DNA from: Novosphingobium sp. CECT 9465
GTDB lineage: Bacteria > Pseudomonadota > Alphaproteobacteria > Sphingomonadales > Sphingomonadaceae
NCBI RefSeq assembly: GCF_920987055.1
Contig: NZ_CAKLBX010000001.1
Span: forward strand, 2,342,501 to 2,406,500
Length of the DNA: 64,000 nucleotides
Reading direction: 5' to 3'
In this document: positions 1 to 64,000 of the stretch, in pieces
Numbering within the stretch: the stretch's first letter is position 1
Layout: each line of letters begins with the position of its first letter
The notes under the pieces: generated by a model
What the model was told of the DNA's origin: nothing
The model's database searches: none
Seen by the model: the letters and a program-made list of their open reading frames with translations, nothing else
Translations under genes and position numbers: made by a program

Positions 1-1
1 C

Positions 2-352
2 CTACCAATCTGAAGCGAGCATCACGGTGAGCACTCGGCGCGTGACATTGGGGTTGGCAGGATCGTGCGAACCGTATGTGAGGCTCTTGTCGTAATAATC
101 GATCTTCCAGATCAGATCGTATCCCCACAACGTCAGGTCGCCGAAATCTCGTTCACCGTGCGGGTCGTTGTCGGCATCGAAGCCGCCGTAGTTGGCCAAG
201 GCCGCAGCCAACACCGTCGCGTCAAAACCGGTGACGCGCCTGAGGTTCTGGGTACTCATCACACTTCCACCGGTGCCGGTCTTGCGAAGGTGATCGTTGA
301 GCCGAGCAATCGCCTCGGCTCTTGGCACGTCGATACATTTGGGTTTGGGCAT
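2..352 (-). CDS. DUF3768 family protein
   Basis: Predicted protein of 116 residues, complete, with its stop codon at the left edge of the window. The central run NDPHGERDFG and the downstream WKIDYYDKSLTYGS are the hallmark of the DUF3768 family, small proteins of unknown function that are common on plasmids and integrated elements of alphaproteobacteria. I start it at the ATG at 352 (MPKPK) because the family similarity begins soon after it and an AGGA lies about ten bases upstream; the frame is open up to 451. It sits two genes from a phage-type integrase, which fits carriage by a mobile element. No catalytic residues can be named. Confidence 0.8.
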   Translation of the reverse strand: MPKPKCIDVPRAEAIARLNDHLRKTGTGGSVMSTQNLRRVTGFDATVLAAALANYGGFDADNDPHGERDFGDLTLWGYDLIWKIDYYDKSLTYGSHDPANPNVTRRVLTVMLASDW

Positions 353-496
353 GGCAGGGATCCTGTTTGCCGTTCGCAGCCGCCATCGCGACGCGAAGAG
401 ATCGCATCGAGTTAGCTTGCGAATGTTTGGGGAACTGCTTCGCGCAGCCACGTCTTCAACTGTGAAGGCAGGACAGCTGCGCGAAGCGTTTGTGTG

Positions 497-1135
497 CTAC
501 TTGCGCTTGGCGGCTTCGCGAACCTGTTCGAGCAGCTTGTCCAGAAGCGGCCTTGCCGCCATGGCTTGCGCCATCGCCTTGCCGAAAGGTGCGACGACTG
601 CCGTCAAATCGTTTTGCTCGAAACCCTGCGCCAGTTTTTCGGCAGGGATTTGGAACGGCAGATACATCGCGAAGCTCTCGTCCTCACGAGCAAACCCTTG
701 CTTCAACAGCGCGGCAACCGCCTTGTCATCGCGGACAATGGCTTCCGCATGGTCCTGAAGCCCTTTGCGAAATACCACTTCGATGCACAGGAATGACGGT
801 CCGGTTTTGGTGGCGGCTGCAATCCAGGTATGTTCGTTCTCGTCTTCGTCGTGCGAGATTTCCGAAAGCTGCAGCCACATATCGCCGGTGCCAACACCTC
901 GGGTCATTTTCCATTCGGGGCATACGACCTGCGGCATCCACTCGTTCTCGACGAGAATCCAAGGTGGTGTGACGACCTTCTCGATCGCCAGAAGCGCCTC
1001 GGCCATCATCCGTTCGCTAAGGTGACCAGCCGCATGAAAGAAATCGGCTTCCACCACGCCAATGTTGCGCACCACTCGGGCAGCCCATTCTGGATTCAAT
1101 TGTTCGGAAACCTTGGTGCGTTGTTCGTGATCCAT
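497..1135 (-). CDS. Hypothetical protein of the integrated element
   Basis: Predicted soluble protein of 212 residues that I do not recognise. It has no signal peptide or membrane segment. It is Trp- and acid-rich in the middle and ends in a Lys/Arg-rich helix (EQVREAAKRK). The frame is open to a GTG at 1189, but the ATG at 1135 (MDHEQR) has a good ribosome-binding site, AGAAGGA, eight bases upstream, so I prefer it. It lies between the DUF3768 gene and the integrase, all on the minus strand, and is probably cargo of the same element. The function is unknown and I see no motif that suggests one. Confidence 0.6.
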   Translation of the reverse strand: MDHEQRTKVSEQLNPEWAARVVRNIGVVEADFFHAAGHLSERMMAEALLAIEKVVTPPWILVENEWMPQVVCPEWKMTRGVGTGDMWLQLSEISHDEDENEHTWIAAATKTGPSFLCIEVVFRKGLQDHAEAIVRDDKAVAALLKQGFAREDESFAMYLPFQIPAEKLAQGFEQNDLTAVVAPFGKAMAQAMAARPLLDKLLEQVREAAKRK

Positions 1136-1501
1136 TGCAACAATCCTTCTGCAGGTATGGAGGCCCACAAAGGGAACCTCGTCCGGCACGACGCCGGTCT
1201 TGCAGCGGGTTGCGCACGACGTGGGGTTAAAGCTTTCCCCAAGCTATCGACGCGAACAATCACCCGGTCAGGGTCGTCCTGACCATTCCCTTTGCGTAAC
1301 TCATTTTGGGATTGCGCCAGCCGAAAATCGAACCTGCTTTTGCCAGTCGGCGAAGCAGCAACTCGTATTCGTGACGCTTGGCAAATATACTGGATTCGGC
1401 CGAAAATGTCAAAAATGGCCATTTTACTGGCGTTTGAACGGATATAGCCAATTCAGTATTTTACGTAAAATTTCGCCCGCACAGCACTGATTCACGGGGC
1501 A
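1136..1501. other. Intergenic region with two perfect palindromes
   Basis: No convincing gene lies here. The stretch is AT-richer than its surroundings and holds two perfect 14-bp palindromes, at 1412-1425 (centre TGGCCA) and at 1458-1471 (centre TACGTA). It lies upstream of the leftward gene starting at 1135, so the palindromes could be operators or integration-host/excisionase sites of the element. That role is inference; only the palindromes are seen. Confidence 0.45.
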
Positions 1502-2692
1502 CTAATTGATGCCAAATCGGCGACCGCAATATGTCGCCCAAGCGGTCATAAGTTCGCGCCGTTTTTCCAGCGCTCGTCCGCGCCGATAGGCCCGCTCGAC
1601 CGAAGATGCGACGGTATGCGCCAGGGCCATTTCGACTTCCTCACGGCCAAACTGGGTCTTTTCGCCTGCCCAGTCGCGGAAGGTTGAGCGAAATCCATGC
1701 ACGGTGATGTCGGCGTGTTTCATGCGCTTGAGCAATTGAGATAGCGCCATGTCGGAAAGCGAACCACCGCGCGGAGCGGGAAAAACAAAGTCCGTCGGCT
1801 TCAGGCCGTCCTCGTTCACGGATTCGAGGATTGCAACAGCGGCGTCGCTCAGCGGCACCTCATGTTCCACTTGCGCTTTCATGCGGTCGGCTGGGACAGT
1901 CCAAAGTTTATCCTCAAGATTGACTTCGCCCCACGTCATGCCCCGTACTTCGCCGGAGCGAGCAGCTGTCAGGATTGCAAACTCCAAGGCACGCGCTGCA
2001 ATGGCAGGTCGTTTACTCAGGTTCTCCATGAACGTCGCGACCTGCGCGAACGGCAAAGCGGGATGATGCTTGACCGAAGTCTTGCTCCGCTTGGGCAGCA
2101 GCAAGTCGAGATGACCGCGCCCACGCGCTGGGTTCTCACCAGATCGCAGCCCTTTGACCTTAGCTGCATCCAGAACGCGCTCGATCCGACCGCGAAGGCG
2201 TGAGGCCGTCTCCGCTTTGCTCAGCCAGATGGGTTGAAGAACGGCGAGAATCTCCTCGGTCGTGACCTGATCGATGGGCGTCTCGAACAGCGGCTTGGCG
2301 TAGGTCTTCAGCGTGTTGCGCCACTGCTGACGATGCTTGGGATTCTTGAAGCCCTCCTCGATGCCATCGACCAACTCCATGGCAAAGGTGCCAAAGGTGA
2401 CCGGAGGCTTCTCCGCAATCTTGGCTTTGGCCCGCTCGACCCGAGGGTCAATCTCATCAATCAGCATGATGCGTATTTCCGCAGCGCGTTCTCGAGCCTT
2501 TGCCAACGTCACATCAAGTGCATTGCCGAGGCCGAGTTCGATTCTTTTGCCGCGAAGAGTGCCGATGAAGATCCATGATCGACCCGATTCACGAACACGC
2601 AGGTAGAGACCGCCACCGTCCGAGTAGACGTTGGGCTTGGTGAGCGTGGCCACCTGCCTAGCTGAAAGTTTGTTACGCGCGCGTGAGGGCAT
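1502..2692 (-). CDS. Tyrosine-type site-specific integrase (P4-like)
   Basis: Integrase of 396 residues that catalyses insertion and excision of a mobile element. The N-terminal DUF4102 arm-binding domain covers roughly residues 1-90 (the segment YSDGGGLYLRV is typical), a core-binding region follows to about 200, and the catalytic domain runs from about 210 to 385. The tyrosine-recombinase residues are visible: Arg245 in TAARSGEVRG, His332 and Arg335 in HGFRSTFRDWA, His359 in ALAHT and the nucleophile Tyr369 in ERAYRRG. The protein therefore looks intact. Its 5' end points at tRNA-Ser(GGA) about 180 bp away, the classic arrangement for an island using a tRNA 3' end as attachment site. The ribosome-binding site is weak. 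Confidence 0.93.
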   Translation of the reverse strand: MPSRARNKLSARQVATLTKPNVYSDGGGLYLRVRESGRSWIFIGTLRGKRIELGLGNALDVTLAKARERAAEIRIMLIDEIDPRVERAKAKIAEKPPVTFGTFAMELVDGIEEGFKNPKHRQQWRNTLKTYAKPLFETPIDQVTTEEILAVLQPIWLSKAETASRLRGRIERVLDAAKVKGLRSGENPARGRGHLDLLLPKRSKTSVKHHPALPFAQVATFMENLSKRPAIAARALEFAILTAARSGEVRGMTWGEVNLEDKLWTVPADRMKAQVEHEVPLSDAAVAILESVNEDGLKPTDFVFPAPRGGSLSDMALSQLLKRMKHADITVHGFRSTFRDWAGEKTQFGREEVEMALAHTVASSVERAYRRGRALEKRRELMTAWATYCGRRFGIN

Positions 2693-2806
2693 GATTTTCG
2701 CACACTAGCGCCACAAGTCGGCCACGGAAAGCCATAATTCCAGCCATAACTTTGGAGCTGGCTTGAGGCGATTTCCGACGAACTTTAGCGAACGCAATAT
2801 CTGCAT

Positions 2807-2829
2807 AAAGCTAGGGAAACCCTAGCTTT
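2807..2829 (-). terminator. Perfect 10-bp hairpin downstream of tRNA-Ser
   Basis: A perfect 10-bp inverted repeat (AAAGCTAGGG and its complement) with a 3-base loop lies 47 bp after the 3' end of tRNA-Ser. On the minus strand the stem ends in CTTT followed by an A, so the T tract is short. It could end the tRNA transcript, or be part of the recombination region between the tRNA and the integrase. Confidence 0.4.
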
Positions 2830-2875
2830 CTTGGCGTTCACCTTGGTTCGTGAAAGTCTGCTGAAATGCAGTATC

Positions 2876-2966
2876 TGGCGGAGCGGGTGGGATTCGAACC
2901 CACGATGAGCTTTTGACCCATACACACTTTCCAGGCGTGCGCCTTCGACCACTCGGCCACCGCTCC
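2876..2966 (-). tRNA. tRNA-Ser (anticodon GGA)
   Basis: The minus strand folds as a class-II tRNA. The acceptor stem is GGAGCGG paired with CCGCTCC, the D arm begins TGGCCGAG, the anticodon loop reads CTGGAAA with anticodon GGA, the variable arm is long, the T-loop motif is GGTTCGAATCC, and the discriminator is G followed by an encoded CCA. The long variable arm and G discriminator identify serine. The 3' half is the probable attachment site of the neighbouring integrase; because the gene is intact, insertion would have rebuilt its 3' end. Confidence 0.96.
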
Positions 2967-3096
2967 GCATGAGCCTGTTCCTTTCGTGACGGACACGAAA
3001 ACTGGAATCAGGAAAACATCACATCCGCACTGGAAGGGTGCCCCTAGCGGCACATGATCGCTTTCGCAAGGCGTCGGTTCCTGCAATGATGAACTT

Positions 3097-4143
3097 ATGT
3101 CGCTGCTCGCTCTGCTCGCCGCTCTTGCGGCTTCGCCCGAACCTGTTGCTCCGCCCGCCAAGGCGCTTTCTCCGACTGAGATCGTGGCTGCGGCACCCGC
3201 TGCGGATTGGATGGCGATTGCGCCTTCGGACCTGCTGGTGATGGACCTTGCGCCCGATGCTGCAGGGCGACCGCGCCGCGTGGTGATCCAGTTGCTGCCC
3301 GCGCCGTTTTCCCAGGGGTGGGTCGGCAACATCCGCAAGCTGGCCGCCGCGCACTGGTGGGACGGCACGTCGATCAACCGCGCGCAGGACAATTACGTGG
3401 TGCAGTGGGGCGATCCCGATGGTGAGGACAAGGCGAAGGCCAAGCGGCTACCTCGAAATCTGTCTGTCATCGCACAGTCCGAATATGTAATCCCATATTC
3501 CGCTGGATTGTTTGCCAAGCGGTGGGATCAACAAATTAGAGACGCAAAATATCAATTCGTGCCGGTGCCTCCTCCACCCCCAAATTGGAATGGTTTCAGT
3601 GATCCATATTCCAAGGCGTTCAGTTTTGTCGGCGGCTTCTCTGTCGGTATGACGTTGGCGACCGTTAACGAGATGACTACCGACAGCCTGACTGGTCGTA
3701 GATTTCCTGCGATGTTCAGCGTTCCTACATCGGTCTGGCCCGTCCACTGCTACGGCACCGTCGGCGTGGGCCGCAACGAACCGCCTGACACCGGCACTGG
3801 CGCGGAACTCTACACCGTCATCGGCCACGCCCCGCGCCAGCTTGATCGCAACATCGCGATCGTCGGCCGGGTGATCGAGGGGATGGAGCACCTCTCCACC
3901 CTGCCGCGCGGCACCGGCAATCTGGGCTTTTACAAGACCGCGCCCGAACGCACGCCGATCCGCTCCATTCGCAACGGCACCGATGTGCCCGATCTGCCCG
4001 TGTTCGAATATCTCGGCACCGAGAGCCAGAGCTTCGCCCGCTATGCCGATGCCCGCGCCAATCGCCGCGATGCGTTCTATATCCAGCCCGCAGGCGGTGT
4101 GGACATCTGCAACGTGCCGGTTCCCATCCGCCGCCGCAAATGA
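3097..4143 (+). CDS. Cyclophilin-type peptidyl-prolyl isomerase, exported
   Basis: Protein of 348 residues with a short hydrophobic N-terminus ([12 protein letters not shown]) that looks like a signal peptide, so it probably acts in the periplasm. Cyclophilin-like segments are [19 protein letters not shown] near the start, [10 protein letters not shown], then VGVGRN and [18 protein letters not shown], and [11 protein letters not shown]. This matches the long cyclophilin-type isomerases of sphingomonads. Residues of about 118-210 (3450-3725) are encoded by markedly AT-richer DNA than both flanks and lack recognisable family sequence, so the gene may be a mosaic. Its last four bases overlap the start of the next gene (ATGA). 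Confidence 0.8.
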
Positions 4144-4460
4144 GCGACACCAGCTATGATCTGACGGCTACGCTCTGGCGCTGGTCGGGCGGTGCCAATG
4201 CGACCGACTGGTTCTTCGTCACCATTGATGGCGAAGCGGACGAGGCGCTTTCTGCCACCGCGCTGATGCACCGGCTGGAGACAGGCCGCCGTTCGGGCTG
4301 GGGCTCGGTGAAAGTAAGCGTGACGGTGGGCGATACGGCGTGGCGCACTTCGGCGTTTCCCAGCAAGGCCGAAGGGTGGATGGTGCCGGTCAAGGCTGCT
4401 GTGCGCAAGGCCGAAGGGCTGGTTGAGGGCGAGCCGTTCACGCTCACGCTGGCGTTCTGA
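4140..4460 (+). CDS. DUF1905 domain protein
   Basis: Small protein of 106 residues with the DUF1905 pattern: an N-terminal LWRWSG, then WFFVTI, a central GWGSVKVSVTVGDTAWRTSAFP and a C-terminal VPVKAAVRKAEGL. The family folds as a compact beta-barrel of unknown biochemical role. The start codon overlaps the stop of the isomerase gene by four bases, so the two are co-transcribed and probably translationally coupled. It faces the end of cckA tail to tail with a gap of only three bases. Confidence 0.85.
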   Translation: MSDTSYDLTATLWRWSGGANATDWFFVTIDGEADEALSATALMHRLETGRRSGWGSVKVSVTVGDTAWRTSAFPSKAEGWMVPVKAAVRKAEGLVEGEPFTLTLAF

Positions 4461-4463
4461 AAA

Positions 4464-6908
4464 TCAGCCGCCGCGCAGGACTTTCTCCACCGCCTCGGCG
4501 ATCTGCTGCACCGAGAAGGGCTTGGCGAGGAAGTGCATGTTGGGAATGTCGATCTCGCGCCGCAGATGCTCTTCGGCATAGCCTGACATGAACAGGAACG
4601 GCAGGTCGGGCTTCAGGGCGCGGATCTCGCGGGCCATGGCCGGGCCATCCATCGATGGCATGACCACGTCCGAAACGACAAGATCGAACTGCCCGCCGCG
4701 TCCGATGGCTTCAAGGCCCTCTTCGCCGTCGGCGGCGGTTGTCACTTCATAGCCCTGCCGCGCCAGCGCGCGTTCGGCGACGGCGCGGACGGTGTCCTCG
4801 TCCTCGACCAGCAGGATGCGCCCGCCCCCGCTCCACTCGCGCCGCGCCTCGGCCTTCGGACGCGCGGCGGCGGCCGCCGCTGCGGTCTCGGCAGCATCGG
4901 GGACGTGGACCGGCAGGTAGATGCTGAAGCGGGTGAACTTGCCCACTTCGCTTTCGGCAAAGATGAATCCGCCCGATTGCTTGACGATGCCGTAAACGGT
5001 CGAAAGACCGAGGCCGGTGCCCTTACCTTTCTCCTTTGTGGTGAAAAACGGTTCGAAGATTTTACCGATCTGGCCTGGCTTGATCCCATGGCCGTTATCC
5101 TCGACCACCAGCGCGGTGTAATCGCCGATGGGCAGAATTTCGCTTTTCATCGCGCGGACATCGGATGCCGTCACGCGCCGGGTCATCAGCTTGAGCACAC
5201 CGCCGCCCTTGGCGCCGGAGACCTGCAACTTGTCGGTGATCGCATCGCGCGCATTGACTGCCAGATTGAGCAGGACCTGTTCAAGCTGCGTCGGATCGGC
5301 GCGAACGAAGCCGAGGTCGCGGTCATGCGTCACTTCCAGCACGATCTTTTCGCCGATCAGCCGTTTCAGCAGGGCCGAGACTTCGGCAACCACATCGGGC
5401 AGTTGCAGCACTTGCGGGCGCAACGTCTGCTGGCGCGAGAAGGCGAGCAACTGACGGGTCAGCGAGGCCGCGCGATTGGAGTTCGCCTTGACCTGCTGGA
5501 TATCGTCGTAATCGCTGTCACCCGGCGTGTGGCGCATCAGCATAAGGTCGCAATAGCCGATGATCGCGGTCAGCACGTTGTTGAAATCGTGCGCCACGCC
5601 GCCGGCAAGCTGGCCCACTGCCTGCATCTTGGTGGCCTGCGCGATTTCCCGCTTAAGCCGGGTTTCTTCGGATGAATCCTTGAGGCTGAGCAGCACCGCC
5701 CCCTCGCCCAGCCCGCGCACCCCGGCAAGGCTCAGCGAAACCGGTTCTTCGGGCGCGGCGCGCAGGCGCACGGCCACGTCACCGGCCATCGGTGTGCCTT
5801 GCGCGTAACGGCGAACGGCATCGGCCAGCGCGCCCTTGTCTTCCTTGATCACCAGATCCGAAGGATAGGGCGGCGGAATCGTGTCTTCATGGCCTGCTGC
5901 GCGCAGGAACGCCGCATTGGCAAACAGGATGCGCCCATCGCGGTCCGTCATCGCAAGGCCCAGCGGCAGGCGCGAAAGCAGCGCCTCGATCTGTGGCAGG
6001 CCCGCCCGCACCTCGCCCACACCGCCCTGGTTGTCGATCAGCAGAAACAGCGATGCGGTGCGCGCCGGATCGATATTCGCGATGCCATCAGGGTCGGCGA
6101 TGGGCAGGTGCACCAGCCGGACCGGCGCGCCTTTACGCGCTTCGCGGGTGTAGAAGATGCGCTCGGCCTCGTCGCTGGCAAGAAACGAGACGAAATCGGC
6201 CCCGGTCAGGTCGGTGGCGGCATCTCCGGTCGCCCGCTGGGCAAACAGGGCGTTGGCGGCAACGATCAGGCCTTCGGGCGTAACCACTGCCGTCTGGATG
6301 CCTTCGCGCGCAAGGGCGCGGCCCAGTTTTCCCGCCACGTGCCCCGCCATTTCGGTCACGAGATTGTGCGTGGCAACGGGGTGGAAGCGCCAGACGAGAA
6401 AATCCTCGCCGCGCCCTGCCCGGCTGATTTCGGCTCGCCACAAGGCTGCATCTGCAACAACAGCGTCGACACTGGCCACTCCATCGCGCCAGGCGGCGCG
6501 CATCGCGCCCTCCAGCGCCTCTACCGATGGTTTGTCGATCGGCAGGCGCGGCGGCGCGGCGGAAACGCCGAACCACTGGCTCATCAGGGCGTTGGCGCAG
6601 ACGAGACGGCCTGCACGGTCGGTTATGGCGATCCCGGCGTCAGTCCGCTCGATCGCGGCATTCGTGACCGACCAGTCAGGTGTCGCAAATTCGGCGGCCT
6701 TGTCGGCCATTGCCGGACGCGCGATCAGCCGCAACGCTGCGGCGATCACACCTGCGCCTGCAACAAAACCGCCCGCGATCAGGGCCTGCCCGGAAACGCC
6801 CCACAACAGCCCGGCACTTGCCGCAACCGCACCGCCCAGCACCAGCCAGTCGCGCAAGGGTGCGCGTGAGGCGGCTTTCCCTTCGCTGTCGGCGGCCACG
6901 CTTGCCAT
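4464..6908 (-). CDS. cckA: Hybrid sensor histidine kinase, CckA type
   Basis: Protein of 814 residues. Two membrane segments lie at about residues 20-62, followed by PAS-like regions (about 80-410), a dimerisation/phosphoacceptor helix with His440 in GGVAHDFNNVLTAI, an ATPase domain with the N box VNARDA and G boxes (VEDNGHGI, GKGTGLGLS), and a C-terminal receiver domain (VEDED; phosphoacceptor Asp in VVSDVVMP; Lys in LAKPF). This order is that of CckA, which through ChpT controls CtrA and the cell cycle or motility in alphaproteobacteria. The start is the ATG overlapping the stop of the upstream DUF2062 gene (TGATG), implying translational coupling. I am sure of the kinase type; the CckA label rests on domain order and the H-box. 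Confidence 0.88.
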   Translation of the reverse strand: MASVAADSEGKAASRAPLRDWLVLGGAVAASAGLLWGVSGQALIAGGFVAGAGVIAAALRLIARPAMADKAAEFATPDWSVTNAAIERTDAGIAITDRAGRLVCANALMSQWFGVSAAPPRLPIDKPSVEALEGAMRAAWRDGVASVDAVVADAALWRAEISRAGRGEDFLVWRFHPVATHNLVTEMAGHVAGKLGRALAREGIQTAVVTPEGLIVAANALFAQRATGDAATDLTGADFVSFLASDEAERIFYTREARKGAPVRLVHLPIADPDGIANIDPARTASLFLLIDNQGGVGEVRAGLPQIEALLSRLPLGLAMTDRDGRILFANAAFLRAAGHEDTIPPPYPSDLVIKEDKGALADAVRRYAQGTPMAGDVAVRLRAAPEEPVSLSLAGVRGLGEGAVLLSLKDSSEETRLKREIAQATKMQAVGQLAGGVAHDFNNVLTAIIGYCDLMLMRHTPGDSDYDDIQQVKANSNRAASLTRQLLAFSRQQTLRPQVLQLPDVVAEVSALLKRLIGEKIVLEVTHDRDLGFVRADPTQLEQVLLNLAVNARDAITDKLQVSGAKGGGVLKLMTRRVTASDVRAMKSEILPIGDYTALVVEDNGHGIKPGQIGKIFEPFFTTKEKGKGTGLGLSTVYGIVKQSGGFIFAESEVGKFTRFSIYLPVHVPDAAETAAAAAAARPKAEARREWSGGGRILLVEDEDTVRAVAERALARQGYEVTTAADGEEGLEAIGRGGQFDLVVSDVVMPSMDGPAMAREIRALKPDLPFLFMSGYAEEHLRREIDIPNMHFLAKPFSVQQIAEAVEKVLRGG

Positions 6909-7468
6909 CAGTCGGGGAAATCCCGCGCTGCGGCGCGCAGCTTGCGCACCTTGCGCTTGTGCGCCGTCCACCAGCGCCAGCCGATGGCCGAGAGCATATA
7001 GCCCAGAAGCGCGGCGACGATGGAAATCAGGAACAGCCCGATGACCAGCGATGGTGCGGCGTCAGACCCCAGCCACGCCAGCCAGTCACCGATGCTGGCG
7101 CCCCGCGTCACCATTTCGCTCACCGTCGAGAAATCGGCATGGAAACCAAAGCTGTTGCCCACCGCAATGGCGCCGGGCAGGAACACGAACAGCGTTGTAG
7201 GCGGGATCGACACGAAGGTCATAAGCACCGCCAGCGGGATATTGCCGCGGCACGGCACGCACATCAGCGCAGCCCCCACGATCTGGATGCCGGGGATCAG
7301 CGCAAATATGCCGATGAACAGCCCGGCAGCCACACCACGCGGCACGGAACGCCGGGTAAACCGCCAAAGTTCGTGACGCGCGGCCAACGGACGGGCAAAG
7401 CGGTTATGCTCCATCTGCTCTCGCGTTGGCATGTTGGCCCGCGCCCAATTGACGACTTTTTCGAACAT
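6908..7468 (-). CDS. DUF2062 inner-membrane protein
   Basis: Protein of 186 residues with the DUF2062 signature (VPRGVAAGLFIGIFALIPG, then VPCRGNIPLAVLMTFVS and PPTTLFVFLPG). It has about three or four hydrophobic segments and a basic tail (WWTAHKRKVRKLRAA). The function of DUF2062 proteins is not established. Its stop codon overlaps the start of cckA by one base (TGATG), so kinase translation probably depends on this gene being translated. It is the first gene of the pair. Confidence 0.85.
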   Translation of the reverse strand: MFEKVVNWARANMPTREQMEHNRFARPLAARHELWRFTRRSVPRGVAAGLFIGIFALIPGIQIVGAALMCVPCRGNIPLAVLMTFVSIPPTTLFVFLPGAIAVGNSFGFHADFSTVSEMVTRGASIGDWLAWLGSDAAPSLVIGLFLISIVAALLGYMLSAIGWRWWTAHKRKVRKLRAAARDFPD

Positions 7469-7574
7469 CGGCCTGTGCTGTTACCCGTATCCCGTTCGCC
7501 CCGCCACGGGCCGATTGACCGCCATTAGATCAGACCGCCTTACCGCGCGGTGAAGCGGATCACCTTTCGAGCGC

Positions 7575-8057
7575 TTAGCCGTTATCCTTCATGATCCGGG
7601 CCTTGTCGCGCTTCCAGTCGCGCTCCTTCATGGTGCTGCGCTTGTCCGCGTTGTTCTTGCCCTTGGCCAGCGCCAGTTCCACTTTCGCTCGGCCGCGGCT
7701 GTTGAAATAGATCGACAGCGGGACCAGCGTCATGCCCTTGCGTTCCACCGCGCCGTGAAACTTGGCGATCTGGCGTTCCTTCAGCAGCAACTTGCGAGGG
7801 CGTTTGGGCACATGATTGTTGCGGTTGCCGTGGCTGAATTCGGGCACGTTGGAATTGACCAGCCACACCTCGCCATTCTTCACCTCGGCATAGGATTCGG
7901 CAATCGAGCCTTCGCCAAAACGCAGCGATTTCACCTCGGTCCCGGTCAGGCAGATCCCCGCCTCATACCTGTCCTCGATGAAATACTCGAACCGCGCGCG
8001 CCGGTTTTCGGCAACGACTTTGGTTTTCTCGAACTCTGGGTTTACGGGACGTGCCAT
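7575..8057 (-). CDS. smpB: SsrA-binding protein SmpB
   Basis: SmpB, 160 residues, binds tmRNA and delivers it to stalled ribosomes for trans-translation. Family segments are visible throughout: [16 protein letters not shown], the tmRNA-binding [27 protein letters not shown], the [13 protein letters not shown] block and the basic C-terminal tail [20 protein letters not shown]. The start is the ATG at 8057; the open frame upstream runs into the end of dapA and is not part of the protein. The tmRNA gene itself is not seen in this window. dapA lies upstream on the same strand with a 71-bp gap. Confidence 0.97.
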
Positions 8058-8128
8058 GATGCTTGCCCATGTAGGCGCTGGCCCGGCAAAGCGGAAGTGG
8101 GGCTTCACACTTTGTCGGGCGGATAACG

Positions 8129-9019
8129 TCAGGCGACTTCCAGCAATCCGGCATGCTCCAGCGCCGCATCCACGGCGGCCCGCGCTTCGGCGTTGCAGGC
8201 CACCATCGGCAGGCGCAATTCGTCGCTGATATCGGGGAATATCCGGCTGAGCGCATACTTCACCGGCCCCGGCGAGGCGTCCTCGAACATGGCGTAATGC
8301 AGCGGATAGAGCTTGTCGTTCAGCTCGCGCGCCAGTTCCAGATCGTTGGCGGCGCAAGCGGCCTGAAATTCGGCGCAAAGCTTGGGGGCGACATTGGCCG
8401 TCACCGAAATGCAGCCGACCGCGCCCGCCGCATTGGCCGGAAGCGCCAGTTCATCATCACCCGAAAGCTGGCAGAAATGCTTGCCGATGCCCATGCGATG
8501 ATCGGTCACGCGCGAAAGATCGCCACTGGCGTCCTTGATGCCGATGATCTTGTCCGAGAAGCGCTTGGCCAGTTCGCACACGGTTTCCGGCTTGATGTCC
8601 GTCACCGTGCGGCCCGGCACGTTGTAAAGCACGATCGGCAGGTCATTGTGCTCGGCAAGGTAGCTGAAGTGGGCGATGATACCCGCCTGGCTGGGGCGAT
8701 TGTAGTAAGGCGCTACGCACAGCGCGGCCTGCGCGCCGCACTTCCGGGCGAAATTCATGTGCAGCAACGCGTTCATCGTATCGTTGCTGCCGCAGCCCGC
8801 GATCACGGGAACCCGGCCCGCGACCTGCTCCACGCAGACCTCGATCACGCGGTGATGCTCGGCGTTGGAAAGCGTCGAAGCCTCACCCGTGGTGCCGCAA
8901 GGGACCAGCGCGGACGATCCGTTCTCGATCTGCCAATCCACCAGACGGCGAAATGCTTTCTCGTCAAACGCTCCATCGCGAAAAGGAGTCACAAGGGCCG
9001 GAATGGAGCCGGAAAACAT
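8129..9019 (-). CDS. dapA: 4-hydroxy-tetrahydrodipicolinate synthase
   Basis: DapA, 296 residues, condenses pyruvate with aspartate semialdehyde in the lysine/diaminopimelate pathway. TIM-barrel family segments include [29 protein letters not shown] with the catalytic Tyr, NVPGRTV and [10 protein letters not shown] with the Schiff-base Lys. I chose the ATG at 9019: GAGGGG lies eight bases upstream of it but only two bases from the alternative in-frame TTG at 9025. asd, which supplies its substrate, is at 36.8-37.8 kb, and dapF at 47.4 kb. Confidence 0.96.
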
Positions 9020-9119
9020 GGACAATACCCCTCAATTTACCCCATGATGCAGTTCGGTTCATCGTGAGCCGAACCCGCACGGGGTCTGTTCAGCGCCTGA
9101 TAAGGAGCCGCTCCATAGT

Positions 9120-11150
9120 ATGTCCGGCATGGACGTGAAAGCCTTGATCTTGCGTTGGGGGATTGCAGGGTTCCTGCTCCAGACGCTCGCCGCCTCCAGC
9201 GCAGTGCATGCCAATGATGCGCCCGTAGCTGCCGATAGCAGCGGCGGCGCGGATTGGGATCGTGCGCGCGCCAACCTCGTCTCCAGCCAAAGCGGGCCGA
9301 TGATGGGCGCGGTTGAACGCTGGAAACTGCTCACCTCGTCCAATCGCTTCGGCTTTTCGGACTATTCCACTTTCGTGCTGACATATCCTGGCTTCCCGGA
9401 TGAGGAAAAGCTGAGCCGCTACGCCGAACTGGCGCTTGAACGCGCACCGGCGGACGCGGGCCGGGTTGCCGCCTATTTCGACCGCAAGCCTCCGCTGACC
9501 AACGCAGGCCGCGCGCAATATGCGCTGGCGCTGATGGCGCTGGGCCGGCCCGAAGCGCGCGAAGCTGCGCGCGCGGCCTGGCGCGGCGGCGCGATGAGCG
9601 ATGCTGCCGAATCTGCGATTCTTTCGTCATGGGGCACCAGCCTGACGCTGGACGATCACGATGCGCGAATGGACGCGCTGCTGTGGGCAGGCGCGCCGGA
9701 ACAGGCCGCGCGGCAACTCGTGTGGGTCAGCCCCGCGCGCAAGGCCATCGATGGCGCGCGGCTTGCCGCGATGCAGGGCGGCGATCCGTTTGGCGCGGCA
9801 GTGGGCATTTCCGGGCAGAAGCTCAACAGCGATCCGGGCTTTGTATTCCAGCGTGTGCGGCAATTGCGCAAATCAGGACAGGGCGCAGCCGCCCGGTCGC
9901 TGCTCGCCAACCGTCCGCTGCTGGCGCGCATGCCGCTTGATCGGGAAAAGTGGGTCGAGGAACTGCTGATCAATGCGCGCGCCGCCGTCAATGCAGGCGA
10001 TGCGCGCAGCGCGATGCGGATTGCCGCCGGGATCGACGATGCTTTCGCTTCGGGGGAGGATGTCAGCCAGTCGTCATACGAGCTGCGCGACGATTACACA
10101 TCGTTGATGTGGCTGGGCGGAACGCAAGGCTGGTTCAACACCGGCGATTATGCAGGCGCGGCCCCGCTGTTCTGGCGCTATGGCGCAGCCGCGCGCACGC
10201 CGGGCACCCGTTCCAAAGGGTTCTACTGGGCGGGCAAGGCCGCCGCCAGAGCGGGCAATCAGGCTGAGGCACGGCGCTATTTCGAAATGGCAGCGCAATA
10301 TGCCGATCAGTTCTATGGTCTGCTCGCGCTGGAGCGGCTGGGCCGCCCGGTGCCCACATTCTCCACCGATTCCACCGCGCAAGTCTCGCCCGACGAACGC
10401 AGCCGGTTCTATGCGCAACCGCTGACGCTGGCGGTGCGCGAAGTGGCGCGCGGGGCCGATTGGCGCACTACGATCCGCTTTTTCAAGGAAGTGGCCGAAC
10501 AGCAGCAGAGCGAAGGCCAGCACATGATGGTGGCGCAACTCGCGCGTGACCTCGGCCGCCGCGATCTCGGAGTGATCGTGGGGCAGGCCGCCGCCGCGCG
10601 CGGTTTCCTCGATTTTCAGCACATAGCTTTCCCGCTGATCCCGGTCCCGCCGGGCCATGAAAGCAAGTGGACCGCAATTCACGCGATCAGCCGCCAGGAA
10701 AGCCAGTTCGCGCAAAACGCGATGAGCCACGCGGGCGCGCGCGGGCTGATGCAACTGATGCCCGCCACCGCCAACGAACAGGCAGGCAAGCTTGGCATGT
10801 CGTACAGCACATCGGCGCTGATCGACGACGCCAGCTACAACATCATGCTCGGCTCCGGTTACTTCCAGCGCATGCTCGATTATTACGGCGGCTCTTGGCC
10901 GCTGGCCGTCGCCGCCTATAACGCCGGCCCCGGAAACGTGAACAAGTTCCTGCGCGCCAACGGCGATCCCCGGAATGGCGGCGTGGACTGGGTGGAGTGG
11001 ATCGAAAAGATCCCGCTCTCCGAAACGCGCAACTATGTGCAGCGCGTGCTGGAAAACGCGGTGGTCTATGAAGCGATGAACCCGCAGTTTGCGACGTATC
11101 GCGGGGCGAACCCGATGAGCTACTTTATTGGGAAGCGGGAGCCGGGGTGA
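9120..11150 (+). CDS. Soluble lytic murein transglycosylase (Slt70-like)
   Basis: Periplasmic protein of 676 residues that cleaves peptidoglycan glycan strands, forming 1,6-anhydro ends. An N-terminal hydrophobic signal (GIAGFLLQTLAASSAVHA) leads into a long alpha-superhelical region. The C-terminal SLT domain starts near residue 515, with the catalytic Glu at about 525 in SRQESQF, then GARGLMQLMPATA and the substrate-groove AAYNAGPGNV. AAGGAG lies twelve bases before the ATG at 9120. Its products fit the recycling genes at 26.7-29.0 kb. Confidence 0.93.
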   Translation: MSGMDVKALILRWGIAGFLLQTLAASSAVHANDAPVAADSSGGADWDRARANLVSSQSGPMMGAVERWKLLTSSNRFGFSDYSTFVLTYPGFPDEEKLSRYAELALERAPADAGRVAAYFDRKPPLTNAGRAQYALALMALGRPEAREAARAAWRGGAMSDAAESAILSSWGTSLTLDDHDARMDALLWAGAPEQAARQLVWVSPARKAIDGARLAAMQGGDPFGAAVGISGQKLNSDPGFVFQRVRQLRKSGQGAAARSLLANRPLLARMPLDREKWVEELLINARAAVNAGDARSAMRIAAGIDDAFASGEDVSQSSYELRDDYTSLMWLGGTQGWFNTGDYAGAAPLFWRYGAAARTPGTRSKGFYWAGKAAARAGNQAEARRYFEMAAQYADQFYGLLALERLGRPVPTFSTDSTAQVSPDERSRFYAQPLTLAVREVARGADWRTTIRFFKEVAEQQQSEGQHMMVAQLARDLGRRDLGVIVGQAAAARGFLDFQHIAFPLIPVPPGHESKWTAIHAISRQESQFAQNAMSHAGARGLMQLMPATANEQAGKLGMSYSTSALIDDASYNIMLGSGYFQRMLDYYGGSWPLAVAAYNAGPGNVNKFLRANGDPRNGGVDWVEWIEKIPLSETRNYVQRVLENAVVYEAMNPQFATYRGANPMSYFIGKREPG

Positions 11151-11221
11151 GGCGGCGTTTCTTTTAATTATCAACTCTGGCGACTTCGATACTTAATTGG
11201 CTGACCTTGAGGAGCGGCAGG

Positions 11222-12100
11222 TTGGATTGGTTTGACGAAAAACTGAAAGCTCTTGAAAATGAGCGCAATTTCAAGCTGCGTGTTTTTCGTAGGATAATCG
11301 ATGAAAAGGGAAATCCGATTCCTCGCAATCCCGCAAAGTTGAAAGCAGAAAAGGCGAAATTCCTAAAGTCGAAAAAATTGGCATTAATCGGCCGACCGAG
11401 TGAACAAAAAAAGAGATCCTACTCCGGCGGATTGCCGCTTCTGCCTTCTGAGATTGCTTGGCCGATGGTGGACGAAACACCTTTCGTGTTTGTTTGCCAG
11501 ATTGATCTATCTGAAATTTCGATTGAGGATAAATTCAAGTGGATGCCAGACAAGGGAACAATTTTCTTCTTCGTCGCGCCGAGCACCTGCGACGAAACGG
11601 CTCCTGAACTTTTTCGTGTCATTCATTCCTTCGACAGCACTGATCACCAACATCCGCTTCCAGTCGGGGGTGCCCCTCCCTATCCTCGCTTCGATTTCAC
11701 ATTCGAAAGCGATTTTACATATGATCTGGAATTCAGTGCATCTGCACTGCAACATGATGATCAAGTTGAATTCGATAATTGGGCTTACGAAGTCAACGCT
11801 GCAATAAAATCGCATACAAAGTGGCAACTCGACGGATGGCCGTGCGACCTTCAGTCCAACAAAGATATGCCGCGAATTTGCGAAATGCGCTACCGGAACC
11901 TTACCGACGATGATCGTGGCGTACTAAAAAGCCAGAATTTTAGCAATTCCCTTGCGGATTGGGTATTTATCGGCCGAGTACATCGGACTGGATTAGACTC
12001 ACCTTGGGCACACTATCATTGTGGCTATTTCTGGGTGAGAAAGAGTGACGCTAAGCGTGGTGATTTTTCAAAAGTGATGTTTTTTACGCAGTCAGATTAG
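11222..12100 (+). CDS. DUF1963 (YwqG-like) family protein
   Basis: Protein of 292 residues. The pattern SGGLPLLPSEIAWPMV, then FVCQIDLSEI and DKGTIFFFVA matches the DUF1963/YwqG family, cytosolic proteins of unknown function. I use a TTG start at 11222 because AGGAG lies seven bases upstream; a second TTG at 11207 has no such site. The gene is clearly poorer in GC than its neighbours, with many A/T-ending codons, and sits alone between slt and greB, which suggests recent acquisition. Confidence 0.72.
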   Translation: MDWFDEKLKALENERNFKLRVFRRIIDEKGNPIPRNPAKLKAEKAKFLKSKKLALIGRPSEQKKRSYSGGLPLLPSEIAWPMVDETPFVFVCQIDLSEISIEDKFKWMPDKGTIFFFVAPSTCDETAPELFRVIHSFDSTDHQHPLPVGGAPPYPRFDFTFESDFTYDLEFSASALQHDDQVEFDNWAYEVNAAIKSHTKWQLDGWPCDLQSNKDMPRICEMRYRNLTDDDRGVLKSQNFSNSLADWVFIGRVHRTGLDSPWAHYHCGYFWVRKSDAKRGDFSKVMFFTQSD

Positions 12101-12146
12101 TGCGCACAGCTTCTATCGCCCCCTATCTTTGCATTAAAGCCACCCC

Positions 12147-12638
12147 ATGAAGCCTGACGGTCACCCCATTACCCCCGCCGGATTTGCCGCCTTGCGCGCC
12201 CGCTACGATCATCTGCTGGGCACCGAACGCCCGGCCATTGTCGAGATCGTCAGTTGGGCCGCTGGGAATGGCGACCGGTCGGAGAACGGCGATTATCTCT
12301 ATGGGCGCAAGCGGATGCGGGAGATTGATCGGGAGCTGGCGTTCCTGGCGCGGCGGATGAAGGCGACGCGGGTGGTCGATCCGGCGCGGATGGAGGATCG
12401 CACGCGGGTGCTGTTTGGCGCGACCGTGGAGATTGCCGACGAGGACGACGCCCGGCGCGTGCTGACCATCGTGGGGGATGACGAGCAGGATGCTACCAAC
12501 AACCGGATCGGCTGGAGCGCGCCGATTGCCAAGGCGCTACGCGGGGCGCGGGTGGGGGATTTGCGGATCGTGCGGCTGCCTTCGGGGGAGAAGGAATGGG
12601 AGATCATGAGCATTTCCTATCCAGACGCCACAGGCTAA
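12147..12638 (+). CDS. greB: Transcription elongation factor GreB
   Basis: GreA/GreB family factor of 163 residues that stimulates cleavage of backtracked RNA in stalled RNA polymerase. The N-terminal coiled-coil has ITPAGFAALRARYDHLL and the tip motif GDRSENGDYLYGRKRMREIDREL, whose DYLYGRK form is GreB-like. The C-terminal FKBP-like domain has VLFGATVEI and IGWSAPIAKALRGARVGD. It is the first gene of a four-gene rightward operon with short gaps or overlaps. Confidence 0.93.
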   Translation: MKPDGHPITPAGFAALRARYDHLLGTERPAIVEIVSWAAGNGDRSENGDYLYGRKRMREIDRELAFLARRMKATRVVDPARMEDRTRVLFGATVEIADEDDARRVLTIVGDDEQDATNNRIGWSAPIAKALRGARVGDLRIVRLPSGEKEWEIMSISYPDATG

Positions 12639-12648
12639 AGCGTTACCC

Positions 12649-13278
12649 ATGAAACAGGGTCGCTTTTACATCATGCGCCACGGCGAGACGGTTTATAACG
12701 CCACACGCCGCATTCAGGCCAACAACATCCACACCCCGTTGACGCGGCAGGGCTTTGAACAGGCGGTGGCGATGGGCTGCGCGTTACGGGCCGAACTGGG
12801 TGAGAGTCCGCAAGTGACGCTGCACATTTCCGATACGGGCCGCGCGTTGCAAACCGCCGCGCTGATCGCCGAGGAACTGGGGATCGACTGGTTCGCCGGA
12901 CGGCGCACGATGGACCTCAAAGAGATCGATATGGGATCGTGGTACGGGCGGTCGTACAGGGAAGTGGAAAGTGAAGTCGGCCCGGTCCTGATCGAGGACC
13001 ACCTCCTGCGCCCCGCCCCCGATGGCGAGGACTATCCCATGATCGTCGCACGCCTGAACCGCTGGCTGGATGAACTTGGTGATCCCGGAGGCGATCATAT
13101 CGTGGTGATGCACGGCATTTCCAGCCGGGTGCTGCGCGGGATGATGGGCGGCTATCCGGTTCATCCCGTTCACCGCGCGCCGATTGCGCCATCCCTGGTG
13201 CAAGGGTCAATCACGCTGGTCGAACACGGGGCTGAGCGCACGATATTCGGTTCCGAACACGGGATAGAGCACGCCTGA
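12649..13278 (+). CDS. Histidine phosphatase family protein
   Basis: Protein of 209 residues of the phosphoglycerate-mutase-like branch. The catalytic YIMRHGETVYN carries the phosphoacceptor His at residue 10, and the second active-site His lies in VVMHGISSRV. The substrate cannot be told from sequence; members act on sugar phosphates, cobalamin precursors or proteins. It starts ten bases after greB and its stop overlaps the next start (TGATG). Confidence 0.88.
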   Translation: MKQGRFYIMRHGETVYNATRRIQANNIHTPLTRQGFEQAVAMGCALRAELGESPQVTLHISDTGRALQTAALIAEELGIDWFAGRRTMDLKEIDMGSWYGRSYREVESEVGPVLIEDHLLRPAPDGEDYPMIVARLNRWLDELGDPGGDHIVVMHGISSRVLRGMMGGYPVHPVHRAPIAPSLVQGSITLVEHGAERTIFGSEHGIEHA

Positions 13279-13457
13279 TGGCGGAAATCGTCAACCTCCG
13301 GTCCGTCCGCAAGGCCAAAGCCAGAACTGCACAGGAAAACGAGGCACAAGCCAACCGCGCAAAGTTCGGGCGCACCAAGGCCGAAAAAGCGCGCGACAAG
13401 ATCGAGGCTGCGCGTGCCACGCGGAAGATTGACGGCGCGCTGCGGGAAAAGCCATGA
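13278..13457 (+). CDS. DUF4169 small protein
   Basis: A 59-residue, strongly basic protein starting MAEIVNLRSVRKAKAR and rich in Lys/Arg/Ala throughout, the form of DUF4169, small alphaproteobacterial proteins of unknown role. The ATG overlaps the stop of the phosphatase gene (TGATG) and its own stop overlaps the next start (ATGA). Tight coupling on both sides is the strongest evidence that it is real. Confidence 0.82.
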   Translation: MAEIVNLRSVRKAKARTAQENEAQANRAKFGRTKAEKARDKIEAARATRKIDGALREKP

Positions 13458-13936
13458 GGAAACTGCTGGCGTTCGCCGCGCTGACCCTGGCAGGAACCGC
13501 TGTCGCGCGCGACAGCCTCGGCATATTCGGTATATGGGGGGCATTCCACGATCCCGCCGTGCCGCGCTGCTATGCCATTGCCACGGCCCAGAAAATCGCG
13601 GGGCGCAAGCAGGAATTCCAACCCTATTTCACCGTTGGACACTGGCCCGCGCGCGGCATTCGTGGCGCGGTGCATGTCCGGCTGGCGCGGCGATTGGCAG
13701 CGGGTTCCAAAGTGATCGTATCGTTCCCCGAAGCCAATTTCGCGTTGCAGACCGGGCAAGCCGATGCCTGGCCGACCGACCAGACCGCCAACGCCGGGAT
13801 TATCGCGCAGATGCGCAGCGCCCGGTCGATGGTGGTAATCGCGCGCGGCGCCGATGGGCGGACGTTCCGTGACAGCTATCCGCTCAAAGGTGCGGCTTCG
13901 GCCATGGATGCGGCGGCGCTGGGTTGCGCGCGTTAA
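13454..13936 (+). CDS. Exported protein of unknown function
   Basis: Protein of 160 residues with a clear signal peptide (KLLAFAALTLAGTAVA, predicted cleavage near residue 18). The mature part has one Cys near the start (VPRCYAIATAQ) and one three residues before the end, which could form a disulphide. The repeated alternation of short hydrophobic strands (AVHVRLARRLAAGSKVIVSF) suggests a beta-sandwich. I do not recognise the family with confidence. It is the last gene of the greB operon and is followed directly by the long repeat. Confidence 0.7.
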   Translation: MRKLLAFAALTLAGTAVARDSLGIFGIWGAFHDPAVPRCYAIATAQKIAGRKQEFQPYFTVGHWPARGIRGAVHVRLARRLAAGSKVIVSFPEANFALQTGQADAWPTDQTANAGIIAQMRSARSMVVIARGADGRTFRDSYPLKGAASAMDAAALGCAR

Positions 13937-14200
13937 TACCAACTTGCAGTGATCCTGACCCATGAGGACGTTTTTTGGCGGTTCTCGGCAAGGAGCGTCC
14001 GAAGGGGTGATGTGGTTCATCATTCCGAGGGCGCGACGCTGTCCGAGGACCGCCAAAAATCGCCCGCAGGGTTGTGCTACCCCGCCCGCTGGACAGCGTC
14101 GCAGCCTTGCAACGATGAACCACATCGCCGCTTCGGCTGCTCCTCGCCAGCGAGCGGGGTAGCACAATCCTCATGGGTCAGGATCACTGCAGGTTGGTAT
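13936..14200. repeat. 265-bp nested inverted-repeat element
   Basis: The ends are 33-base inverted repeats (13936-13968 and 14168-14200) differing at one base. Inside, 13967-13988 is complementary to 14043-14064 (19 of 22), and 14068-14092 is complementary to 14147-14171 (23 of 25). This gives two hairpins side by side on the outer stem, a three-way junction. A further 36-base pair (14009-14044 with 14091-14126) makes the two hairpin loops largely complementary to each other. The left end overlaps the last base of the stop codon of the upstream gene. No protein is credible here. Confidence 0.85.
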
Positions 14201-14205
14201 CAGAC

Positions 14206-14236
14206 GAAAAAGGGCGGACCTTTCGGCCCGCCCTTC
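14206..14236 (-). terminator. Rho-independent terminator of the porin-like gene
   Basis: Read on the minus strand, an 11-bp GC-rich stem (AAGGGCGGGCC with GGTCCGCCCTT) closes a GAAA loop and is followed by TTT. It lies 24 bp after the stop of the outer-membrane barrel gene at 14260. Confidence 0.85.
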
Positions 14237-14259
14237 CTTTGCTTGCGCGTTCTGACGGA

Positions 14260-14934
14260 TCAGAAGCGGACGCCGACGCCCGCCATCACCGAGTGACGAT
14301 CGGTATCGATGCTGAAGCGGCTTGAATCCGGGGTATCGCCGTTGAAATCAAATTCGGCTTCGCCAAGGTTGGTGTACTTGTATTCGACCTTCACGAAGGC
14401 GTTCGAACCGACCTTCTGTTCAACGCCAGCACCTGCGCGCCAGCCATCGGTGTCAAGGCGCTGACGCAGATTGGTCGTGCCATCGGTGCCCTGCAGGTTG
14501 AAGCGGGCGTTGCTGTAGCCGCCCTTCACGTAAAGCAGGGTCTCAGGCGACATGGCATAACCAAGGCGACCACCGAAGTAGTACTGGCGCCCGGCATCAA
14601 CGCGACCGAGATTGAACACGGTCGGCTCGTCGTTGTTGTAATCGCGCGATGCGCTGCTGTCGGTGATTTCGGCTTCGGCGCCGACGATCATGTTGGTGCC
14701 AAGCGGGATGTCATAGCCGACAGCGCCGCCGTATTCGACGCCGTCGATCGACTGCTTGATGTCGCGGTCGGTGTCGATGTCTTCGCTGCTGCCCGAACGG
14801 ATGTGGTCATAGCCGACCAGCGCTTCGGCGTGGAAACCGCTGAACGCTTCTGCCGGGGTGGCATCCTGTGCGAAGGCGGGAGCCGAGGCGGCAAGGGCGG
14901 TGCCAGCGGCGAGAATTGCGCAGATCTTCTTCAT
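14260..14934 (-). CDS. Outer-membrane beta-barrel protein (Omp25/OmpA-barrel type)
   Basis: Protein of 224 residues with a signal peptide ([21 protein letters not shown], cleavage before QD). The mature part alternates aromatic and Gly-rich beta strands ([52 protein letters not shown]) and ends with the C-terminal Phe typical of outer-membrane barrels ([10 protein letters not shown]). It resembles the eight-strand porin-like proteins of alphaproteobacteria. GGAG six bases before the ATG at 14934 decides the start over the ATG at 14946. Confidence 0.88.
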
Positions 14935-15181
14935 GGTAAACTCCATTCAACCAATTCCTGCCGGGCCATTTGCATTGCGTTGCGGCACGACAGTCCTCAC
15001 CCAAATGGCCGAAGCACGATCCGGTTTCCTGAACCTGAGACAACAAGAAGGTGTTGTAAATCAGTCACATTTTTGCGACGAACCGAGTGTAGATTGCGTC
15101 AATGTACGGGAACCTCCGCCGCATTGCGGTATTCGCGCGCCTGTGTTTGCGCGAATGGGCGCAAATCCCTATATGCGCGCG

Positions 15182-16483
15182 ATGGATTCCCACATCGACA
15201 CCATTCGCCAGCCCGCGGCACACATGCCCATTCCGGGGCACATCGATCCCGTTCCCGTTCCGCGCGAGGTTACGCCGCGCGACGATGGCCGGATCGACCT
15301 GATCGGCCTTCCCCGCAAGCAGATCGCCGATATCTTTGCCGAGGCCGGGCTGGATGCCAAGGCGGCAAAGCTGCGCGCCAAGCAGGTCTATCACTGGATC
15401 TACCACCGCGGCGTGATCGATTTCGATGCGATGACCGATATCGCCAAGACCATGCGCCCGTGGCTGGCCGAACGCTTCGTGATCGGCCGCCCGGAAATCG
15501 TCGAGGCACAGGTCTCCACCGATGGCACCCGCAAGTGGCTGCTGCGCACGGCGGACAAGCATGACTTCGAGATGGTGTTCATCCCCGATGCGGATCGCGG
15601 AACCCTGTGCGTGTCCAGCCAGGTTGGCTGCACACTCAATTGCCGGTTCTGCCATACCGGCACGATGCGGCTGGTGCGCAACCTGACCCCGGGCGAGATC
15701 GTCGGGCAGGTCATGCTGGCGCGCGATTCGCTGGGAGAATGGCCGAAAGGTGGCAATGACACCCGCGTTCCCACGATGGCGGGCCTGGATTTTGATGACG
15801 AGGACGAGGACGAAGGCGAATATACCGCCGACGGGCGCCTGCTCACCAACATCGTGATGATGGGCATGGGCGAGCCGCTGTATAACTTCGACAACGTGCG
15901 CAATGCGCTGAAGCTCGTGATGGATGGCGATGGGCTGGCGCTGTCGAAGCGCCGGATCACGCTCTCCACCAGCGGCGTCGTGCCGATGATGGCGCGCGCA
16001 GGAGCAGAAATCGGCGTAAACCTCGCCGTCTCGCTCCATGCCGTCACCAAGGAAGTGCGTGATGAGATCGTGCCGATCAATCGCAAATACGGCATCGAGG
16101 AACTGTTGCAGGCCTGCGCCGATTACCCCGGCGCATCCAACGCGCGGCGCATCACGTTCGAATATGTGATGCTGAAGGACAAGAACGACAGCGATGACGA
16201 TGCGCGCGAACTGATCCGCCTGATCAAGCAGTACGATCTGCCAGCCAAGGTCAACCTGATCCCGTTCAACCCGTGGGATGGCGCTGCCTACGAATGTTCA
16301 ACCCCGGAACGGATAAAGCGCTTTGCCGAGATCGTGTTTGCGGCGGGCATTTCCGCTCCGGTCCGCACCCCGCGCGGACGCGATATCGACGCTGCCTGCG
16401 GCCAGTTGAAGACCGCCGCGGAAAAGAAGAGCCGCGCCGAACTGGACCGGCTGGCCGAAGAAAAGCAGGCCGCGCTGGGCTGA
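15182..16483 (+). CDS. rlmN: 23S rRNA (adenine2503-C2)/tRNA A37 methyltransferase RlmN
   Basis: Radical-SAM methyltransferase of 433 residues that makes 2-methyladenosine in 23S rRNA and some tRNAs. The SAM/iron-sulphur motif is [14 protein letters not shown] (CxxxCxxC), followed by [24 protein letters not shown] and NLAVSLHA. The methyl-carrying Cys is probably that of DAACGQL near the C-terminus. An acidic insert ([11 protein letters not shown]) before the GMGEP motif is common in alphaproteobacterial forms. The start is uncertain: ATGs at 15173 and 15182 both lack a good ribosome-binding site. Confidence 0.95.
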
Positions 16484-16507
16484 ACCCTTGCGCGGCTGAT
16501 CTTTGCT

Positions 16508-19192
16508 TCAGCCGACCTTGCGCGGAACGATCATGTCGTAGTCCGTGCCGGGTACGCTCGTCGGGCGGGCCGCCACAGCGGCGATCCGTCCCGCATCGTC
16601 CAGCCTCAGCGGCTGCGAGAATTCGACGCCCATGCGATCATCCCCCGACCATCGGCAGGTTGCAGTCACCGCATGATTTTCGCCAAGTTCGACGCGGAAG
16701 ATCGTTCCGGGCGGGACATTCCACAAGCCTTCCAGCAAGGCGCCGGTCTGGCTGATGTTGCGAATCATTGCGGTGTAGCTGTGGCCGCCATGTTCGACCG
16801 TGATCTTGCGCAACATCGATTGGCGCGCCGCGCGGGCCGAACGCGGACCTTGCGCAATCGCCATCAGGCCGGTGGAAAGGCGGGCGGCTGCATTTGCGGC
16901 TGAAAGCGGACGTTCGTAGATGTAGCCCTGCACATGGCTACAGCCGAGCATGCGGACGAGATCGAGTTCGTCCAGCGTCTCGACGCCTTCCGCCGTTGTC
17001 TCCATGCCGAGCGCTTCGGCCAGGCTGACGATCGAGGCAATGATCGCGCCATTGCGACTGCCGGGCTGGGTTGCCCCGCGTACGAACGACTGGTCGATCT
17101 TGATCTTGTCGAACGGCGCTGTCTTCAGGTAGCCAAGCGAGGAATAGCCGGTCCCGAAATCATCGAGCGCCAGGCGGACTCCAATGGATTTCAAAGCCTT
17201 GAACATCTGGTCGGTGCCCTCGTCATCGTTGAGGAACACGCTTTCGGTGATTTCGAGTTCAAGCCGTTCCGCCGCGACTTGCGAACTGGCAAGGGCATTT
17301 GTCACGACCAGTGGTAGCGACGGATTGGCGAACTGCAATGGCGAAACATTGACCGCCACGCGCACATTTCCGGGCCATCTGGCCAGATCCTGGCAAGCCG
17401 TGCGCAGCGCCCATTCCCCGATCTGGGCAATCAGGCCAGTGTCTTCTGCCACCGGGATGAAGCGCGAGGGGCTGATCCAGCCCTGTTCGGGATGATTCCA
17501 GCGCAGCAGCGCCTCGAACCCTGTGATCTTCTCGGTCGCGGTCTGCACAACCGGCTGGTAATAGAGTTCCAGCCCGCCGGACGTAACCGCATCGCGCAGG
17601 TCTTCCTCCATCTTGCGGCGTTCTTCGGCATCGCTGTGAAGATCGGCGGCATAGAAGTGGTGCCGTCCGCGCCCGCCATCCTTTGCGGCATAAAGCGCAA
17701 GGTCGGCGTTGCGGATCAGGGCTTCGCTGGTCACGCCATCATCGGGCGCTATGGCAATGCCGATGGACGCGCCGATCATCACCCGGCTGCCATCGATCGA
17801 ATAGGGCTGTGACAGGCTTTCGATCACGCGCGCGGCAAGGTGGCCCAGTTGTTCACGCTCGATCTTTCCGGGCAGGATCACCTGGAATTCATCGCCGCCC
17901 AGCCTGCCGACGCGGCCCATCTTTCCGACCACGCGTTCCAGCCGCTGCGCCACGTGCTTGAGCAGCGCGTCGCCCGCCGGATGGCCGAGCGTGTCGTTGA
18001 CCTGTTTGAATCGATCGAGATCGAGCAGGAACACCGAACAGGCGCGATGATGGACCTGCGGCGCCAGCAGGATCTTCTCCAGCGTCTGCGACATGCGGAA
18101 GCGGTTCGAAAGCCCTGTCAGCGAATCGAAATGTGCAAGCCGCGACGCGTGCTCCTGCGAGCGGCGCTTTTCCGTAAGATCGGTGCCCGATCCACGAAAG
18201 CCGGTAAAGTTGTTGAACGTATCATACGTCGGCCGTCCGGTGATCGACCACCAGCGCTCTTCATCGGTGGCAGCAGCGCGCACCGCCAGTTCGCTGAAAC
18301 CGGACCGGGCAGACAAATGGAACGCAAGTGTCCGTTCGCCCTCGCCCGATTGTTCGGCCAGGTTGAACAATTCGGAAAAGGGCCGCCCTACCAGGTCTTC
18401 CACGCGGCGGCCGATCACTTCGGCGACGCGATTGGAAAGGTACGTCAACTGGCCACGGCGATCGGTTTCCCAGAACCAGCCCTGCCCGGTTTCTTCATAG
18501 TCCGAGAGAATTTCCTGCGCGCGTGTCTGCGCCCGCTGATCGCTCTCGGCCTTTTCCCGGACGACCATATCGATCCGGCGCTGGCGCAGATAGGCGGCGA
18601 ATGCGATGCACAGGCCTATTGCCAGCGCGGCATAGCCTCCGATGTGCGTGGCGACGCAGGTCACGCCCGACCAGATCGAAACTTGTGCTGCCAGAACGCC
18701 GACAAGCCGTCCCGACTGGACGACCGTGGCCAGCAGCGACATCGTGGCAACCACCGCGATGCAATGGAACCACGCCACACCCGAAACAGCACCGAACAGT
18801 CCGATCGCTGAGCCGAACAGGAACATGGGGAAAGCCACGACCAGCCCCATCAGCGCCATGCGCTGACCTGTTTCGAGATTCCGGTCCCGCTCGACCTTCA
18901 TCGCGAACGTCGAGAAATGAACCGCAAGCGCAGCAATTGCGATGATCGCCGAAGGCAGCAGCGGCGGTAGCGAAAGATCGACCATGGCAAGAAACAGCGG
19001 GGCAAGCGCCATCGGGATTGCCAGCTTCGGCCATTCCGGGGAAATGAGCAGGTTTGCCGGATCGCCGCCGAACAGGAAACTTGCACCTGCATCGGCAACT
19101 GCGGGCGCGGAAATGCGATCGCGCCTGCGCGTACGCGAAAAATCGCCGGAAACCCCGGCCTTGGGCATTACTGGATCAAACTCAACCGCCAT
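16508..19192 (-). CDS. Membrane GGDEF-EAL-PilZ cyclic-di-GMP protein
   Basis: Protein of 894 residues. A hydrophobic N-terminal region with several membrane spans (about residues 50-195) is followed by a PAS-like sensor (about 215-335), a GGDEF domain with intact GGDEF near 430, an EAL domain with intact EAL near 560 (also NVSPLQF, ITESVF, LDDFGTGYSSL), and a C-terminal PilZ domain (about 780-860, IRNISQTGALLEG). It could therefore make, degrade and bind cyclic-di-GMP; both catalytic domains look complete. The start is the ATG at 19192 rather than the TTG at 19198. It ends 24 bp from rlmN, tail to tail. Confidence 0.93.
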   Translation of the reverse strand: MAVEFDPVMPKAGVSGDFSRTRRRDRISAPAVADAGASFLFGGDPANLLISPEWPKLAIPMALAPLFLAMVDLSLPPLLPSAIIAIAALAVHFSTFAMKVERDRNLETGQRMALMGLVVAFPMFLFGSAIGLFGAVSGVAWFHCIAVVATMSLLATVVQSGRLVGVLAAQVSIWSGVTCVATHIGGYAALAIGLCIAFAAYLRQRRIDMVVREKAESDQRAQTRAQEILSDYEETGQGWFWETDRRGQLTYLSNRVAEVIGRRVEDLVGRPFSELFNLAEQSGEGERTLAFHLSARSGFSELAVRAAATDEERWWSITGRPTYDTFNNFTGFRGSGTDLTEKRRSQEHASRLAHFDSLTGLSNRFRMSQTLEKILLAPQVHHRACSVFLLDLDRFKQVNDTLGHPAGDALLKHVAQRLERVVGKMGRVGRLGGDEFQVILPGKIEREQLGHLAARVIESLSQPYSIDGSRVMIGASIGIAIAPDDGVTSEALIRNADLALYAAKDGGRGRHHFYAADLHSDAEERRKMEEDLRDAVTSGGLELYYQPVVQTATEKITGFEALLRWNHPEQGWISPSRFIPVAEDTGLIAQIGEWALRTACQDLARWPGNVRVAVNVSPLQFANPSLPLVVTNALASSQVAAERLELEITESVFLNDDEGTDQMFKALKSIGVRLALDDFGTGYSSLGYLKTAPFDKIKIDQSFVRGATQPGSRNGAIIASIVSLAEALGMETTAEGVETLDELDLVRMLGCSHVQGYIYERPLSAANAAARLSTGLMAIAQGPRSARAARQSMLRKITVEHGGHSYTAMIRNISQTGALLEGLWNVPPGTIFRVELGENHAVTATCRWSGDDRMGVEFSQPLRLDDAGRIAAVAARPTSVPGTDYDMIVPRKVG

Positions 19193-19305
19193 GGGCAAGT
19201 CTTTGCACCCGCGCGCTTTTATAAAGGGTTAAGTCCTGCACCAAAACAGGTGCTTTTGCCGCGCTTGCGAAGGTGGTAGGCACTCGCCAGGAATGCGGGG
19301 TATCG

Positions 19306-20103
19306 GTGAGTAATACAGCACAACAATCGTTGATCGGCGTCGCGGGGCGACGACTGAACGTGGCGCGTTGGAATGTCGGCGCGGATGCACATCGGCCGTT
19401 GATCATGCTTAACGGCATCGGCCTCAATCTCGAACTGCTCGGCCCGCTTGCCCGCGCCTTGCCGGAGCGCGAGGTGATCTGCTTCGACATGCCGGGCATC
19501 GGTGCCTCGCCCGATCCGATCGTGCCCTATACCATTTCGTGCATGGCGCTGACCACGGCGGCACTGCTGGACAGATTGGCAATCGAACAGGCCGATGTTC
19601 TGGGAATCAGCTGGGGCGGCGCGCTGGCCCAGCAATTCGCATTCCAGCATCGCGCCCGCACCCGAAAACTGGTGCTGGCTGCAACCACGGCAGGAGCCAC
19701 AATGGTTCCGGGCAACACCTCCGTGCTTGCCCATATGCTCGACCCGCGGGAATATACGGTTGCCCGGACGCTGCGCCGCAATCTTGCATCGGTCTATAAC
19801 GGCGGGGGCAACGCCCGCGTATCGCTCAATGCGGTGAAAGCCCCGTCTCCGCTGGGTTTTTCATACCAGTTGGCCGCATTTACCACCTGGACCAGCCTGC
19901 CGTTCCTTCCGCTCCTGTCGATGCCCGTCCTGATCATGGCTGACGAGCAGGATCAACTGGTCCCACCTGCCAATGCCCATCTGCTGCACAACGCGATTCC
20001 CGATAGCAAGCTTGAGATGTTTCATGGCGGCGGACACTTGTTCATGCTGTCACAGCGCGAGCGTTTCATAACGAAAATGCGCGCTTTCCTGGACGAAGAT
20101 TGA
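19306..20103 (+). CDS. Alpha/beta hydrolase (PHA-depolymerase-like)
   Basis: Protein of 265 residues. The alpha/beta-hydrolase core shows IMLNGIGLNLELLGPLARAL (oxyanion region), the nucleophile Ser in GISWGGALAQQ, the acid Asp in MADEQDQLVPP and His in FHGGGHLFML. This arrangement resembles intracellular poly(3-hydroxyalkanoate) depolymerases, but related hydrolases act on other esters. I place the start at GTG 19306 (GGGG seven bases upstream); an earlier GTG at 19273 adds eleven residues and has no ribosome-binding site. Confidence 0.75.
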   Translation: MSNTAQQSLIGVAGRRLNVARWNVGADAHRPLIMLNGIGLNLELLGPLARALPEREVICFDMPGIGASPDPIVPYTISCMALTTAALLDRLAIEQADVLGISWGGALAQQFAFQHRARTRKLVLAATTAGATMVPGNTSVLAHMLDPREYTVARTLRRNLASVYNGGGNARVSLNAVKAPSPLGFSYQLAAFTTWTSLPFLPLLSMPVLIMADEQDQLVPPANAHLLHNAIPDSKLEMFHGGGHLFMLSQRERFITKMRAFLDED

Positions 20104-20192
20104 CGCCCTGCCAAAAGACCGACAATTTCGCCGCTTTCCTTTTGATGTGCATGCGATAGCTTCATGGTCGGGAAACAAGCCATGGAGAGGCT

Positions 20193-21497
20193 ATGCGGCA
20201 TATCGCGATCATCGGTTCGGGTCCGGCCGGATATTACACCGCCGAAGCCGCGCAGAAGCTATGGGGCGATGACGTCCGCGTCGATATTTTCGACATGCTT
20301 CCCGTGCCTTATGGACTGATACGCACCGGCGTCGCTCCCGATCACCAATCCATAAAAGGCGTGTCGCGGCGCTATGAACAGACTGCCCTTTCCGAAAACG
20401 TCCGCTTTGTCGGCAATGTAAAGGTCGGGCAGGACATTGCAGTTGCGGAACTGCAAGGCTTCTATGACGCGGTCGTCCTTGCTACCGGCGCGCCGCGCGA
20501 CCGCCAGCTCGGCATTCCGGGCGATCATCTCGGCAATGTCCATGGCAGCGCCGCATTTGTCGGGTGGTATAACGGCCATCCCGAATTTGCCGCGCTCGAC
20601 CCGGATCTTTCCGGGCATACGGCGGTGGTTATCGGCATGGGCAATGTCGCGCTCGATGTGGCGCGGATTCTATCGAAAACCCGCGAGGAATTTGCCGGGA
20701 GCGACATTGTCGGCCACGCGCTCGAACGGCTGATGGCATCGCATATCCGCCGCATCGTGATCCTTGGGCGGCGCGGCCCTCACCAGATCATGATGACGCC
20801 CAAGGAACTGGGCGAGTTGGGCCACCTGACACGCGCGGCGCCAAGGGTCGATCCCGGTGACCTGCCCGATATTGCCGATGATGCCCTGCTCGAACCCGGC
20901 ATCCGCAAGTCGGTCACCCACTTGCGCGCATTTGCCGCGATCCCGGACAGCCAACGGGCGGACCTGCCGCTCGAAGTGGAGTTCGATTTCTTCGCGGCAC
21001 CGCGGGCTGTGCTGGGCGAAGGCAAGGTCGAGGCGCTGGAAGTGGAGCGTACCCGGATCGAGGCAGGTCGTGCTGTCGGCACCGGCCAGTTCTACGAGAT
21101 TCCCGCCAGCATGATCGTATCCTGCATCGGCTATCAGACCACGCCTATTCCCGGTGTACCTTTCGATGAACGCGCCGGACGTTTCGCCAATGATGAAGGC
21201 CGCATCCTGCCGGGGCTGTACTGCGTTGGATGGGCGCGGCGCGGGCCTTCGGGCACGATCGGCACAAATCGTCCCGATGGTTTCGCGATCATCGAGATGA
21301 TTGCCGGGGATATCGGCAGTGGCACGGGCAAAAAGGGGCGGGCCGGATTTGATGCCCTGGCGCAAGCCCGCCAGCTCGATATCGTCACCTTCCGCGACTG
21401 GAAAAAGATCGAGGAAGCCGAGGCTGCACGTGCCCGCGACGGTGCCCCGCGCGAGAAATTCGTCGATATCGCGGAAATGATCAGGGCGCGGGACTAA
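20193..21497 (+). CDS. Ferredoxin-NADP+ reductase, adrenodoxin-reductase type
   Basis: FAD/NADPH flavoprotein of 434 residues. The FAD-binding Rossmann motif is IAIIGSGPAGYYTAE at the N-terminus, LPVPYGLIRTGVAPDH follows, and the NADP-binding motif is VVIGMGNVALDVARIL. RRIVILGRRGPHQ and GWARRGPSGTIGTNRPD are characteristic of FprA/adrenodoxin reductase. It would pass electrons from NADPH to a ferredoxin, for example for P450 or iron-sulphur enzymes. GGAG lies just upstream of the ATG. Confidence 0.92.
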   Translation: MRHIAIIGSGPAGYYTAEAAQKLWGDDVRVDIFDMLPVPYGLIRTGVAPDHQSIKGVSRRYEQTALSENVRFVGNVKVGQDIAVAELQGFYDAVVLATGAPRDRQLGIPGDHLGNVHGSAAFVGWYNGHPEFAALDPDLSGHTAVVIGMGNVALDVARILSKTREEFAGSDIVGHALERLMASHIRRIVILGRRGPHQIMMTPKELGELGHLTRAAPRVDPGDLPDIADDALLEPGIRKSVTHLRAFAAIPDSQRADLPLEVEFDFFAAPRAVLGEGKVEALEVERTRIEAGRAVGTGQFYEIPASMIVSCIGYQTTPIPGVPFDERAGRFANDEGRILPGLYCVGWARRGPSGTIGTNRPDGFAIIEMIAGDIGSGTGKKGRAGFDALAQARQLDIVTFRDWKKIEEAEAARARDGAPREKFVDIAEMIRARD

Positions 21498-21498
21498 T

Positions 21499-22932
21499 TC
21501 AGGCCGCCTGTCGATAGCTCGCGTCGGCATGAGTCTCGACGCGGAATTTCGAGACGAGGGTCGAAAGGCGACTGGATTCGTTGGCAAGGCTGCGCGCGGC
21601 AGCGGTCGCTTGCTCGACCATGGCTGCATTCTGCTGAGTCATCGTGTCCATCTCGCGCACGGTTTCGCGAACCTGTCCGATGCTGGCGGCCTGTTCGCTC
21701 GCCATGCGCGCGATACTGCTGGCCAGATCGGCCACGTGCCCGACCTGATCCACGATCAGCGCAAATGTCTCGCCGGTCTGGCCGACAAGGTTGACGCCGC
21801 GCTCGACCTGATGGGAACTGGCGGTAATCAGCACCTTGATATCCCGCGCCGCATCGGCGGTTCGTTGTGCCAGAGCGCGAACTTCAGTGGCAACGACGGC
21901 AAATCCACGGCCTGCCTCCCCTGCCCGCGCCGCTTCGACCCCGGCATTGAGTGCCAGCAGATTTGTCTGGAAAGCGATGCCATCGATGACCGAGATGATC
22001 TTGCCGATCTCCTGGGCCGAACCGTGAATATCCTTCATCGCACTGACCGCTTCACCGACCACCGATCCGCCCTTCAACGCTTCGCCATGCGCCTGATGAA
22101 CCGAATCGTGCATATGTGCCGCATCATCGGCCGAATTGCGGACGGTCGAAGCCAGGGTTGTCATGGCGGCCGAGGCCTCCTCCAGGCTGGCGGCCGGCTG
22201 TTCGGTCCTGCGCGCCAGATCGTCCGACGCCTGCCGGATTTCCTTTGCCCCCACACCGACAGAAGTCGATGTGTCGGCAACAGCGGACAAGGCGTTGGAC
22301 ACCTGTCTTCGCATGCCATCGAGATGCCTTTGCAATTCGGCAAAGGCGGCAGGCAGTTCGGGTACGCTTGCGGCGAAATCGCCGTCGGCCATGGCCTGCA
22401 AGCTTGCGCTGACCTCATCGACCACGGCAATGCGGGCGGCTTCCGCTGCCTTGAAATAGGCCGAGAGCGCGATTTCCATATCAAGCAAGGCCATTTTGAT
22501 CAGCGATCCCACCGCGCGGGACTTGCGCTTGCTGCCACCCAAGCCGCCAATGCCTGAAAACATTCCCGCAATGACCTGTTCGAGCACCATGGCATAGGCC
22601 CCGATATACCAGCCAGGCTCCAGTCCGATCCGCGCGTGGACATTGCCGATCACCTCGGCACTTTCGAAATACCTGCTGTCCGCACGCCCACGGAACATTG
22701 CCGCCCAATGCTCGATCTGCTTGTCGCGGGCGTGATTCATGGCGTGGCGCGAGCCAAAGAACCGGGCGGTTTCCGGCGTGGCGGAAATCTGGTCATAAAG
22801 CTTGTCGAGCGCGGGGGGCGCATGCTTTTCCAGGGCACGGGCAATGCCGGGGAACCGATCGAAATCCTCACTGCCGATATTGAAGAACGTCAACTTCTTC
22901 GAAATCTGCCGTTCGCTATCCGTATTCTGCAT
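21499..22932 (-). CDS. Soluble globin-coupled methyl-accepting chemotaxis protein
   Basis: Protein of 477 residues without membrane segments. Residues of about 10-165 form a globin-sensor domain, with the proximal haem ligand probably His99 in GNVHARIGLEPGWYIGAY. Residues from about 210 are a coiled-coil signalling domain whose hairpin tip (317-340, IDGIAFQTNLLALNAGVEAA) contacts CheA/CheW. This is the HemAT layout, so oxygen or another gas is the likely signal, by inference. The tip has Gly where most receptors have Ala (NAGVE for NAAVE). GAGGAG precedes the ATG. It ends two bases after the reductase gene, tail to tail. No che genes are nearby. Confidence 0.9.
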   Translation of the reverse strand: MQNTDSERQISKKLTFFNIGSEDFDRFPGIARALEKHAPPALDKLYDQISATPETARFFGSRHAMNHARDKQIEHWAAMFRGRADSRYFESAEVIGNVHARIGLEPGWYIGAYAMVLEQVIAGMFSGIGGLGGSKRKSRAVGSLIKMALLDMEIALSAYFKAAEAARIAVVDEVSASLQAMADGDFAASVPELPAAFAELQRHLDGMRRQVSNALSAVADTSTSVGVGAKEIRQASDDLARRTEQPAASLEEASAAMTTLASTVRNSADDAAHMHDSVHQAHGEALKGGSVVGEAVSAMKDIHGSAQEIGKIISVIDGIAFQTNLLALNAGVEAARAGEAGRGFAVVATEVRALAQRTADAARDIKVLITASSHQVERGVNLVGQTGETFALIVDQVGHVADLASSIARMASEQAASIGQVRETVREMDTMTQQNAAMVEQATAAARSLANESSRLSTLVSKFRVETHADASYRQAA

Positions 22933-23069
22933 GTGCGGTGCTCCTCAAGCATGAGACACTCGCACCCGAACTTCAACATGGCTCTAAAGCCACGCTCGAA
23001 CGGCTACTAAACCCTGGAGAAGCACGTCGTTAACATTTTGCCCATGCCCCCCATTCAGGGACGGGCCTG

Positions 23070-24197
23070 TTACACCCGCATCGGCATCAAAACGTAGAGC
23101 GCCGCCGATTTGTCGTCCTTGCGGATCAGGGTCGGTGCGCCGGCATCGGCAAGGTGCAGTTCGACAATGTCACCGTCGATCTGGCTGAGGATATCCTTGA
23201 GATAATTGGCATTGAAGCCGATCTCGAACCCTTGCGCAGAATAATCGGCAGCGATTTCTTCCGCCGCCGTGCCGTTATCCGGGCTGGTCACCGACAGCGT
23301 GACGCGATCCTGATCGAGCGCCATCTTGACCGCACGGGTCTTTTCAGTGGCAATCGTGGCCACGCGATCGACGCCTTCGAAAAACGCGCGCGGATCAAGC
23401 CGCAGCAGCTTGTCGTTGCCGGTGGGGATCACCCGGCTGTAATCGGGGAATGTACCGTCGATCAGCTTGCTGGTCAGCACGACAGCGTTTTCGCCGCCCA
23501 GCGTGAAGCGCACCTTGCTGGCGGAAAGATCGATCAGAACCGCCGAATCCAGCACTTCTTCCAGCAGCTTGCGCAATTCGCCCACGCATTTGCGCGGTAC
23601 GATCACGTCAGGCATGCCCTCAGCGCCTTCGGGGCGGGAAATCGTGAAGCGCGCCAGGCGGTGGCCATCGGTGGCCGCCGCTTTCAACACCGGCTGCGGA
23701 TCGTCCGAAACGTGCAGGAAAATACCGTTGAGGTAATAGCGCGTTTCTTCGGTGGAGATCGCAAAGCGGGTACGATCGATCAGTTCGGCGAGTGTGCGCG
23801 CCGGAACCTCGAAGCTGTGCGGCAGGTCGCCTTCTACGATGACGGGAAAATCGTCGCGCGGCAGGGTGGGCAACTGGAACCGGCTGCGCCCGGCCTTGAC
23901 GATCATGCGGTTGTCCGCCGTCTCGATGCTGACCTGGCTGCCATCGGGCAGCTTGCGGGCGATGTCGAACAGCAGGTGCGCCGAAACCGTTATTGCACCT
24001 GCCGTTTCAACCGAAACGGCAGCCATCGATTCAATGATCTGAAGATCAAGGTCGGTCGCCATCAGACGTACGCGATTGTCGGGCGATGCTTCGATCAGCA
24101 CATTCGACAGGATCGGAATGGTATTGCGGCGTTCAACCACCGACTGGACGTGGGACAAGCAGCGCAGCAGCGTCGCGCGTTCAATCGTCGCCTTCAT
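23070..24197 (-). CDS. dnaN: DNA polymerase III beta sliding clamp
   Basis: DnaN, 375 residues, the ring-shaped processivity clamp. Family segments run along the whole length: KATIERATLLRCLSHVQSVVERRNTIPILSNV with start at 24197, DLDLQI, the TRFAIS-EETRYYLNGI block of the second domain, and the C-terminal ADKSAALYVLMPMRV, which contributes to the partner-binding cleft. It stands alone, away from dnaA, which is common in alphaproteobacteria. The 199 bases upstream to fabG hold no gene. Confidence 0.97.
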   Translation of the reverse strand: MKATIERATLLRCLSHVQSVVERRNTIPILSNVLIEASPDNRVRLMATDLDLQIIESMAAVSVETAGAITVSAHLLFDIARKLPDGSQVSIETADNRMIVKAGRSRFQLPTLPRDDFPVIVEGDLPHSFEVPARTLAELIDRTRFAISTEETRYYLNGIFLHVSDDPQPVLKAAATDGHRLARFTISRPEGAEGMPDVIVPRKCVGELRKLLEEVLDSAVLIDLSASKVRFTLGGENAVVLTSKLIDGTFPDYSRVIPTGNDKLLRLDPRAFFEGVDRVATIATEKTRAVKMALDQDRVTLSVTSPDNGTAAEEIAADYSAQGFEIGFNANYLKDILSQIDGDIVELHLADAGAPTLIRKDDKSAALYVLMPMRV

Positions 24198-24396
24198 TTC
24201 GTCTCGATCCCCCCAGGAGCGGGCAATGACGCCCTTCCCCGTGCGTTGACTGGGCCGGGGAATCGCGTCCCCGGCGTACGGTTCGGACCATCTGTCTTAA
24301 CGCGAGGGCGGAACGCGGCAAGCGCCAGTCCCGCCCTTATGGCCTAAGCTGGGGATAAAACTGCGCCAATCCGGGGGTTAGAGCCAGATATCTCCA

Positions 24397-25161
24397 TCAC
24401 GAGATCATCGCCATGCCGCCGTTGACGTGCAACGTCTGCCCGGTGACGTAGCCCGCCTCCTTCGAGGCGAGATAGGCAACCGCCGCGCCGATGTCCGAAC
24501 CTTCACCCATCCGGCCCATCGGGATGCGCGCGTTGAGCAGGTCCTTCTGGGCATCGGGCAGAACGTCGGTCATGGCTGTGCGGATAAAGCCGGGTGCCAC
24601 GCAGTTGACGGTCACGTTGCGGCTGGCCAGTTCCTGCCCCAGTGACTTTGACATGCCGACAAGGCCCGCCTTGGCCGCAGCATAGTTGATCTGGCCCGGA
24701 TTGCCGGTTGCGCCCACCACGCTGGTGATGCTCACGATGCGCCCGAACCGTGCCTTCATCATCGGCTTGGTAGCGGCACGCATCAGGCGGAAGGCGGCTT
24801 CAAGGTTGACGCGGATCACGGCGTCCCATTCCTCGTCCTTCATCCGCATCGCCAGATTGTCGCGCGTGATCCCGGCATTGTTCACCAGGATATCGAGTTT
24901 GCCCAGCGTATCGAGCGCGGCGGGAACGAGATGCTCGACCTGTCCGGTGTTCGAAAGGTCGCAGGTGATCTCGACATGGTCCTGATTGTAGGTGTCGTTC
25001 AGTTCCTCGCGAAAGGCGCGCAACTTGGCCGGGTTCGTCCCCGAAAGCGCCAGCCGCGCGCCCTGCTTCGCCAAGGAATGGCAGATCGCCGAACCGATGC
25101 CTCCGGCGGCACCCGTAACGAGCGCGGTCATCCCGCTAAGATCGAAAAGACGGTTTTCCAT
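24397..25161 (-). CDS. fabG: 3-oxoacyl-[ACP] reductase FabG
   Basis: Short-chain dehydrogenase of 254 residues that reduces 3-oxoacyl-ACP with NADPH in fatty-acid elongation. The cofactor motif is TGAAGGIGSAI, followed by LVNNAGITRDNLAMRM, the catalytic Ser in ITSVVGATGN and the Tyr/Lys pair in NYAAAKAGL. GGAG five bases before the ATG at 25161 decides the start. fabD is upstream on the same strand, but a GxxExxY cassette with inverted repeats separates the two. Confidence 0.94.
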   Translation of the reverse strand: MENRLFDLSGMTALVTGAAGGIGSAICHSLAKQGARLALSGTNPAKLRAFREELNDTYNQDHVEITCDLSNTGQVEHLVPAALDTLGKLDILVNNAGITRDNLAMRMKDEEWDAVIRVNLEAAFRLMRAATKPMMKARFGRIVSITSVVGATGNPGQINYAAAKAGLVGMSKSLGQELASRNVTVNCVAPGFIRTAMTDVLPDAQKDLLNARIPMGRMGEGSDIGAAVAYLASKEAGYVTGQTLHVNGGMAMIS

Positions 25162-25178
25162 AGTGACTCCGGCAGTTT

Positions 25179-25220
25179 GGTTCACACAAAGGCGCAAAGA
25201 AAGGGAAGGCGCGAAGAAAG
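25179..25220. repeat. Left inverted repeat of the GxxExxY cassette
   Basis: About 38 bases containing CAAAGGCGCAAAG, matching the complement of 25619-25657 at 32 of 38 positions. It fills the gap between the GxxExxY stop codon and the fabG upstream region, ending next to the stop. Confidence 0.8.
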
Positions 25221-25619
25221 TTATTGAGGGCGGTATTCGTTGACCATGCGGCGGATCCCTTCTTTCATCGTTTCACCGGAGAAATTCAGGAGCAACCCTA
25301 AAGGCTGCCGTAGCAATCTCAGGTAAGTCAGCAACTGCTTGGCATGGGCTTTACTGCCCTGATCAACCGCCTTTATTTCGAGGACAAGGCTACCCTCGAC
25401 CAGAATATCCACCTTGAACGCCGCGTCAAAGAGGTGACCGTCAAAGGTAACCGGCACGACAACCTGCCGTTCTACACGCAAGCCACGCCGCTCAAGCCTT
25501 CCGGCCAGAATGGTTTCATAAACACTCTCGAACAAGCCAGGGCCAAGTTCGCGATGAATCGCGATTGACTCATCAATCACGATTTTGGCGAAATGTTCAA
25601 TTCGCTCGCGCGGATGCAC
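25221..25619 (-). CDS. GxxExxY family protein
   Basis: Protein of 132 residues with the name-giving motif GPGLFESVYETIL (Gly, Glu, Tyr). A C-terminal part (FDAAFKVDILVEGSLVLEIKAVD followed by HAKQLLTYLRLL) has the D-x(n)-E-x-K layout of PD-(D/E)XK nuclease folds, here D..EIK. The family function is not established; a nuclease-like activity is inference. The start codon is GTG, and the AAAGG used as ribosome-binding site is part of the right inverted repeat. It sits between fabD and fabG, which are otherwise natural operon partners. Confidence 0.85.
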   Translation of the reverse strand: MHPRERIEHFAKIVIDESIAIHRELGPGLFESVYETILAGRLERRGLRVERQVVVPVTFDGHLFDAAFKVDILVEGSLVLEIKAVDQGSKAHAKQLLTYLRLLRQPLGLLLNFSGETMKEGIRRMVNEYRPQ

Positions 25620-25657
25620 CTTGGCGCCTTTCTTCTCTTTGCGCCTTTGCGCGAACC
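25619..25657. repeat. Right inverted repeat of the GxxExxY cassette
   Basis: Complement of the repeat at 25179-25220 with the same CAAAGGCGCAAAG core. It starts at the GTG codon of the GxxExxY gene and ends five bases before the fabD stop codon, so the cassette is bounded almost exactly by its two repeats. Confidence 0.8.
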
Positions 25658-25661
25658 CGGT

Positions 25662-26597
25662 TCACAACCCTGCCAGGAAAGCCTCGATATCGGCCATTCC
25701 GATCACGCTGGTGACCTGAACGTCGCCGGCTGAGCGCGTGATCATCGGGCCGAGGACCTTGCCGCCCAGTTCGACGAACTGTTCCACGCCCGCAGCCTTC
25801 ATCGCGATGGCGCTTTCGCGCCAGCGGACACGGCCGGTGACCTGTTCGACGAGCAGGCGCTTCACTTCGGCAGGGTCGGTGACGACCGAGGCGGTCACGT
25901 TGGCGAACAGCGCCACCCGCAGTGGGCCGGGCGCGGTTTTCTCGAAAGCCTCGGCCATGGCATCGGCAGCAGGCTGCATCAGCGGGCAGTGGAACGGCGC
26001 GGAAACGGGCAGCAGCACACCGCGCTTTATCCCATGATCCTTGACCATCGCCACCGCGCGCTCGATCGCCGCCTTGTGACCGGAGAGCACGACCTGCGTC
26101 GGATCGTTGTCGTTGGCGACAGTGCAGACTTCGCCCTCTGCCGCAACTTCGGCCAGGGCGGTCGCCTTTTCGATATCGGCACCCAGCAGCGCGCACATGG
26201 CCCCGATGCCCACCGGCACGGCAGCCTGCATCGATTGCCCGCGCAGCTTCAGCAGGCGCGCGGTATCGGCAAGGCTGAACGCGCCCGCCGCACACAGGGC
26301 AGTATATTCGCCAAGGCTGTGACCCGCCACGAAATCGGCCTTGTCCGCCAGTGCAATGCCGCCTTCCTGTTCGAGCACGCGCAGCACGGCGATGGCATTG
26401 GCCATGATCGCGGGCTGGGCGTTTTCGGTCAGGGTCAGGGCATCGTCCGGCCCATCGCGCATGATCTGGAACAGCTTCTGGCCCAGCGCGTCGTCCACTT
26501 CCTCGAACACCTCGCGCGCAACCGCGCTGGCTTCGGCGAGTTCAACCCCCATGCCGATCTTCTGGCTGCCCTGCCCCGGAAAAACGAACGCTCGCAT
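25662..26597 (-). CDS. fabD: Malonyl-CoA:ACP transacylase FabD
   Basis: FabD, 311 residues, moves malonyl groups from CoA to acyl carrier protein. Motifs are FVFPGQGSQKIGMG at the N-terminus, the nucleophile Ser in GHSLGEYTAL, the Arg in LKLRGQSMQ, and the active-site His in VSAPFHCPLM. GGAGG five bases before the ATG at 26597 decides the start over an earlier in-frame codon. It is presumably co-transcribed with fabG across the inserted cassette. Confidence 0.96.
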   Translation of the reverse strand: MRAFVFPGQGSQKIGMGVELAEASAVAREVFEEVDDALGQKLFQIMRDGPDDALTLTENAQPAIMANAIAVLRVLEQEGGIALADKADFVAGHSLGEYTALCAAGAFSLADTARLLKLRGQSMQAAVPVGIGAMCALLGADIEKATALAEVAAEGEVCTVANDNDPTQVVLSGHKAAIERAVAMVKDHGIKRGVLLPVSAPFHCPLMQPAADAMAEAFEKTAPGPLRVALFANVTASVVTDPAEVKRLLVEQVTGRVRWRESAIAMKAAGVEQFVELGGKVLGPMITRSAGDVQVTSVIGMADIEAFLAGL

Positions 26598-26654
26598 CAG
26601 ACCCTCCACTCATGGTCCACCAATTTGGCGGTGGCCCTATGCCGCGCCTGTCAG

Positions 26655-27476
26655 TCAGGCAAGACCGAACGGCACGATCTTGTTGTCAATATCATGGCCG
26701 ATGTCCGCCCTTCCCAGAAAGGCGATGCCCGTCCGCGCGCACCAGTGGCGCGCCATGTCCTCAACTTCGCAGCCGAAAGGCCGGTCGTTCTGCGGCACAT
26801 CGCTGACCCGCCCAAGTCGCAATCCGGCGATGCCAAGCGGGGCAAGGCAACTGGTCACGCTGAACAGCAGGCGATCCACGGCGTAGTGATACTCCGCGAC
26901 TTCCTCTACCATGACCACATGGCCGGAAAGGTCGGGCAACAGCGGCGTTCCGCACAGCATAGCCAGCGTCATCAGGTTGAACGCCACAGCCGGTGTGCGC
27001 CCGTCCAGCGATGGTTCCAGCCCGTCACCCCCGCCCGCCAGCCACGCCAGCGTCCGGCCCACGGCTGCCTCTCCTCCGGCGCGGCGGATATCGGTCGGCA
27101 TCGGCGCATGGACCTGCCGTCCCACGCGGGCACGATAGAGCAGCGCCAGCAATGTGCCGCCATCGGAATAGCCGAGGTACTGCTTGCCATGCGCCACCGG
27201 CCCCAGCAGCGGCAGCGCATCCATCGCAATGCGGTTCGCCCCATAACCGCCGCGCACGAACCACACCGCATCGAATGCCGGATCGTTGGCGCATTCCAGA
27301 AACGCGGAAAGCCGCTGGGCGTCCGTCCCGGCGAAATGGCCTGCGCTGGCAAAGCATTGATCGTGGAACACCAGGTCCAGCGCGGGAAACTGCGCCTGCG
27401 CGAGTGCGGAAACGCGCGCCGCATCGTCCCGGCTGAACGGGGTGGATGGCGCGCAGATGGCGATACGTCTGGTCAC
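26655..27476 (-). CDS. LD-carboxypeptidase (peptidase S66)
   Basis: Protein of 273 residues of the S66/LdcA family, which removes the terminal D-Ala from murein tetrapeptides in the cytoplasm during wall recycling. The N-terminal AICAPSTPF and WFVRGGYGANRI are typical. The catalytic Ser lies in LGYSDGGTLL, the Glu in MVEEVAEYHY and the His in GHDIDNKIVPFG. It is divergent from the Mur-ligase gene at 27564, whose presumed substrate is its product. Confidence 0.9.
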   Translation of the reverse strand: MTRRIAICAPSTPFSRDDAARVSALAQAQFPALDLVFHDQCFASAGHFAGTDAQRLSAFLECANDPAFDAVWFVRGGYGANRIAMDALPLLGPVAHGKQYLGYSDGGTLLALLYRARVGRQVHAPMPTDIRRAGGEAAVGRTLAWLAGGGDGLEPSLDGRTPAVAFNLMTLAMLCGTPLLPDLSGHVVMVEEVAEYHYAVDRLLFSVTSCLAPLGIAGLRLGRVSDVPQNDRPFGCEVEDMARHWCARTGIAFLGRADIGHDIDNKIVPFGLA

Positions 27477-27563
27477 GCGCCATCTCTAGACCCGTTCGCC
27501 TGTCTGGTGAAAGCCGCAATCGGGTGGTTGTCACCGGCGGCGCGGGCGAATACCGCATGGCGC

Positions 27564-28991
27564 ATGACCAGCCCCGCCGACCTGTCGCCCGAAAGTCTGT
27601 CCGCCCGCGAATGGTTCTTCTGCGGAATCGGCGGGTCGGGCATGTTGCCGCTCGCACTGATCCTGCACGGCATGGGCGCGCGGGTTTCCGGATCGGACCG
27701 CAGCCGCGATCAGGGCCGCACACCCGAAAAGTTCGCATGGCTCGAAAGCCTCGGCTTCACCCTGTTCGTGCAGGATGGCTCTGGCATCACGTCCCCGGAT
27801 CAGGTGCTGGTCGCCTCCGCAGCGGTGGAAGACACCGTGCCCGAAGTCGTCCGCGCCCATGAACTCGGCTGCGCACGGATGAGCCGGGCCGAATTGCTCT
27901 CCGCCCTGTTCAATGCCGCGCCCCGGTCCATCGCGGTGGGCGGCACCAGCGGCAAATCGACCGTCACCGGCATGATCGGCTGGATCCTGACGCAGGCCGG
28001 ACGCGATCCCACGATCATGAACGGCGCGGTGATGAAGAACTTCGTCGCACCCGACGCGCCTTTCGCATCGGCACGAGTGGGTTCAGGCGGCACCTTCGTT
28101 TCCGAAGTGGATGAGAGCGACGGTTCGATTGCGCTTTACCGGCCCACCGTGGCCGTGCTCAACAACGTCAGCCTCGATCACAAGAGCCTTGAGGAACTGC
28201 GCGATCTGTTTGGCGATTTTCTTGGCCGCGCCGCCACGGCGGTCATCAATGCCGACGATGACGAGAGCATGGCGCTGATTGACCGCGCCGCCAATGCCAT
28301 CACTTTCGGCCTCGCTGAAGAAGCCATGATCGGCGTGACCGAAGGCTCCATCAGCGAAGGCGCTACCACGATCGCTGCCGAACTCGTCGACCGGCGCGAT
28401 GGCACCGCCCACGCCTTGCGCCTGCAAGTGCCGGGCCACCACAATCTCGCCAATGCGCTTGCCGCCGTGGCCGCCGCCAGCGCCGCGGGCCTGCCTGTCG
28501 CAGATGCCGTGCGCCACATTGCGAGCTTTGCCGGGCTTGCCCGCCGGTTCGACATCGTGGGCACCAGCGCCAGCGGCGTGACCGTGATCGACGATTTCGG
28601 CCACAACCCTGAAAAGATTGCGGCAACGCTTGCCACCCTGCGCGCGCATCCGGGCCGGATCATCGCGTTCTTCCAGCCGCACGGCTATGGCCCGTTGCGC
28701 CAGATGGGCGCGGGACTGGCCGAAGTCATGGCCGAAGGTCTTGGCACGAATGACCTGACGATCCTGTGCGACCCGGTCTATTTCGGCGGCACGGTCGATC
28801 GCTCGGTCGGTTCGGAACGCATCGTTCGCCTGATCGGCATTCACGGGGGCAAGGCGGAACATATCCCCGCCCGTACCGATTGCGCAGACCGGATCGTGGC
28901 GCTCGCCCGGCCCGGTGACCGCGTGGTGATCATGGGCGCGCGCGACGATACGCTGTCCTTGTTTGCGCGCGGGATTCTGGATCGGCTTTAG
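27564..28991 (+). CDS. Mur ligase family protein (Mpl/MurC-like)
   Basis: Protein of 475 residues. The N-terminal FFCGIGGSGMLPLALILHGMG binds the UDP-sugar, GGTSGKSTVTGMIG is the ATP loop, VLNNVSLDHKSLEEL is the central Mur motif, and a C-terminal domain begins near FAGLARRFDIVG. MurC and Mpl usually carry two His in this last region (HHP); here it reads DDFGHNP. With the LD-carboxypeptidase opposite, Mpl activity (joining recycled tripeptide to UDP-MurNAc) is likely, but this rests on context. The long open frame upstream of 27564 is a shadow of fabD and LdcA. Confidence 0.82.
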   Translation: MTSPADLSPESLSAREWFFCGIGGSGMLPLALILHGMGARVSGSDRSRDQGRTPEKFAWLESLGFTLFVQDGSGITSPDQVLVASAAVEDTVPEVVRAHELGCARMSRAELLSALFNAAPRSIAVGGTSGKSTVTGMIGWILTQAGRDPTIMNGAVMKNFVAPDAPFASARVGSGGTFVSEVDESDGSIALYRPTVAVLNNVSLDHKSLEELRDLFGDFLGRAATAVINADDDESMALIDRAANAITFGLAEEAMIGVTEGSISEGATTIAAELVDRRDGTAHALRLQVPGHHNLANALAAVAAASAAGLPVADAVRHIASFAGLARRFDIVGTSASGVTVIDDFGHNPEKIAATLATLRAHPGRIIAFFQPHGYGPLRQMGAGLAEVMAEGLGTNDLTILCDPVYFGGTVDRSVGSERIVRLIGIHGGKAEHIPARTDCADRIVALARPGDRVVIMGARDDTLSLFARGILDRL

Positions 28992-29052
28992 GGGCCGAAT
29001 CGTTCACGCGTCCGGCCCCGTCTCGCATTGCGGCCAGAAGGCTTGTCACCAA

Positions 29053-29583
29053 TCAGTCGAAGCGCTTTTCCAGCATCACAAGGTGCGGATCGCCATCCAG
29101 CCCGTGGGCAACGAAGCCCTTCTCGCGTTCGAGTTCGATGGCGGCGTGATTGTCGCGATCCTCTATGGAAATCACGCGCTTCAGGCCGCGCTTGCGCGCT
29201 TCTTCGGCCAGCATGTCAAGCAGGGTCCAGGCTACGCCGCGCCCGCGAAAATCGCTGCGCACCGAAACCGCGATTTCGCCGGCGTCCATTTTCGCATCGC
29301 ATGCCAGCATGGCCGAAGCGACCAGTTCGCCGCTCGCCTGCTCAAACGCGAGGAAGCTCTCGGTGCGCCAGTGATCGACATGCGTCAACGGCACAAGCTG
29401 ATCGTGCCCCACATGGTTGCTGGCCGCCAGAAAGCGGAACCGGCGATCTTCGGAGCTGACGTTGTCGAAGAAGGACGCCAGCAGGGCCTCGTCCTCCGCA
29501 AACGCCGCGCGGATGATCAGCACCACGCCGTCACGCGTCGCCATTTCGATCGTCGGTGCCAGTTCGGCCATCGTTGCAGTCAT
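29053..29583 (-). CDS. GNAT family N-acetyltransferase
   Basis: Protein of 176 residues. The acetyl-CoA-binding A motif is VSVRSDFRGRGVAWTLLDMLAE (R/QxxGxG/A pattern RGRGVA), followed by RVISIEDRDNHAAIELEREKGF, typical of motif B. The substrate is unknown; similar proteins occur as the acetyltransferase part of protein acetylases. GAGGAG seven bases before the ATG at 29583 decides the start. Confidence 0.85.
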   Translation of the reverse strand: MTATMAELAPTIEMATRDGVVLIIRAAFAEDEALLASFFDNVSSEDRRFRFLAASNHVGHDQLVPLTHVDHWRTESFLAFEQASGELVASAMLACDAKMDAGEIAVSVRSDFRGRGVAWTLLDMLAEEARKRGLKRVISIEDRDNHAAIELEREKGFVAHGLDGDPHLVMLEKRFD

Positions 29584-29786
29584 TGCGCGTCTCCTCAGGA
29601 TCATCCGACCTTCGACGCGGCTGTTAGCAGGCGGGACGAGGGCCGTGTTGATCCAGCGCAATCCCATGGAAACAGAGCGTTGCGAAGTTCGCGCAGGTAC
29701 TTGCAAAATTCGGATCGCGCCCCTGAAAAGCGGTCACCGCCAGCCGTCCTAAGGGGTGTAGTTAACGTAGAGGCGGAGAGATCATC

Positions 29787-30155
29787 ATGTGGCTGGACAC
29801 CGAAAGCGAGCGTTTCAACGCTTATCGCCGCGCACCGCGCGTGGGAATTGAGCTTCCGGTGCGCTGCAAGCACGGGGCCGAACGGTCAACGGTTATCCTT
29901 AAGGATCTTAATCCTTACGGTGCCCGGATCGAAGGTCTTGTGAAACTGCGGATCGATGAACCGCTGCACCTGATGCTGCCTGGGCTTCAGCCGAAGATGG
30001 CGTTTGTGGTGTGGTCACGCGATCGGGTCAGCGGGCTGGAATTCGAACAGCCATTGCATGACGACATATTCCAGAGCCTCGTCAGCGATTTTGCCATCAG
30101 GCACTATCGCGAAGGTCACCCGCCGAAATCGCCGCCGGTGCGTCACGCGGCCTGA
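29787..30155 (+). CDS. PilZ domain protein
   Basis: Protein of 122 residues made almost entirely of a PilZ domain, which binds cyclic-di-GMP. The binding elements are visible: the RxxxR-type RRAPRV near residue 14 and LKDLNPYGARIEG (D-x-N-x-x-G). It is likely a small effector for the second messenger made by the GGDEF proteins elsewhere in the window. GGAGAG lies upstream of the ATG. The target is unknown. Confidence 0.87.
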   Translation: MWLDTESERFNAYRRAPRVGIELPVRCKHGAERSTVILKDLNPYGARIEGLVKLRIDEPLHLMLPGLQPKMAFVVWSRDRVSGLEFEQPLHDDIFQSLVSDFAIRHYREGHPPKSPPVRHAA

Positions 30156-30167
30156 CGCAAATTGCGG

Positions 30168-31109
30168 TCAGTGCTTGCCACGCGCCTTGGCGATCAGGTG
30201 GACGACACCTGCCACGATGGCGCCCAGCACCAGCCCGACCAGTGCCGAGAGCACGGCATACGTCAGCCAGCCGAGTATGCCGCCCAGCGGTCCGGTTGCC
30301 ACTTCCACGGCATGCTGCATGTCATGCGCCAGTCCGGCCGGGCCGTGGACGCCCAGTTCGTCCAGCCCGTGCAGGATGATCCCGCCGCCGACCCACAGCA
30401 TCGCAGCGGTGCCCACCGTCGCCAGCAGCGCCAGCAGCACCGGCATCGCGCGCAGCAGGAAGTGCCCGATCTTGCGCGCCAGCGCCGATGATTTTTCGGA
30501 CAGATGCAGCCCGATGTCGTCCATCTTCACGATCAGCCCGACCGCGCCATAGACCGCGACCGTGATCGCGATGCCGACCAGCGCCAGAATGATCCCTTGA
30601 TTCAGCAAACTCTCAGTTGCCACCGACGAAAGCGTGATCGCCATGATCTCTGCTGAAAGGATCAAGTCCGTCCGCACCGCGCCTGAAACACGCGCGTTTT
30701 CGAACGCGGTCACATCGGCAGGAGCATCTTCCAGCGTTTCACCGATTTTCTCGGCACCCAGCTTTTCCAGCAGCTTTTCCGCGCCTTCGAAGCAGAGGAA
30801 CAAGCCGCCCGCCATCAGCAGCGGCGTGATAGCCGACGGGAGCAGCGCGCTCAGCGCAAGGGCGGCGGGCAACAGGATGATCAGCTTGTTGAACAGGCTG
30901 CCCTTGGCAATCCGCATGATTACCGGCAATTCCCGGTCCGGCGTAAAATCGGTAACATACGAAGGCGTCACCGCCGCATCGTCGATCACCACGCCTGCGG
31001 CCTTCGATCCGGCCTTTGCCGCCGCCGCGCTTACATCGTCCAGCGACGAGGCAGCAGCGCGGGCAATCACGGAAATATCGTCGAGCAGGGCGACCAGGCC
31101 GGTTGGCAT
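30168..31109 (-). CDS. DUF808 (YedI-like) inner-membrane protein
   Basis: Protein of 313 residues starting MPTGLVALLDDISVIARAAA with the typical VVIDDAAVTP and PVIMRIAKGSLFNK segments of DUF808. About six hydrophobic helices follow (for example LIILLPAALALSALLP, LAGILGWLTYAVLSALVGLVLG-like C-terminal region). The function of the family is unknown. It converges with the PilZ gene, with only 12 bases between the stops. Confidence 0.9.
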   Translation of the reverse strand: MPTGLVALLDDISVIARAAASSLDDVSAAAAKAGSKAAGVVIDDAAVTPSYVTDFTPDRELPVIMRIAKGSLFNKLIILLPAALALSALLPSAITPLLMAGGLFLCFEGAEKLLEKLGAEKIGETLEDAPADVTAFENARVSGAVRTDLILSAEIMAITLSSVATESLLNQGIILALVGIAITVAVYGAVGLIVKMDDIGLHLSEKSSALARKIGHFLLRAMPVLLALLATVGTAAMLWVGGGIILHGLDELGVHGPAGLAHDMQHAVEVATGPLGGILGWLTYAVLSALVGLVLGAIVAGVVHLIAKARGKH

Positions 31110-31252
31110 GAGAGGGGCGTGTCCTTGTTGGCGGGATTTGTCGGAGCAGACGTGCAGTAACACCGGAGCAAGCGCAAGGGTCCCGATGGCGTGAAATCGG
31201 GCAGAAACGAAGGTCTCGCCCAGCCCGCGATTAGTCGCTAAGGGCGACCGCC

Positions 31253-32416
31253 ATGGCTCCGCCCGTCACCAGCGCCGCAAAGCGCCTGCATCACCTCGAC
31301 GCCGCCCGTGCGCTACTGCTGCTGCTGGGCCTGCCATTCCATGTGGCGACCAAGGCGATCTTCGAGAGCGAACCGGCGGCCATCGCCTTCCAGACTTCGC
31401 CCGTCATCGGCGCCTATGCCTCGATAACGCACATCTTCCGCATGTTCGCCTTCTTCATGCTGGCAGGATATTTCGCCGGCATGATACGCGAGCGCAAGGG
31501 CGCTCACGCATGGGTCAGGGACCGTGCGCGCAGGCTTGGCCTGCCGCTGCTGGCCAGCCTTGCCACACTCGGCCTTGTCCAGTTCCAGTTGCAGGCCATG
31601 GCCCTGCACAAGCCTTCGCCGACATTTCTCGGCCTGCCGATCGCGCTTGACCATCTGTGGTTCCTGATCGTGCTGCTGGGCTTCTGCCTCTGCTATGCGG
31701 CAATCCCGTTTGCCCGCATTGCACCGGGCGAGCGCATCGGGCGCGCCCTGCTGCTCTCAGGGACCGGCGGAATCTGGCTGATGCTGGCGCTGTCTGTCTG
31801 GGGCGCGGTCCGTATCGCCTGCGAAATGCTGGTCCCACCCATCCCGAATGCCCCCATAGAAACACTGCTTTGGCAGCAATTCGTGTTCCACGCCGCCGCG
31901 TTCGTGCTTGGCATCCTGGCATGGCATGCCCGCGTCGGAGAGCAGGTGTTCGCCCTGCGCAACCGCGCGATCCTGCCGGCCATCGCCGTGCTGCTGGCGA
32001 TCTACATCCCGCTCGATCCGCTGATCCGCCCCGCGCTGGGCAAGGAAATCTATCCCGATCTGGCGGGCACACTGATCCTGCGCACCATCGAACTCCCGCT
32101 CGCCTATCTTATGGCCCTCGCGCTGTTCCGCCTGCTGGCGGCAACCGTGGTTCATGCCAGCGCGGCAATTACGTTCTTCGTCGATGGCGCGCTGGCGATT
32201 TACCTGTTCCATCTGGTCTGGGCCATGCTGATCCTGCCTCACGCCCGCGCCCTGCCCCTGCCGCCCGAAGTGCAGTGGATCGCGGGCACGGCGGCAGTGC
32301 TTGTGCTGTCCATCGCCAGTTACCTCATTGTCCGCACCAGCAATCTTGCGTCGGTCCTGTTCTGCGGCGCGCCTGCCAAGACGGCATCGCCCGCCAATCC
32401 CGTCACGACAACCTGA
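31253..32416 (+). CDS. Acyltransferase family 3 membrane protein (OpgC/MdoC-like)
   Basis: Integral membrane protein of 387 residues with about ten hydrophobic segments. The N-terminal RLHHLDAARALLLLLGLPFH holds the His/Asp region typical of acyltransferase-3 enzymes, and FRMFAFFMLAGYFAGM and LDHLWFLIVLLGFCL resemble glucan-modifying OpgC/MdoC. It probably acylates a periplasmic glucan or other envelope carbohydrate; the substrate is inferred only from family resemblance. Confidence 0.83.
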   Translation: MAPPVTSAAKRLHHLDAARALLLLLGLPFHVATKAIFESEPAAIAFQTSPVIGAYASITHIFRMFAFFMLAGYFAGMIRERKGAHAWVRDRARRLGLPLLASLATLGLVQFQLQAMALHKPSPTFLGLPIALDHLWFLIVLLGFCLCYAAIPFARIAPGERIGRALLLSGTGGIWLMLALSVWGAVRIACEMLVPPIPNAPIETLLWQQFVFHAAAFVLGILAWHARVGEQVFALRNRAILPAIAVLLAIYIPLDPLIRPALGKEIYPDLAGTLILRTIELPLAYLMALALFRLLAATVVHASAAITFFVDGALAIYLFHLVWAMLILPHARALPLPPEVQWIAGTAAVLVLSIASYLIVRTSNLASVLFCGAPAKTASPANPVTTT

Positions 32417-32562
32417 ACCGTGCATCGCGCTTGCATTCGCCCGCGGAATCGCTAAGGGCCACCGCTTCACCGGAAATCCGGCGAAACCCAAGAAAGCCGG
32501 AGGGGCCTCGCAATACCGCGAACAAGCCAGCGATCGGTTAGTATAGATAAGGACGCAAAAGC

Positions 32563-32925
32563 ATGCCGCTTTACGAGCATGTGTTTCTGGCGCGCCAGGA
32601 TCTGAGCCAGGCTCAGGTCGATGTGCTTGCCGCCACCGCCACCGAAATCATCGAAGCCAACAATGGCAAGGTCGTGAAGACCGAAACCTGGGGCCTTCGT
32701 TCGCTGGCATACAAGATCCAGAAGAATCGCAAGGCGCACTTCGTGCTGCTGAACATCGAATCTTCGGGCGCCGCCATCACCGAGCTGGAACGCCAGACCT
32801 CGATCAACGAAGACGTGATCCGTTTCATGACCGTCCGTGTCGACGAGCATGAAGGCGGCCCGTCCGTGATGATGCGCAAGAACGACCGCGAGCGCACCCG
32901 CCGCCGCGAACGCGAAGGGGAATAA
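32563..32925 (+). CDS. rpsF: 30S ribosomal protein S6
   Basis: S6, 120 residues, a small-subunit protein that pairs with S18 on the platform. Family segments: [35 protein letters not shown] and [10 protein letters not shown]. The C-terminal tail is Arg-rich (RRREREGE). AAGGA precedes the ATG. It is first in the rpsF-rpsR-rplI operon; the 146 bases upstream hold no gene and should carry the promoter. Confidence 0.98.
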
Positions 32926-32929
32926 GACA

Positions 32930-33154
32930 ATGGCTCGTCCGTTTTTCCGCCGCCGCAAGAGCTGCCCGTTTTCCGGCAAGAACGCTCCGAAGATCGACTA
33001 CAAGGACGTGCGCCTGCTTCAGGGCTTCATGTCCGAACGTGGCAAGATCGTCCCCAGCCGCATCACCGCCGTTTCGGCGAAGAAGCAGCGTGAGCTGAGC
33101 CAGGCGATCAAGCGCGCCCGGCACATCGGCCTCCTGCCCTACATCGTCAAGTAA
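32930..33154 (+). CDS. rpsR: 30S ribosomal protein S18
   Basis: S18, 74 residues: [16 protein letters not shown] at the N-terminus, then [19 protein letters not shown] and [16 protein letters not shown], the normal complete family sequence. It follows rpsF by four bases and precedes rplI by 13. Confidence 0.98.
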
Positions 33155-33167
33155 GGAGCGCCAACCC

Positions 33168-33767
33168 ATGCAGATCATCCTGCTCGAGCGCATCGAGAAG
33201 CTGGGCGCCATCGGCGACGAAGTGACCGTCAAGGACGGTTATGCCCGCAACTTCCTGCTGCCCAACAAGAAGGCGCTGCGCGCCAACGATGCCAACCGCA
33301 AGATTTTCGAATCGAACCGCGCGCGCATCGAAGCCGACAACGCCGCACGTCGTGATGAAGCCAAGGCTGAGTCGGGCAACGTCGAAGGCAAGGAAGTCGT
33401 GCTCATCCGCGCGTCGTCCAACGCTGGCCAGCTTTACGGTTCGGTTTCGGTCCGTGACATCTCGGACGCGCTGGTTGAACAGGGCGCCAAGGTGACCAAG
33501 GCCATGATCGTGCTGGAACGCCCGATCAAGACCATCGGCGTCTATGACGTCAAGGTCGCGCTTCACCCCGAAGTATCGGTCAACGTCAAGGTCAATGTCG
33601 CCCGCTCGCCCGACGAAGCCGCCCTGCAAACTGCGGGCGTCAACGTCATCGACGCGATGTTCGACAATGAAGTCGGCGGTTTCACCGAAGCCTACAACCC
33701 GAACGCCGAACCGGGCGAAATCCCGGCCGACCTTCTGGACGAAGACACCGAGGAAACGGAAGCCTGA
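33168..33767 (+). CDS. rplI: 50S ribosomal protein L9
   Basis: L9, 199 residues. The N-terminal domain reads MQIILLERIEKLGAIGDEV and VKDGYARNFLLPNKKA; the long helix and C-terminal RNA-binding domain follow (YGSVSVRDISDAL). An acidic tail of about 45 residues beyond the usual end is common in alphaproteobacterial L9. It is the last gene of the operon, with a terminator right after it. Confidence 0.98.
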   Translation: MQIILLERIEKLGAIGDEVTVKDGYARNFLLPNKKALRANDANRKIFESNRARIEADNAARRDEAKAESGNVEGKEVVLIRASSNAGQLYGSVSVRDISDALVEQGAKVTKAMIVLERPIKTIGVYDVKVALHPEVSVNVKVNVARSPDEAALQTAGVNVIDAMFDNEVGGFTEAYNPNAEPGEIPADLLDEDTEETEA

Positions 33768-33795
33768 GGCTTCCTGCCACTTCGGCAAACAGAAC

Positions 33796-33825
33796 AGGGG
33801 GCGTCCTTCGGGGCGCCCCTTTTTC
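33796..33825 (+). terminator. Terminator of rpsF-rpsR-rplI
   Basis: A GC-rich stem (AGGGG-CGTCC with GGGGCGCCCCT, one bulged G) followed by a run of five T, 29 bp after the L9 stop codon. Confidence 0.88.
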
Positions 33826-33871
33826 GTGAGCCTTCTTTGCACTGCAAAAAAGGCGCGCTACACACCTTGCG

Positions 33872-35308
33872 ATGGCTACAACAGAAACAATCCTCGCCGA
33901 ACTCACCCGCCTTTACGACAGCGCCGTTGCCCAGTTGCGCGACGATATCGCCGCCTATGCCAACACCGGCACACCGCCCGCGATCAACAAGCGCCACGAT
34001 GGCACTTATTGCTACCCTGAACTGCGCATCCGGCTTGACGATGATCCCCACAACGAATCTACCGGCCGCGCCTTCGGTCGCCTGACCCAGCGGGGCGATT
34101 ACGCCTGCAGCGTCACCCGGCCTGCACTGTTTGCCGATTACCTTTACGAACAGATCGAACTCATCCGCACGTCGTACAACGTGCGGATCGAAGTGGGCCG
34201 CTCGCGCCAGGAAATCCCGTTCCCCTATGTGCTCGATGGGGCTTATGGTGCGCGCATCAATCAGGTCAGCCCGCAGGAACTGGCGCAGCACTTTCCCGCC
34301 ACCGAACTGGCCCATATAGGCGACGAGATTGCCGATGGCGAATACAACGTCGGCGACGGTCCTTTTCCGCTTTCGCTGTTCGACGGGTTGCGCACCGATT
34401 TCAGCCTCGCCCGCCTGGCGCATTATACCGGCACCCGAACGGAAGATTTCCAGCGCTACATCCTGTTCACCAATTACCATCGCTACGTCGATGAATTCGT
34501 CGACTGGGCGGGTCAGCAGATCGATGGTGAACGCTACATCGCGCTTACCGGCGCAGGTGGCCTCAGCCTCGATGCGGCGACGGACAATGCCCGTGCCCGC
34601 CTTTCGGACACGGCATGGCGACGGCACCAGATGCCGGCCTATCACCTCGTCGCACCCGACAATTCCGGGATAACGCTGGTCAATATCGGCGTCGGCCCGT
34701 CCAACGCCAAGACCATATGCGATCACCTCGCCGTGCTACGGCCAGAGGCATGGCTGATGATCGGCCATTGCGGCGGCCTGCGCCCCACCCAGAAGATCGG
34801 CGATTACGTGCTCGCCCATGCCTACTTGCGCGACGATCGCGTGCTCGATCCGGTCCTGCCGCCCGAAATCCCCATCCCCGCCATCGCCGAAGTCCAGGTC
34901 GCCCTGCAAAAGGCCGCCGAGATGGTCAGCGGTGCGGGCGGGATCGATCTTAAAAAGCGCATGCGCACCGGCACCATCGTCACCACCGACGATCGCAACT
35001 GGGAACTGCGTTACACGCATTCCGCGCGCCGTCTGTCGCTCAGCCGCGCGGTCGGCATTGATATGGAAAGCGCCACCATCGCTGCCCAGGGTTATCGCTT
35101 TCGCGTTCCCTACGGCACGTTGCTGTGTGTTTCGGACAAGCCGCTGCACGGCGAAATCAAGCTGCCGGGCCAGGCCAATCGTTTCTACGAAGAAGCCATC
35201 GCCGCGCACCTTGCCATCGGCACCACCGCCTGCGAACTGCTCAGACAGGAAGGCGGACGCCTCCACAGTCGCAAGCTGCGCGCCTTCAACGAACCGCCGT
35301 TCCGGTAA
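33872..35308 (+). CDS. amn: AMP nucleosidase
   Basis: Protein of 478 residues that hydrolyses AMP to adenine and ribose 5-phosphate. The N-terminal regulatory domain shows PPAINKRHDGTYCYPELRI and SVTRPALFADYLYEQI. The catalytic nucleoside-phosphorylase-like domain has NIGVGPSNAKTICDHLAVLRP, MIGHCGGLRPTQKIGDYVLAHAYLRDD and the active-site GIDMESATIAAQGYRFRVPYGTLLCVSDKPLHGE-like region (Glu in DMES, Asp in SDKP). Length is usual for the family. Confidence 0.95.
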   Translation: MATTETILAELTRLYDSAVAQLRDDIAAYANTGTPPAINKRHDGTYCYPELRIRLDDDPHNESTGRAFGRLTQRGDYACSVTRPALFADYLYEQIELIRTSYNVRIEVGRSRQEIPFPYVLDGAYGARINQVSPQELAQHFPATELAHIGDEIADGEYNVGDGPFPLSLFDGLRTDFSLARLAHYTGTRTEDFQRYILFTNYHRYVDEFVDWAGQQIDGERYIALTGAGGLSLDAATDNARARLSDTAWRRHQMPAYHLVAPDNSGITLVNIGVGPSNAKTICDHLAVLRPEAWLMIGHCGGLRPTQKIGDYVLAHAYLRDDRVLDPVLPPEIPIPAIAEVQVALQKAAEMVSGAGGIDLKKRMRTGTIVTTDDRNWELRYTHSARRLSLSRAVGIDMESATIAAQGYRFRVPYGTLLCVSDKPLHGEIKLPGQANRFYEEAIAAHLAIGTTACELLRQEGGRLHSRKLRAFNEPPFR

Positions 35309-35315
35309 ATGCCAT

Positions 35316-35359
35316 CAAAAAGGGCAATCCATCGCGGCTAGCCCCGCTTCGGATTGCCC
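35316..35359 (-). terminator. Terminator of the YbjN-like gene
   Basis: A perfect 9-bp stem (35322-35330 with 35351-35359) with a small inner stem; on the minus strand it is followed directly by five T. It lies 66 bp after the stop of the gene at 35426. It may also slow transcription coming from amn, but there is no T run on that strand. Confidence 0.8.
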
Positions 35360-35425
35360 AGTCCAATTACGCAGCGTCGTTCGTATCTACGTCTGGCCCG
35401 CCGGTAGCAGGTCATCTCCAGAACA

Positions 35426-35899
35426 CTATTTGAAGACCTCGGTTCCCAGCGTGTCCATCGCGCTGCGGAACATGTCGACCGAATTGGAAAACACTTCCAG
35501 ATCGATGCCCTTCCCGGTCACCACATCCCACGTCATCATCACCGACTGGTCCTTGTCGAGCGAGACCGAGGCAAAGCGTGTGTTGCGGTTGAAGCGCACG
35601 GCATCTTCAGCGGTAAACTTCTTTTCTGGCGTGAAATTGGCCACGAACTGCAACGACTGGCAGCCATCGTGCGTCTTTTCGTTGCATTCGTAGAACAGCA
35701 ACGCTGCCTGCCAGCCGCCGATGTCGGTGTTGATCAACGGATCGCCATTGGCGTCCTTCGCCAGTTCGGCGGTATAGCCGAGATTCTTCAGCGCCTGGGC
35801 CACGCCATCGGGTTTGATTGCCGAAACGGTATTGGCCCCTGCGGCGGAGGGGGCCATCATGGAGGCTACGATTGCGGCAACCAGCCAGCGAACTTTCAT
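35426..35899 (-). CDS. Exported YbjN-domain protein
   Basis: Protein of 157 residues. A signal peptide (KVRWLVAAIVASMMAPSAAGA) is followed by a YbjN-like domain: VAQALKNLGYTAELAKDANGDP, then GGWQAALLFYECNEKTHDGCQSLQF and a late DVVTGKGIDLEVFSNSVDMF. Two Cys (ECNE, GCQS) could form a disulphide. Family members are chaperone-like or sensory; no function is assigned here. The start at 35899 is preferred because the signal peptide begins there. Confidence 0.75.
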   Translation of the reverse strand: MKVRWLVAAIVASMMAPSAAGANTVSAIKPDGVAQALKNLGYTAELAKDANGDPLINTDIGGWQAALLFYECNEKTHDGCQSLQFVANFTPEKKFTAEDAVRFNRNTRFASVSLDKDQSVMMTWDVVTGKGIDLEVFSNSVDMFRSAMDTLGTEVFK

Positions 35900-36011
35900 G
35901 TCATCCAGATCCCCGTACAAGGCTCTTTGCGGCCTTTGTCGTTATTGACGGGAAGCTGACACGAACTCCGCCTTCCTGCAAGAGGGCGCGCTCGCCTTTA
36001 TTTGAAGTGCG

Positions 36012-36764
36012 TCAGGAAAGGAAGGCTACCAGTTCACGCCCCAGATCGGGTTTGGTCACGCAGCTCATGTGCGTACCGGGGATCAGCGCGAGGCGCGCAT
36101 CGGGCAGTGCCTCGGCCAGCTTTTCCGCCGATCCATTGTCGTCGTCCTGATCACCGCACAGCACCATCGTCGGCATGGTTATGTCGCCAAGTGCCGCCTC
36201 ATCGGTATCAGCCATCGTGCCCAGCAACAGTCGCGCGGCTACCCTGTCCACTCCCATCGTCTTGAGGAACTGCTGCGCAAGATAGGCCGGATCGTCCCGC
36301 GTGATCGTGCCGAAACGGTCGATCACGTCCACGAAGAAGTCCTGCCGTTTTGCCCATCCGGCAAGGCCTTCAAGGCCCATCCCGCTCAGCACCAGCCGAC
36401 GCGGGGCCATCCCGCCGATGACCGCGCGGGCCGCCGTGCGCGCGCCCAGCGAAAAGCCGACCAGATCGAAAACGGTCAACCGCAGATGCGCCACCAGCGC
36501 CTCGGCATCGCGCACCAGCACATCCTGAGGATAGGCTGCCGGATCATGCGGCGCGGCGCTCTGCCCGTGCACCCGCAAATCCGGCATAAGGCATTCAAAG
36601 CCAGCCGCCGCCAGTTGCGCCGCCGTGCCGAACTTGATCCAGTTCACCTCGGCTGAAGAAAACAGCCCATGCAGAAGCACCACCGGCCTTCCCCTGCCCA
36701 TGCGGTGCAGCGCGAGTTGCGCGCCGCCGAAGCCGGGAAAGAATTCGGTGGTCACTTCCATCAT
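36012..36764 (-). CDS. Alpha/beta hydrolase
   Basis: Protein of 250 residues with LHRMGRGRPVVLLHGLFSS (oxyanion loop HG), the nucleophile Ser in LVGFSLGARTAA, the acid Asp in VLCGDQDDDNG and His in IPGTHMSCV. The substrate is unknown. The start (ATGATG at 36764/36761) lies eight bases after the asd stop codon, so it is probably translated from the same message. Confidence 0.85.
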   Translation of the reverse strand: MMEVTTEFFPGFGGAQLALHRMGRGRPVVLLHGLFSSAEVNWIKFGTAAQLAAAGFECLMPDLRVHGQSAAPHDPAAYPQDVLVRDAEALVAHLRLTVFDLVGFSLGARTAARAVIGGMAPRRLVLSGMGLEGLAGWAKRQDFFVDVIDRFGTITRDDPAYLAQQFLKTMGVDRVAARLLLGTMADTDEAALGDITMPTMVLCGDQDDDNGSAEKLAEALPDARLALIPGTHMSCVTKPDLGRELVAFLS

Positions 36765-36772
36765 GTCGGCGA

Positions 36773-37798
<1,026 letters not shown>

Positions 37799-37920
37799 TT
37801 CCATTCCCTTCCAGCGGCCCGCATGCTCTTGCGTCCGAGCCGTTCCCTAGCGGCTGGTGCCGACCAGCCAAGTTAAAAACGCTTTTGTGCCGTGCACTTC
37901 AGCTTGCCCCACCACAACTC

Positions 37921-38015
37921 TCGTCATTGCAAGGCGGCAAAACCGACGACGCAACCCAGAGCGCCACGCACAAACTCTGGATTGCCGCGCGCCCTCCGGT
38001 CGCTCGCAATGACGA
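37921..38015. repeat. Dispersed palindromic repeat, copy A
   Basis: An imperfect palindrome beginning TCGTCATTGC and ending GCTCGCAATGACGA, with inner arms related to GACGAAGCAATCC and GGATTGCTTC. It lies between the divergent ends of asd and the DPP-IV-like gene. Two more copies are at 50300-50386 and 63849-63944. Repeats of this type occur in many alphaproteobacteria. Confidence 0.85.
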
Positions 38016-38028
38016 TGGGTAGCGCGAG

Positions 38029-40290
38029 TTACTTCCCGCTGCCTGCACCATTGCGGTCAAGGAAGCGGAAAATCGTCTCGTAGAGATGTTTGCTCACTTT
38101 CGGCCCGCTGATGCGGTGCGTGTAGCCGGGATAGAGCATCATCTCGAACGGCACCGCCTCACCCTGCAGCTTGGCGATGATGGCGCTGGCGTTTTCGAAA
38201 ACCACGTTGTCATCGGCCATGCCGTGGATGATCAGCAACGGATCGCTGATCTTGCCGGTATCGGCCAGCGCATTCGATTTTTCATAGACTTCCGGCAGCT
38301 TGTTCGGATCACCGAGATAGCGCTCGGTATACGTCGTGTCGTACATCTGCCACTTCGTCACCGGCGCCACGGCAATGCCTGCCGCATAGACCCCCGGATT
38401 GGCCTGAAGCATCTTGATCGACATGTATCCGCCATAGGACCAGCCGAACGTGCTGATCTTGTCGGCATCCACGAACGGCTGCTTCTTCAGCCACATCGCG
38501 CCAGCCAGCTGGTCCTCTACCTCGACCGAACCCATCGCATGATGCAGCGCCGAGGCGAACTTCACGCCCCGGTTTTCCGATCCCCGGTTGTCGATCGCGA
38601 AATAGATATAGCCCTTGTCGACAATGGCCTGCGCCAGTGCGCCCTGAAAACCCCTGGTGACCACCTGTGACGATGGCCCACCGTAATGATAGGTGAACAC
38701 TGGATAGGTCTTTCCGGCCTCCAGCGGTGGCGTAATCATCATGTAATGCAGCGGTGTGCCATCCGCGGCCGGGATCGTGCCGAACTGCGCCGGACGATGG
38801 CTGGCAAGGTACGGTGCATAGGGATGCGCACCTGCGACCTTGTTCTCCTCGATCCACGCCAGCCGCTTGCCGCTGGTATCGGCGATGAACGATTGTGCCG
38901 GCTGTGAATCAGATGATCGCGAAATCGTCAGCGTCTGCCCGCTCTTGTCCATGCTGGCACCATTGACCCAGCCCATTTCGGTCAGGCGCGTGATCTTTGC
39001 CGGAGCGTTCAAGTCCATCGCATAGACCTGTTGCGCGAGCACATCGTCCTTGTTGCCGGTAAAATAGAGCTTGCCGCCCTTTTCATCCACGCCAACCACG
39101 CCGGTCACGGTCCAATCGCCCCTGGTCAGTTGCGACCACTTGCCCGCCTTGTAGCGATACAGATGGCCGAACCCGTCGCGCTGCGACCACCACACCAGGC
39201 TGCCGTCCCTGAGGAAGCGATAGCTGTCCGAAAGGTCGATCCAGTGCTTTGCCGCCGCCCTTTCGGAAAACAACACGCTCGCCTTGCCGGTCAGCGGATC
39301 GACCTTGAGCATGTCGAGCACGGTCTGCTCGCGGTTCATCCGCTGCACAAACAGCGCCTTGCCGTCAGGCGCCCAGTCCACCCGCGCCAGGTAGATGTCC
39401 TTATCAGTTCCGAGATCCACCTGGACCTTGCCCGAACCGTCCGGCGCCATCACCCACAGCGAAACTTCGGCATTGGGCGTGCCCGCCGCCGGATAGCGCT
39501 GGTCATATGTCTTGGTGCCTTCCGCACCGATCGCTGCGCGGGTGACCACGCCGACCATGCTCTCGTCGAACCGTTCCACCGCGATACGGGCTTCATCGGG
39601 CGACCACCAGAAGCCGTTGAAGCGCGCCATTTCTTCCTGCGCCACGAACTCGGCCTCGCCCCAATGGACGTCAGCGTTCGCTTCTTCGGGCGTGATCGCG
39701 ACCGGCGCGCCGCCTGCAACTTTTCCCGTCCACAACCGGCGGTCTCGCACGAAGGCGATGTGCTCGCCCTTCGGTCCCAGCCTGGGGTTCAGTTCGCCGC
39801 CCTTGGTGCCTTCGATCTTGCGTACCGAACCATCAAGGCCAGCCAGCAGCAGGTCGCCATCGACCGGCACCAGCACCGATTTTCCATCGGCGGCCCATTC
39901 ATAAGTCACGATGCCCTTCAGGTCGCCGATGCGCTGGCGCTCACGCTGCATCTTCTCGGCCTCGGACAATTCCCGGCCCGATGACAGCTTGAGCGAATCC
40001 ACCAGCATCTTCCACTCGGACGTCTCGCGGTCGAAGCCCCACAGGTCATAGCGCTCGCGGTCATCGGCACGATTGCGCAGCAGTGTCAGATAGCGACCAT
40101 CGGGCGAAAGCTTCACGGCGCGCGGCGCCGGGCCGTTGAGGCTTGGGCTGGCAAAGACGCGCTCAAACGTCAGGTCTTGGGCGGCAGCAGGTGTTGTAGC
40201 GGTCATGTTTTGACCCTGTTGTGCATGGGCGAGCGGAGCAAACGCGAAGGACGACAGGGCGCAAGCGGCCAGCAGACGGAAATGACGCAT
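38029..40290 (-). CDS. Exported dipeptidyl peptidase IV-like protease (S9)
   Basis: Protein of 753 residues. A signal peptide (RHFRLLAACALSSFAFAPLAHA) precedes a beta-propeller domain (DPP-IV N-terminal) with repeats such as LSPDGRYLTLLR and WAPDGKALFVQR. The C-terminal alpha/beta-hydrolase domain has the Ser nucleophile in FGWSYGGYMSIKML, the Asp in IHGMADDNVVFEN and the His in YPGYTHRISG. It should release N-terminal dipeptides, often after Pro, in the periplasm. The open frame upstream of 40290 is not part of the protein. Confidence 0.93.
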   Translation of the reverse strand: MRHFRLLAACALSSFAFAPLAHAQQGQNMTATTPAAAQDLTFERVFASPSLNGPAPRAVKLSPDGRYLTLLRNRADDRERYDLWGFDRETSEWKMLVDSLKLSSGRELSEAEKMQRERQRIGDLKGIVTYEWAADGKSVLVPVDGDLLLAGLDGSVRKIEGTKGGELNPRLGPKGEHIAFVRDRRLWTGKVAGGAPVAITPEEANADVHWGEAEFVAQEEMARFNGFWWSPDEARIAVERFDESMVGVVTRAAIGAEGTKTYDQRYPAAGTPNAEVSLWVMAPDGSGKVQVDLGTDKDIYLARVDWAPDGKALFVQRMNREQTVLDMLKVDPLTGKASVLFSERAAAKHWIDLSDSYRFLRDGSLVWWSQRDGFGHLYRYKAGKWSQLTRGDWTVTGVVGVDEKGGKLYFTGNKDDVLAQQVYAMDLNAPAKITRLTEMGWVNGASMDKSGQTLTISRSSDSQPAQSFIADTSGKRLAWIEENKVAGAHPYAPYLASHRPAQFGTIPAADGTPLHYMMITPPLEAGKTYPVFTYHYGGPSSQVVTRGFQGALAQAIVDKGYIYFAIDNRGSENRGVKFASALHHAMGSVEVEDQLAGAMWLKKQPFVDADKISTFGWSYGGYMSIKMLQANPGVYAAGIAVAPVTKWQMYDTTYTERYLGDPNKLPEVYEKSNALADTGKISDPLLIIHGMADDNVVFENASAIIAKLQGEAVPFEMMLYPGYTHRISGPKVSKHLYETIFRFLDRNGAGSGK

Positions 40291-40380
40291 GGGAGTTCGG
40301 TATCCTCTGGCCCCGTTTTTATACCGGGGGCAAATTGACGATGCGCCTTGGTGGCCCGAATTGGTTGCGTTTGAAAGCAG

Positions 40381-40416
40381 AAAAGGCGCCCTGGCCGGTG
40401 AGCCAGGACGCCTTTT
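40381..40416 (-). terminator. Terminator after rplS
   Basis: Read on the minus strand, a 15-bp stem (AAAAGGCG.CCTGGC with GCCAGGGCGCCTTTT, one mismatch) and 6-base loop ends in TTTT, 47 bp after the L19 stop codon. It should end the rpsP to rplS transcript. Confidence 0.92.
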
Positions 40417-40462
40417 GAACACTTTATCAGTGTCGTGGCACTGGGCTATTCGCCCGCCCTGC

Positions 40463-40840
40463 TCAGTCCGCGCTGACCTTTGTGACCTTGCGCTCGGCAA
40501 TACGTGCCGATTTGCCGGTCCGGCCGCGAAGATAGTACAGCTTCGCACGACGAACGACACCACGGCGAACCACGGTAATCGAATCGATGTTGGGCGAATA
40601 GAGCGGGAACACGCGTTCCACGCCTTCGCCGAACGAGATCTTGCGAACGGTGAAGTTCGAGCCAAGACCACGGTTCGAACGCGCGATGCACACGCCTTCG
40701 TAGTTCTGGACGCGGGTGCGCTCGCCTTCGACAACGCGCACACCGATGCGGACGGTATCGCCCGCACGGAACGATGGAATTTCCTTCTTCGCCTTGTATT
40801 CGGCGATGGCTTCAGCTTCAAGCTGCTGAATCAGGTTCAT
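40463..40840 (-). CDS. rplS: 50S ribosomal protein L19
   Basis: L19, 125 residues, at the interface of the ribosomal subunits. Family segments: [35 protein letters not shown] region near the start, [30 protein letters not shown] in the middle. The first 23 bases overlap the 3' end of trmD, an unusually long overlap for this operon. Confidence 0.97.
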
Positions 40841-41684
40841 TTTTCAAATCCTGCACTTCACGTTGCGCACCAGAGGCAGATTGGACCCGAGCGCCGATGT
40901 GACGCTCCCAAAGATCCGGCCTGCGTAGCCGTGTATCGTCTTCCGAACGGCGTTTCCGCCACTCCGCGATTTTCGCATGATCCCCCGATCGCAACACTTC
41001 AGGGATCACTCGCCCTTCCCACTCAGCGGGCCGGGTGTAATGAGGGTACTCAAGAAGACCGTTCTCAAACGACTCCTCATGCCCACTCAAGGCGGCGCCC
41101 ATTACGCCGGGAAGCAGCCGAATGCAAGCGTCCAGCAACATCAGCGCCGCACATTCCCCGCCCGAAAGCACGATATCGCCGACGGAGACTTCCTCGACAT
41201 CGCGGCCTTCGAAGATGCGCTCGTCAAACCCTTCAAACCGGCCACACAACAGGATCACCCCCGGCCCCGCCGCCAGCTCCCGCACGCGCTCCTGCGTCAG
41301 CGGCTTGCCGCGCGGGGTAAGCGCAATGACGGGCCGTTGCCCTGAAAGCCCCTCCCCTTCAGGGGAGGGGTGGGGGTGGGGGCCATCCCCAAGCGCCACA
41401 CCAGATGGAGAACCCCCACCCCCAGCCCCTCCCCTGAAGGGGAGGATGGCACCGCGCGCAAAATCCACAGCCTTGGCCAGCACATCCACCCGCAAGACCA
41501 TCCCCGCCCCGCCGCCAGCAGGCGTATCGTCCACCGTCCGGTGCTTGTCAGCCGCAAAGTCGCGGATCTGCACCGCATCCATCGACCACGTCCCCTCAGC
41601 CAGCGCCCGCCCCGCAAGGCTGACACCCAAAGGGCCGGGAAACATCTCAGGGTAGAGCGTGAGGACTGTGGCAGCGAAGGTCAT
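40818..41684 (-). CDS. trmD: tRNA (guanine37-N1)-methyltransferase TrmD with in-frame repeat
   Basis: TrmD, 288 residues, methylates G37 of tRNAs reading CNN codons and is usually essential. Family parts are [80 protein letters not shown], the last being part of the SAM knot. Between [10 protein letters not shown] and [10 protein letters not shown] lies an extra run of about 38 residues (including [10 protein letters not shown]) encoded by a palindromic repeat at 41348-41445. The ATG at 41684 overlaps the stop of the upstream DUF1493 gene (ATGA). The C-terminus extends into the rplS start. Confidence 0.94.
41348..41445. repeat. C/T-rich palindromic repeat inside trmD
   Basis: A 98-bp element whose left arm (41348-41384) and right arm (41413-41445) are near-complementary, each holding a smaller palindrome CCCCTCCCC-TTCA-GGGGAGG. 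On the minus strand it is read in frame as part of TrmD. A second copy of nearly the same length is at 43199-43299. The loops of the two copies differ. Confidence 0.92.
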
Positions 41685-42034
41685 GGCTCCAGCCAATGAC
41701 CCGCTTCGATCACTTTCGCAATGTGTCCGAGTTCAAGCCGCTCGTATGGGCTGGGATTGTTAAAGCTCCCCCGTATTGGCCACGTGAAAAGCTGCCAGAC
41801 AAATTGAAATGGGAAAAGCAGCGACAAACCTTCGTCAAGCAATGCAAAACGCTGCCAAGGCCATTGCCACACCCATTCACCAAACTCACCTGCCAGCGCC
41901 TCTGCTAAATCCTCCACATCACCGCCAGAAATGCCAACGTCCTGATCAATTGCCGATGAAGTAGTAAGCCGATCCCGCCGCGTGCCACTTTGCGCAGCAA
42001 CAATGTCCATCACACGGTCCAGTGTCGCAGACAT
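41681..42034 (-). CDS. DUF1493 family protein
   Basis: Protein of 117 residues. The N-terminal half (residues of about 10-50, with [21 protein letters not shown]) has the DUF1493 pattern, an acyl-carrier-like four-helix fold. A Trp/Phe-rich segment follows ([11 protein letters not shown]) and a terminal [18 protein letters not shown]. Function unknown. It starts by a one-base overlap with the vapC stop (TGATG) and ends in an ATGA overlap with trmD, so it physically links the toxin-antitoxin pair to trmD. Confidence 0.78.
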
Positions 42035-42411
42035 CAAACCGTCCAGTTCTCGACCATCAACCCCGGCACATCCGCAAAGTCGGCCTCGTTGTTCGTCACC
42101 ACCGTCGCCCCGATGCTAAGCGCATGCGCGGCAAGCAGCCTATGTAATTTCCCACGTTTGAAAGGGAGCCTGGCATACTCACGCGCGGCAGCCTCCCCAA
42201 ATTCCAGCACAGGAATCGCCTTCAAGAAGGCGGCGATCACTTCTGGCGGCGGGGGCTTCTGCAGTTGTGTTCCAGCAGAGATCTCAGAAAAGCTTATCGC
42301 GGAAATACCAATTTCTCCGACCTCGCATTCTCCGATCCGGCGGTTCACAGGTGAGGCCGCAACCCTCATTGCATTGATCGAACTGTCGGCATCGATCAGG
42401 TATTTGATCAC
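42034..42411 (-). CDS. vapC: VapC-like PIN-domain toxin, active site altered
   Basis: PIN-domain ribonuclease family, 125 residues. Acidic residues are present in LIDADSSI (Asp), SFSEISAG (Glu) and NNEADFADVPGL. At the position of the third catalytic Asp, family proteins read roughly D-R-L-I-A-A-H-A; here the sequence is KLHRLLAAHAL, with His (codon CAT) where GAT would give Asp. The toxin may therefore be weakened or inactive. The start overlaps the antitoxin stop by four bases. Identification as VapC rests on length, motifs and the partner gene. Confidence 0.88.
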   Translation of the reverse strand: MIKYLIDADSSINAMRVAASPVNRRIGECEVGEIGISAISFSEISAGTQLQKPPPPEVIAAFLKAIPVLEFGEAAAREYARLPFKRGKLHRLLAAHALSIGATVVTNNEADFADVPGLMVENWTV

Positions 42412-42677
42412 AGCAAACCAGCCGCCTTGCGAGCAGCAATCACACGCGGCCTTTCTTCAAAATCTTCACGTGGGGCCAGTCGAATGCCCGGTGCCTTGCC
42501 CGCAAAACCGCTCACATCGATCTTGCGCTTCGCCGCTGGCTTGGCGCGAAACACCAGATCGCCATCAACCCACTCGACGCCCCACTCACGATCAGGCTCA
42601 ACGCCCAGCGCCGCCGGAACGCGGATGGCGACCGAATTTCCAGATTTGAAGCTCTTGGCTGTGTATTCCTTGCCCAT
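42408..42677 (-). CDS. vapB: VapB-like antitoxin (AbrB/MazE fold)
   Basis: Protein of 89 residues. The N-terminal half is a swapped-hairpin AbrB DNA-binding domain (AKSFKSGNSVAIRVPAALG, then WVDGDLVFRAKPA), and the C-terminal half is a flexible toxin-wrapping tail (APREDFEERPRVIAARKAAG). GGAGG five bases before the ATG gives a strong start. A perfect palindrome (42688-42708) just upstream is the likely autoregulatory operator. It overlaps vapC by ATGA. Confidence 0.9.
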   Translation of the reverse strand: MGKEYTAKSFKSGNSVAIRVPAALGVEPDREWGVEWVDGDLVFRAKPAAKRKIDVSGFAGKAPGIRLAPREDFEERPRVIAARKAAGLL

Positions 42678-42687
42678 CGCGGCCTCC

Positions 42688-42708
42688 GTATATACAGCCT
42701 GTATATAC
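42688..42708. promoter_or_regulatory. Palindromic operator of the vapBC-like pair
   Basis: A perfect 10-bp inverted repeat, GTATATACAG and its complement around a single C, overlapping the rimM stop codon on one side and reaching the antitoxin ribosome-binding site on the other. AbrB-fold antitoxins bind such palindromes, so autoregulation is the likely role. Its AT-rich centre could also contain a promoter -10 element. Confidence 0.75.
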
Positions 42709-43193
42709 TACTCCACGTAAAGCGCTTCAATCACAATCCTCAGCCCATCCCACTCCGGCACGGCATCAACCTTCATGGGCACCATGAAGCGCTTGCCATC
42801 GGGTTTGCGGATTTCGAGGACGTCGCCTGCACCGAAATTGTCGATGGCGATACATTCGCCCAGCGCTTCGCCCGTGGTGGAGACAACCGGCAGGCCGAGC
42901 AGGTCGGCGTGGTAATATTCACCCTCGCCCAAAGGCGGCAGGGTTGAACGCGGCACAGTCAGCGCCGTTCCGCGCAGTTTTTCCGCTGCGGTGCGGTCCG
43001 TGATTTCGGCAAAGCGGACGATGGCGCCGCCTTTGCTGTCATCGCGAAGCGACGTCACCGTCAGCCTGGAATCGCAGAAGGCGCGGTAGCGCTTGAGCGC
43101 GGCCACGCCTTCTCCGAACAGCTTGAGGCGGACTTCGCCCGTCACTCCATGTGCGCCGGTTATGGCGGCGAGCGTGACGGGCTTGTCGCGCAT
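42708..43193 (-). CDS. rimM: 16S rRNA maturation factor RimM
   Basis: RimM, 161 residues, helps assemble the head of the 30S subunit by binding S19. Family segments: LAAITGAHGVTGEVRLKLFGEG, the beta-barrel end LGEGEYYHADLLGLPVV, and the PRC-barrel IDNFGAGDVLEIRKPDGKRFMVPM. The start is the ATG at 43193; the GGGGAGGGG seven bases upstream belongs to the palindromic repeat at 43199-43299. The frame stays open through the repeat to a GTG at 43310, which I do not take as the start. Confidence 0.96.
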   Translation of the reverse strand: MRDKPVTLAAITGAHGVTGEVRLKLFGEGVAALKRYRAFCDSRLTVTSLRDDSKGGAIVRFAEITDRTAAEKLRGTALTVPRSTLPPLGEGEYYHADLLGLPVVSTTGEALGECIAIDNFGAGDVLEIRKPDGKRFMVPMKVDAVPEWDGLRIVIEALYVE

Positions 43194-43198
43194 GGCAA

Positions 43199-43299
43199 GC
43201 CCCTCCCCTTCAGGGGAGGGGTTGGGGTGGGGGGCTGCGGCTGAGCGCTGCGCCTTTCGGCCAGCCCCCACCCCCGGCCCCTCCCCTGAAGGGGAGGGG
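43199..43299. repeat. C/T-rich palindromic repeat between rpsP and rimM
   Basis: A 101-bp element of the same family as the one inside trmD: arms 43199-43234 and 43265-43299 are near-complementary and each holds CCCCTCCCC-TTCA-GGGGAGGGG. It fills nearly the whole gap between rpsP and rimM and provides the purine-rich ribosome-binding site of rimM. Confidence 0.92.
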
Positions 43300-43310
43300 A
43301 GATCAGCCAC

Positions 43311-43724
43311 TTAGGCTTCCGTCTGCTCTTCGGCAGCGGCTTCTTCAGCCGGTGCAGCAGCGGCGGCAGCCGCAGCTTCAGCGGCTTCGGCAGCCTTCTT
43401 GGCCTTGTCTTCGGCCCGTTCCTTGGCCTTCTTGCCGGGTTCGCCCGCATTCGGGTTGTTGGTAGCCTTGCGCTCCTTGATGCCGGCCTTGTCGAGCATG
43501 CGGGCAACGCGGTCGGTCGGCTGTGCGCCAACGCCGAGCCAGTAACGTACGCGGTCTTCGACCAGACGGACGCGGTTTTCATCGTCCTTGGCGAGCAGCG
43601 GGTTGTAGGTGCCGACCTGCTCCAGATAAGCGCCATCGCGCGGAGCGCGGCTGTTGGAGACGACGACCTTGTAGTACGGGCGCTTCTTCGAGCCACCACG
43701 CGAAAGACGAAGAGAAACAGACAT
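43311..43724 (-). CDS. rpsP: 30S ribosomal protein S16
   Basis: S16, 137 residues. The conserved part is [39 protein letters not shown] at the N-terminus, then [20 protein letters not shown] low-complexity tail of about 50 residues rich in Ala, Glu and Lys follows, common in alphaproteobacterial S16. It is followed by the repeat and rimM. Confidence 0.97.
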
Positions 43725-43774
43725 TAAATCAACCTTTCAGCGAAATTCTAAACTTTACGAAACTTGCAAAAAAA

Positions 43775-45265
43775 TCAGCGCTTCTTGAGCAGATCACCCA
43801 GGTTGCCGGGAAGCCCCCCGGAACCGAGGCCAGGCAATCCGCCACCGCCCATGCCGCCGCCGCCCATTCCACCAAGCCCACCCGGACCCATTTGCTGGTC
43901 CAGGCCCGGCATAGCGGCACCAAGGCCACCCTTGCCGAACAGTGCGCCAAGCCCCTTGAGGCCGCCCATCTTCTTGATCTGCTTCATGGCCTTGGCCATT
44001 TCCTGATGCATCTTCAGAAGCTTGTTGACGTCCTGCACTTGCGTACCGGAACCCTTGGCGACACGGATCTTGCGCTTGGCGTTGAGCAGTTCGGGCTTCT
44101 CGCGCTCCTTCACGGTCATCGAACCGATGATCGCGTCCATGCGCAGCAGCACGCGGTCATCCATGCCGGATTGCGCCATCGCCGCCTTGGCCTTCTTCAT
44201 GCCGGGCATCATGCCCGCCAGCGCGCCAAGGCCGCCCATGTTCTGCATCTGCCGCAATTGGGTACGCAGGTCGTTCATGTCGAACTGCCCCTTCGACATG
44301 CGCGCGGCAAGCTTCTCGGCGTCCTCGACCTGGATCGTCGCCGCCGCCTTCTCGACGATGGAGACGATGTCGCCCATGCCGAGGATGCGGCCCGCCACGC
44401 GTTCAGGATGGAATGGCTCGATCGCGTCAAGCTTTTCGCCAGTACCTGCAAACTTGATCGGCTTGCCGGTGACGGCGCGCATCGAAAGCGCTGCACCACC
44501 GCGCGCATCGCCGTCCATGCGGGTCAGCACGATGCCGGTAAGATTTACCTCACCCGCGAACGACTGCGCGACGTTGACCGCGTCCTGCCCGGTCAGTGAA
44601 TCGACGACGAGCAGCGTTTCCCTGGGGATCGAGACAGTCGAAACCGCCTTCATCTCGTCCATCAGCGCCTGATCGACATGCAACCGGCCCGCCGTGTCGA
44701 GCATCAGCACGTCCACCGCTTGCAGCTTCGCCGCGTTCACCGCGCGCGTGGCGATATCGACCGGCATCTGGCCGACGATGATCGGCAACGTCGCAACGCC
44801 CGCCTGCTCGCCCAAAATCTTCAACTGTTCCTGCGCCGCCGGACGGTTGACGTCCAGCGAGGCCATCAGGACCTTCTTGCCGTGCTTCTCTTTCAGCAGC
44901 TTGGCGATCTTGGCGGTGCTGGTGGTCTTGCCCGAACCCTGCAACCCGACCATCATGATCACGACCGGCGGCGTTGCCACCAGATCGAGCTCCGCCGTGC
45001 CGCCGCCGAGCATTTCGACCAGCGCATCGTTGACGATCTTGACGACCTGCTGACCCGGCGTAACCGAACGCAGCACTGATTGGCCAACCGCAAGTTCGGT
45101 TACATTGTCGACGAACCGGCGCACGACGGGGAGCGCAACGTCTGCTTCGAGCAGCGCGATGCGTACTTCGCGCATGGCGGCCCGAACGTCTTCTTCATTC
45201 AGCGCGCCGCGGCCACGCAGGCGATCGAAGACGCCTCCAAGCCGGTCTGAAAGACTGTCGAACAC
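43775..45265 (-). CDS. ffh: Signal recognition particle GTPase Ffh
   Basis: Ffh, 496 residues, binds signal peptides and 4.5S RNA and delivers ribosomes to FtsY. The N domain begins FDSLSDRLGGVFDRLRGRG. The G domain has VGLQGSGKTTSTAKIA (P-loop), VDTAGRLHVD and TRMDGDARGG. The M domain starts near 300 and is Met-rich, with a Gly/Met tail (GGMGGGGMGG). I take the GTG at 45265 as start, since the TTG at 45271 leaves an unusual Cys-Val. FtsY, its receptor, is at 49.4 kb. Confidence 0.95.
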   Translation of the reverse strand: MFDSLSDRLGGVFDRLRGRGALNEEDVRAAMREVRIALLEADVALPVVRRFVDNVTELAVGQSVLRSVTPGQQVVKIVNDALVEMLGGGTAELDLVATPPVVIMMVGLQGSGKTTSTAKIAKLLKEKHGKKVLMASLDVNRPAAQEQLKILGEQAGVATLPIIVGQMPVDIATRAVNAAKLQAVDVLMLDTAGRLHVDQALMDEMKAVSTVSIPRETLLVVDSLTGQDAVNVAQSFAGEVNLTGIVLTRMDGDARGGAALSMRAVTGKPIKFAGTGEKLDAIEPFHPERVAGRILGMGDIVSIVEKAAATIQVEDAEKLAARMSKGQFDMNDLRTQLRQMQNMGGLGALAGMMPGMKKAKAAMAQSGMDDRVLLRMDAIIGSMTVKEREKPELLNAKRKIRVAKGSGTQVQDVNKLLKMHQEMAKAMKQIKKMGGLKGLGALFGKGGLGAAMPGLDQQMGPGGLGGMGGGGMGGGGLPGLGSGGLPGNLGDLLKKR

Positions 45266-45615
45266 GCACAATTCCCATCAGCACGCCCTTGCCCGCCCGC
45301 CACATTCGCGTAACGCGAAAAACGCCGGTGGGCGAAACCTCGCCGACCAGCGTGTGGCATCCTGAACAGGGGCCGTTGTCGAATCCGCAGGCAAGCACAG
45401 GCCTGTCCACTTGACGGCCCCCTAGCGCCTGTCGCGCATGTTGGCAAGCAGTTGCCTGAAAATCCCGTCAAAATCGCCAAAATAGAGAATAATGGTGAAA
45501 GCCCCCATGGCTTGGAAACGTGATCTTAACCAAAATTTCAGGAGCTTTGCCGTAGCGTAAGGGCATGGGCAATGCGTCAGCCGACGATTGCTGGGGTAAT
45601 GCGAAGGCAAGGGTT
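45266..45615. other. Intergenic region between divergent ffh and GGDEF-EAL genes
   Basis: About 350 bases with no supported gene. Short open frames on the minus strand do not look like proteins. It should hold promoters for both divergent genes; I cannot place them. The part near 45480-45550 is AT-rich compared with the rest. Confidence 0.4.
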
Positions 45616-47277
45616 ATGGCGACAAGGCCGACAGACCACAACGAACGGCATGGGCCGATAGCGAGGGTGGACAAGCGCGTTATTTGTCTTGGCGTCGTGA
45701 TTGCCACGATGGTGCTGTTCGTTGGCTACGGGTCTTCCGTCATTACCGATTTCCTTGCGTCGCTCATCCGTGGTGATCGACCGCGCGACCAGTTGCTGAG
45801 CACGGCGCTGCTGCTCAACATCGCGCTGCTGCTGTTCGGCTGGCGTCGCTATGTCGATCTCACTACCGAGGTCGGCCAGCGGCGCCAGGCGGAAGAAACC
45901 GCCCAGAAGCTGGCACAGACCGATCCACTCACCGGTTGCCTCAACCGTCGCAGCATCGATGACGCGCTTCAGGATATCATCGCCACTGCGCGCGCAACCG
46001 GGCACGAAGTGGTCGCGATGATGATCGACCTCGATAACTTCAAGCGCTCGAATGACAATCACGGCCATCAGGCGGGCGACGCCGTTCTGCTTGAAGCTGC
46101 CCGCCGCATCCGCGCCATCCTGCCGGAACGCTCGGTCATGGCGCGGCTGGGTGGCGATGAATTCGCCTGCGCCGCAATCTACGATCCCGATCACGCAGAA
46201 GCCATCGACCGGCTCGTTCTGCGCATCAACGAAGTGGTTGCACGCCCCGTCCTGATCGATGGCCTTTCAATCGAAGTTACCGCATCAATCGGCCTGGCCA
46301 CCAGCACACCGGCCGGAACGAACCAGCCCGCGGAACTGGCCACCACATTGCTGCACCGCGCTGATCTTGCCATGTACCAGGCCAAGAAGTCCGGTCGGAA
46401 CCGCTTCTGCTGGTTCGAGCCGAGCATGGAAAGCGAACTGCGCTACCGCAGCGAGCTGGAACGCGGCATTCGCGAAGGCATTCCGGCGGGCGAATTCGTG
46501 CCGTTCTATGAAAAGCAGATCGATCTCGATTCAGGCGCATTGACCGGCTTCGAAATGCTCGCGCGCTGGCAAAGTCCGCGCCACGGGCTGATTTCGCCCG
46601 AAGTGTTCATCCCCATCGCCGAGGAAATCGGCGTAATCTCGGACCTGTCCGAATGCCTGATCCGCCAGGCGCTGGCCGACGCTCGCGATTGGGACCCCAG
46701 CCTGACCCTTTCCGTCAATATCTCGCCGATCCAGTTGCGCGACCCGTGGTTTGCGCAAAAGCTTCTCAAGCTGCTGATCGAAGCCAACTTCCCGCCGCAC
46801 CGTCTCGATATCGAAATAACCGAAACCTGCCTGCACGAAAACCTCGGCGTCGTCCGCACGCTCATCACCAGCCTCAAGAATCAGGGCATCCGCATCAGTC
46901 TGGACGATTTCGGAACCGGCTATTCCAGCCTTGCGCAATTGCGTACGCTGCCGTTCGACCGGATCAAGATCGATCGCTTCTTCGTGTCCAACCTCGGCAC
47001 GAGCAAGGACAGCGCGATGATCATCGAAGCGATATCTTCACTCGGCAAGGGGATGGACCTGCCGATCACCGCAGAAGGCATCGAATCATCCGAAGTGCTT
47101 GCAGAATTGCGCAAATTCGGATCATTCAAGGGTCAGGGCTTCCTTTACGGCCAGCCATCCGATGCGCTGAGCGTGCGCGAGATGCTGGCCGGGCAAAACC
47201 TGCTGTGTGTACCAAACCCGCCAGTCGACCCCGAAGCACCCGCACTGCCCACGCCGTCGCGCAGCGCCTCAGCCTGA
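45616..47277 (+). CDS. GGDEF-EAL cyclic-di-GMP protein
   Basis: Protein of 553 residues. Two hydrophobic segments (VICLGVVIATMVLFVGYG and LLSTALLLNIALLLFGW) anchor it. A GGDEF domain with intact RLGGDEF follows, then an EAL domain whose signature reads EML (FEMLARW), with other catalytic positions kept: SVNISPIQL, DIEITET, SLDDFGTGYSS, AEGIES. Both activities are possible. GAAGG eight bases before ATG 45616 favours that start; an ATG at 45565 is in the same frame. Confidence 0.9.
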   Translation: MATRPTDHNERHGPIARVDKRVICLGVVIATMVLFVGYGSSVITDFLASLIRGDRPRDQLLSTALLLNIALLLFGWRRYVDLTTEVGQRRQAEETAQKLAQTDPLTGCLNRRSIDDALQDIIATARATGHEVVAMMIDLDNFKRSNDNHGHQAGDAVLLEAARRIRAILPERSVMARLGGDEFACAAIYDPDHAEAIDRLVLRINEVVARPVLIDGLSIEVTASIGLATSTPAGTNQPAELATTLLHRADLAMYQAKKSGRNRFCWFEPSMESELRYRSELERGIREGIPAGEFVPFYEKQIDLDSGALTGFEMLARWQSPRHGLISPEVFIPIAEEIGVISDLSECLIRQALADARDWDPSLTLSVNISPIQLRDPWFAQKLLKLLIEANFPPHRLDIEITETCLHENLGVVRTLITSLKNQGIRISLDDFGTGYSSLAQLRTLPFDRIKIDRFFVSNLGTSKDSAMIIEAISSLGKGMDLPITAEGIESSEVLAELRKFGSFKGQGFLYGQPSDALSVREMLAGQNLLCVPNPPVDPEAPALPTPSRSASA

Positions 47278-47354
47278 TAAGGCGTTGATCCGGCATTTGC
47301 GCGGCCACGTGCAGCGCATTGCCCTTCGCGGGCCGAATGCCTATGTCGCGCGGC

Positions 47355-48164
47355 ATGCGCATTCCTTTCCGCAAGATGCACGGCCTCGGCAATGATTTCG
47401 TGGTGATAGACGCCCGCGCGATGCCGCTGGCGATGACTCACCGGCGCGCCGCCGCCATTGCCGATCGCCGCACTGGCGTCGGCTGCGATCAGTTGATCGT
47501 GATCGAACCCTCCGCAGTGGCCGACGTGCGTATGCGCATATTCAACAACGATGGCAGCGAAGTCGAGGCTTGCGGCAACGCCAGCCGCGCGGTCGGCCTG
47601 CTGCTGGGCGGCACGCAGACCATCGAGACGCTGGGCGGGCTGATCCGCGCCGAAACCAACGGTCGTGGCGTGTCGGTGGACATGGGCATGCCACGCCTGA
47701 ACTGGGATCAAATCCCTGTCGCCTATGCGATGGACACCCTTGAAATGCCGGTCGGCTGGGAGGAACTGGAAAACCCGGTCGGCGTCAATGTCGGCAACCC
47801 GCACGTCATCTTCTTCGTGCCCGATTGCGATGCGGTCGATCTCGAACGCCTCGGCCCGCTGATCGAGAACGATCCGCTGTTTCCAGAACGCATCAACGTC
47901 AACGTCGCCAGCCGCATCGGGCCGGACCATCTGAAGCTGCGCGTGTGGGAGCGCGGCGCAGGTCTTACCCGTGCTTGCGGCACAGGCGCCTGCGCCACCG
48001 CCGTCGCCGCTATCCGCCGCAAGCTGACCGACCGAACCGTCCGCGTAGACCTGCCCGGCGGGTCCCTGACCATTGCCTGGCCGGAAGGCGGCAATATCGA
48101 GATGACCGGCCCTGCCGCGCTCAGCTTCGAAGGTTCGTTCGAGGAATCAGATTTTCCGTCATGA
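47355..48164 (+). CDS. dapF: Diaminopimelate epimerase
   Basis: DapF, 269 residues, converts LL- to meso-diaminopimelate for murein and lysine. Family segments: FRKMHGLGNDFVVID at the start, the first active-site Cys in EACGNASRAVG, NPHVIFFV, and the second Cys in TRACGTGACATAVAA. The ATG at 47355 is chosen because the family sequence begins there; no clear ribosome-binding site is seen. Its stop overlaps mtaB (ATGA). Confidence 0.95.
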   Translation: MRIPFRKMHGLGNDFVVIDARAMPLAMTHRRAAAIADRRTGVGCDQLIVIEPSAVADVRMRIFNNDGSEVEACGNASRAVGLLLGGTQTIETLGGLIRAETNGRGVSVDMGMPRLNWDQIPVAYAMDTLEMPVGWEELENPVGVNVGNPHVIFFVPDCDAVDLERLGPLIENDPLFPERINVNVASRIGPDHLKLRVWERGAGLTRACGTGACATAVAAIRRKLTDRTVRVDLPGGSLTIAWPEGGNIEMTGPAALSFEGSFEESDFPS

Positions 48165-49357
48165 TCGCGCAGGTCGTCTCTCTCGGTTGCCGCCTGAACA
48201 TCGCTGAAAGCGAAATGATCGGCGCGATGTTGCAGGACGGCCCGCAAACGGTCGTGGTGAATTCCTGCGCGGTCACAGCCGAAGCCGTGCGCCAGTCACG
48301 CCGCGCCGTCCGCCGCCTGCGCCGCGAACACCCGCAGGCGCGGCTCATCGTCACAGGTTGCGCCGCCACCATCGATCAGGACAGCTTCGCGCAGATGCCC
48401 GAAGTCGATGCTGTCGTGCCCAATGCCGAAAAGCTGACCCCCTCAAGCTGGCTCCCCGAACCGTTACCCAAATCTTCCCCGCTCCCCCGCGCAGGCGGGC
48501 GGGCAAACACGCACACCCGCGCGTTCATCCCCGTCCAGAATGGCTGCGATCACGCCTGCACCTTCTGCATCATCCCGCAAGGGCGCGGCGCCAGCCTGTC
48601 CCTCACAGTGGCAGACGTGCTCCGCGCCATCGAACCGCACCTCGGCCTCGGCGTCGCCGAAGTGGTGCTGACCGGGGTCGATGTGACCTCGTGGGGGGCA
48701 GACCTGCCCGGCCAGCCAAAGCTCGGCAATCTGGTCGGTGCCATCCTCGCCGCTTTTCCCGCCCTGCCGCGCCTGCGCCTGTCGTCTCTGGATGGTGTGG
48801 AGATCGATCCGCTGCTGCTTGATCTGATTACGGGCGAAGCGCGCGTGATGCCCCACGTCCACCTCTCGCTGCAATCGGGCGATGACATGATCCTCAAGCG
48901 GATGAAGCGCCGCCACACCTCTGCGCAAGCGATAGCCCTCGTACAGCAGATGAAGACCCGCCGTCCCGAAATCGCCATCGGGGCAGACCTGATTGCAGGC
49001 TTTCCCACCGAAACGCCGGAGATGCACGCCAACAACCTTGCCATCCTGCGCGAATGCGAGGTCGTACACGGCCACATCTTCCCCTATTCGCCGCGCCCTG
49101 GCACACCGGCCGCCCGGATGCCGCAGGTCCCGCCACCAGTGGTTCGCCAACGGGCCGCTGAACTGCGCGCCAGCGTTGCCGCACAACGCGACCAATGGCT
49201 GCAAACCCTGATCGGCAAGCCCGCCACGGTGCTTGCCGAGCGCGATGGAACCGGCCATGCGGGCAACTTCGCCAGCTACCGTACACCTCCCGGCACCGCG
49301 CCCGGTAGTCTGGTCACTTGTACGCCGACACGGATTATCGAAGGAATACTGGAATGA
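48161..49357 (+). CDS. mtaB: tRNA t(6)A37 methylthiotransferase MtaB
   Basis: Protein of 398 residues that converts t6A37 to ms2t6A37 in tRNAs reading ANN codons. The N-terminal methylthiotransferase domain keeps three cluster Cys (SLGCRLN, VVNSCAVT, VTGCAAT). The radical-SAM motif CDHACTFCIIPQGRG follows, then LTGVDVTSWG, HVHLSLQSGDD and GADLIAGFPTET. A TRAM-like C-terminal part is present. It overlaps dapF upstream and ftsY downstream, each by ATGA, so the three are coupled. Confidence 0.93.
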   Translation: MIAQVVSLGCRLNIAESEMIGAMLQDGPQTVVVNSCAVTAEAVRQSRRAVRRLRREHPQARLIVTGCAATIDQDSFAQMPEVDAVVPNAEKLTPSSWLPEPLPKSSPLPRAGGRANTHTRAFIPVQNGCDHACTFCIIPQGRGASLSLTVADVLRAIEPHLGLGVAEVVLTGVDVTSWGADLPGQPKLGNLVGAILAAFPALPRLRLSSLDGVEIDPLLLDLITGEARVMPHVHLSLQSGDDMILKRMKRRHTSAQAIALVQQMKTRRPEIAIGADLIAGFPTETPEMHANNLAILRECEVVHGHIFPYSPRPGTPAARMPQVPPPVVRQRAAELRASVAAQRDQWLQTLIGKPATVLAERDGTGHAGNFASYRTPPGTAPGSLVTCTPTRIIEGILE

Positions 49358-50280
49358 GTGGCGATAGCTGGTCGGACCGCCTGCTTGGCGGTTTTCGCAA
49401 GACCTCGGAACGCCTTGCCGAAAACCTGGGCAGTATCGTCGGTGCCTCGAAGCTGACTGACGCGCAGCTTGACGATCTTGAAGATGCGCTGATCCTGTCC
49501 GACCTGGGTCCCCGCGCCGCCGCGCGTATCCGCGAAAAGCTGAAGACCGCCCGCTTCGAAAACGGAGTGGACGAACAGGCGGTCAAGGAAGCCATGGCCG
49601 AGGAAATCGCCGCGATCCTTCGCCCTGTGGCAAAACCGCTCGAAATCGTCGCTTTCCCACGTCCGCAGGTGATCCTGGTGATCGGTGTCAACGGGTCGGG
49701 CAAGACCACGACCATCGCCAAGCTGGCGCACCTGTTCCAGGAACAGGATTACGGCGTGATGCTGGCGGCGGGCGATACGTTTCGCGCCGCGGCCATCGGC
49801 CAGTTGAAAGTCTGGGCAGATCGCCTGTCCATCCCGGTGGTCACCGGACCCGAAGGCGGCGATCCCGCTTCGATCGTGTTCGATGCGGTCAAAGCCGCCA
49901 CCGATACCGGCATCGACACGCTGATCGTCGACACTGCCGGACGCCTGCACAACAAGCGCGAACTGATGGACGAACTGGCCAAGGTTCGCCGCGTTCTCGG
50001 CCGCCTCAACCCCGAAGCCCCGCATGACGTGGTGCTGGTGCTCGATGCCACGAACGGGCAGAATGCGCTCCAGCAGATCGAAATCTTCAAGGAAGTTGCG
50101 GGCGTGACCGGCCTTATCATGACCAAGCTTGATGGCACCGCGCGTGGCGGCGTACTCGTCGCCGCCGCCGAGCAATACGGATTGCCGATCCACGCCATCG
50201 GCGTCGGCGAAAAGATTGACGACTTGCGCCCGTTCGATCCCGATCTGGTCGCCAGGGTCATCGCGGGAGTGTTCCAGTGA
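49354..50280 (+). CDS. ftsY: Signal recognition particle receptor FtsY
   Basis: FtsY, 308 residues, the membrane-associated SRP receptor. A short N domain (WSDRLLGGFRKTSERLAENLGS, then LEDALILSDLG) precedes the G domain with VIGVNGSGKTTTIAKLA, AGDTFRAAAIGQL, VDTAGRLHNKREL, TKLDGTARGG and the closing GVGEKIDDLRPFD. It lacks the long acidic A domain of some homologues, as is usual in alphaproteobacteria. A dispersed repeat follows its stop. Confidence 0.96.
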   Translation: MSGDSWSDRLLGGFRKTSERLAENLGSIVGASKLTDAQLDDLEDALILSDLGPRAAARIREKLKTARFENGVDEQAVKEAMAEEIAAILRPVAKPLEIVAFPRPQVILVIGVNGSGKTTTIAKLAHLFQEQDYGVMLAAGDTFRAAAIGQLKVWADRLSIPVVTGPEGGDPASIVFDAVKAATDTGIDTLIVDTAGRLHNKRELMDELAKVRRVLGRLNPEAPHDVVLVLDATNGQNALQQIEIFKEVAGVTGLIMTKLDGTARGGVLVAAAEQYGLPIHAIGVGEKIDDLRPFDPDLVARVIAGVFQ

Positions 50281-50299
50281 GAATGGCGGCCATCACGTT

Positions 50300-50386
50300 T
50301 CGTCATTGCGAGGAGGCATCGCCGACGAAGCAATCCAGAATTGCGCAAGTCGGCACTGGATTGCTTCGCTTCGCTCGCAATGACGA
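50300..50386. repeat. Dispersed palindromic repeat, copy B
   Basis: Same family as copies A and C: it begins TCGTCATTGCGAGG, holds GACGAAGCAATCCAG and its inverse CTGGATTGCTTC, and ends GCTCGCAATGACGA. It lies between ftsY and yciB, just before the latter. Confidence 0.9.
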
Positions 50387-50409
50387 AAGTTTACTGGCAG
50401 GAGTAGGCA

Positions 50410-51096
50410 ATGAGTGAAACTACACGCATTGCATCAGCCAAGCCCGAATCGGAAAAGCCCAAGTCCTCGTGGATCAACCTGCTGGTCGATTATGGCCCGC
50501 TGCTCGTGTTCTTCCTCGCCTATCGCCACTTCAAGCCCGAAGGTGCCGAACCGGGGTTGGCCGAAGTGGTAGCCGTCACCAAAGGCACCGCCACGTTCAT
50601 GGTCGCCACCGTCATTGCGCTGATCGTCTCCAAATGGCGGCTGGGCAAAGTGTCGCCGATGTTGTGGCTGTCCACCGTGCTGATCCTCGGCTTCGGTACG
50701 CTCACCGTGCTGCTGGGCGATCCGTTCTGGATTCAGGTAAAGCCCACCGCGATCTACCTGCTGTTTGCCGTGGTCCTTTTCGCCGGTCTGGCCAGGGGCA
50801 AGCCAATGCTGCGCGTCCTGCTGGAAGCCGCCTTCGAAGGGCTTGACGATGCCGGATGGATCAAGCTTTCGCGCAACTGGGCGTTCTTCTTCCTGTTCCT
50901 CGCCGCGCTGAACGAAGTGCTGCGCCATTTCTTCAACGTGGCGAATGGCAATTTCGAAGTCTGGCTTCAGGCGAAATTGTGGGGCGTGACGACGCTATCG
51001 TTCCTGTTCACGTTCTCGCAGATTCCCATGCTGATGCGCCATGGCCTTGCCGCGGGCGCCGAACCCGAAGTTGAGCGTAATCCACCGCATGATTGA
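50410..51096 (+). CDS. yciB: Inner-membrane septation protein (YciB/IspA family)
   Basis: Membrane protein of 228 residues with about five spans. Family segments: LVDYGPLLVFFLAYRHF, KGTATFMVATVIALIVSKW, TVLILGFGTLTVLLGDPFWIQVKPT and WIKLSRNWAFFFLFLAALNEVL. YciB-family proteins affect envelope shape and division; the molecular role is not settled. It follows ftsY across a dispersed repeat. Confidence 0.92.
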   Translation: MSETTRIASAKPESEKPKSSWINLLVDYGPLLVFFLAYRHFKPEGAEPGLAEVVAVTKGTATFMVATVIALIVSKWRLGKVSPMLWLSTVLILGFGTLTVLLGDPFWIQVKPTAIYLLFAVVLFAGLARGKPMLRVLLEAAFEGLDDAGWIKLSRNWAFFFLFLAALNEVLRHFFNVANGNFEVWLQAKLWGVTTLSFLFTFSQIPMLMRHGLAAGAEPEVERNPPHD

Positions 51097-51234
51097 TCGG
51101 GTTGACGATTGAACACCTCGTCTCCAACCTGATTTCATGTGACATTTGCACCACAGCGCCTAATATGCGCGGCAACTGCGGGGGCGCAGGTGCCGCCCTG
51201 CTCGCACAAGATATTAAAATAGGGGGAAAATCAG

Positions 51235-51807
51235 ATGGCCAAGTTCTTCGGCAATCTTCATCTCGTTCTCGTGGTCGGCCTGGTTGCGGCCATCGCGGTC
51301 ATGCTTGGCTATGGCGATTCTGCCAGCGTCACCGTAAATTCCGTGTTCCGCTGGTTCCACGTGTTCTTCGGCGTGCTGTGGATCGGTCTGCTCTATTACC
51401 TGAACTTCGTGCAGGTGCCGACCATGCCGAAAATCCCGGCTGAACAGAAGGGCGCGATCACCGGACATATCGCTCCCAAGGTGTTCTTCTTCTTCCGCTG
51501 GTCGGCGCTGCTGACGGTCGTAACCGGCCTCGTCATCGCATATGTCTCTGGCTATGCACATCAGGCGATGACCTTCTCCGGCGAAGGCACGGTCAACCTG
51601 ATCGGTCTTGGCATGTGGATGGCGCTGATCATGGCGTTCAACGTGTGGTTCATCATCTGGCCCGCCCAGAAGAAGATCCTCGGCATCGTCGAAGCCTCGG
51701 CTGAGGAAAAGGCCGCTGCGGCACCCCGCGCGCTTGCAGCAAGCCGCACCAACCTGCTGCTCTCGCTGCCAATGCTCTATGCAATGGTGAGCGCCAATCT
51801 CGGCTGA
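51235..51807 (+). CDS. PuuD-like membrane protein (urate hydroxylase N-terminal domain family)
   Basis: Protein of 190 residues with about four spans. The segment FRWFHVFFGVLWIGLLYYLNFVQVP, then KVFFFFRWSALLTVVTGLVI and NVWFIIWPAQKKIL match the membrane domain of PuuD-like proteins. The cytochrome-c domain of true PuuD is absent, so urate hydroxylation is doubtful; conserved His (FHVF) suggests haem binding. GGGGGA upstream of the ATG is the ribosome-binding site. A strong terminator follows. Confidence 0.72.
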   Translation: MAKFFGNLHLVLVVGLVAAIAVMLGYGDSASVTVNSVFRWFHVFFGVLWIGLLYYLNFVQVPTMPKIPAEQKGAITGHIAPKVFFFFRWSALLTVVTGLVIAYVSGYAHQAMTFSGEGTVNLIGLGMWMALIMAFNVWFIIWPAQKKILGIVEASAEEKAAAAPRALAASRTNLLLSLPMLYAMVSANLG

Positions 51808-51829
51808 TCCTTCAGCGGATCAGCGCACA

Positions 51830-51867
51830 AAAAGGGGTGCGGCGTCTTCGGATGCCGCGCCCCTTTT
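51830..51867 (+). terminator. Terminator after the PuuD-like gene
   Basis: A long stem (AAAAGGGGTGCGGCGTC with GATGCCGCGCCCCTTTT, nearly perfect) closing a TTCG loop and ending in five T, 23 bp after the stop codon. Confidence 0.93.
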
Positions 51868-51952
51868 TGCTGCGCGGGATATTATTCCGGCTTCGGGCGT
51901 TGCTCTCTCAACCCGCACTGCGGGTCTGACATCCAAGGGGAGTTCTCACCAC

Positions 51953-52279
51953 ATGCGCAAGTTGACCATTCTCGCCGCCACTGCGGCAACCGCCCTCATG
52001 CTTTCGGCCTGCTCGGAAAAGACACAGGATGCCGCCGGAGCTACCGCTGAATCGGCTGGTAACGACGTGGCGAACGCCGCCGACGATGCCGCTGCGGCGA
52101 CTGATGAGCTGGGCGACAAGGCCGCAAAGGCTGTCGATGATGCAGCAGCAGCTACTGACGAAATGGGTGACAAGGCCGCAGCCGAAGCGAAGAAAGCTGC
52201 CGCTGGCGCGAAGCAGGAAGCGGCCGAAGCCGAAGCCAGCTTGCACAACGAATCCGTCAGCGAAGCCAAGGCTGACTGA
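51953..52279 (+). CDS. Ala-rich lipoprotein with tandem repeat
   Basis: Protein of 108 residues. A lipoprotein signal ends in LMLSAC with the lipidated Cys at residue 20. The rest is made of Ala, Asp, Glu and Lys and contains an 18-residue unit twice in a row (from about residue 44 and 62, each DDAAAATDE.GDKAA). It should form a long helix in the periplasm, like other small coiled lipoproteins. No function is known. Confidence 0.82.
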   Translation: MRKLTILAATAATALMLSACSEKTQDAAGATAESAGNDVANAADDAAAATDELGDKAAKAVDDAAAATDEMGDKAAAEAKKAAAGAKQEAAEAEASLHNESVSEAKAD

Positions 52280-52315
52280 CCGAAGCGAGCGGGGGCGGCG
52301 CAAGTCCGCTCCCGC

Positions 52316-52669
52316 TCACCTGTCCAATAATTCGCAGATCGTGGCGATCACCGCTTCACGCGCATAGGGCTTGGCCAGCAAGGGCCGGTCGGCGAAATTA
52401 CCTTCCACCTGCCCATATCCGGTCGCGATCAGAAACGGTACGCCGCTGGAATGCAGCGCCTGCGCAACCGGCAAACTCGATTGCCCGTCCAGGTTCCAGT
52501 CCAGCACAGCGAGATCGAACCCGCCCTGCGCCACCGCCTTCAGCGCCTCTGACACACGCCCGACCGGCCCTATGGCGACCGCCCCTTCATCTTCCAGAAA
52601 ATCGCACAGCATCGCCGCGACGAGGAATTCGTCTTCGACGACAAGGATGCGCGCATCCTTCAGCGGCAT
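52316..52669 (-). CDS. Single-domain response regulator
   Basis: Receiver domain of 117 residues without an output domain. Acidic pair in ILVVEDEFLV, phosphoacceptor Asp in LAVLDWNLDG, Thr-like position in LIATGYG and Lys in LLAKPYAREA. Sphingomonads use such stand-alone receivers in stress and general signalling networks. The start overlaps the kup stop by one base (TGATG), so it is translated from the kup message. Confidence 0.88.
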   Translation of the reverse strand: MPLKDARILVVEDEFLVAAMLCDFLEDEGAVAIGPVGRVSEALKAVAQGGFDLAVLDWNLDGQSSLPVAQALHSSGVPFLIATGYGQVEGNFADRPLLAKPYAREAVIATICELLDR

Positions 52670-54612
52670 CAGATCTTCAGCTGGCTGCCAAGTTCCACCA
52701 CCCGGTTCGTAGGCAGGCGGAAGAACTCCATCGCGCTGGCAGCGTTGCGCAGCATCCACGCAAACAGCTTTTCACGCCACAGCGCCATGCCCGGCTTGTC
52801 CGATGGGATCAGCGTCTGGCGCGAAAGGAAGAAGCTGGTCTTCATCATGTTGAACGGCTCTCCGCACATGCTCACGCCCTTCAGCGCGGCTGGCACGTCG
52901 GTTTCCTCAAGAAAGCCGAACCGCAGCGTGAGGCGATAGAACCCGTTGCTGTAATCCTTCACCGAATACCGCTCGCCCTCATCCACATAGGGCACGTCCT
53001 CGATCGACACGGTCAGGATCACCACGCGTTCGTGCAGCACCTTGTTGTGCTTGATGTTGTGAAGCAGCGCCGAAGGCACACCCGCAGCGGTCGATGCCAT
53101 GAAGATTGCCGTGCCCGGCACCCGCGCCGCGCTCGAATGCGCAGACTTGGTGAACACTTCGAGCGGGATCGTTCCTTCGGCCATGTTTTCCCGCATCAGC
53201 GCGCGCCCGCGTGACCATGTGGTCAGCAACGTGAAGATCGCCACGCCCATCACCAGCGGCACCCAGCCACCGTCGGGGATCTTGGTCAGGTTCGCACCAA
53301 GATAGGCCGCGTCGATGGCGAAGAACAGCGCCAGCATCGCGATTGCCGCCGGGGCCTTCCACTGCCACAGCTTGAACAGCACCACTGCCAGCAGGAAGTT
53401 GTCGATCAGCATCGCGCCGGTAACGGCAATGCCATAAGCGGCGGTCAGGTTCGACGAACGCTGGAACACCAGCACCAGCAGGATCACCGCGATCATCAGC
53501 GCCCAGTTGATGACCGGGATATAGATCTGCCCTGCTGCGGTAGAGGTATGTTTGATCGTCATGCGCGGGATGAAGCCAAGCTGGATCGCCTGCTGCGTGA
53601 CAGAAAACGCCCCCGAAATCACCGCCTGCGAAGCGATCACCGCCGCCGCCGACGCGATGAACAGCAAGGGCCACTGGAACCATTCGGGCGCGAGAAAATA
53701 AAACGGGCTTTCCAGCGCCGCCGGATTGCGGATCAGCAGCGATGCCTGGCCCAGATAGTTCAGCACCAGCGCGGGCAGCACGAACACCAGCCACGACACG
53801 CGGATTGGACTGCGACCGAAATGGCCCATGTCCGCGTAAAGCGCCTCCGCGCCTGTCACCGCCAGAACAGCGGCGCCCATCGCCAGGAACCCGCGAAACG
53901 GATCGGCGATAAACATGCCCACCGCATAATGCGGGCTGAGCGCCGCCACCACACTGGGATATTGCAGAATGCTGAGCAGGCCCAGCACCGAGATGGTGGC
54001 AAAATAGATCAGCATGATCGGACCGAAGAATGCTGCCACCTTTTCGGTGCCACGGCTCTGGATGAAGAACAGGCCGATCAGGATCGCCACCACGATCGGC
54101 ACGATCAGGCCCTGCATGCTCGGCCGATAGACCGCCACACCTTCGATAGCGCCCATCACCGAAACGGCAGGCGTAATCATCGAATCGCCATAGAATAGCG
54201 CCGTGGCGAAGACGCCGAGCAAAATGATGCCCCGTCCCCAGCGCTTGCCATCGGTGTGCTGGTTGATCAGCGCAAGCAGCGCCAGGCTACCGCCCTCACC
54301 CTTGTTGTCCGCCCGCATGATGACCGAGACGTATTTGAACGTCACGATGATCATCATCGACCAGAACATCAGGCTGATGATGCCATAGACGTGCAGCAGA
54401 TCGAGCGGGAGCGGATGATGCCCGGCAAAGGTATCGCGCAACGCGTAAAGCGGGCTGGTGCCGATATCACCAAACACCACGCCGATCGCACCGATGGCCA
54501 GCTTGGTCAGGGACCCTTGCGTATGCCCATGCCCGCCACCATGCCCCCCACTCTGGCCATGGCCTGCAGAAGGCGCAGCAGACACAGCGGCGTCGTTTAC
54601 GGCATCACTCAT
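52669..54612 (-). CDS. kup: Low-affinity K+ transporter Kup
   Basis: Kup/HAK/KUP family, 647 residues with about twelve membrane spans. Signature segments: [71 protein letters not shown] and [32 protein letters not shown] region. The soluble C-terminal part ends with [19 protein letters not shown]. It imports potassium with protons. The receiver gene follows with a stop/start overlap. Confidence 0.95.
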
Positions 54613-54683
54613 GGCAACGGTGCCCCCGGCATAAAGCCTAGTATGCCCCGGCCGGAACGGCAGGGGCGGCGCGGCGCTTTAGC

Positions 54684-54712
54684 ACCGCCCATCTGACCCC
54701 GCAATGGGCGGA
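54684..54712 (-). terminator. Possible terminator of the ccm operon
   Basis: An 8-bp inverted repeat (CCGCCCAT and its complement, loop 11) lies 66 bp after the ccmI stop. No T run follows, so this is a weak candidate. Confidence 0.3.
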
Positions 54713-54777
54713 ACAGCCCTGCGATGATCCAGTAACGGACATCGCCGCGCACCGTTCCAGAGCGCCGGATTCCGCAA

Positions 54778-55476
54778 TTACCGGCCCGCGCCTTGCGATG
54801 CAGCGGCAGCGGGTTCGGCGGTATCCACTGGCGCCCCTGCGGTGCTGCTTCCCGCCGCCATCGCCAGCATCGAATCGATGCGCGCGACACGCTCGGACAA
54901 GTCCGTGCGATAGGGCGCTTCTGCAGGCGACCGCTCCAGCAATTCGGCCCAGATCGCCCGCGCCTCGGCCAGGCGCCCGGATTGCGCCAGGGCCAGTCCC
55001 ATGAAGAACGGCGGCCCCGGATGATCGGGCGCAATCGTCGCCGCCTTCTGGAACGCGAACTGCGCCGATGGCGTGATCAACCCGTCGCTATGGCCGACCA
55101 GTGCATTGCCCATCGAAACCCAGATGTCCGCATCGTTGGGAAACTGCTCGGCGCCCTTGCGCAGGATATCGGCCGCTGCGCCGTATTGCCCCTGCCGGGC
55201 AAGGCCATCGGCCAGGATCAGCCAGCTTTGTCCCTTGGCAAAGGAATCGCCCATCTGCTGACGCTGCTTGATCATCGCTTCATCGGCCGCGCGCTTGTTC
55301 TCGACCGGGGCCTTGGGCGCGCCGGGCATCGCTGGATGCCCTTGCAGGGCATAACCGGCAATGCCGATGAACAGCGCCGCGCCGGAAAGCTCCCACCCCG
55401 CACGCGGCATCTTCAGCACGAACGCCATCACGCCGAACACCGCCGCTGCCACCAGCAGGATAACAACCCAGGTCAT
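54778..55476 (-). CDS. ccmI: Cytochrome c maturation protein CcmI (TPR)
   Basis: Protein of 232 residues with two N-terminal membrane spans (WVVILLVAAAVFGVMAFVL and LSGAALFIGIAGYAL) and a periplasmic TPR region (WLILADGLARQGQYGAAADILRKGAEQFPNDADIWVSMGNALV). This matches the CcmI/CycH role of holding apocytochrome c for haem attachment. It is the last gene of the ccm operon, 13 bp after ccmH. Confidence 0.85.
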   Translation of the reverse strand: MTWVVILLVAAAVFGVMAFVLKMPRAGWELSGAALFIGIAGYALQGHPAMPGAPKAPVENKRAADEAMIKQRQQMGDSFAKGQSWLILADGLARQGQYGAAADILRKGAEQFPNDADIWVSMGNALVGHSDGLITPSAQFAFQKAATIAPDHPGPPFFMGLALAQSGRLAEARAIWAELLERSPAEAPYRTDLSERVARIDSMLAMAAGSSTAGAPVDTAEPAAAASQGAGR

Positions 55477-55489
55477 TTGCCGACATCCG

Positions 55490-55933
55490 TCATTTGCCGC
55501 TATCCTCGGTATTGCGCCGGAACCGCCCGCGCAGCAGCAGCACCGCCAGCAGCAGGATCACCAGCGGGGCGGCAAACAGCGGCCACATGATCGGCTTGTT
55601 CTGTGGCGCATAGCTGACGTAATCGCCATAGCGCTCGACCAGCCAGGTGCGGATCGCCTCCGGCTCCTCGCCCGCTGCAATCCGGGTACGCACCTGGTGG
55701 CGCATGTCGCCCGCCATCGGCGCATCGGAATCGGATATCGCCTGGCTCTGGCACTTGAGACAGCGCAGCGTCTCCATCAACGCCTGCGCCTTGGCCTCCA
55801 GCGCCGGGTCTTCCAACTGTTTGTAGGCATAAGGCGCGGGCGGCAGCAGGTCCTGCGCGGCGGCAGGCAGGGTCATTGCCAGCAGAACCAGCAATAACAA
55901 CGCTCTGCCCAGCCGATGGAATGCGCCGATCAC
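55490..55933 (-). CDS. ccmH: Cytochrome c maturation protein CcmH
   Basis: Protein of 147 residues with a signal peptide (LLLLVLLAMTLPAAAQ) and the thioredox motif LRCLKCQSQ (LRCxxCQ), which reduces apocytochrome c Cys pairs. A C-terminal span (WPLFAAPLVILLLAVLLLRG) anchors it. It starts with GTG, overlapping the ccmG stop (GTGA). Confidence 0.95.
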   Translation of the reverse strand: MIGAFHRLGRALLLLVLLAMTLPAAAQDLLPPAPYAYKQLEDPALEAKAQALMETLRCLKCQSQAISDSDAPMAGDMRHQVRTRIAAGEEPEAIRTWLVERYGDYVSYAPQNKPIMWPLFAAPLVILLLAVLLLRGRFRRNTEDSGK

Positions 55934-56481
55934 TGCCCCGCCTCCTGCAACTTGCGCAGGATCAGTTCCATGTCCTCAGCCCGGATTTCGCCGATGTGCT
56001 GGTAACGGATCACACCCTTGCCATCGATCACGAAAGTCTCAGGCACGCCCGACGATCCGATGCCAAGCTGCACTTCGGAAACGTCGTCCTTGCCGATGCG
56101 CGTAAAGGGATTGCCGTTCGTGGCGAGAAACCGCGCAACGTCGTCACTGCGATCACGAATGGCGACGCCATCGATCTCGACCCCCTGCTTTGCCAGCGCA
56201 TCCAATTGCGGCGCTTCGACAGCACAGGGTACGCACCAGCTTGCGAACACGTTGAGCAGCTTGGGCTTGCCCGTCTGGAAATCCGCCGTCGAAAGGCCCG
56301 GCCTGCCCTCGGTGGCGGGGGCAAGCGTGAATTGCGGCAGGGGCTTTCCGATAAATGCGCTCGCCACTTCCCGATCCGCCGGGCGCACCAGCCCCCAGAT
56401 CACCAGCACGAAAAACGCGCCAAACAGCGCCAGCGGCAGCCAGATCGCCAGAGACGAGCGCTTCGGCTTCGGCTCGGTCAT
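55930..56481 (-). CDS. ccmG: Thiol:disulphide interchange protein DsbE/CcmG
   Basis: Membrane-anchored thioredoxin of 183 residues. One N-terminal span (LAIWLPLALFGAFFVLVIWG), then the active-site motif ASWCVPCAVEAP and the cis-Pro region GVPETFVIDG. It keeps CcmH and apocytochrome thiols reduced in the periplasm. Overlaps ccmF by ATGA. Confidence 0.95.
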   Translation of the reverse strand: MTEPKPKRSSLAIWLPLALFGAFFVLVIWGLVRPADREVASAFIGKPLPQFTLAPATEGRPGLSTADFQTGKPKLLNVFASWCVPCAVEAPQLDALAKQGVEIDGVAIRDRSDDVARFLATNGNPFTRIGKDDVSEVQLGIGSSGVPETFVIDGKGVIRYQHIGEIRAEDMELILRKLQEAGQ

Positions 56482-58442
56482 TTCACCTGCTCCAGCCGCG
56501 CCTTGCGCCAGGCGATCTTGCCCTCGGCGCGCAGCCGCCGCACATCATGCGCGACCCGGCCGACCAGCGACAGCAAGCCGCCGAACGCGACCAGCAATCC
56601 CCCCAGCCACAGCAGCGGCACGAACGGCTTCCACCAGAATCGCATCTGCCAGCGCCCGTCCTCACCCTCATCGCCCAGCACGGCATAAAGCTGGCCATTC
56701 CAGCGCGTGTGTAGTGCGGATTCAGTGCGCTCACCCGGCGGGGACGAGAACGTGCGCGCCTGCGGATGCAGTGTGACCGGGGTGCCGTCCTTGTACGATG
56801 CCGTCACGGTGGCATCCAATGCAGTCCAGTTCGGCCCGGCCACCGGCGCGATATTCAACAGCTTGACCGTGATCGGGCCGACCTGCTGCGTATCGCCGAT
56901 ATTCATCGCGGCCAGCCGCTCGGTCGAAAACGCGCTTTCGCTTGCCGCACCCAGCAGCGCAACACCAATCCCGAAATGGGCCACGACCATGCCATAGACC
57001 GAAAGCGGAGTGCGGCGCAGGTTGCGCCCGCGCAAGGGCAGCAGGCTCGCCAGGGCAAGCCCGGCACCCACGGCAATACCCAGCAACGGCAATATGCGGA
57101 TGCCCGGCGCAAGCACGACCACGGCCAGCAGGACCACCGCGGTCAGCAGCGCGGGCACGGCCACGGTCGCGGTGATCCGCCCCGGCTTGTCCTTGCGCCA
57201 GCGCAGCAGCGGCCCAACACCCATCACCAGCATCATCGGGATGACGAAAATCGCAGATACCGGATTGAAGTATGGCGGCCCGACGGAAACCTTGGCGCCG
57301 AACGCCTCGGTCATCAGCGGATAAAGCGTACCCAGCAGCACGATTGCCAGCGTACCGCACAGCATCACATTGTTGAACACAAGGCTCGCCTCGCGGCTGA
57401 ACAGGCTGAAGCGCTCACCCTCGGTCACGGTCGAGGCACGAATGCCGAACAGCGCCAGCGCGCCGCCGATATAGATCGCCAGCAACGCAAGGATGAACGA
57501 TCCGCGCTCTGGATCGACCGCGAAGGCATGGACCGAGGTGAGAATGCCCGATCGCACCAGGAACGTGCCGATCATCGACATCGAGAAGGCGATCACGCCC
57601 AGCATCACCGTCCACGCGCGCAAGGCATTGCGGCTGGCGAGAACCGAAGCGGAATGGAGCAGCGCGGTTGCCGCAAGCCACGGCATCAGCGAGGCGTTCT
57701 CGACCGGGTCCCAGAACCACCAGCCGCCCCAGCCCAGCGTGTAGTACGCCCAATAAGAACCGGCGGTGATGCCGATCGTCAGGAAAATCCACGCGCCCAG
57801 CACCCATGGGCGCATGGCGCGGGCAAAGGCCGGCCCGACATCGCGCGTGACCAGCGCGCCAATGGCAAAGCTGAACGCCACCGACAGGCCGACATAGCCG
57901 ACATACAGCGTCGGTGGATGGAACGCGAGGCCGATGTCCTGAAGCAGCGGATTGAGACCCGCCCCTTCAGGCGCAGGTTCGGACAGGCGCTCGAACGGAT
58001 TGGAGGACAGTAACAGAAACGCATAGAATCCAAGACTGACAAAGGCTTGGCCCGCCAGCGTTGCGATCAGCGTATCTTCGCGCAGGCGCTTTTCCACCAG
58101 CGCCACGATCCCGCCTGAAACGGCCATGATCGTGATCCACAGCAGCATCGAGCCTTCATGGTTGCCCCATGTGCCCGCCAGCTTGAAGATCACCGGCTTC
58201 ATCGAGTGGCTGTTTTCAGCGACCAGTTTCACGGTCAGGTCGGTTTCAAGGAACAGGTCGATCAGCGCCAGGAACGAGACGGCGACCAGCACGCCCTGCA
58301 TCACAGCGAGCGGGCGGACCATCCCGCCCATTGCGGCCCCGCCGGGGCGCAGCGCACTGATCCCGGCAACAAGCTGCAGTACGGCCAGCGCCGCGGCCAT
58401 CCACAATACGGCCAGCCCGATTTCAGCGATCATTCCGGTCAC
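56478..58442 (-). CDS. ccmF: Cytochrome c haem lyase subunit CcmF
   Basis: Integral membrane protein of 654 residues with about fifteen spans. The haem-handling WWD motif is GWGGWWFWDPVENASLMPW, and conserved His lie in GTWGNHEGSMLLW and near FHPPTLYVGYVG. It joins haem from CcmE to apocytochrome c together with CcmH. The first in-frame codon is GTG at 58442, three bases after the ccmE stop; ATG 58433 is an alternative. Confidence 0.96.
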   Translation of the reverse strand: MTGMIAEIGLAVLWMAAALAVLQLVAGISALRPGGAAMGGMVRPLAVMQGVLVAVSFLALIDLFLETDLTVKLVAENSHSMKPVIFKLAGTWGNHEGSMLLWITIMAVSGGIVALVEKRLREDTLIATLAGQAFVSLGFYAFLLLSSNPFERLSEPAPEGAGLNPLLQDIGLAFHPPTLYVGYVGLSVAFSFAIGALVTRDVGPAFARAMRPWVLGAWIFLTIGITAGSYWAYYTLGWGGWWFWDPVENASLMPWLAATALLHSASVLASRNALRAWTVMLGVIAFSMSMIGTFLVRSGILTSVHAFAVDPERGSFILALLAIYIGGALALFGIRASTVTEGERFSLFSREASLVFNNVMLCGTLAIVLLGTLYPLMTEAFGAKVSVGPPYFNPVSAIFVIPMMLVMGVGPLLRWRKDKPGRITATVAVPALLTAVVLLAVVVLAPGIRILPLLGIAVGAGLALASLLPLRGRNLRRTPLSVYGMVVAHFGIGVALLGAASESAFSTERLAAMNIGDTQQVGPITVKLLNIAPVAGPNWTALDATVTASYKDGTPVTLHPQARTFSSPPGERTESALHTRWNGQLYAVLGDEGEDGRWQMRFWWKPFVPLLWLGGLLVAFGGLLSLVGRVAHDVRRLRAEGKIAWRKARLEQVK

Positions 58443-58445
58443 CCG

Positions 58446-58913
58446 TCATTTGGTTTGGGCCACCACGGCTTTGGCTTGCGCGTCGGTCATGTTGCCCATC
58501 TGGCGCGGCACATAATTCTCGTCATGCTTGGCCAGCAGGTTGTCGGCGACGAACGTCTGTCCTTCCATGCGCCCTTCGGCGACGACACCCGATCCTTCGA
58601 CGAACAGGTCCGGCGTGATCCCGGTGAACCGCACCGGCACCCGCGCCTTGCCATCGCCCACCACGAAATCGATGGTCACGCCATCGGCCCGCGTCTTGAG
58701 CGAGCCATTTTCGACCATGCCGCCCAGACGGATGGCGCGGCCCTGTTCCGGCGGGTCCTTCACAAGATCGTTGGGCACGTAGAAATAGCTCGCCTGATTG
58801 GACAGGGCATAGGCTGCCAGCAGCCCCGCGCCGACCAGCGCCACCAGCGCGATGACCAGCAGCACCAGTCGCTGGTGCTTGGGCTTGATGCCTCCGGGCT
58901 TGCTATCGCTCAC
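58446..58913 (-). CDS. ccmE: Haem chaperone CcmE
   Basis: Protein of 155 residues. One N-terminal span (RLVLLVIALVALVGAGLLAAYAL) is followed by a beta-barrel (FYVPNDLVKDPPEQGRAIRLGGMVENGS). The haem-binding His lies in NLLAKHDENYVPRQM. It takes haem from CcmC and hands it to CcmF. Start codon is GTG, overlapping the ccmD stop (GTGA). Confidence 0.96.
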   Translation of the reverse strand: MSDSKPGGIKPKHQRLVLLVIALVALVGAGLLAAYALSNQASYFYVPNDLVKDPPEQGRAIRLGGMVENGSLKTRADGVTIDFVVGDGKARVPVRFTGITPDLFVEGSGVVAEGRMEGQTFVADNLLAKHDENYVPRQMGNMTDAQAKAVVAQTK

Positions 58914-59065
58914 TGGCTCCTGCCTCCGTTGCCGCGGATATTGTCACGCCGCCGTTCGGCACGGATCATCGCTGCCAGCGACAGGCCGACCAGCAGCAGC
59001 GTACCGATCACACCGACCGCCAGCGCCGCCAGCACAAAATCCCACTGCTCAAGACCTTCGCGCAT
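58910..59065 (-). CDS. ccmD: Haem exporter subunit CcmD
   Basis: A 51-residue protein starting MREGLEQWDFVLAALAVG, with one membrane span and a basic tail (MIRAERRRDNIRG). This small single-span form in the gap between ccmC and ccmE is CcmD, which helps release holo-CcmE. It is short and easily missed, but position and topology are right. Confidence 0.9.
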   Translation of the reverse strand: MREGLEQWDFVLAALAVGVIGTLLLVGLSLAAMIRAERRRDNIRGNGGRSQ

Positions 59066-59086
59066 CTGAACCTTATGCCACCATCT

Positions 59087-59815
59087 TTAAGCGAGCGCCT
59101 TGCGGCGCAAGCGCGCCTCGGCCTGAATCTCGGCCAGCAAGGTCCGCATCCGCGCCAGAACCACCCCGCCGAAAATCAGGCTGAAACCCAAAGCCGCAAT
59201 CAGCAGCGGCCACAGGAAAGTACCATCGATCGCCGATTTGCCCATGGTGATCGATGGCGGCTGGTGCAGGCTGTTCCACCACACCACCGAACGGTTGATG
59301 ATCGGAATGTTGATCGCGCCGACAAGGCCGAAGATCGCGGTGATGCGATTGCCGCCACCGCCAGAGGCCATGTCGCGCTGCGCCGCGCCCGAAAGCGCGA
59401 TATAGCCCAGATAGAGGAACAGCAGGATCAGGAAGCTGGTCAGCCGCCCGTCCCACACCCACCACGTACCCCAAGTGGGCCGCGCCCAGATTGACCCGGT
59501 GGCAAGGCAGATTGCGGTAAAGGTAGCACCTGGAACCGCAGCCGCCCGCGCGGCGATGGCCGCCAGCGGATGCCGCCAGACCAGTTCGACAAGGCTGGCC
59601 ACCGCTATCGTCGACCAACCGGCCATTCCCAGCCATGCGGCGGGAACATGAATGTAAAGGATGCGGACAGTCTCGCCCATCAGGCGGTCCGGCGGAACCA
59701 CGATCATGCCGTAAAGCACTGCACCCGTCGCCAGCAACAGGCCCGAAACCAGCAGAAGTGGCATCAGCCAGCGCGCAAGACGCAGGAAACGTGCGGGATT
59801 GGCGAAAGCATGCAT
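59087..59815 (-). CDS. ccmC: Haem exporter protein CcmC
   Basis: Membrane protein of 242 residues with six spans and the WWD haem motif WGTWWVWDGRLTSFLILLF. Flanking His residues are in ILYIHVPAAWLG and WWNSLHQPPS. It delivers haem to CcmE. It is the first ccm gene here; ccmA and ccmB are not in the window. The ATG at 59815 begins the family sequence, but no ribosome-binding site is clear. Confidence 0.94.
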   Translation of the reverse strand: MHAFANPARFLRLARWLMPLLLVSGLLLATGAVLYGMIVVPPDRLMGETVRILYIHVPAAWLGMAGWSTIAVASLVELVWRHPLAAIAARAAAVPGATFTAICLATGSIWARPTWGTWWVWDGRLTSFLILLFLYLGYIALSGAAQRDMASGGGGNRITAIFGLVGAINIPIINRSVVWWNSLHQPPSITMGKSAIDGTFLWPLLIAALGFSLIFGGVVLARMRTLLAEIQAEARLRRKALA

Positions 59816-59959
59816 CGGCGCGGGGCAATCGAATCCTTCTCCCGGCGACCCCCGCCGCCGGTTCCGAGCGCTCTGCCACCTGCCGCCTGAAGGAGCAAGG
59901 GCAATGCTCTGCGCCCCCCCGAAAAGGCACGGCCGAAAGCCTATACGTCGAAGGGAGAA

Positions 59960-60037
59960 TGGGGCGACCGAGGGGGTTCGAACCCCCGACCTCCGGTACC
60001 ACAAACCGGCGCTCTAACCAGCTGAGCTACGGTCGCC
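59960..60037 (-). tRNA. tRNA-His (anticodon GTG)
   Basis: The minus strand folds as a standard tRNA: acceptor GCGACCG with CGGTCGC, D loop AGCTCAGCTGGTTAGAGC, anticodon stem-loop CCGGTTTGTGGTACCGG with anticodon GTG, T loop GGTTCGAACCC and an encoded CCA. An extra 5' G opposite the C discriminator, the identity mark of tRNA-His, is encoded at 60037. The CCA adjoins open sequence before ccmC. Confidence 0.97.
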
Positions 60038-60151
60038 ACACATCCGGCGCGACATCAACGCCGCGCGGGCTGGCCCATTTGCAGAAAGGCGCGCGAAAGG
60101 GAAGCGGAATCTTGCGCGCGTCCACAAATTGCAGGCGAACCCAACGCATCG

Positions 60152-61141
60152 TCAGCGACTGAAACGGTCACCCCAGCTGCGGAATGCCACCCGCGGCGGA
60201 TTGTCACCCACATCGATCAGTGCCTGTTCCTCGACCACCGCCGAATCGACGGTGACCCTCTGGGTAAGCAGGAACCAGCGGCTGCGCACCTGCAACTGCC
60301 CCTGAGGCAGCACCCCATCGCCCCCCCCGCCAACGCCGCGCAAGGCATCTTCGGCATTCGCCCAGCCAAGGGCCGGACGCGCCGCCAGAATGGATCGCGC
60401 CCGCTCAACAGGGATTGCGGACGGGGCCAGCATCGACAGCAGCAGGGCTTGATCGGGGCGCAGCGTGTTGACGTTGATCGGCGAAAGCTGGGCGGCGGGC
60501 AGCGCGCAGAGCCAAGGCCGCAGACGCTCGTAGAACTGTGGCGTCATGCCCCGCACAGCCCTGATTTCGCTGACATCTCCGATCAGGCGCCCCGCCGTGC
60601 GATAAGGCACCGCGCTCCCCTGGTAGGTCTCGTCCTCGGCCCCGTTGGGCGCGGGCACGCCGTCGCTGTCGATCCAGTCTGCAATCGCATCGCTGGCAAT
60701 CGCGCTCTCGGCAGGCGGCATGGCAAGGCCCGCCATCAAAGCGCGCAACTGGGTGAGGCCGACGACACGCAGCTTCAATACGCCCTGGGCATCGGCCTCG
60801 ACCAGAGAATTGAGATTGAAACAATTTCCGGCGTCATCGACCCGTGCCAGAATCGTCCCGCGCGCCAGCGGCAAAGGAAATTCGCGCCCCAGCAAGCCGC
60901 CCCGATCCACGGTGCGTTCCTGCGAGACATCGACCATCGCCTTTATCCGCGCCATCGCCAGCGTTTCGGCGCTGGTGGCGTAAAGCCGCGCCTGTGTCAT
61001 CGCCTGCCCGTTTCCTGCCAGCCGCGTGGCCAGATTGAGCCGGTCAAGCATGATCGTGGCAATCACCGCCATCACCGCAACCAGCAGCAGCACCGAGAGC
61101 AGCGCAGCGCCGCGTTCATCAGGATTATCAATGCGCTTCAC
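60152..61141 (-). CDS. gspK: Type II secretion minor pseudopilin GspK
   Basis: Protein of 329 residues. The short prepilin leader ends at RGAALLSVLLLVAVMAVIATI; as in other GspK proteins, the Glu at position 5 of the mature helix is missing. A large globular domain follows with VDDAGNCFNLNSLVEAD and SPINVNTLRPDQALLLSML, both family-typical. GspK caps the pseudopilus tip with GspI and GspJ. It overlaps gspJ by ATGA and is the last of the four. Confidence 0.93.
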   Translation of the reverse strand: MKRIDNPDERGAALLSVLLLVAVMAVIATIMLDRLNLATRLAGNGQAMTQARLYATSAETLAMARIKAMVDVSQERTVDRGGLLGREFPLPLARGTILARVDDAGNCFNLNSLVEADAQGVLKLRVVGLTQLRALMAGLAMPPAESAIASDAIADWIDSDGVPAPNGAEDETYQGSAVPYRTAGRLIGDVSEIRAVRGMTPQFYERLRPWLCALPAAQLSPINVNTLRPDQALLLSMLAPSAIPVERARSILAARPALGWANAEDALRGVGGGGDGVLPQGQLQVRSRWFLLTQRVTVDSAVVEEQALIDVGDNPPRVAFRSWGDRFSR

Positions 61142-61734
61142 TGGTAATTGACACCGACCAGCGAGACGATCCGCAAAGGCGGGCGTCCCGCCTGGGGCAG
61201 CAGCAATTCGACCGCCACCGGCAACTCAGTTGTCAGTTGTGGCTCCCAACGATCGCGCCAATTGCCATCCTTGTTGCGGAATCGGACGGTGGGCGCGCCC
61301 GTCAAAGGCAGCATTTCGGCGCCGCCTTCAGGCGCGGCTCCATCGGGAAAAGGATAGCCTGCACGAACCAGTGCCGCAGGCGTCAGCCGATATTCCACTT
61401 TCTGAAGGCTGGGCCGCGCCGCGCCATCGACATTGTCCCACCCGCTGCGGGTCAGCCGGATCAGTACGCCATCGACATTGGCTTCGAACGCCGGATGCAC
61501 CTGCCCGCCTTGATCGCGCGCCGGGCGCGGCACGGCTTGCGCAAGGTCGGCGGTCCATACCGAAAGGAACCGCCGCTGCGCCGCTATGCTATCCGTCTTG
61601 TTGCGGCTGGCGAGTTCTGCATCGACCGAAAAGCGCAGCAAACCGAGCGCGCCAACCGCGATCACCGCAAACAGGGCGAGCGCGATCAGCATCTCGACCA
61701 GTGTGAAACCGTTGCGGGCCGGCGTGTCGCTCAT
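61138..61734 (-). CDS. gspJ: Type II secretion minor pseudopilin GspJ
   Basis: Protein of 198 residues. Prepilin cleavage site and helix: NGFTLVEMLIALALFAVIAV, with Glu5 present. The globular domain has SVWTADLAQAVPRPARD and VEYRLTPAALVRAGY. It forms the tip complex with GspI and GspK. Start and stop overlap gspI and gspK respectively (ATGA each). Confidence 0.92.
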   Translation of the reverse strand: MSDTPARNGFTLVEMLIALALFAVIAVGALGLLRFSVDAELASRNKTDSIAAQRRFLSVWTADLAQAVPRPARDQGGQVHPAFEANVDGVLIRLTRSGWDNVDGAARPSLQKVEYRLTPAALVRAGYPFPDGAAPEGGAEMLPLTGAPTVRFRNKDGNWRDRWEPQLTTELPVAVELLLPQAGRPPLRIVSLVGVNYQ

Positions 61735-62114
61735 GCGGCGGGCAACCGGGTGAAATCGAGCGTAAAGGCCTGGCTGGCCGCTCCCGTTGTCGTCTCCTGT
61801 ACGCTGAGGGTGATGCCGAGTACGCCATAATCTGCCAAGGGTGCGACCGTGCGTGTCCACTGGAACCGTCGTCCCGCGTTCTCAATGGTTCCACTGGCCG
61901 ATCCGACCGGCGGCGGCGCGGGATCGGTGAGGATTTCAGCGGCCATGTTCTGCGCTACAATCTCTCTAAGCAGGCGTTGATCGAGATCGGCGGTGCGGGA
62001 AATACTCGCGCCTTCCATCTGCAACAGGGCGAGCGCGGCAATGGCAAAGACCGCCAGCGCAACGAGCAGTTCGAGCAGCGTGAAACCGTTCGGGCGGGCC
62101 GGATCATCCCGCAT
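61731..62114 (-). CDS. gspI: Type II secretion minor pseudopilin GspI
   Basis: Protein of 127 residues with NGFTLLELLVALAVFAIAAL at the N-terminus (prepilin peptidase site and Glu5), then ALLQMEGASISRTADLDQRLLREIVAQN, typical of GspI. Overlaps gspH by 11 bases and gspJ by four. Confidence 0.92.
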   Translation of the reverse strand: MRDDPARPNGFTLLELLVALAVFAIAALALLQMEGASISRTADLDQRLLREIVAQNMAAEILTDPAPPPVGSASGTIENAGRRFQWTRTVAPLADYGVLGITLSVQETTTGAASQAFTLDFTRLPAA

Positions 62115-62577
62115 CGAGCGTGACCTTGCCATCTCGGCGGATATGCACGACCAGCACCTGATCGCCTCGCCCAAGCCGCACCGCTACCTCGCTGCTGGCA
62201 AGGCCAAGCGAATCGAAAACGACGCGCTGGCGCCCGGCGGTGACCGTAGTGGAATCATCCCACGGCGTCAGATCGAAGCCACGCCCCGGCAATGCCTTCC
62301 ACTGGCCTTCGCTGCGCCGCTCGAAGTAATAGCCCTGATCGCTCACCACCAGCGATACCGGCCGCGCGCCGACAATGGCTTCATCGCGGGCAGCAAGCGT
62401 ACGCGCGGAAAAACGCTCGGCTTCGCCGCGCAACTTGCGCTCGTCGCCCGGCAGGGTCAGCACGGCGACGCCAGCGAGCAGGCCCATGACCATCAGCACC
62501 ACCAGCATCTCGACCAGCGAGAAGCCGTTGCGATGTTTGGCGCGGTGGGCAGTGGTGAGTGGCACGAAATCTCGCAT
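62104..62577 (-). CDS. gspH: Type II secretion minor pseudopilin GspH
   Basis: Protein of 157 residues with the prepilin site RNGFSLVEMLVVLMVMGLLAG and Glu5, then a small beta domain (PVSLVVSDQGYYFERRSEGQW, VVFDSLGLASSEVAVRL). It starts the gspH-I-J-K run. The ATG at 62577 is divergent from the oxygenase gene at 62664. Confidence 0.9.
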   Translation of the reverse strand: MRDFVPLTTAHRAKHRNGFSLVEMLVVLMVMGLLAGVAVLTLPGDERKLRGEAERFSARTLAARDEAIVGARPVSLVVSDQGYYFERRSEGQWKALPGRGFDLTPWDDSTTVTAGRQRVVFDSLGLASSEVAVRLGRGDQVLVVHIRRDGKVTLDAG

Positions 62578-62663
62578 GCGGCAGGAACGTGACGGTTTTA
62601 CGACCAAGATGCCAGCGGGTTCAAGTTGCAGACCGCAAGGCGCTCGCTGTAAAGACAGAAGCG

Positions 62664-63299
62664 ATGAGCGAAGCTGCCACCCGATCCTGCGCCGAACGCC
62701 TGCACACAGTGCCCGGAATAATGAAAGTGCCGAGCCAGCGCATCGAAATGTTTGTTTTGCGGGACTTCCTTTCCGCCGCCGAGAGCGCCGCACTGGTGGC
62801 CCGGATCGAGCAGGATCGGCGCCCATCGACCATCGCCGATTCGAACGGCGATCACTACTTCCGCACCAGCGAGACCTGCGATCTCCCGATGCAGGAGCCG
62901 GACGTGGTCGCGCTGGATGAAAAACTCTCCGCGTTATCGGGAATCGATCGGTCATTCGGCGAGCCGATTCAGGGTCAGCGTTATGCGCCGGGGCAGGAGT
63001 TCAAGGCGCACACCGACTATTTCGATCCGCAAGGCACCGATTTTGCGCAGTTTTGCAGCGTGGCGGGGCAGCGGACCTGGACCTTCATGATCTATCTCAA
63101 CGATGTCGAGGCGGGCGGGGCCACACGGTTCAAGGTCATCGACAAGTTGATTCAGCCTGAGCGCGGAAAACTGGTCTGCTGGAACAATCGGCGCCCCGAT
63201 GGCAGCGTCAACCCGGCGACACTTCACCACGCCATGAAAGTGCGCAAGGGCCTGAAATACGTCGTCACCAAATGGTATCGCGAGAAAATCTGGGCCTGA
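62664..63299 (+). CDS. 2-oxoglutarate/Fe(II) oxygenase (prolyl 4-hydroxylase type)
   Basis: Protein of 211 residues. Iron ligands HTD in FKAHTDYF and the distal His in ATLHHAMKV, with Lys in RKGLKYVVTKWYRE for 2-oxoglutarate. TWTFMIYLNDVEAGGATRF is typical of the prolyl-4-hydroxylase alpha-like fold. The substrate is unknown. It is divergent from gspH and ends against the MarR gene without a gap. Confidence 0.9.
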   Translation: MSEAATRSCAERLHTVPGIMKVPSQRIEMFVLRDFLSAAESAALVARIEQDRRPSTIADSNGDHYFRTSETCDLPMQEPDVVALDEKLSALSGIDRSFGEPIQGQRYAPGQEFKAHTDYFDPQGTDFAQFCSVAGQRTWTFMIYLNDVEAGGATRFKVIDKLIQPERGKLVCWNNRRPDGSVNPATLHHAMKVRKGLKYVVTKWYREKIWA

Positions 63300-63740
63300 T
63301 CAGGCTCCGTCATCACTGTCCCGCGCCGTTCGGATCATCGGCAGACAGCGGAACAATGCGGCGACATCGGTCGCGCCGAGCAATTCCGTAAAACGCGCCT
63401 CGTGCCGATCAACGCGGACTTGTGCGTCACCGGCCACCTTGCGGCCCTGTTCGGTCAGCGTCAATGCGTGGCTGCGACCGTCAAGGCGGCGGCGTTCGAC
63501 CAGGCCGCACTCCATCAGGCGGGAGATGATCGGCACCATGTTGGCGCGCTTGATCGCCAGCGCCTGCCCCACTTCGGTCTGCGAACAATCCGGGTTTTCG
63601 CCGATGACCAGCAGGGTGGTGACTTCGGCCGGACGCAGTTCAAGATCGGCCAGTTCGCGCGCTAGATCGGCCATCATCACCGCCGAAGCACGGCGCAACT
63701 GATAGCCAAGGCGGCTTTCGAGGGCATTCGTCAGGGTCAT
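63300..63740 (-). CDS. MarR family transcriptional regulator
   Basis: Protein of 146 residues with a winged helix-turn-helix: LRPAEVTTLLVIGENPDCSQTEVGQALAIKRANMVPIISRLMECGLVERRR-like layout and the wing LDGRSHALTLTEQGRKV. N- and C-terminal helices would form the dimer. The target and ligand are unknown; the oxygenase opposite, or genes beyond the window, are candidates. Confidence 0.9.
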   Translation of the reverse strand: MTLTNALESRLGYQLRRASAVMMADLARELADLELRPAEVTTLLVIGENPDCSQTEVGQALAIKRANMVPIISRLMECGLVERRRLDGRSHALTLTEQGRKVAGDAQVRVDRHEARFTELLGATDVAALFRCLPMIRTARDSDDGA

Positions 63741-63848
63741 GTCATGATCTTTAGGACAGCTATCGCCGATAGCAATGCCCCCGCCGCACCGATCTGCACA
63801 AGTACGCGGGGCAAAGGTAAGGCGCTTACGTCGTTTACGAACATCGCT

Positions 63849-63944
63849 TCGTCATTGCGAGGAGGCGGAGCCGACGAAGCAACCCTGAGTCGGTGCCCAC
63901 CGCTCTGGATTGCTTCTCCCCGCTTCGCGTGGCTCGCAATGACA
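63849..63944. repeat. Dispersed palindromic repeat, copy C
   Basis: Third copy of the repeat at 37.9 and 50.3 kb: TCGTCATTGCGAGG, then GACGAAGCAACCC, CTCTGGATTGCTTC and GGCTCGCAATGACA. It lies upstream of the MarR gene; the rest of 63741-64000 shows no supported gene. Confidence 0.9.
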
Positions 63945-64000
63945 AAGCCAATGCATGTGTTTGCAAAGGGCACAATCGCCAAAAGAAAAGGGCGACCGAA

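Follow-up and report, generated by a model that had tools for sequence, protein, structure and literature searches.

A VapBC toxin–antitoxin module fixed between rimM and trmD in sphingomonads, with a putative self-regulated promoter for trmD-rplS

The window, by which we mean the whole 64,000-nt stretch of DNA analysed here, carries on its minus strand the gene order rpsP-rimM-vapB-vapC-(third gene)-trmD-rplS, as read from the sequence with the families checked. The order rpsP-rimM-trmD-rplS is that of the operon in Escherichia coli. A preliminary description of this DNA had placed three genes between rimM and trmD and an operator at 42688-42708, and our reading of the sequence agrees in both gene coordinates and operator position. 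The features are as follows.

45271-43775, minus strand: ffh
43724-43311, minus strand: rpsP
42708..43193, minus strand: rimM (Pfam RimM), with a putative start at 43193; a longer ORF to 43310 enters a repeat
42688..42708, no strand: predicted vapBC operator, two self-complementary GTATATAC octamers 5 bp apart
42408..42677, minus strand: vapB, an AbrB/MazE-like antitoxin of 89 aa, with GGAG ahead
42034..42411, minus strand: vapC, a short PIN-domain toxin of 125 aa with a GTG start and D90 replaced by H
41681..42034, minus strand: third gene, 117 aa, with an ACP fold but no phosphopantetheine serine
40818..41684, minus strand: trmD, tRNA (guanine37-N1)-methyltransferase, with an in-frame palindromic-repeat insert at about 41349-41447
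40463..40840, minus strand: rplS, ribosomal protein L19

The junctions from vapB to rplS had all been described as overlapping. Indeed, vapC meets the third gene in TGATG, the third gene meets trmD in ATGA, and trmD and rplS overlap by 23 nt; the 4-nt vapB/vapC overlap is GTGA and not the ATGA given earlier, because the vapC start codon is GTG. The rimM stop TAG (42710-42708) shares one base with the operator, and rimM too is therefore physically joined to the vapBC unit.

Two palindromic-repeat doublets with CCCCTCCCCTTCAGGGGAGGGG-type arms, at 41349-41447 in trmD and at 43200-43299 between rpsP and rimM, bracket the stretch of rimM, vapBC and the third gene, and the trmD doublet forms part of the reading frame of that gene. 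The genome contains 17 CCCCTCCCCTTCAGGGGAGGGG-type sites at ≤2 mismatches; all 3 exact sites and 1 of the 14 others fall at these doublets. Among 123 TrmD proteins, 17 have 60-99 residues between two fixed motifs versus 47-53 in the other 106. The long loop follows GGGAGM at loci L001, L008, L023, L036, L050, L060, L070, L075, L080, L111, L119 and others. The inserts differ, and several resemble translated repeats by eye (e.g. ...RFRGDD, VSTSLDTNG), which suggests that the essential TrmD repeatedly captured different palindromic repeats in frame.

The window VapC matched the PIN domain in Pfam (E 2.2e-6, above cut-off), as did 30 of 30 aligned relatives. The NCBIfam model VapCLeptosp, of the tRNA(fMet)-specific type, was matched at E 1.4e-15, below the family cut-off, and the aligned VapC group matched PDB entries 9h6a (E 9e-25) and 3tnd (E 3e-24). 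A DNA-binding antitoxin is encoded just upstream, as in VapBC systems: VapB matched PDB VapB chains at E 1.8e-5, and 10 of 13 aligned members matched Pfam MazE_antitoxin at E 0.1, with no match for the window VapB itself. The 4-nt vapB/vapC overlap recurs in 115 of 133 loci. The trmD-adjacent VapC proteins are short, with 124-127 aa in 111 of 134 copies versus 131-134 aa in 28 of 44 others, and the corresponding alignment gap falls just before the catalytic D.

The window VapC retains D7, E43 and D111 and has H at position 90. Across the 133 full-length trmD-adjacent copies, D7 and E43 are invariant and D90 is present in 131; the clade as a whole therefore has the acidic active site, which H90 breaks in the window copy. 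D90 was also found in all 28 readable VapC relatives of the same genus (L302 is unreadable). A read error at H90 is unlikely because three neighbouring residues differ too. In Bosea VapC, alanine at D7, E42, D98 or E119 abolishes growth inhibition, according to PMC8522696, and D98 is the equivalent of window position 90. This loss of a catalytic residue (D90H) in the window toxin is a further point against the earlier interpretation. We infer that the window VapC is a weakened or dead toxin in which repression may be kept, and the window pair is possibly a repressor without a toxin.

Autoregulation by VapBC, with the operator at the promoter, is described in PMC4803016. In the window the operator is GTATATACAGCCTGTATATAC, a perfect 21-bp palindrome occupying exactly 42688-42708; judged by sequence, it is the palindromic operator of type II VapBC systems. 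The doublet GTATATAC-N5-GTATATAC was present in 112 of the 130 trmD-adjacent loci with enough upstream DNA and absent from 18, and the spacer between the octamers was 5 bp in 110 of the 112. Of 44 loci not adjacent to trmD, one (L102) had the operator, and its contig ends 1.1 kb after vapC. GGAG followed the operator within one base in 103 of 109 loci. Additionally, a scan of the 4.39-Mb genome for further VapB targets returned no other match to the doublet at ≤2 mismatches, leaving the operator as the sole match.

Promoter-like sequence coincides with the operator. In the window, a -35-like TTGAAG (42730-42725) lies in the last rimM codons, followed after 17 bp by TATATA (42707-42702), which is likely a -10 box inside the operator. 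Among 109 loci, 59 had a TTGACA-like -35 box (≥5/6) 15-19 bp upstream of TATATA, versus 4 of 545 shifted controls; the other 50 had no match of 5/6. The rimM stop overlaps the operator in 62 loci, where the -35 box lies within the last rimM codons and the 17-bp spacer was found 41 times. In the 47 loci without this overlap the box was found in 18, mostly with a 15-bp spacer, which is short for sigma-70. Codon usage points the same way: of the 35 operator loci with the tail motif (of 54), 33 use ATT for the rimM Ile codon that carries the -35 sequence, versus 10 of 35 with the motif (of 91) where the operator is lacking, and ATT makes up 40 of 331 other Ile codons in operator-group rimM genes. 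Related loci in this comparison are not independent, and the Fisher values therefore overstate significance. The putative -35 box biases codon choice at the rimM end, and this use of ATT, otherwise uncommon in these genes, is the clearest sign of selection on the promoter. The self-regulated vapBC promoter appears to be the nearest promoter for trmD and rplS in many sphingomonads.

The preliminary description had proposed a search of the rimM-trmD gap in sphingomonads. With the window VapC as query at E 1e-3, 89 of 298 genomes of the sphingomonad family gave a match and 209 gave none. At least 75 of the 298, from 36 genera, have vapC no more than 2.2 kb upstream of a trmD that shares its strand, a total compiled by hand from the loci of the 89 matching genomes. 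The remaining 14 comprise one with a 24-codon remnant (G098), 7 whose VapC match falls on a different contig or strand or where the DNA read contained no trmD, and 6 outside the adjacency check. An alignment scan of public species genomes yielded 328 VapC relatives; 79 of the best 80 lie upstream of trmD, and the exception is L102, whose contig ends 1.1 kb past vapC. The insertion is thus recurrent and fixed in position, and these two counts rule out a lone insertion in one strain. Within the window's genus, 61 of 149 genomes matched at E 1e-3, and vapC was upstream of trmD in all 29 further loci taken from the best 30 same-genus matches.

Outside the family the picture is different. A class-wide survey found VapC matches at 1e-5 in 74 of 337 genomes, 72 of them outside the family, and none of the 28 non-family class loci read from these 72 had trmD within about 1.5 kb of vapC (or to the contig end). 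The same held for the 12 non-family loci of the order (0/12 within about 1.5 kb), several of which are cut by contig ends. On a VapC tree of the 96 rows left after thinning (54 of the 132 trmD-adjacent copies, 42 of the 43 others), the label 'trmD-adjacent' needs 3 changes, versus 31.5 with shuffled labels; resolution is low, with 44 of 93 inner branches open. Among the loci read, members of the trmD-adjacent VapC group turned up nowhere else. A second group of 7 trmD-adjacent VapC proteins of 129-134 aa (L146, L149, L150, L151, L153, L161, L163) stands apart from the short clade in the tree, possibly a second arrival at one address.

How the module has been inherited was assessed in the 81 loci that have all five genes. 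VapC distances agree with those of RimM (r 0.52; RimM versus TrmD, r 0.44), RplS and VapB, and weakly with those of TrmD (r 0.15, with 79 of 2000 permutations as high). The nearest VapC neighbour was among the three nearest by housekeeping genes in 28 of 81 loci, versus 3.2 by chance. The evidence on inheritance is mixed and would allow, at most, a largely vertical descent. Separately, the 24-codon VapC remnant in G098 (L156, 2225-2296) lies about 1 kb upstream of trmD; judging from it, the module is able to decay in place.

A fixed address could still reflect the site and not the module. We read 40 VapC-negative loci, chosen and not random, from 111 family genomes with listed trmD coordinates, and located rimM in 34. 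There, rimM touches trmD in 5, and in the other 29 a gap of 0.3-2.9 kb holds other ORFs, named by eye as small membrane proteins, nitrilase-like, LysR-like, CutA-like and others, as well as a thioredoxin-reductase-like ORF on the opposite strand. At several VapC-negative loci (within L164-L203) a small membrane-protein ORF overlaps the trmD start. Outside the family the rimM-trmD gap is ≤73 nt in 23 of 28 loci read (86 had a trmD match). The sphingomonad gap is thus a general insertion hotspot inside a ribosomal operon, and position alone could be a matter of tolerance, because other DNA fills it in 29 of 34 VapC-negative loci.

In a rival account, vapBC is a passive and common occupant of a gap that accepts genes, its promoter serves the module alone, and any transcription running on into trmD is without regulatory consequence. 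The frequent other cargo (29/34, with 5 closed), the short gaps outside the family (23/28) and the patchy presence of vapBC (89/298 in the family, 61/149 in the genus) all speak for it. A random passenger, however, would not be expected to keep to this single address, as the VapC lineage does among the loci read, and at loci with fused vapC/trmD junctions or with opposite-strand inserts upstream, dependence on the vapBC promoter is hard to avoid. We regard passive occupancy as unlikely on balance, with a real chance of being right.

Is the third gene part of the unit? Its product is ACP-like in the N-terminal half and has a hydrophobic stretch in the C-terminal half. A profile of the third gene matched acyl carrier protein chains, best 2x2b (E 6e-6, positions 2-61), and the AF2 model (pLDDT 85) gave Foldseek probability 1.00 over about 50 residues with a best E of 8.5e-3, none reaching 0.001. 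The protein thus has the ACP fold and lacks the phosphopantetheine serine of an acyl carrier protein: in our reading of the alignment register, all 12 relatives have an invariant G37 at the place of the DSL serine. The earlier label DUF1493 (PF07377) is not confirmed: the window protein had no Pfam match at E 1 or better, and of 12 aligned relatives a single one touched the family, at E 0.18, a level at which unrelated families score just as well.

At E 3e-10 or better, 10 of the 298 family genomes have a clear relative of the third gene, in all 10 beside trmD. Matches at 1e-3 extend to 276 of 298; we infer that the weaker ones listed, N-terminal only and at E 2e-7 or weaker, are ordinary ACPs. 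An ORF of third-gene size lies between vapC and trmD in 44 loci. A simple hydropathy rule classes 36 of the products as small membrane proteins; another 7 are ACP-like by motif, and the last, at L010, is a partial ACP-like protein. A three-part toxin system of VapB, VapC and the ACP-like or DUF1493 protein, as the preliminary description had it, could point to the co-occurrence in these 8 of 44 loci. Against it, vapBC accompanies the ACP-like gene at trmD in 4 of the 10 genomes and is missing from the DNA read in the other 6; the third gene is a membrane protein in 36 of 44 loci; and none of the 29 same-genus vapC loci read has an ACP-like gene. The third gene is no fixed partner of vapBC, and we consider a three-part system very improbable.

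Of the 133 full-length loci, 61 have vapC and trmD overlapping each other, by exactly 4 nt in 59. An opposite-strand ORF of ≥200 aa lies between rimM and vapB in 13 loci; in 10 of these it is, in our reading, a recurrent and recognisable protein, and 9 of the 10 keep the operator-vapBC-trmD unit intact (L056 and L057 are near-identical). At L105, from Sphingobium sp. SYK-6, rimM and vapB lie on either side of a 1.8-kb insert. Such an insert blocks simple read-through from rpsP into trmD, and the vapBC promoter is therefore the likely source; in these 9 loci trmD-rplS probably depends on it.

The same arrangement allows an anchoring, or hostage, reading, in which the module is retained because its deletion would take the proximal trmD-rplS promoter with it, so that clean loss is costly and the benefit falls to the module and not to the cell. 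The promoter within the unit, the gene overlaps and the 9 loci cut off from rimM are what such anchoring would produce. However, absence is common (no VapC match to the window query in 209 of 298 family genomes), the rimM-trmD junction is closed in 5 of 34 loci, and the L156 remnant indicates that decay is survivable; we hold anchoring to be improbable. The earlier description had offered a regulatory link to trmD-rplS or an addiction arrangement hard to lose. The first is the best reading of the conserved operator and the promoter-like sequence; the second sits poorly with VapC matches in 89 of 298 family and 61 of 149 genus genomes and with the 24-codon remnant.

We therefore favour, with a probability of roughly 0.6, a VapBC module whose self-regulated promoter serves trmD-rplS. 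A type II VapBC module would have entered the rimM-trmD gap, probably at an early stage of the sphingomonad family, and its descendants, marked by a short VapC, would form a separate lineage that has stayed there while being lost many times. VapB or VapBC would bind the doublet covering the -10 box and repress the promoter, degradation of VapB would open it, and vapB-vapC-(third gene)-trmD-rplS would be transcribed as one coupled message. In this way the module may govern how much m1G37 tRNA methylase and L19 the cell has, or raise both under stress. Against this reading, the window query found no VapC in 209 of 298 family genomes, so that the module is not needed for trmD expression. The nuclease residues of VapC are kept in most lineages, and in the window strain D90H has probably turned the pair into a repressor that is barely toxic or not toxic at all. 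The position, the gene overlaps, the conserved doublet and the -35/-10 arrangement at the rimM end are seen in the sequence; binding, transcription, toxicity, function and direction of control are deduced from them.

A bolder version makes VapBC a dedicated regulator of TrmD, in which VapC would cut a tRNA pool as the same derepression raises TrmD and L19, and in the window strain the toxin would have been disarmed and the regulator alone kept. If true, it would close a loop between tRNA damage and anticodon-loop methylation; we think it rather unlikely and put it forward tentatively. Toxin–antitoxin modules are usually viewed as mobile, dispensable and of disputed function. A lineage that at least 36 genera hold at one place in a core ribosomal operon, with a self-regulated promoter positioned to drive an essential methylase, offers a testable case of a toxin–antitoxin module as an ordinary gene regulator, and trmD-adjacent VapBC connects a tRNase family with an enzyme that modifies the anticodon loop. 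In the literature searched, which left out most subscription journals, we found no report linking VapBC with trmD or rimM; in the available parts of PMC8395126 and PMC12503941, which match both VapC and TrmD, VapC appears in the reference lists only.

Compared with the tRNA(fMet)-specific VapBC of enterobacteria, Leptospira and Bosea (PDB 3tnd, 9h6a), the sphingomonad module has the common PIN toxin with D7/E43/D90 equivalents and likewise an AbrB/MazE-type VapB upstream, overlapping genes and an operator at the promoter. Unlike them, it is fixed inside the trmD operon, its VapC is shorter, and the window copy lacks the D equivalent to D90. Toxin–antitoxin modules are usually mobile and scattered. 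Similar to chromosomal type II modules in general, the sphingomonad module is a self-regulated small operon of patchy distribution; what sets it apart is a single location shared by at least 36 genera and a promoter that trmD and rplS seem to borrow. Relative to the rpsP-rimM-trmD-rplS operon of E. coli, the genes and their order are the same, whereas the sphingomonad operon is opened between rimM and trmD and contains an internal, operator-bearing promoter-like sequence.
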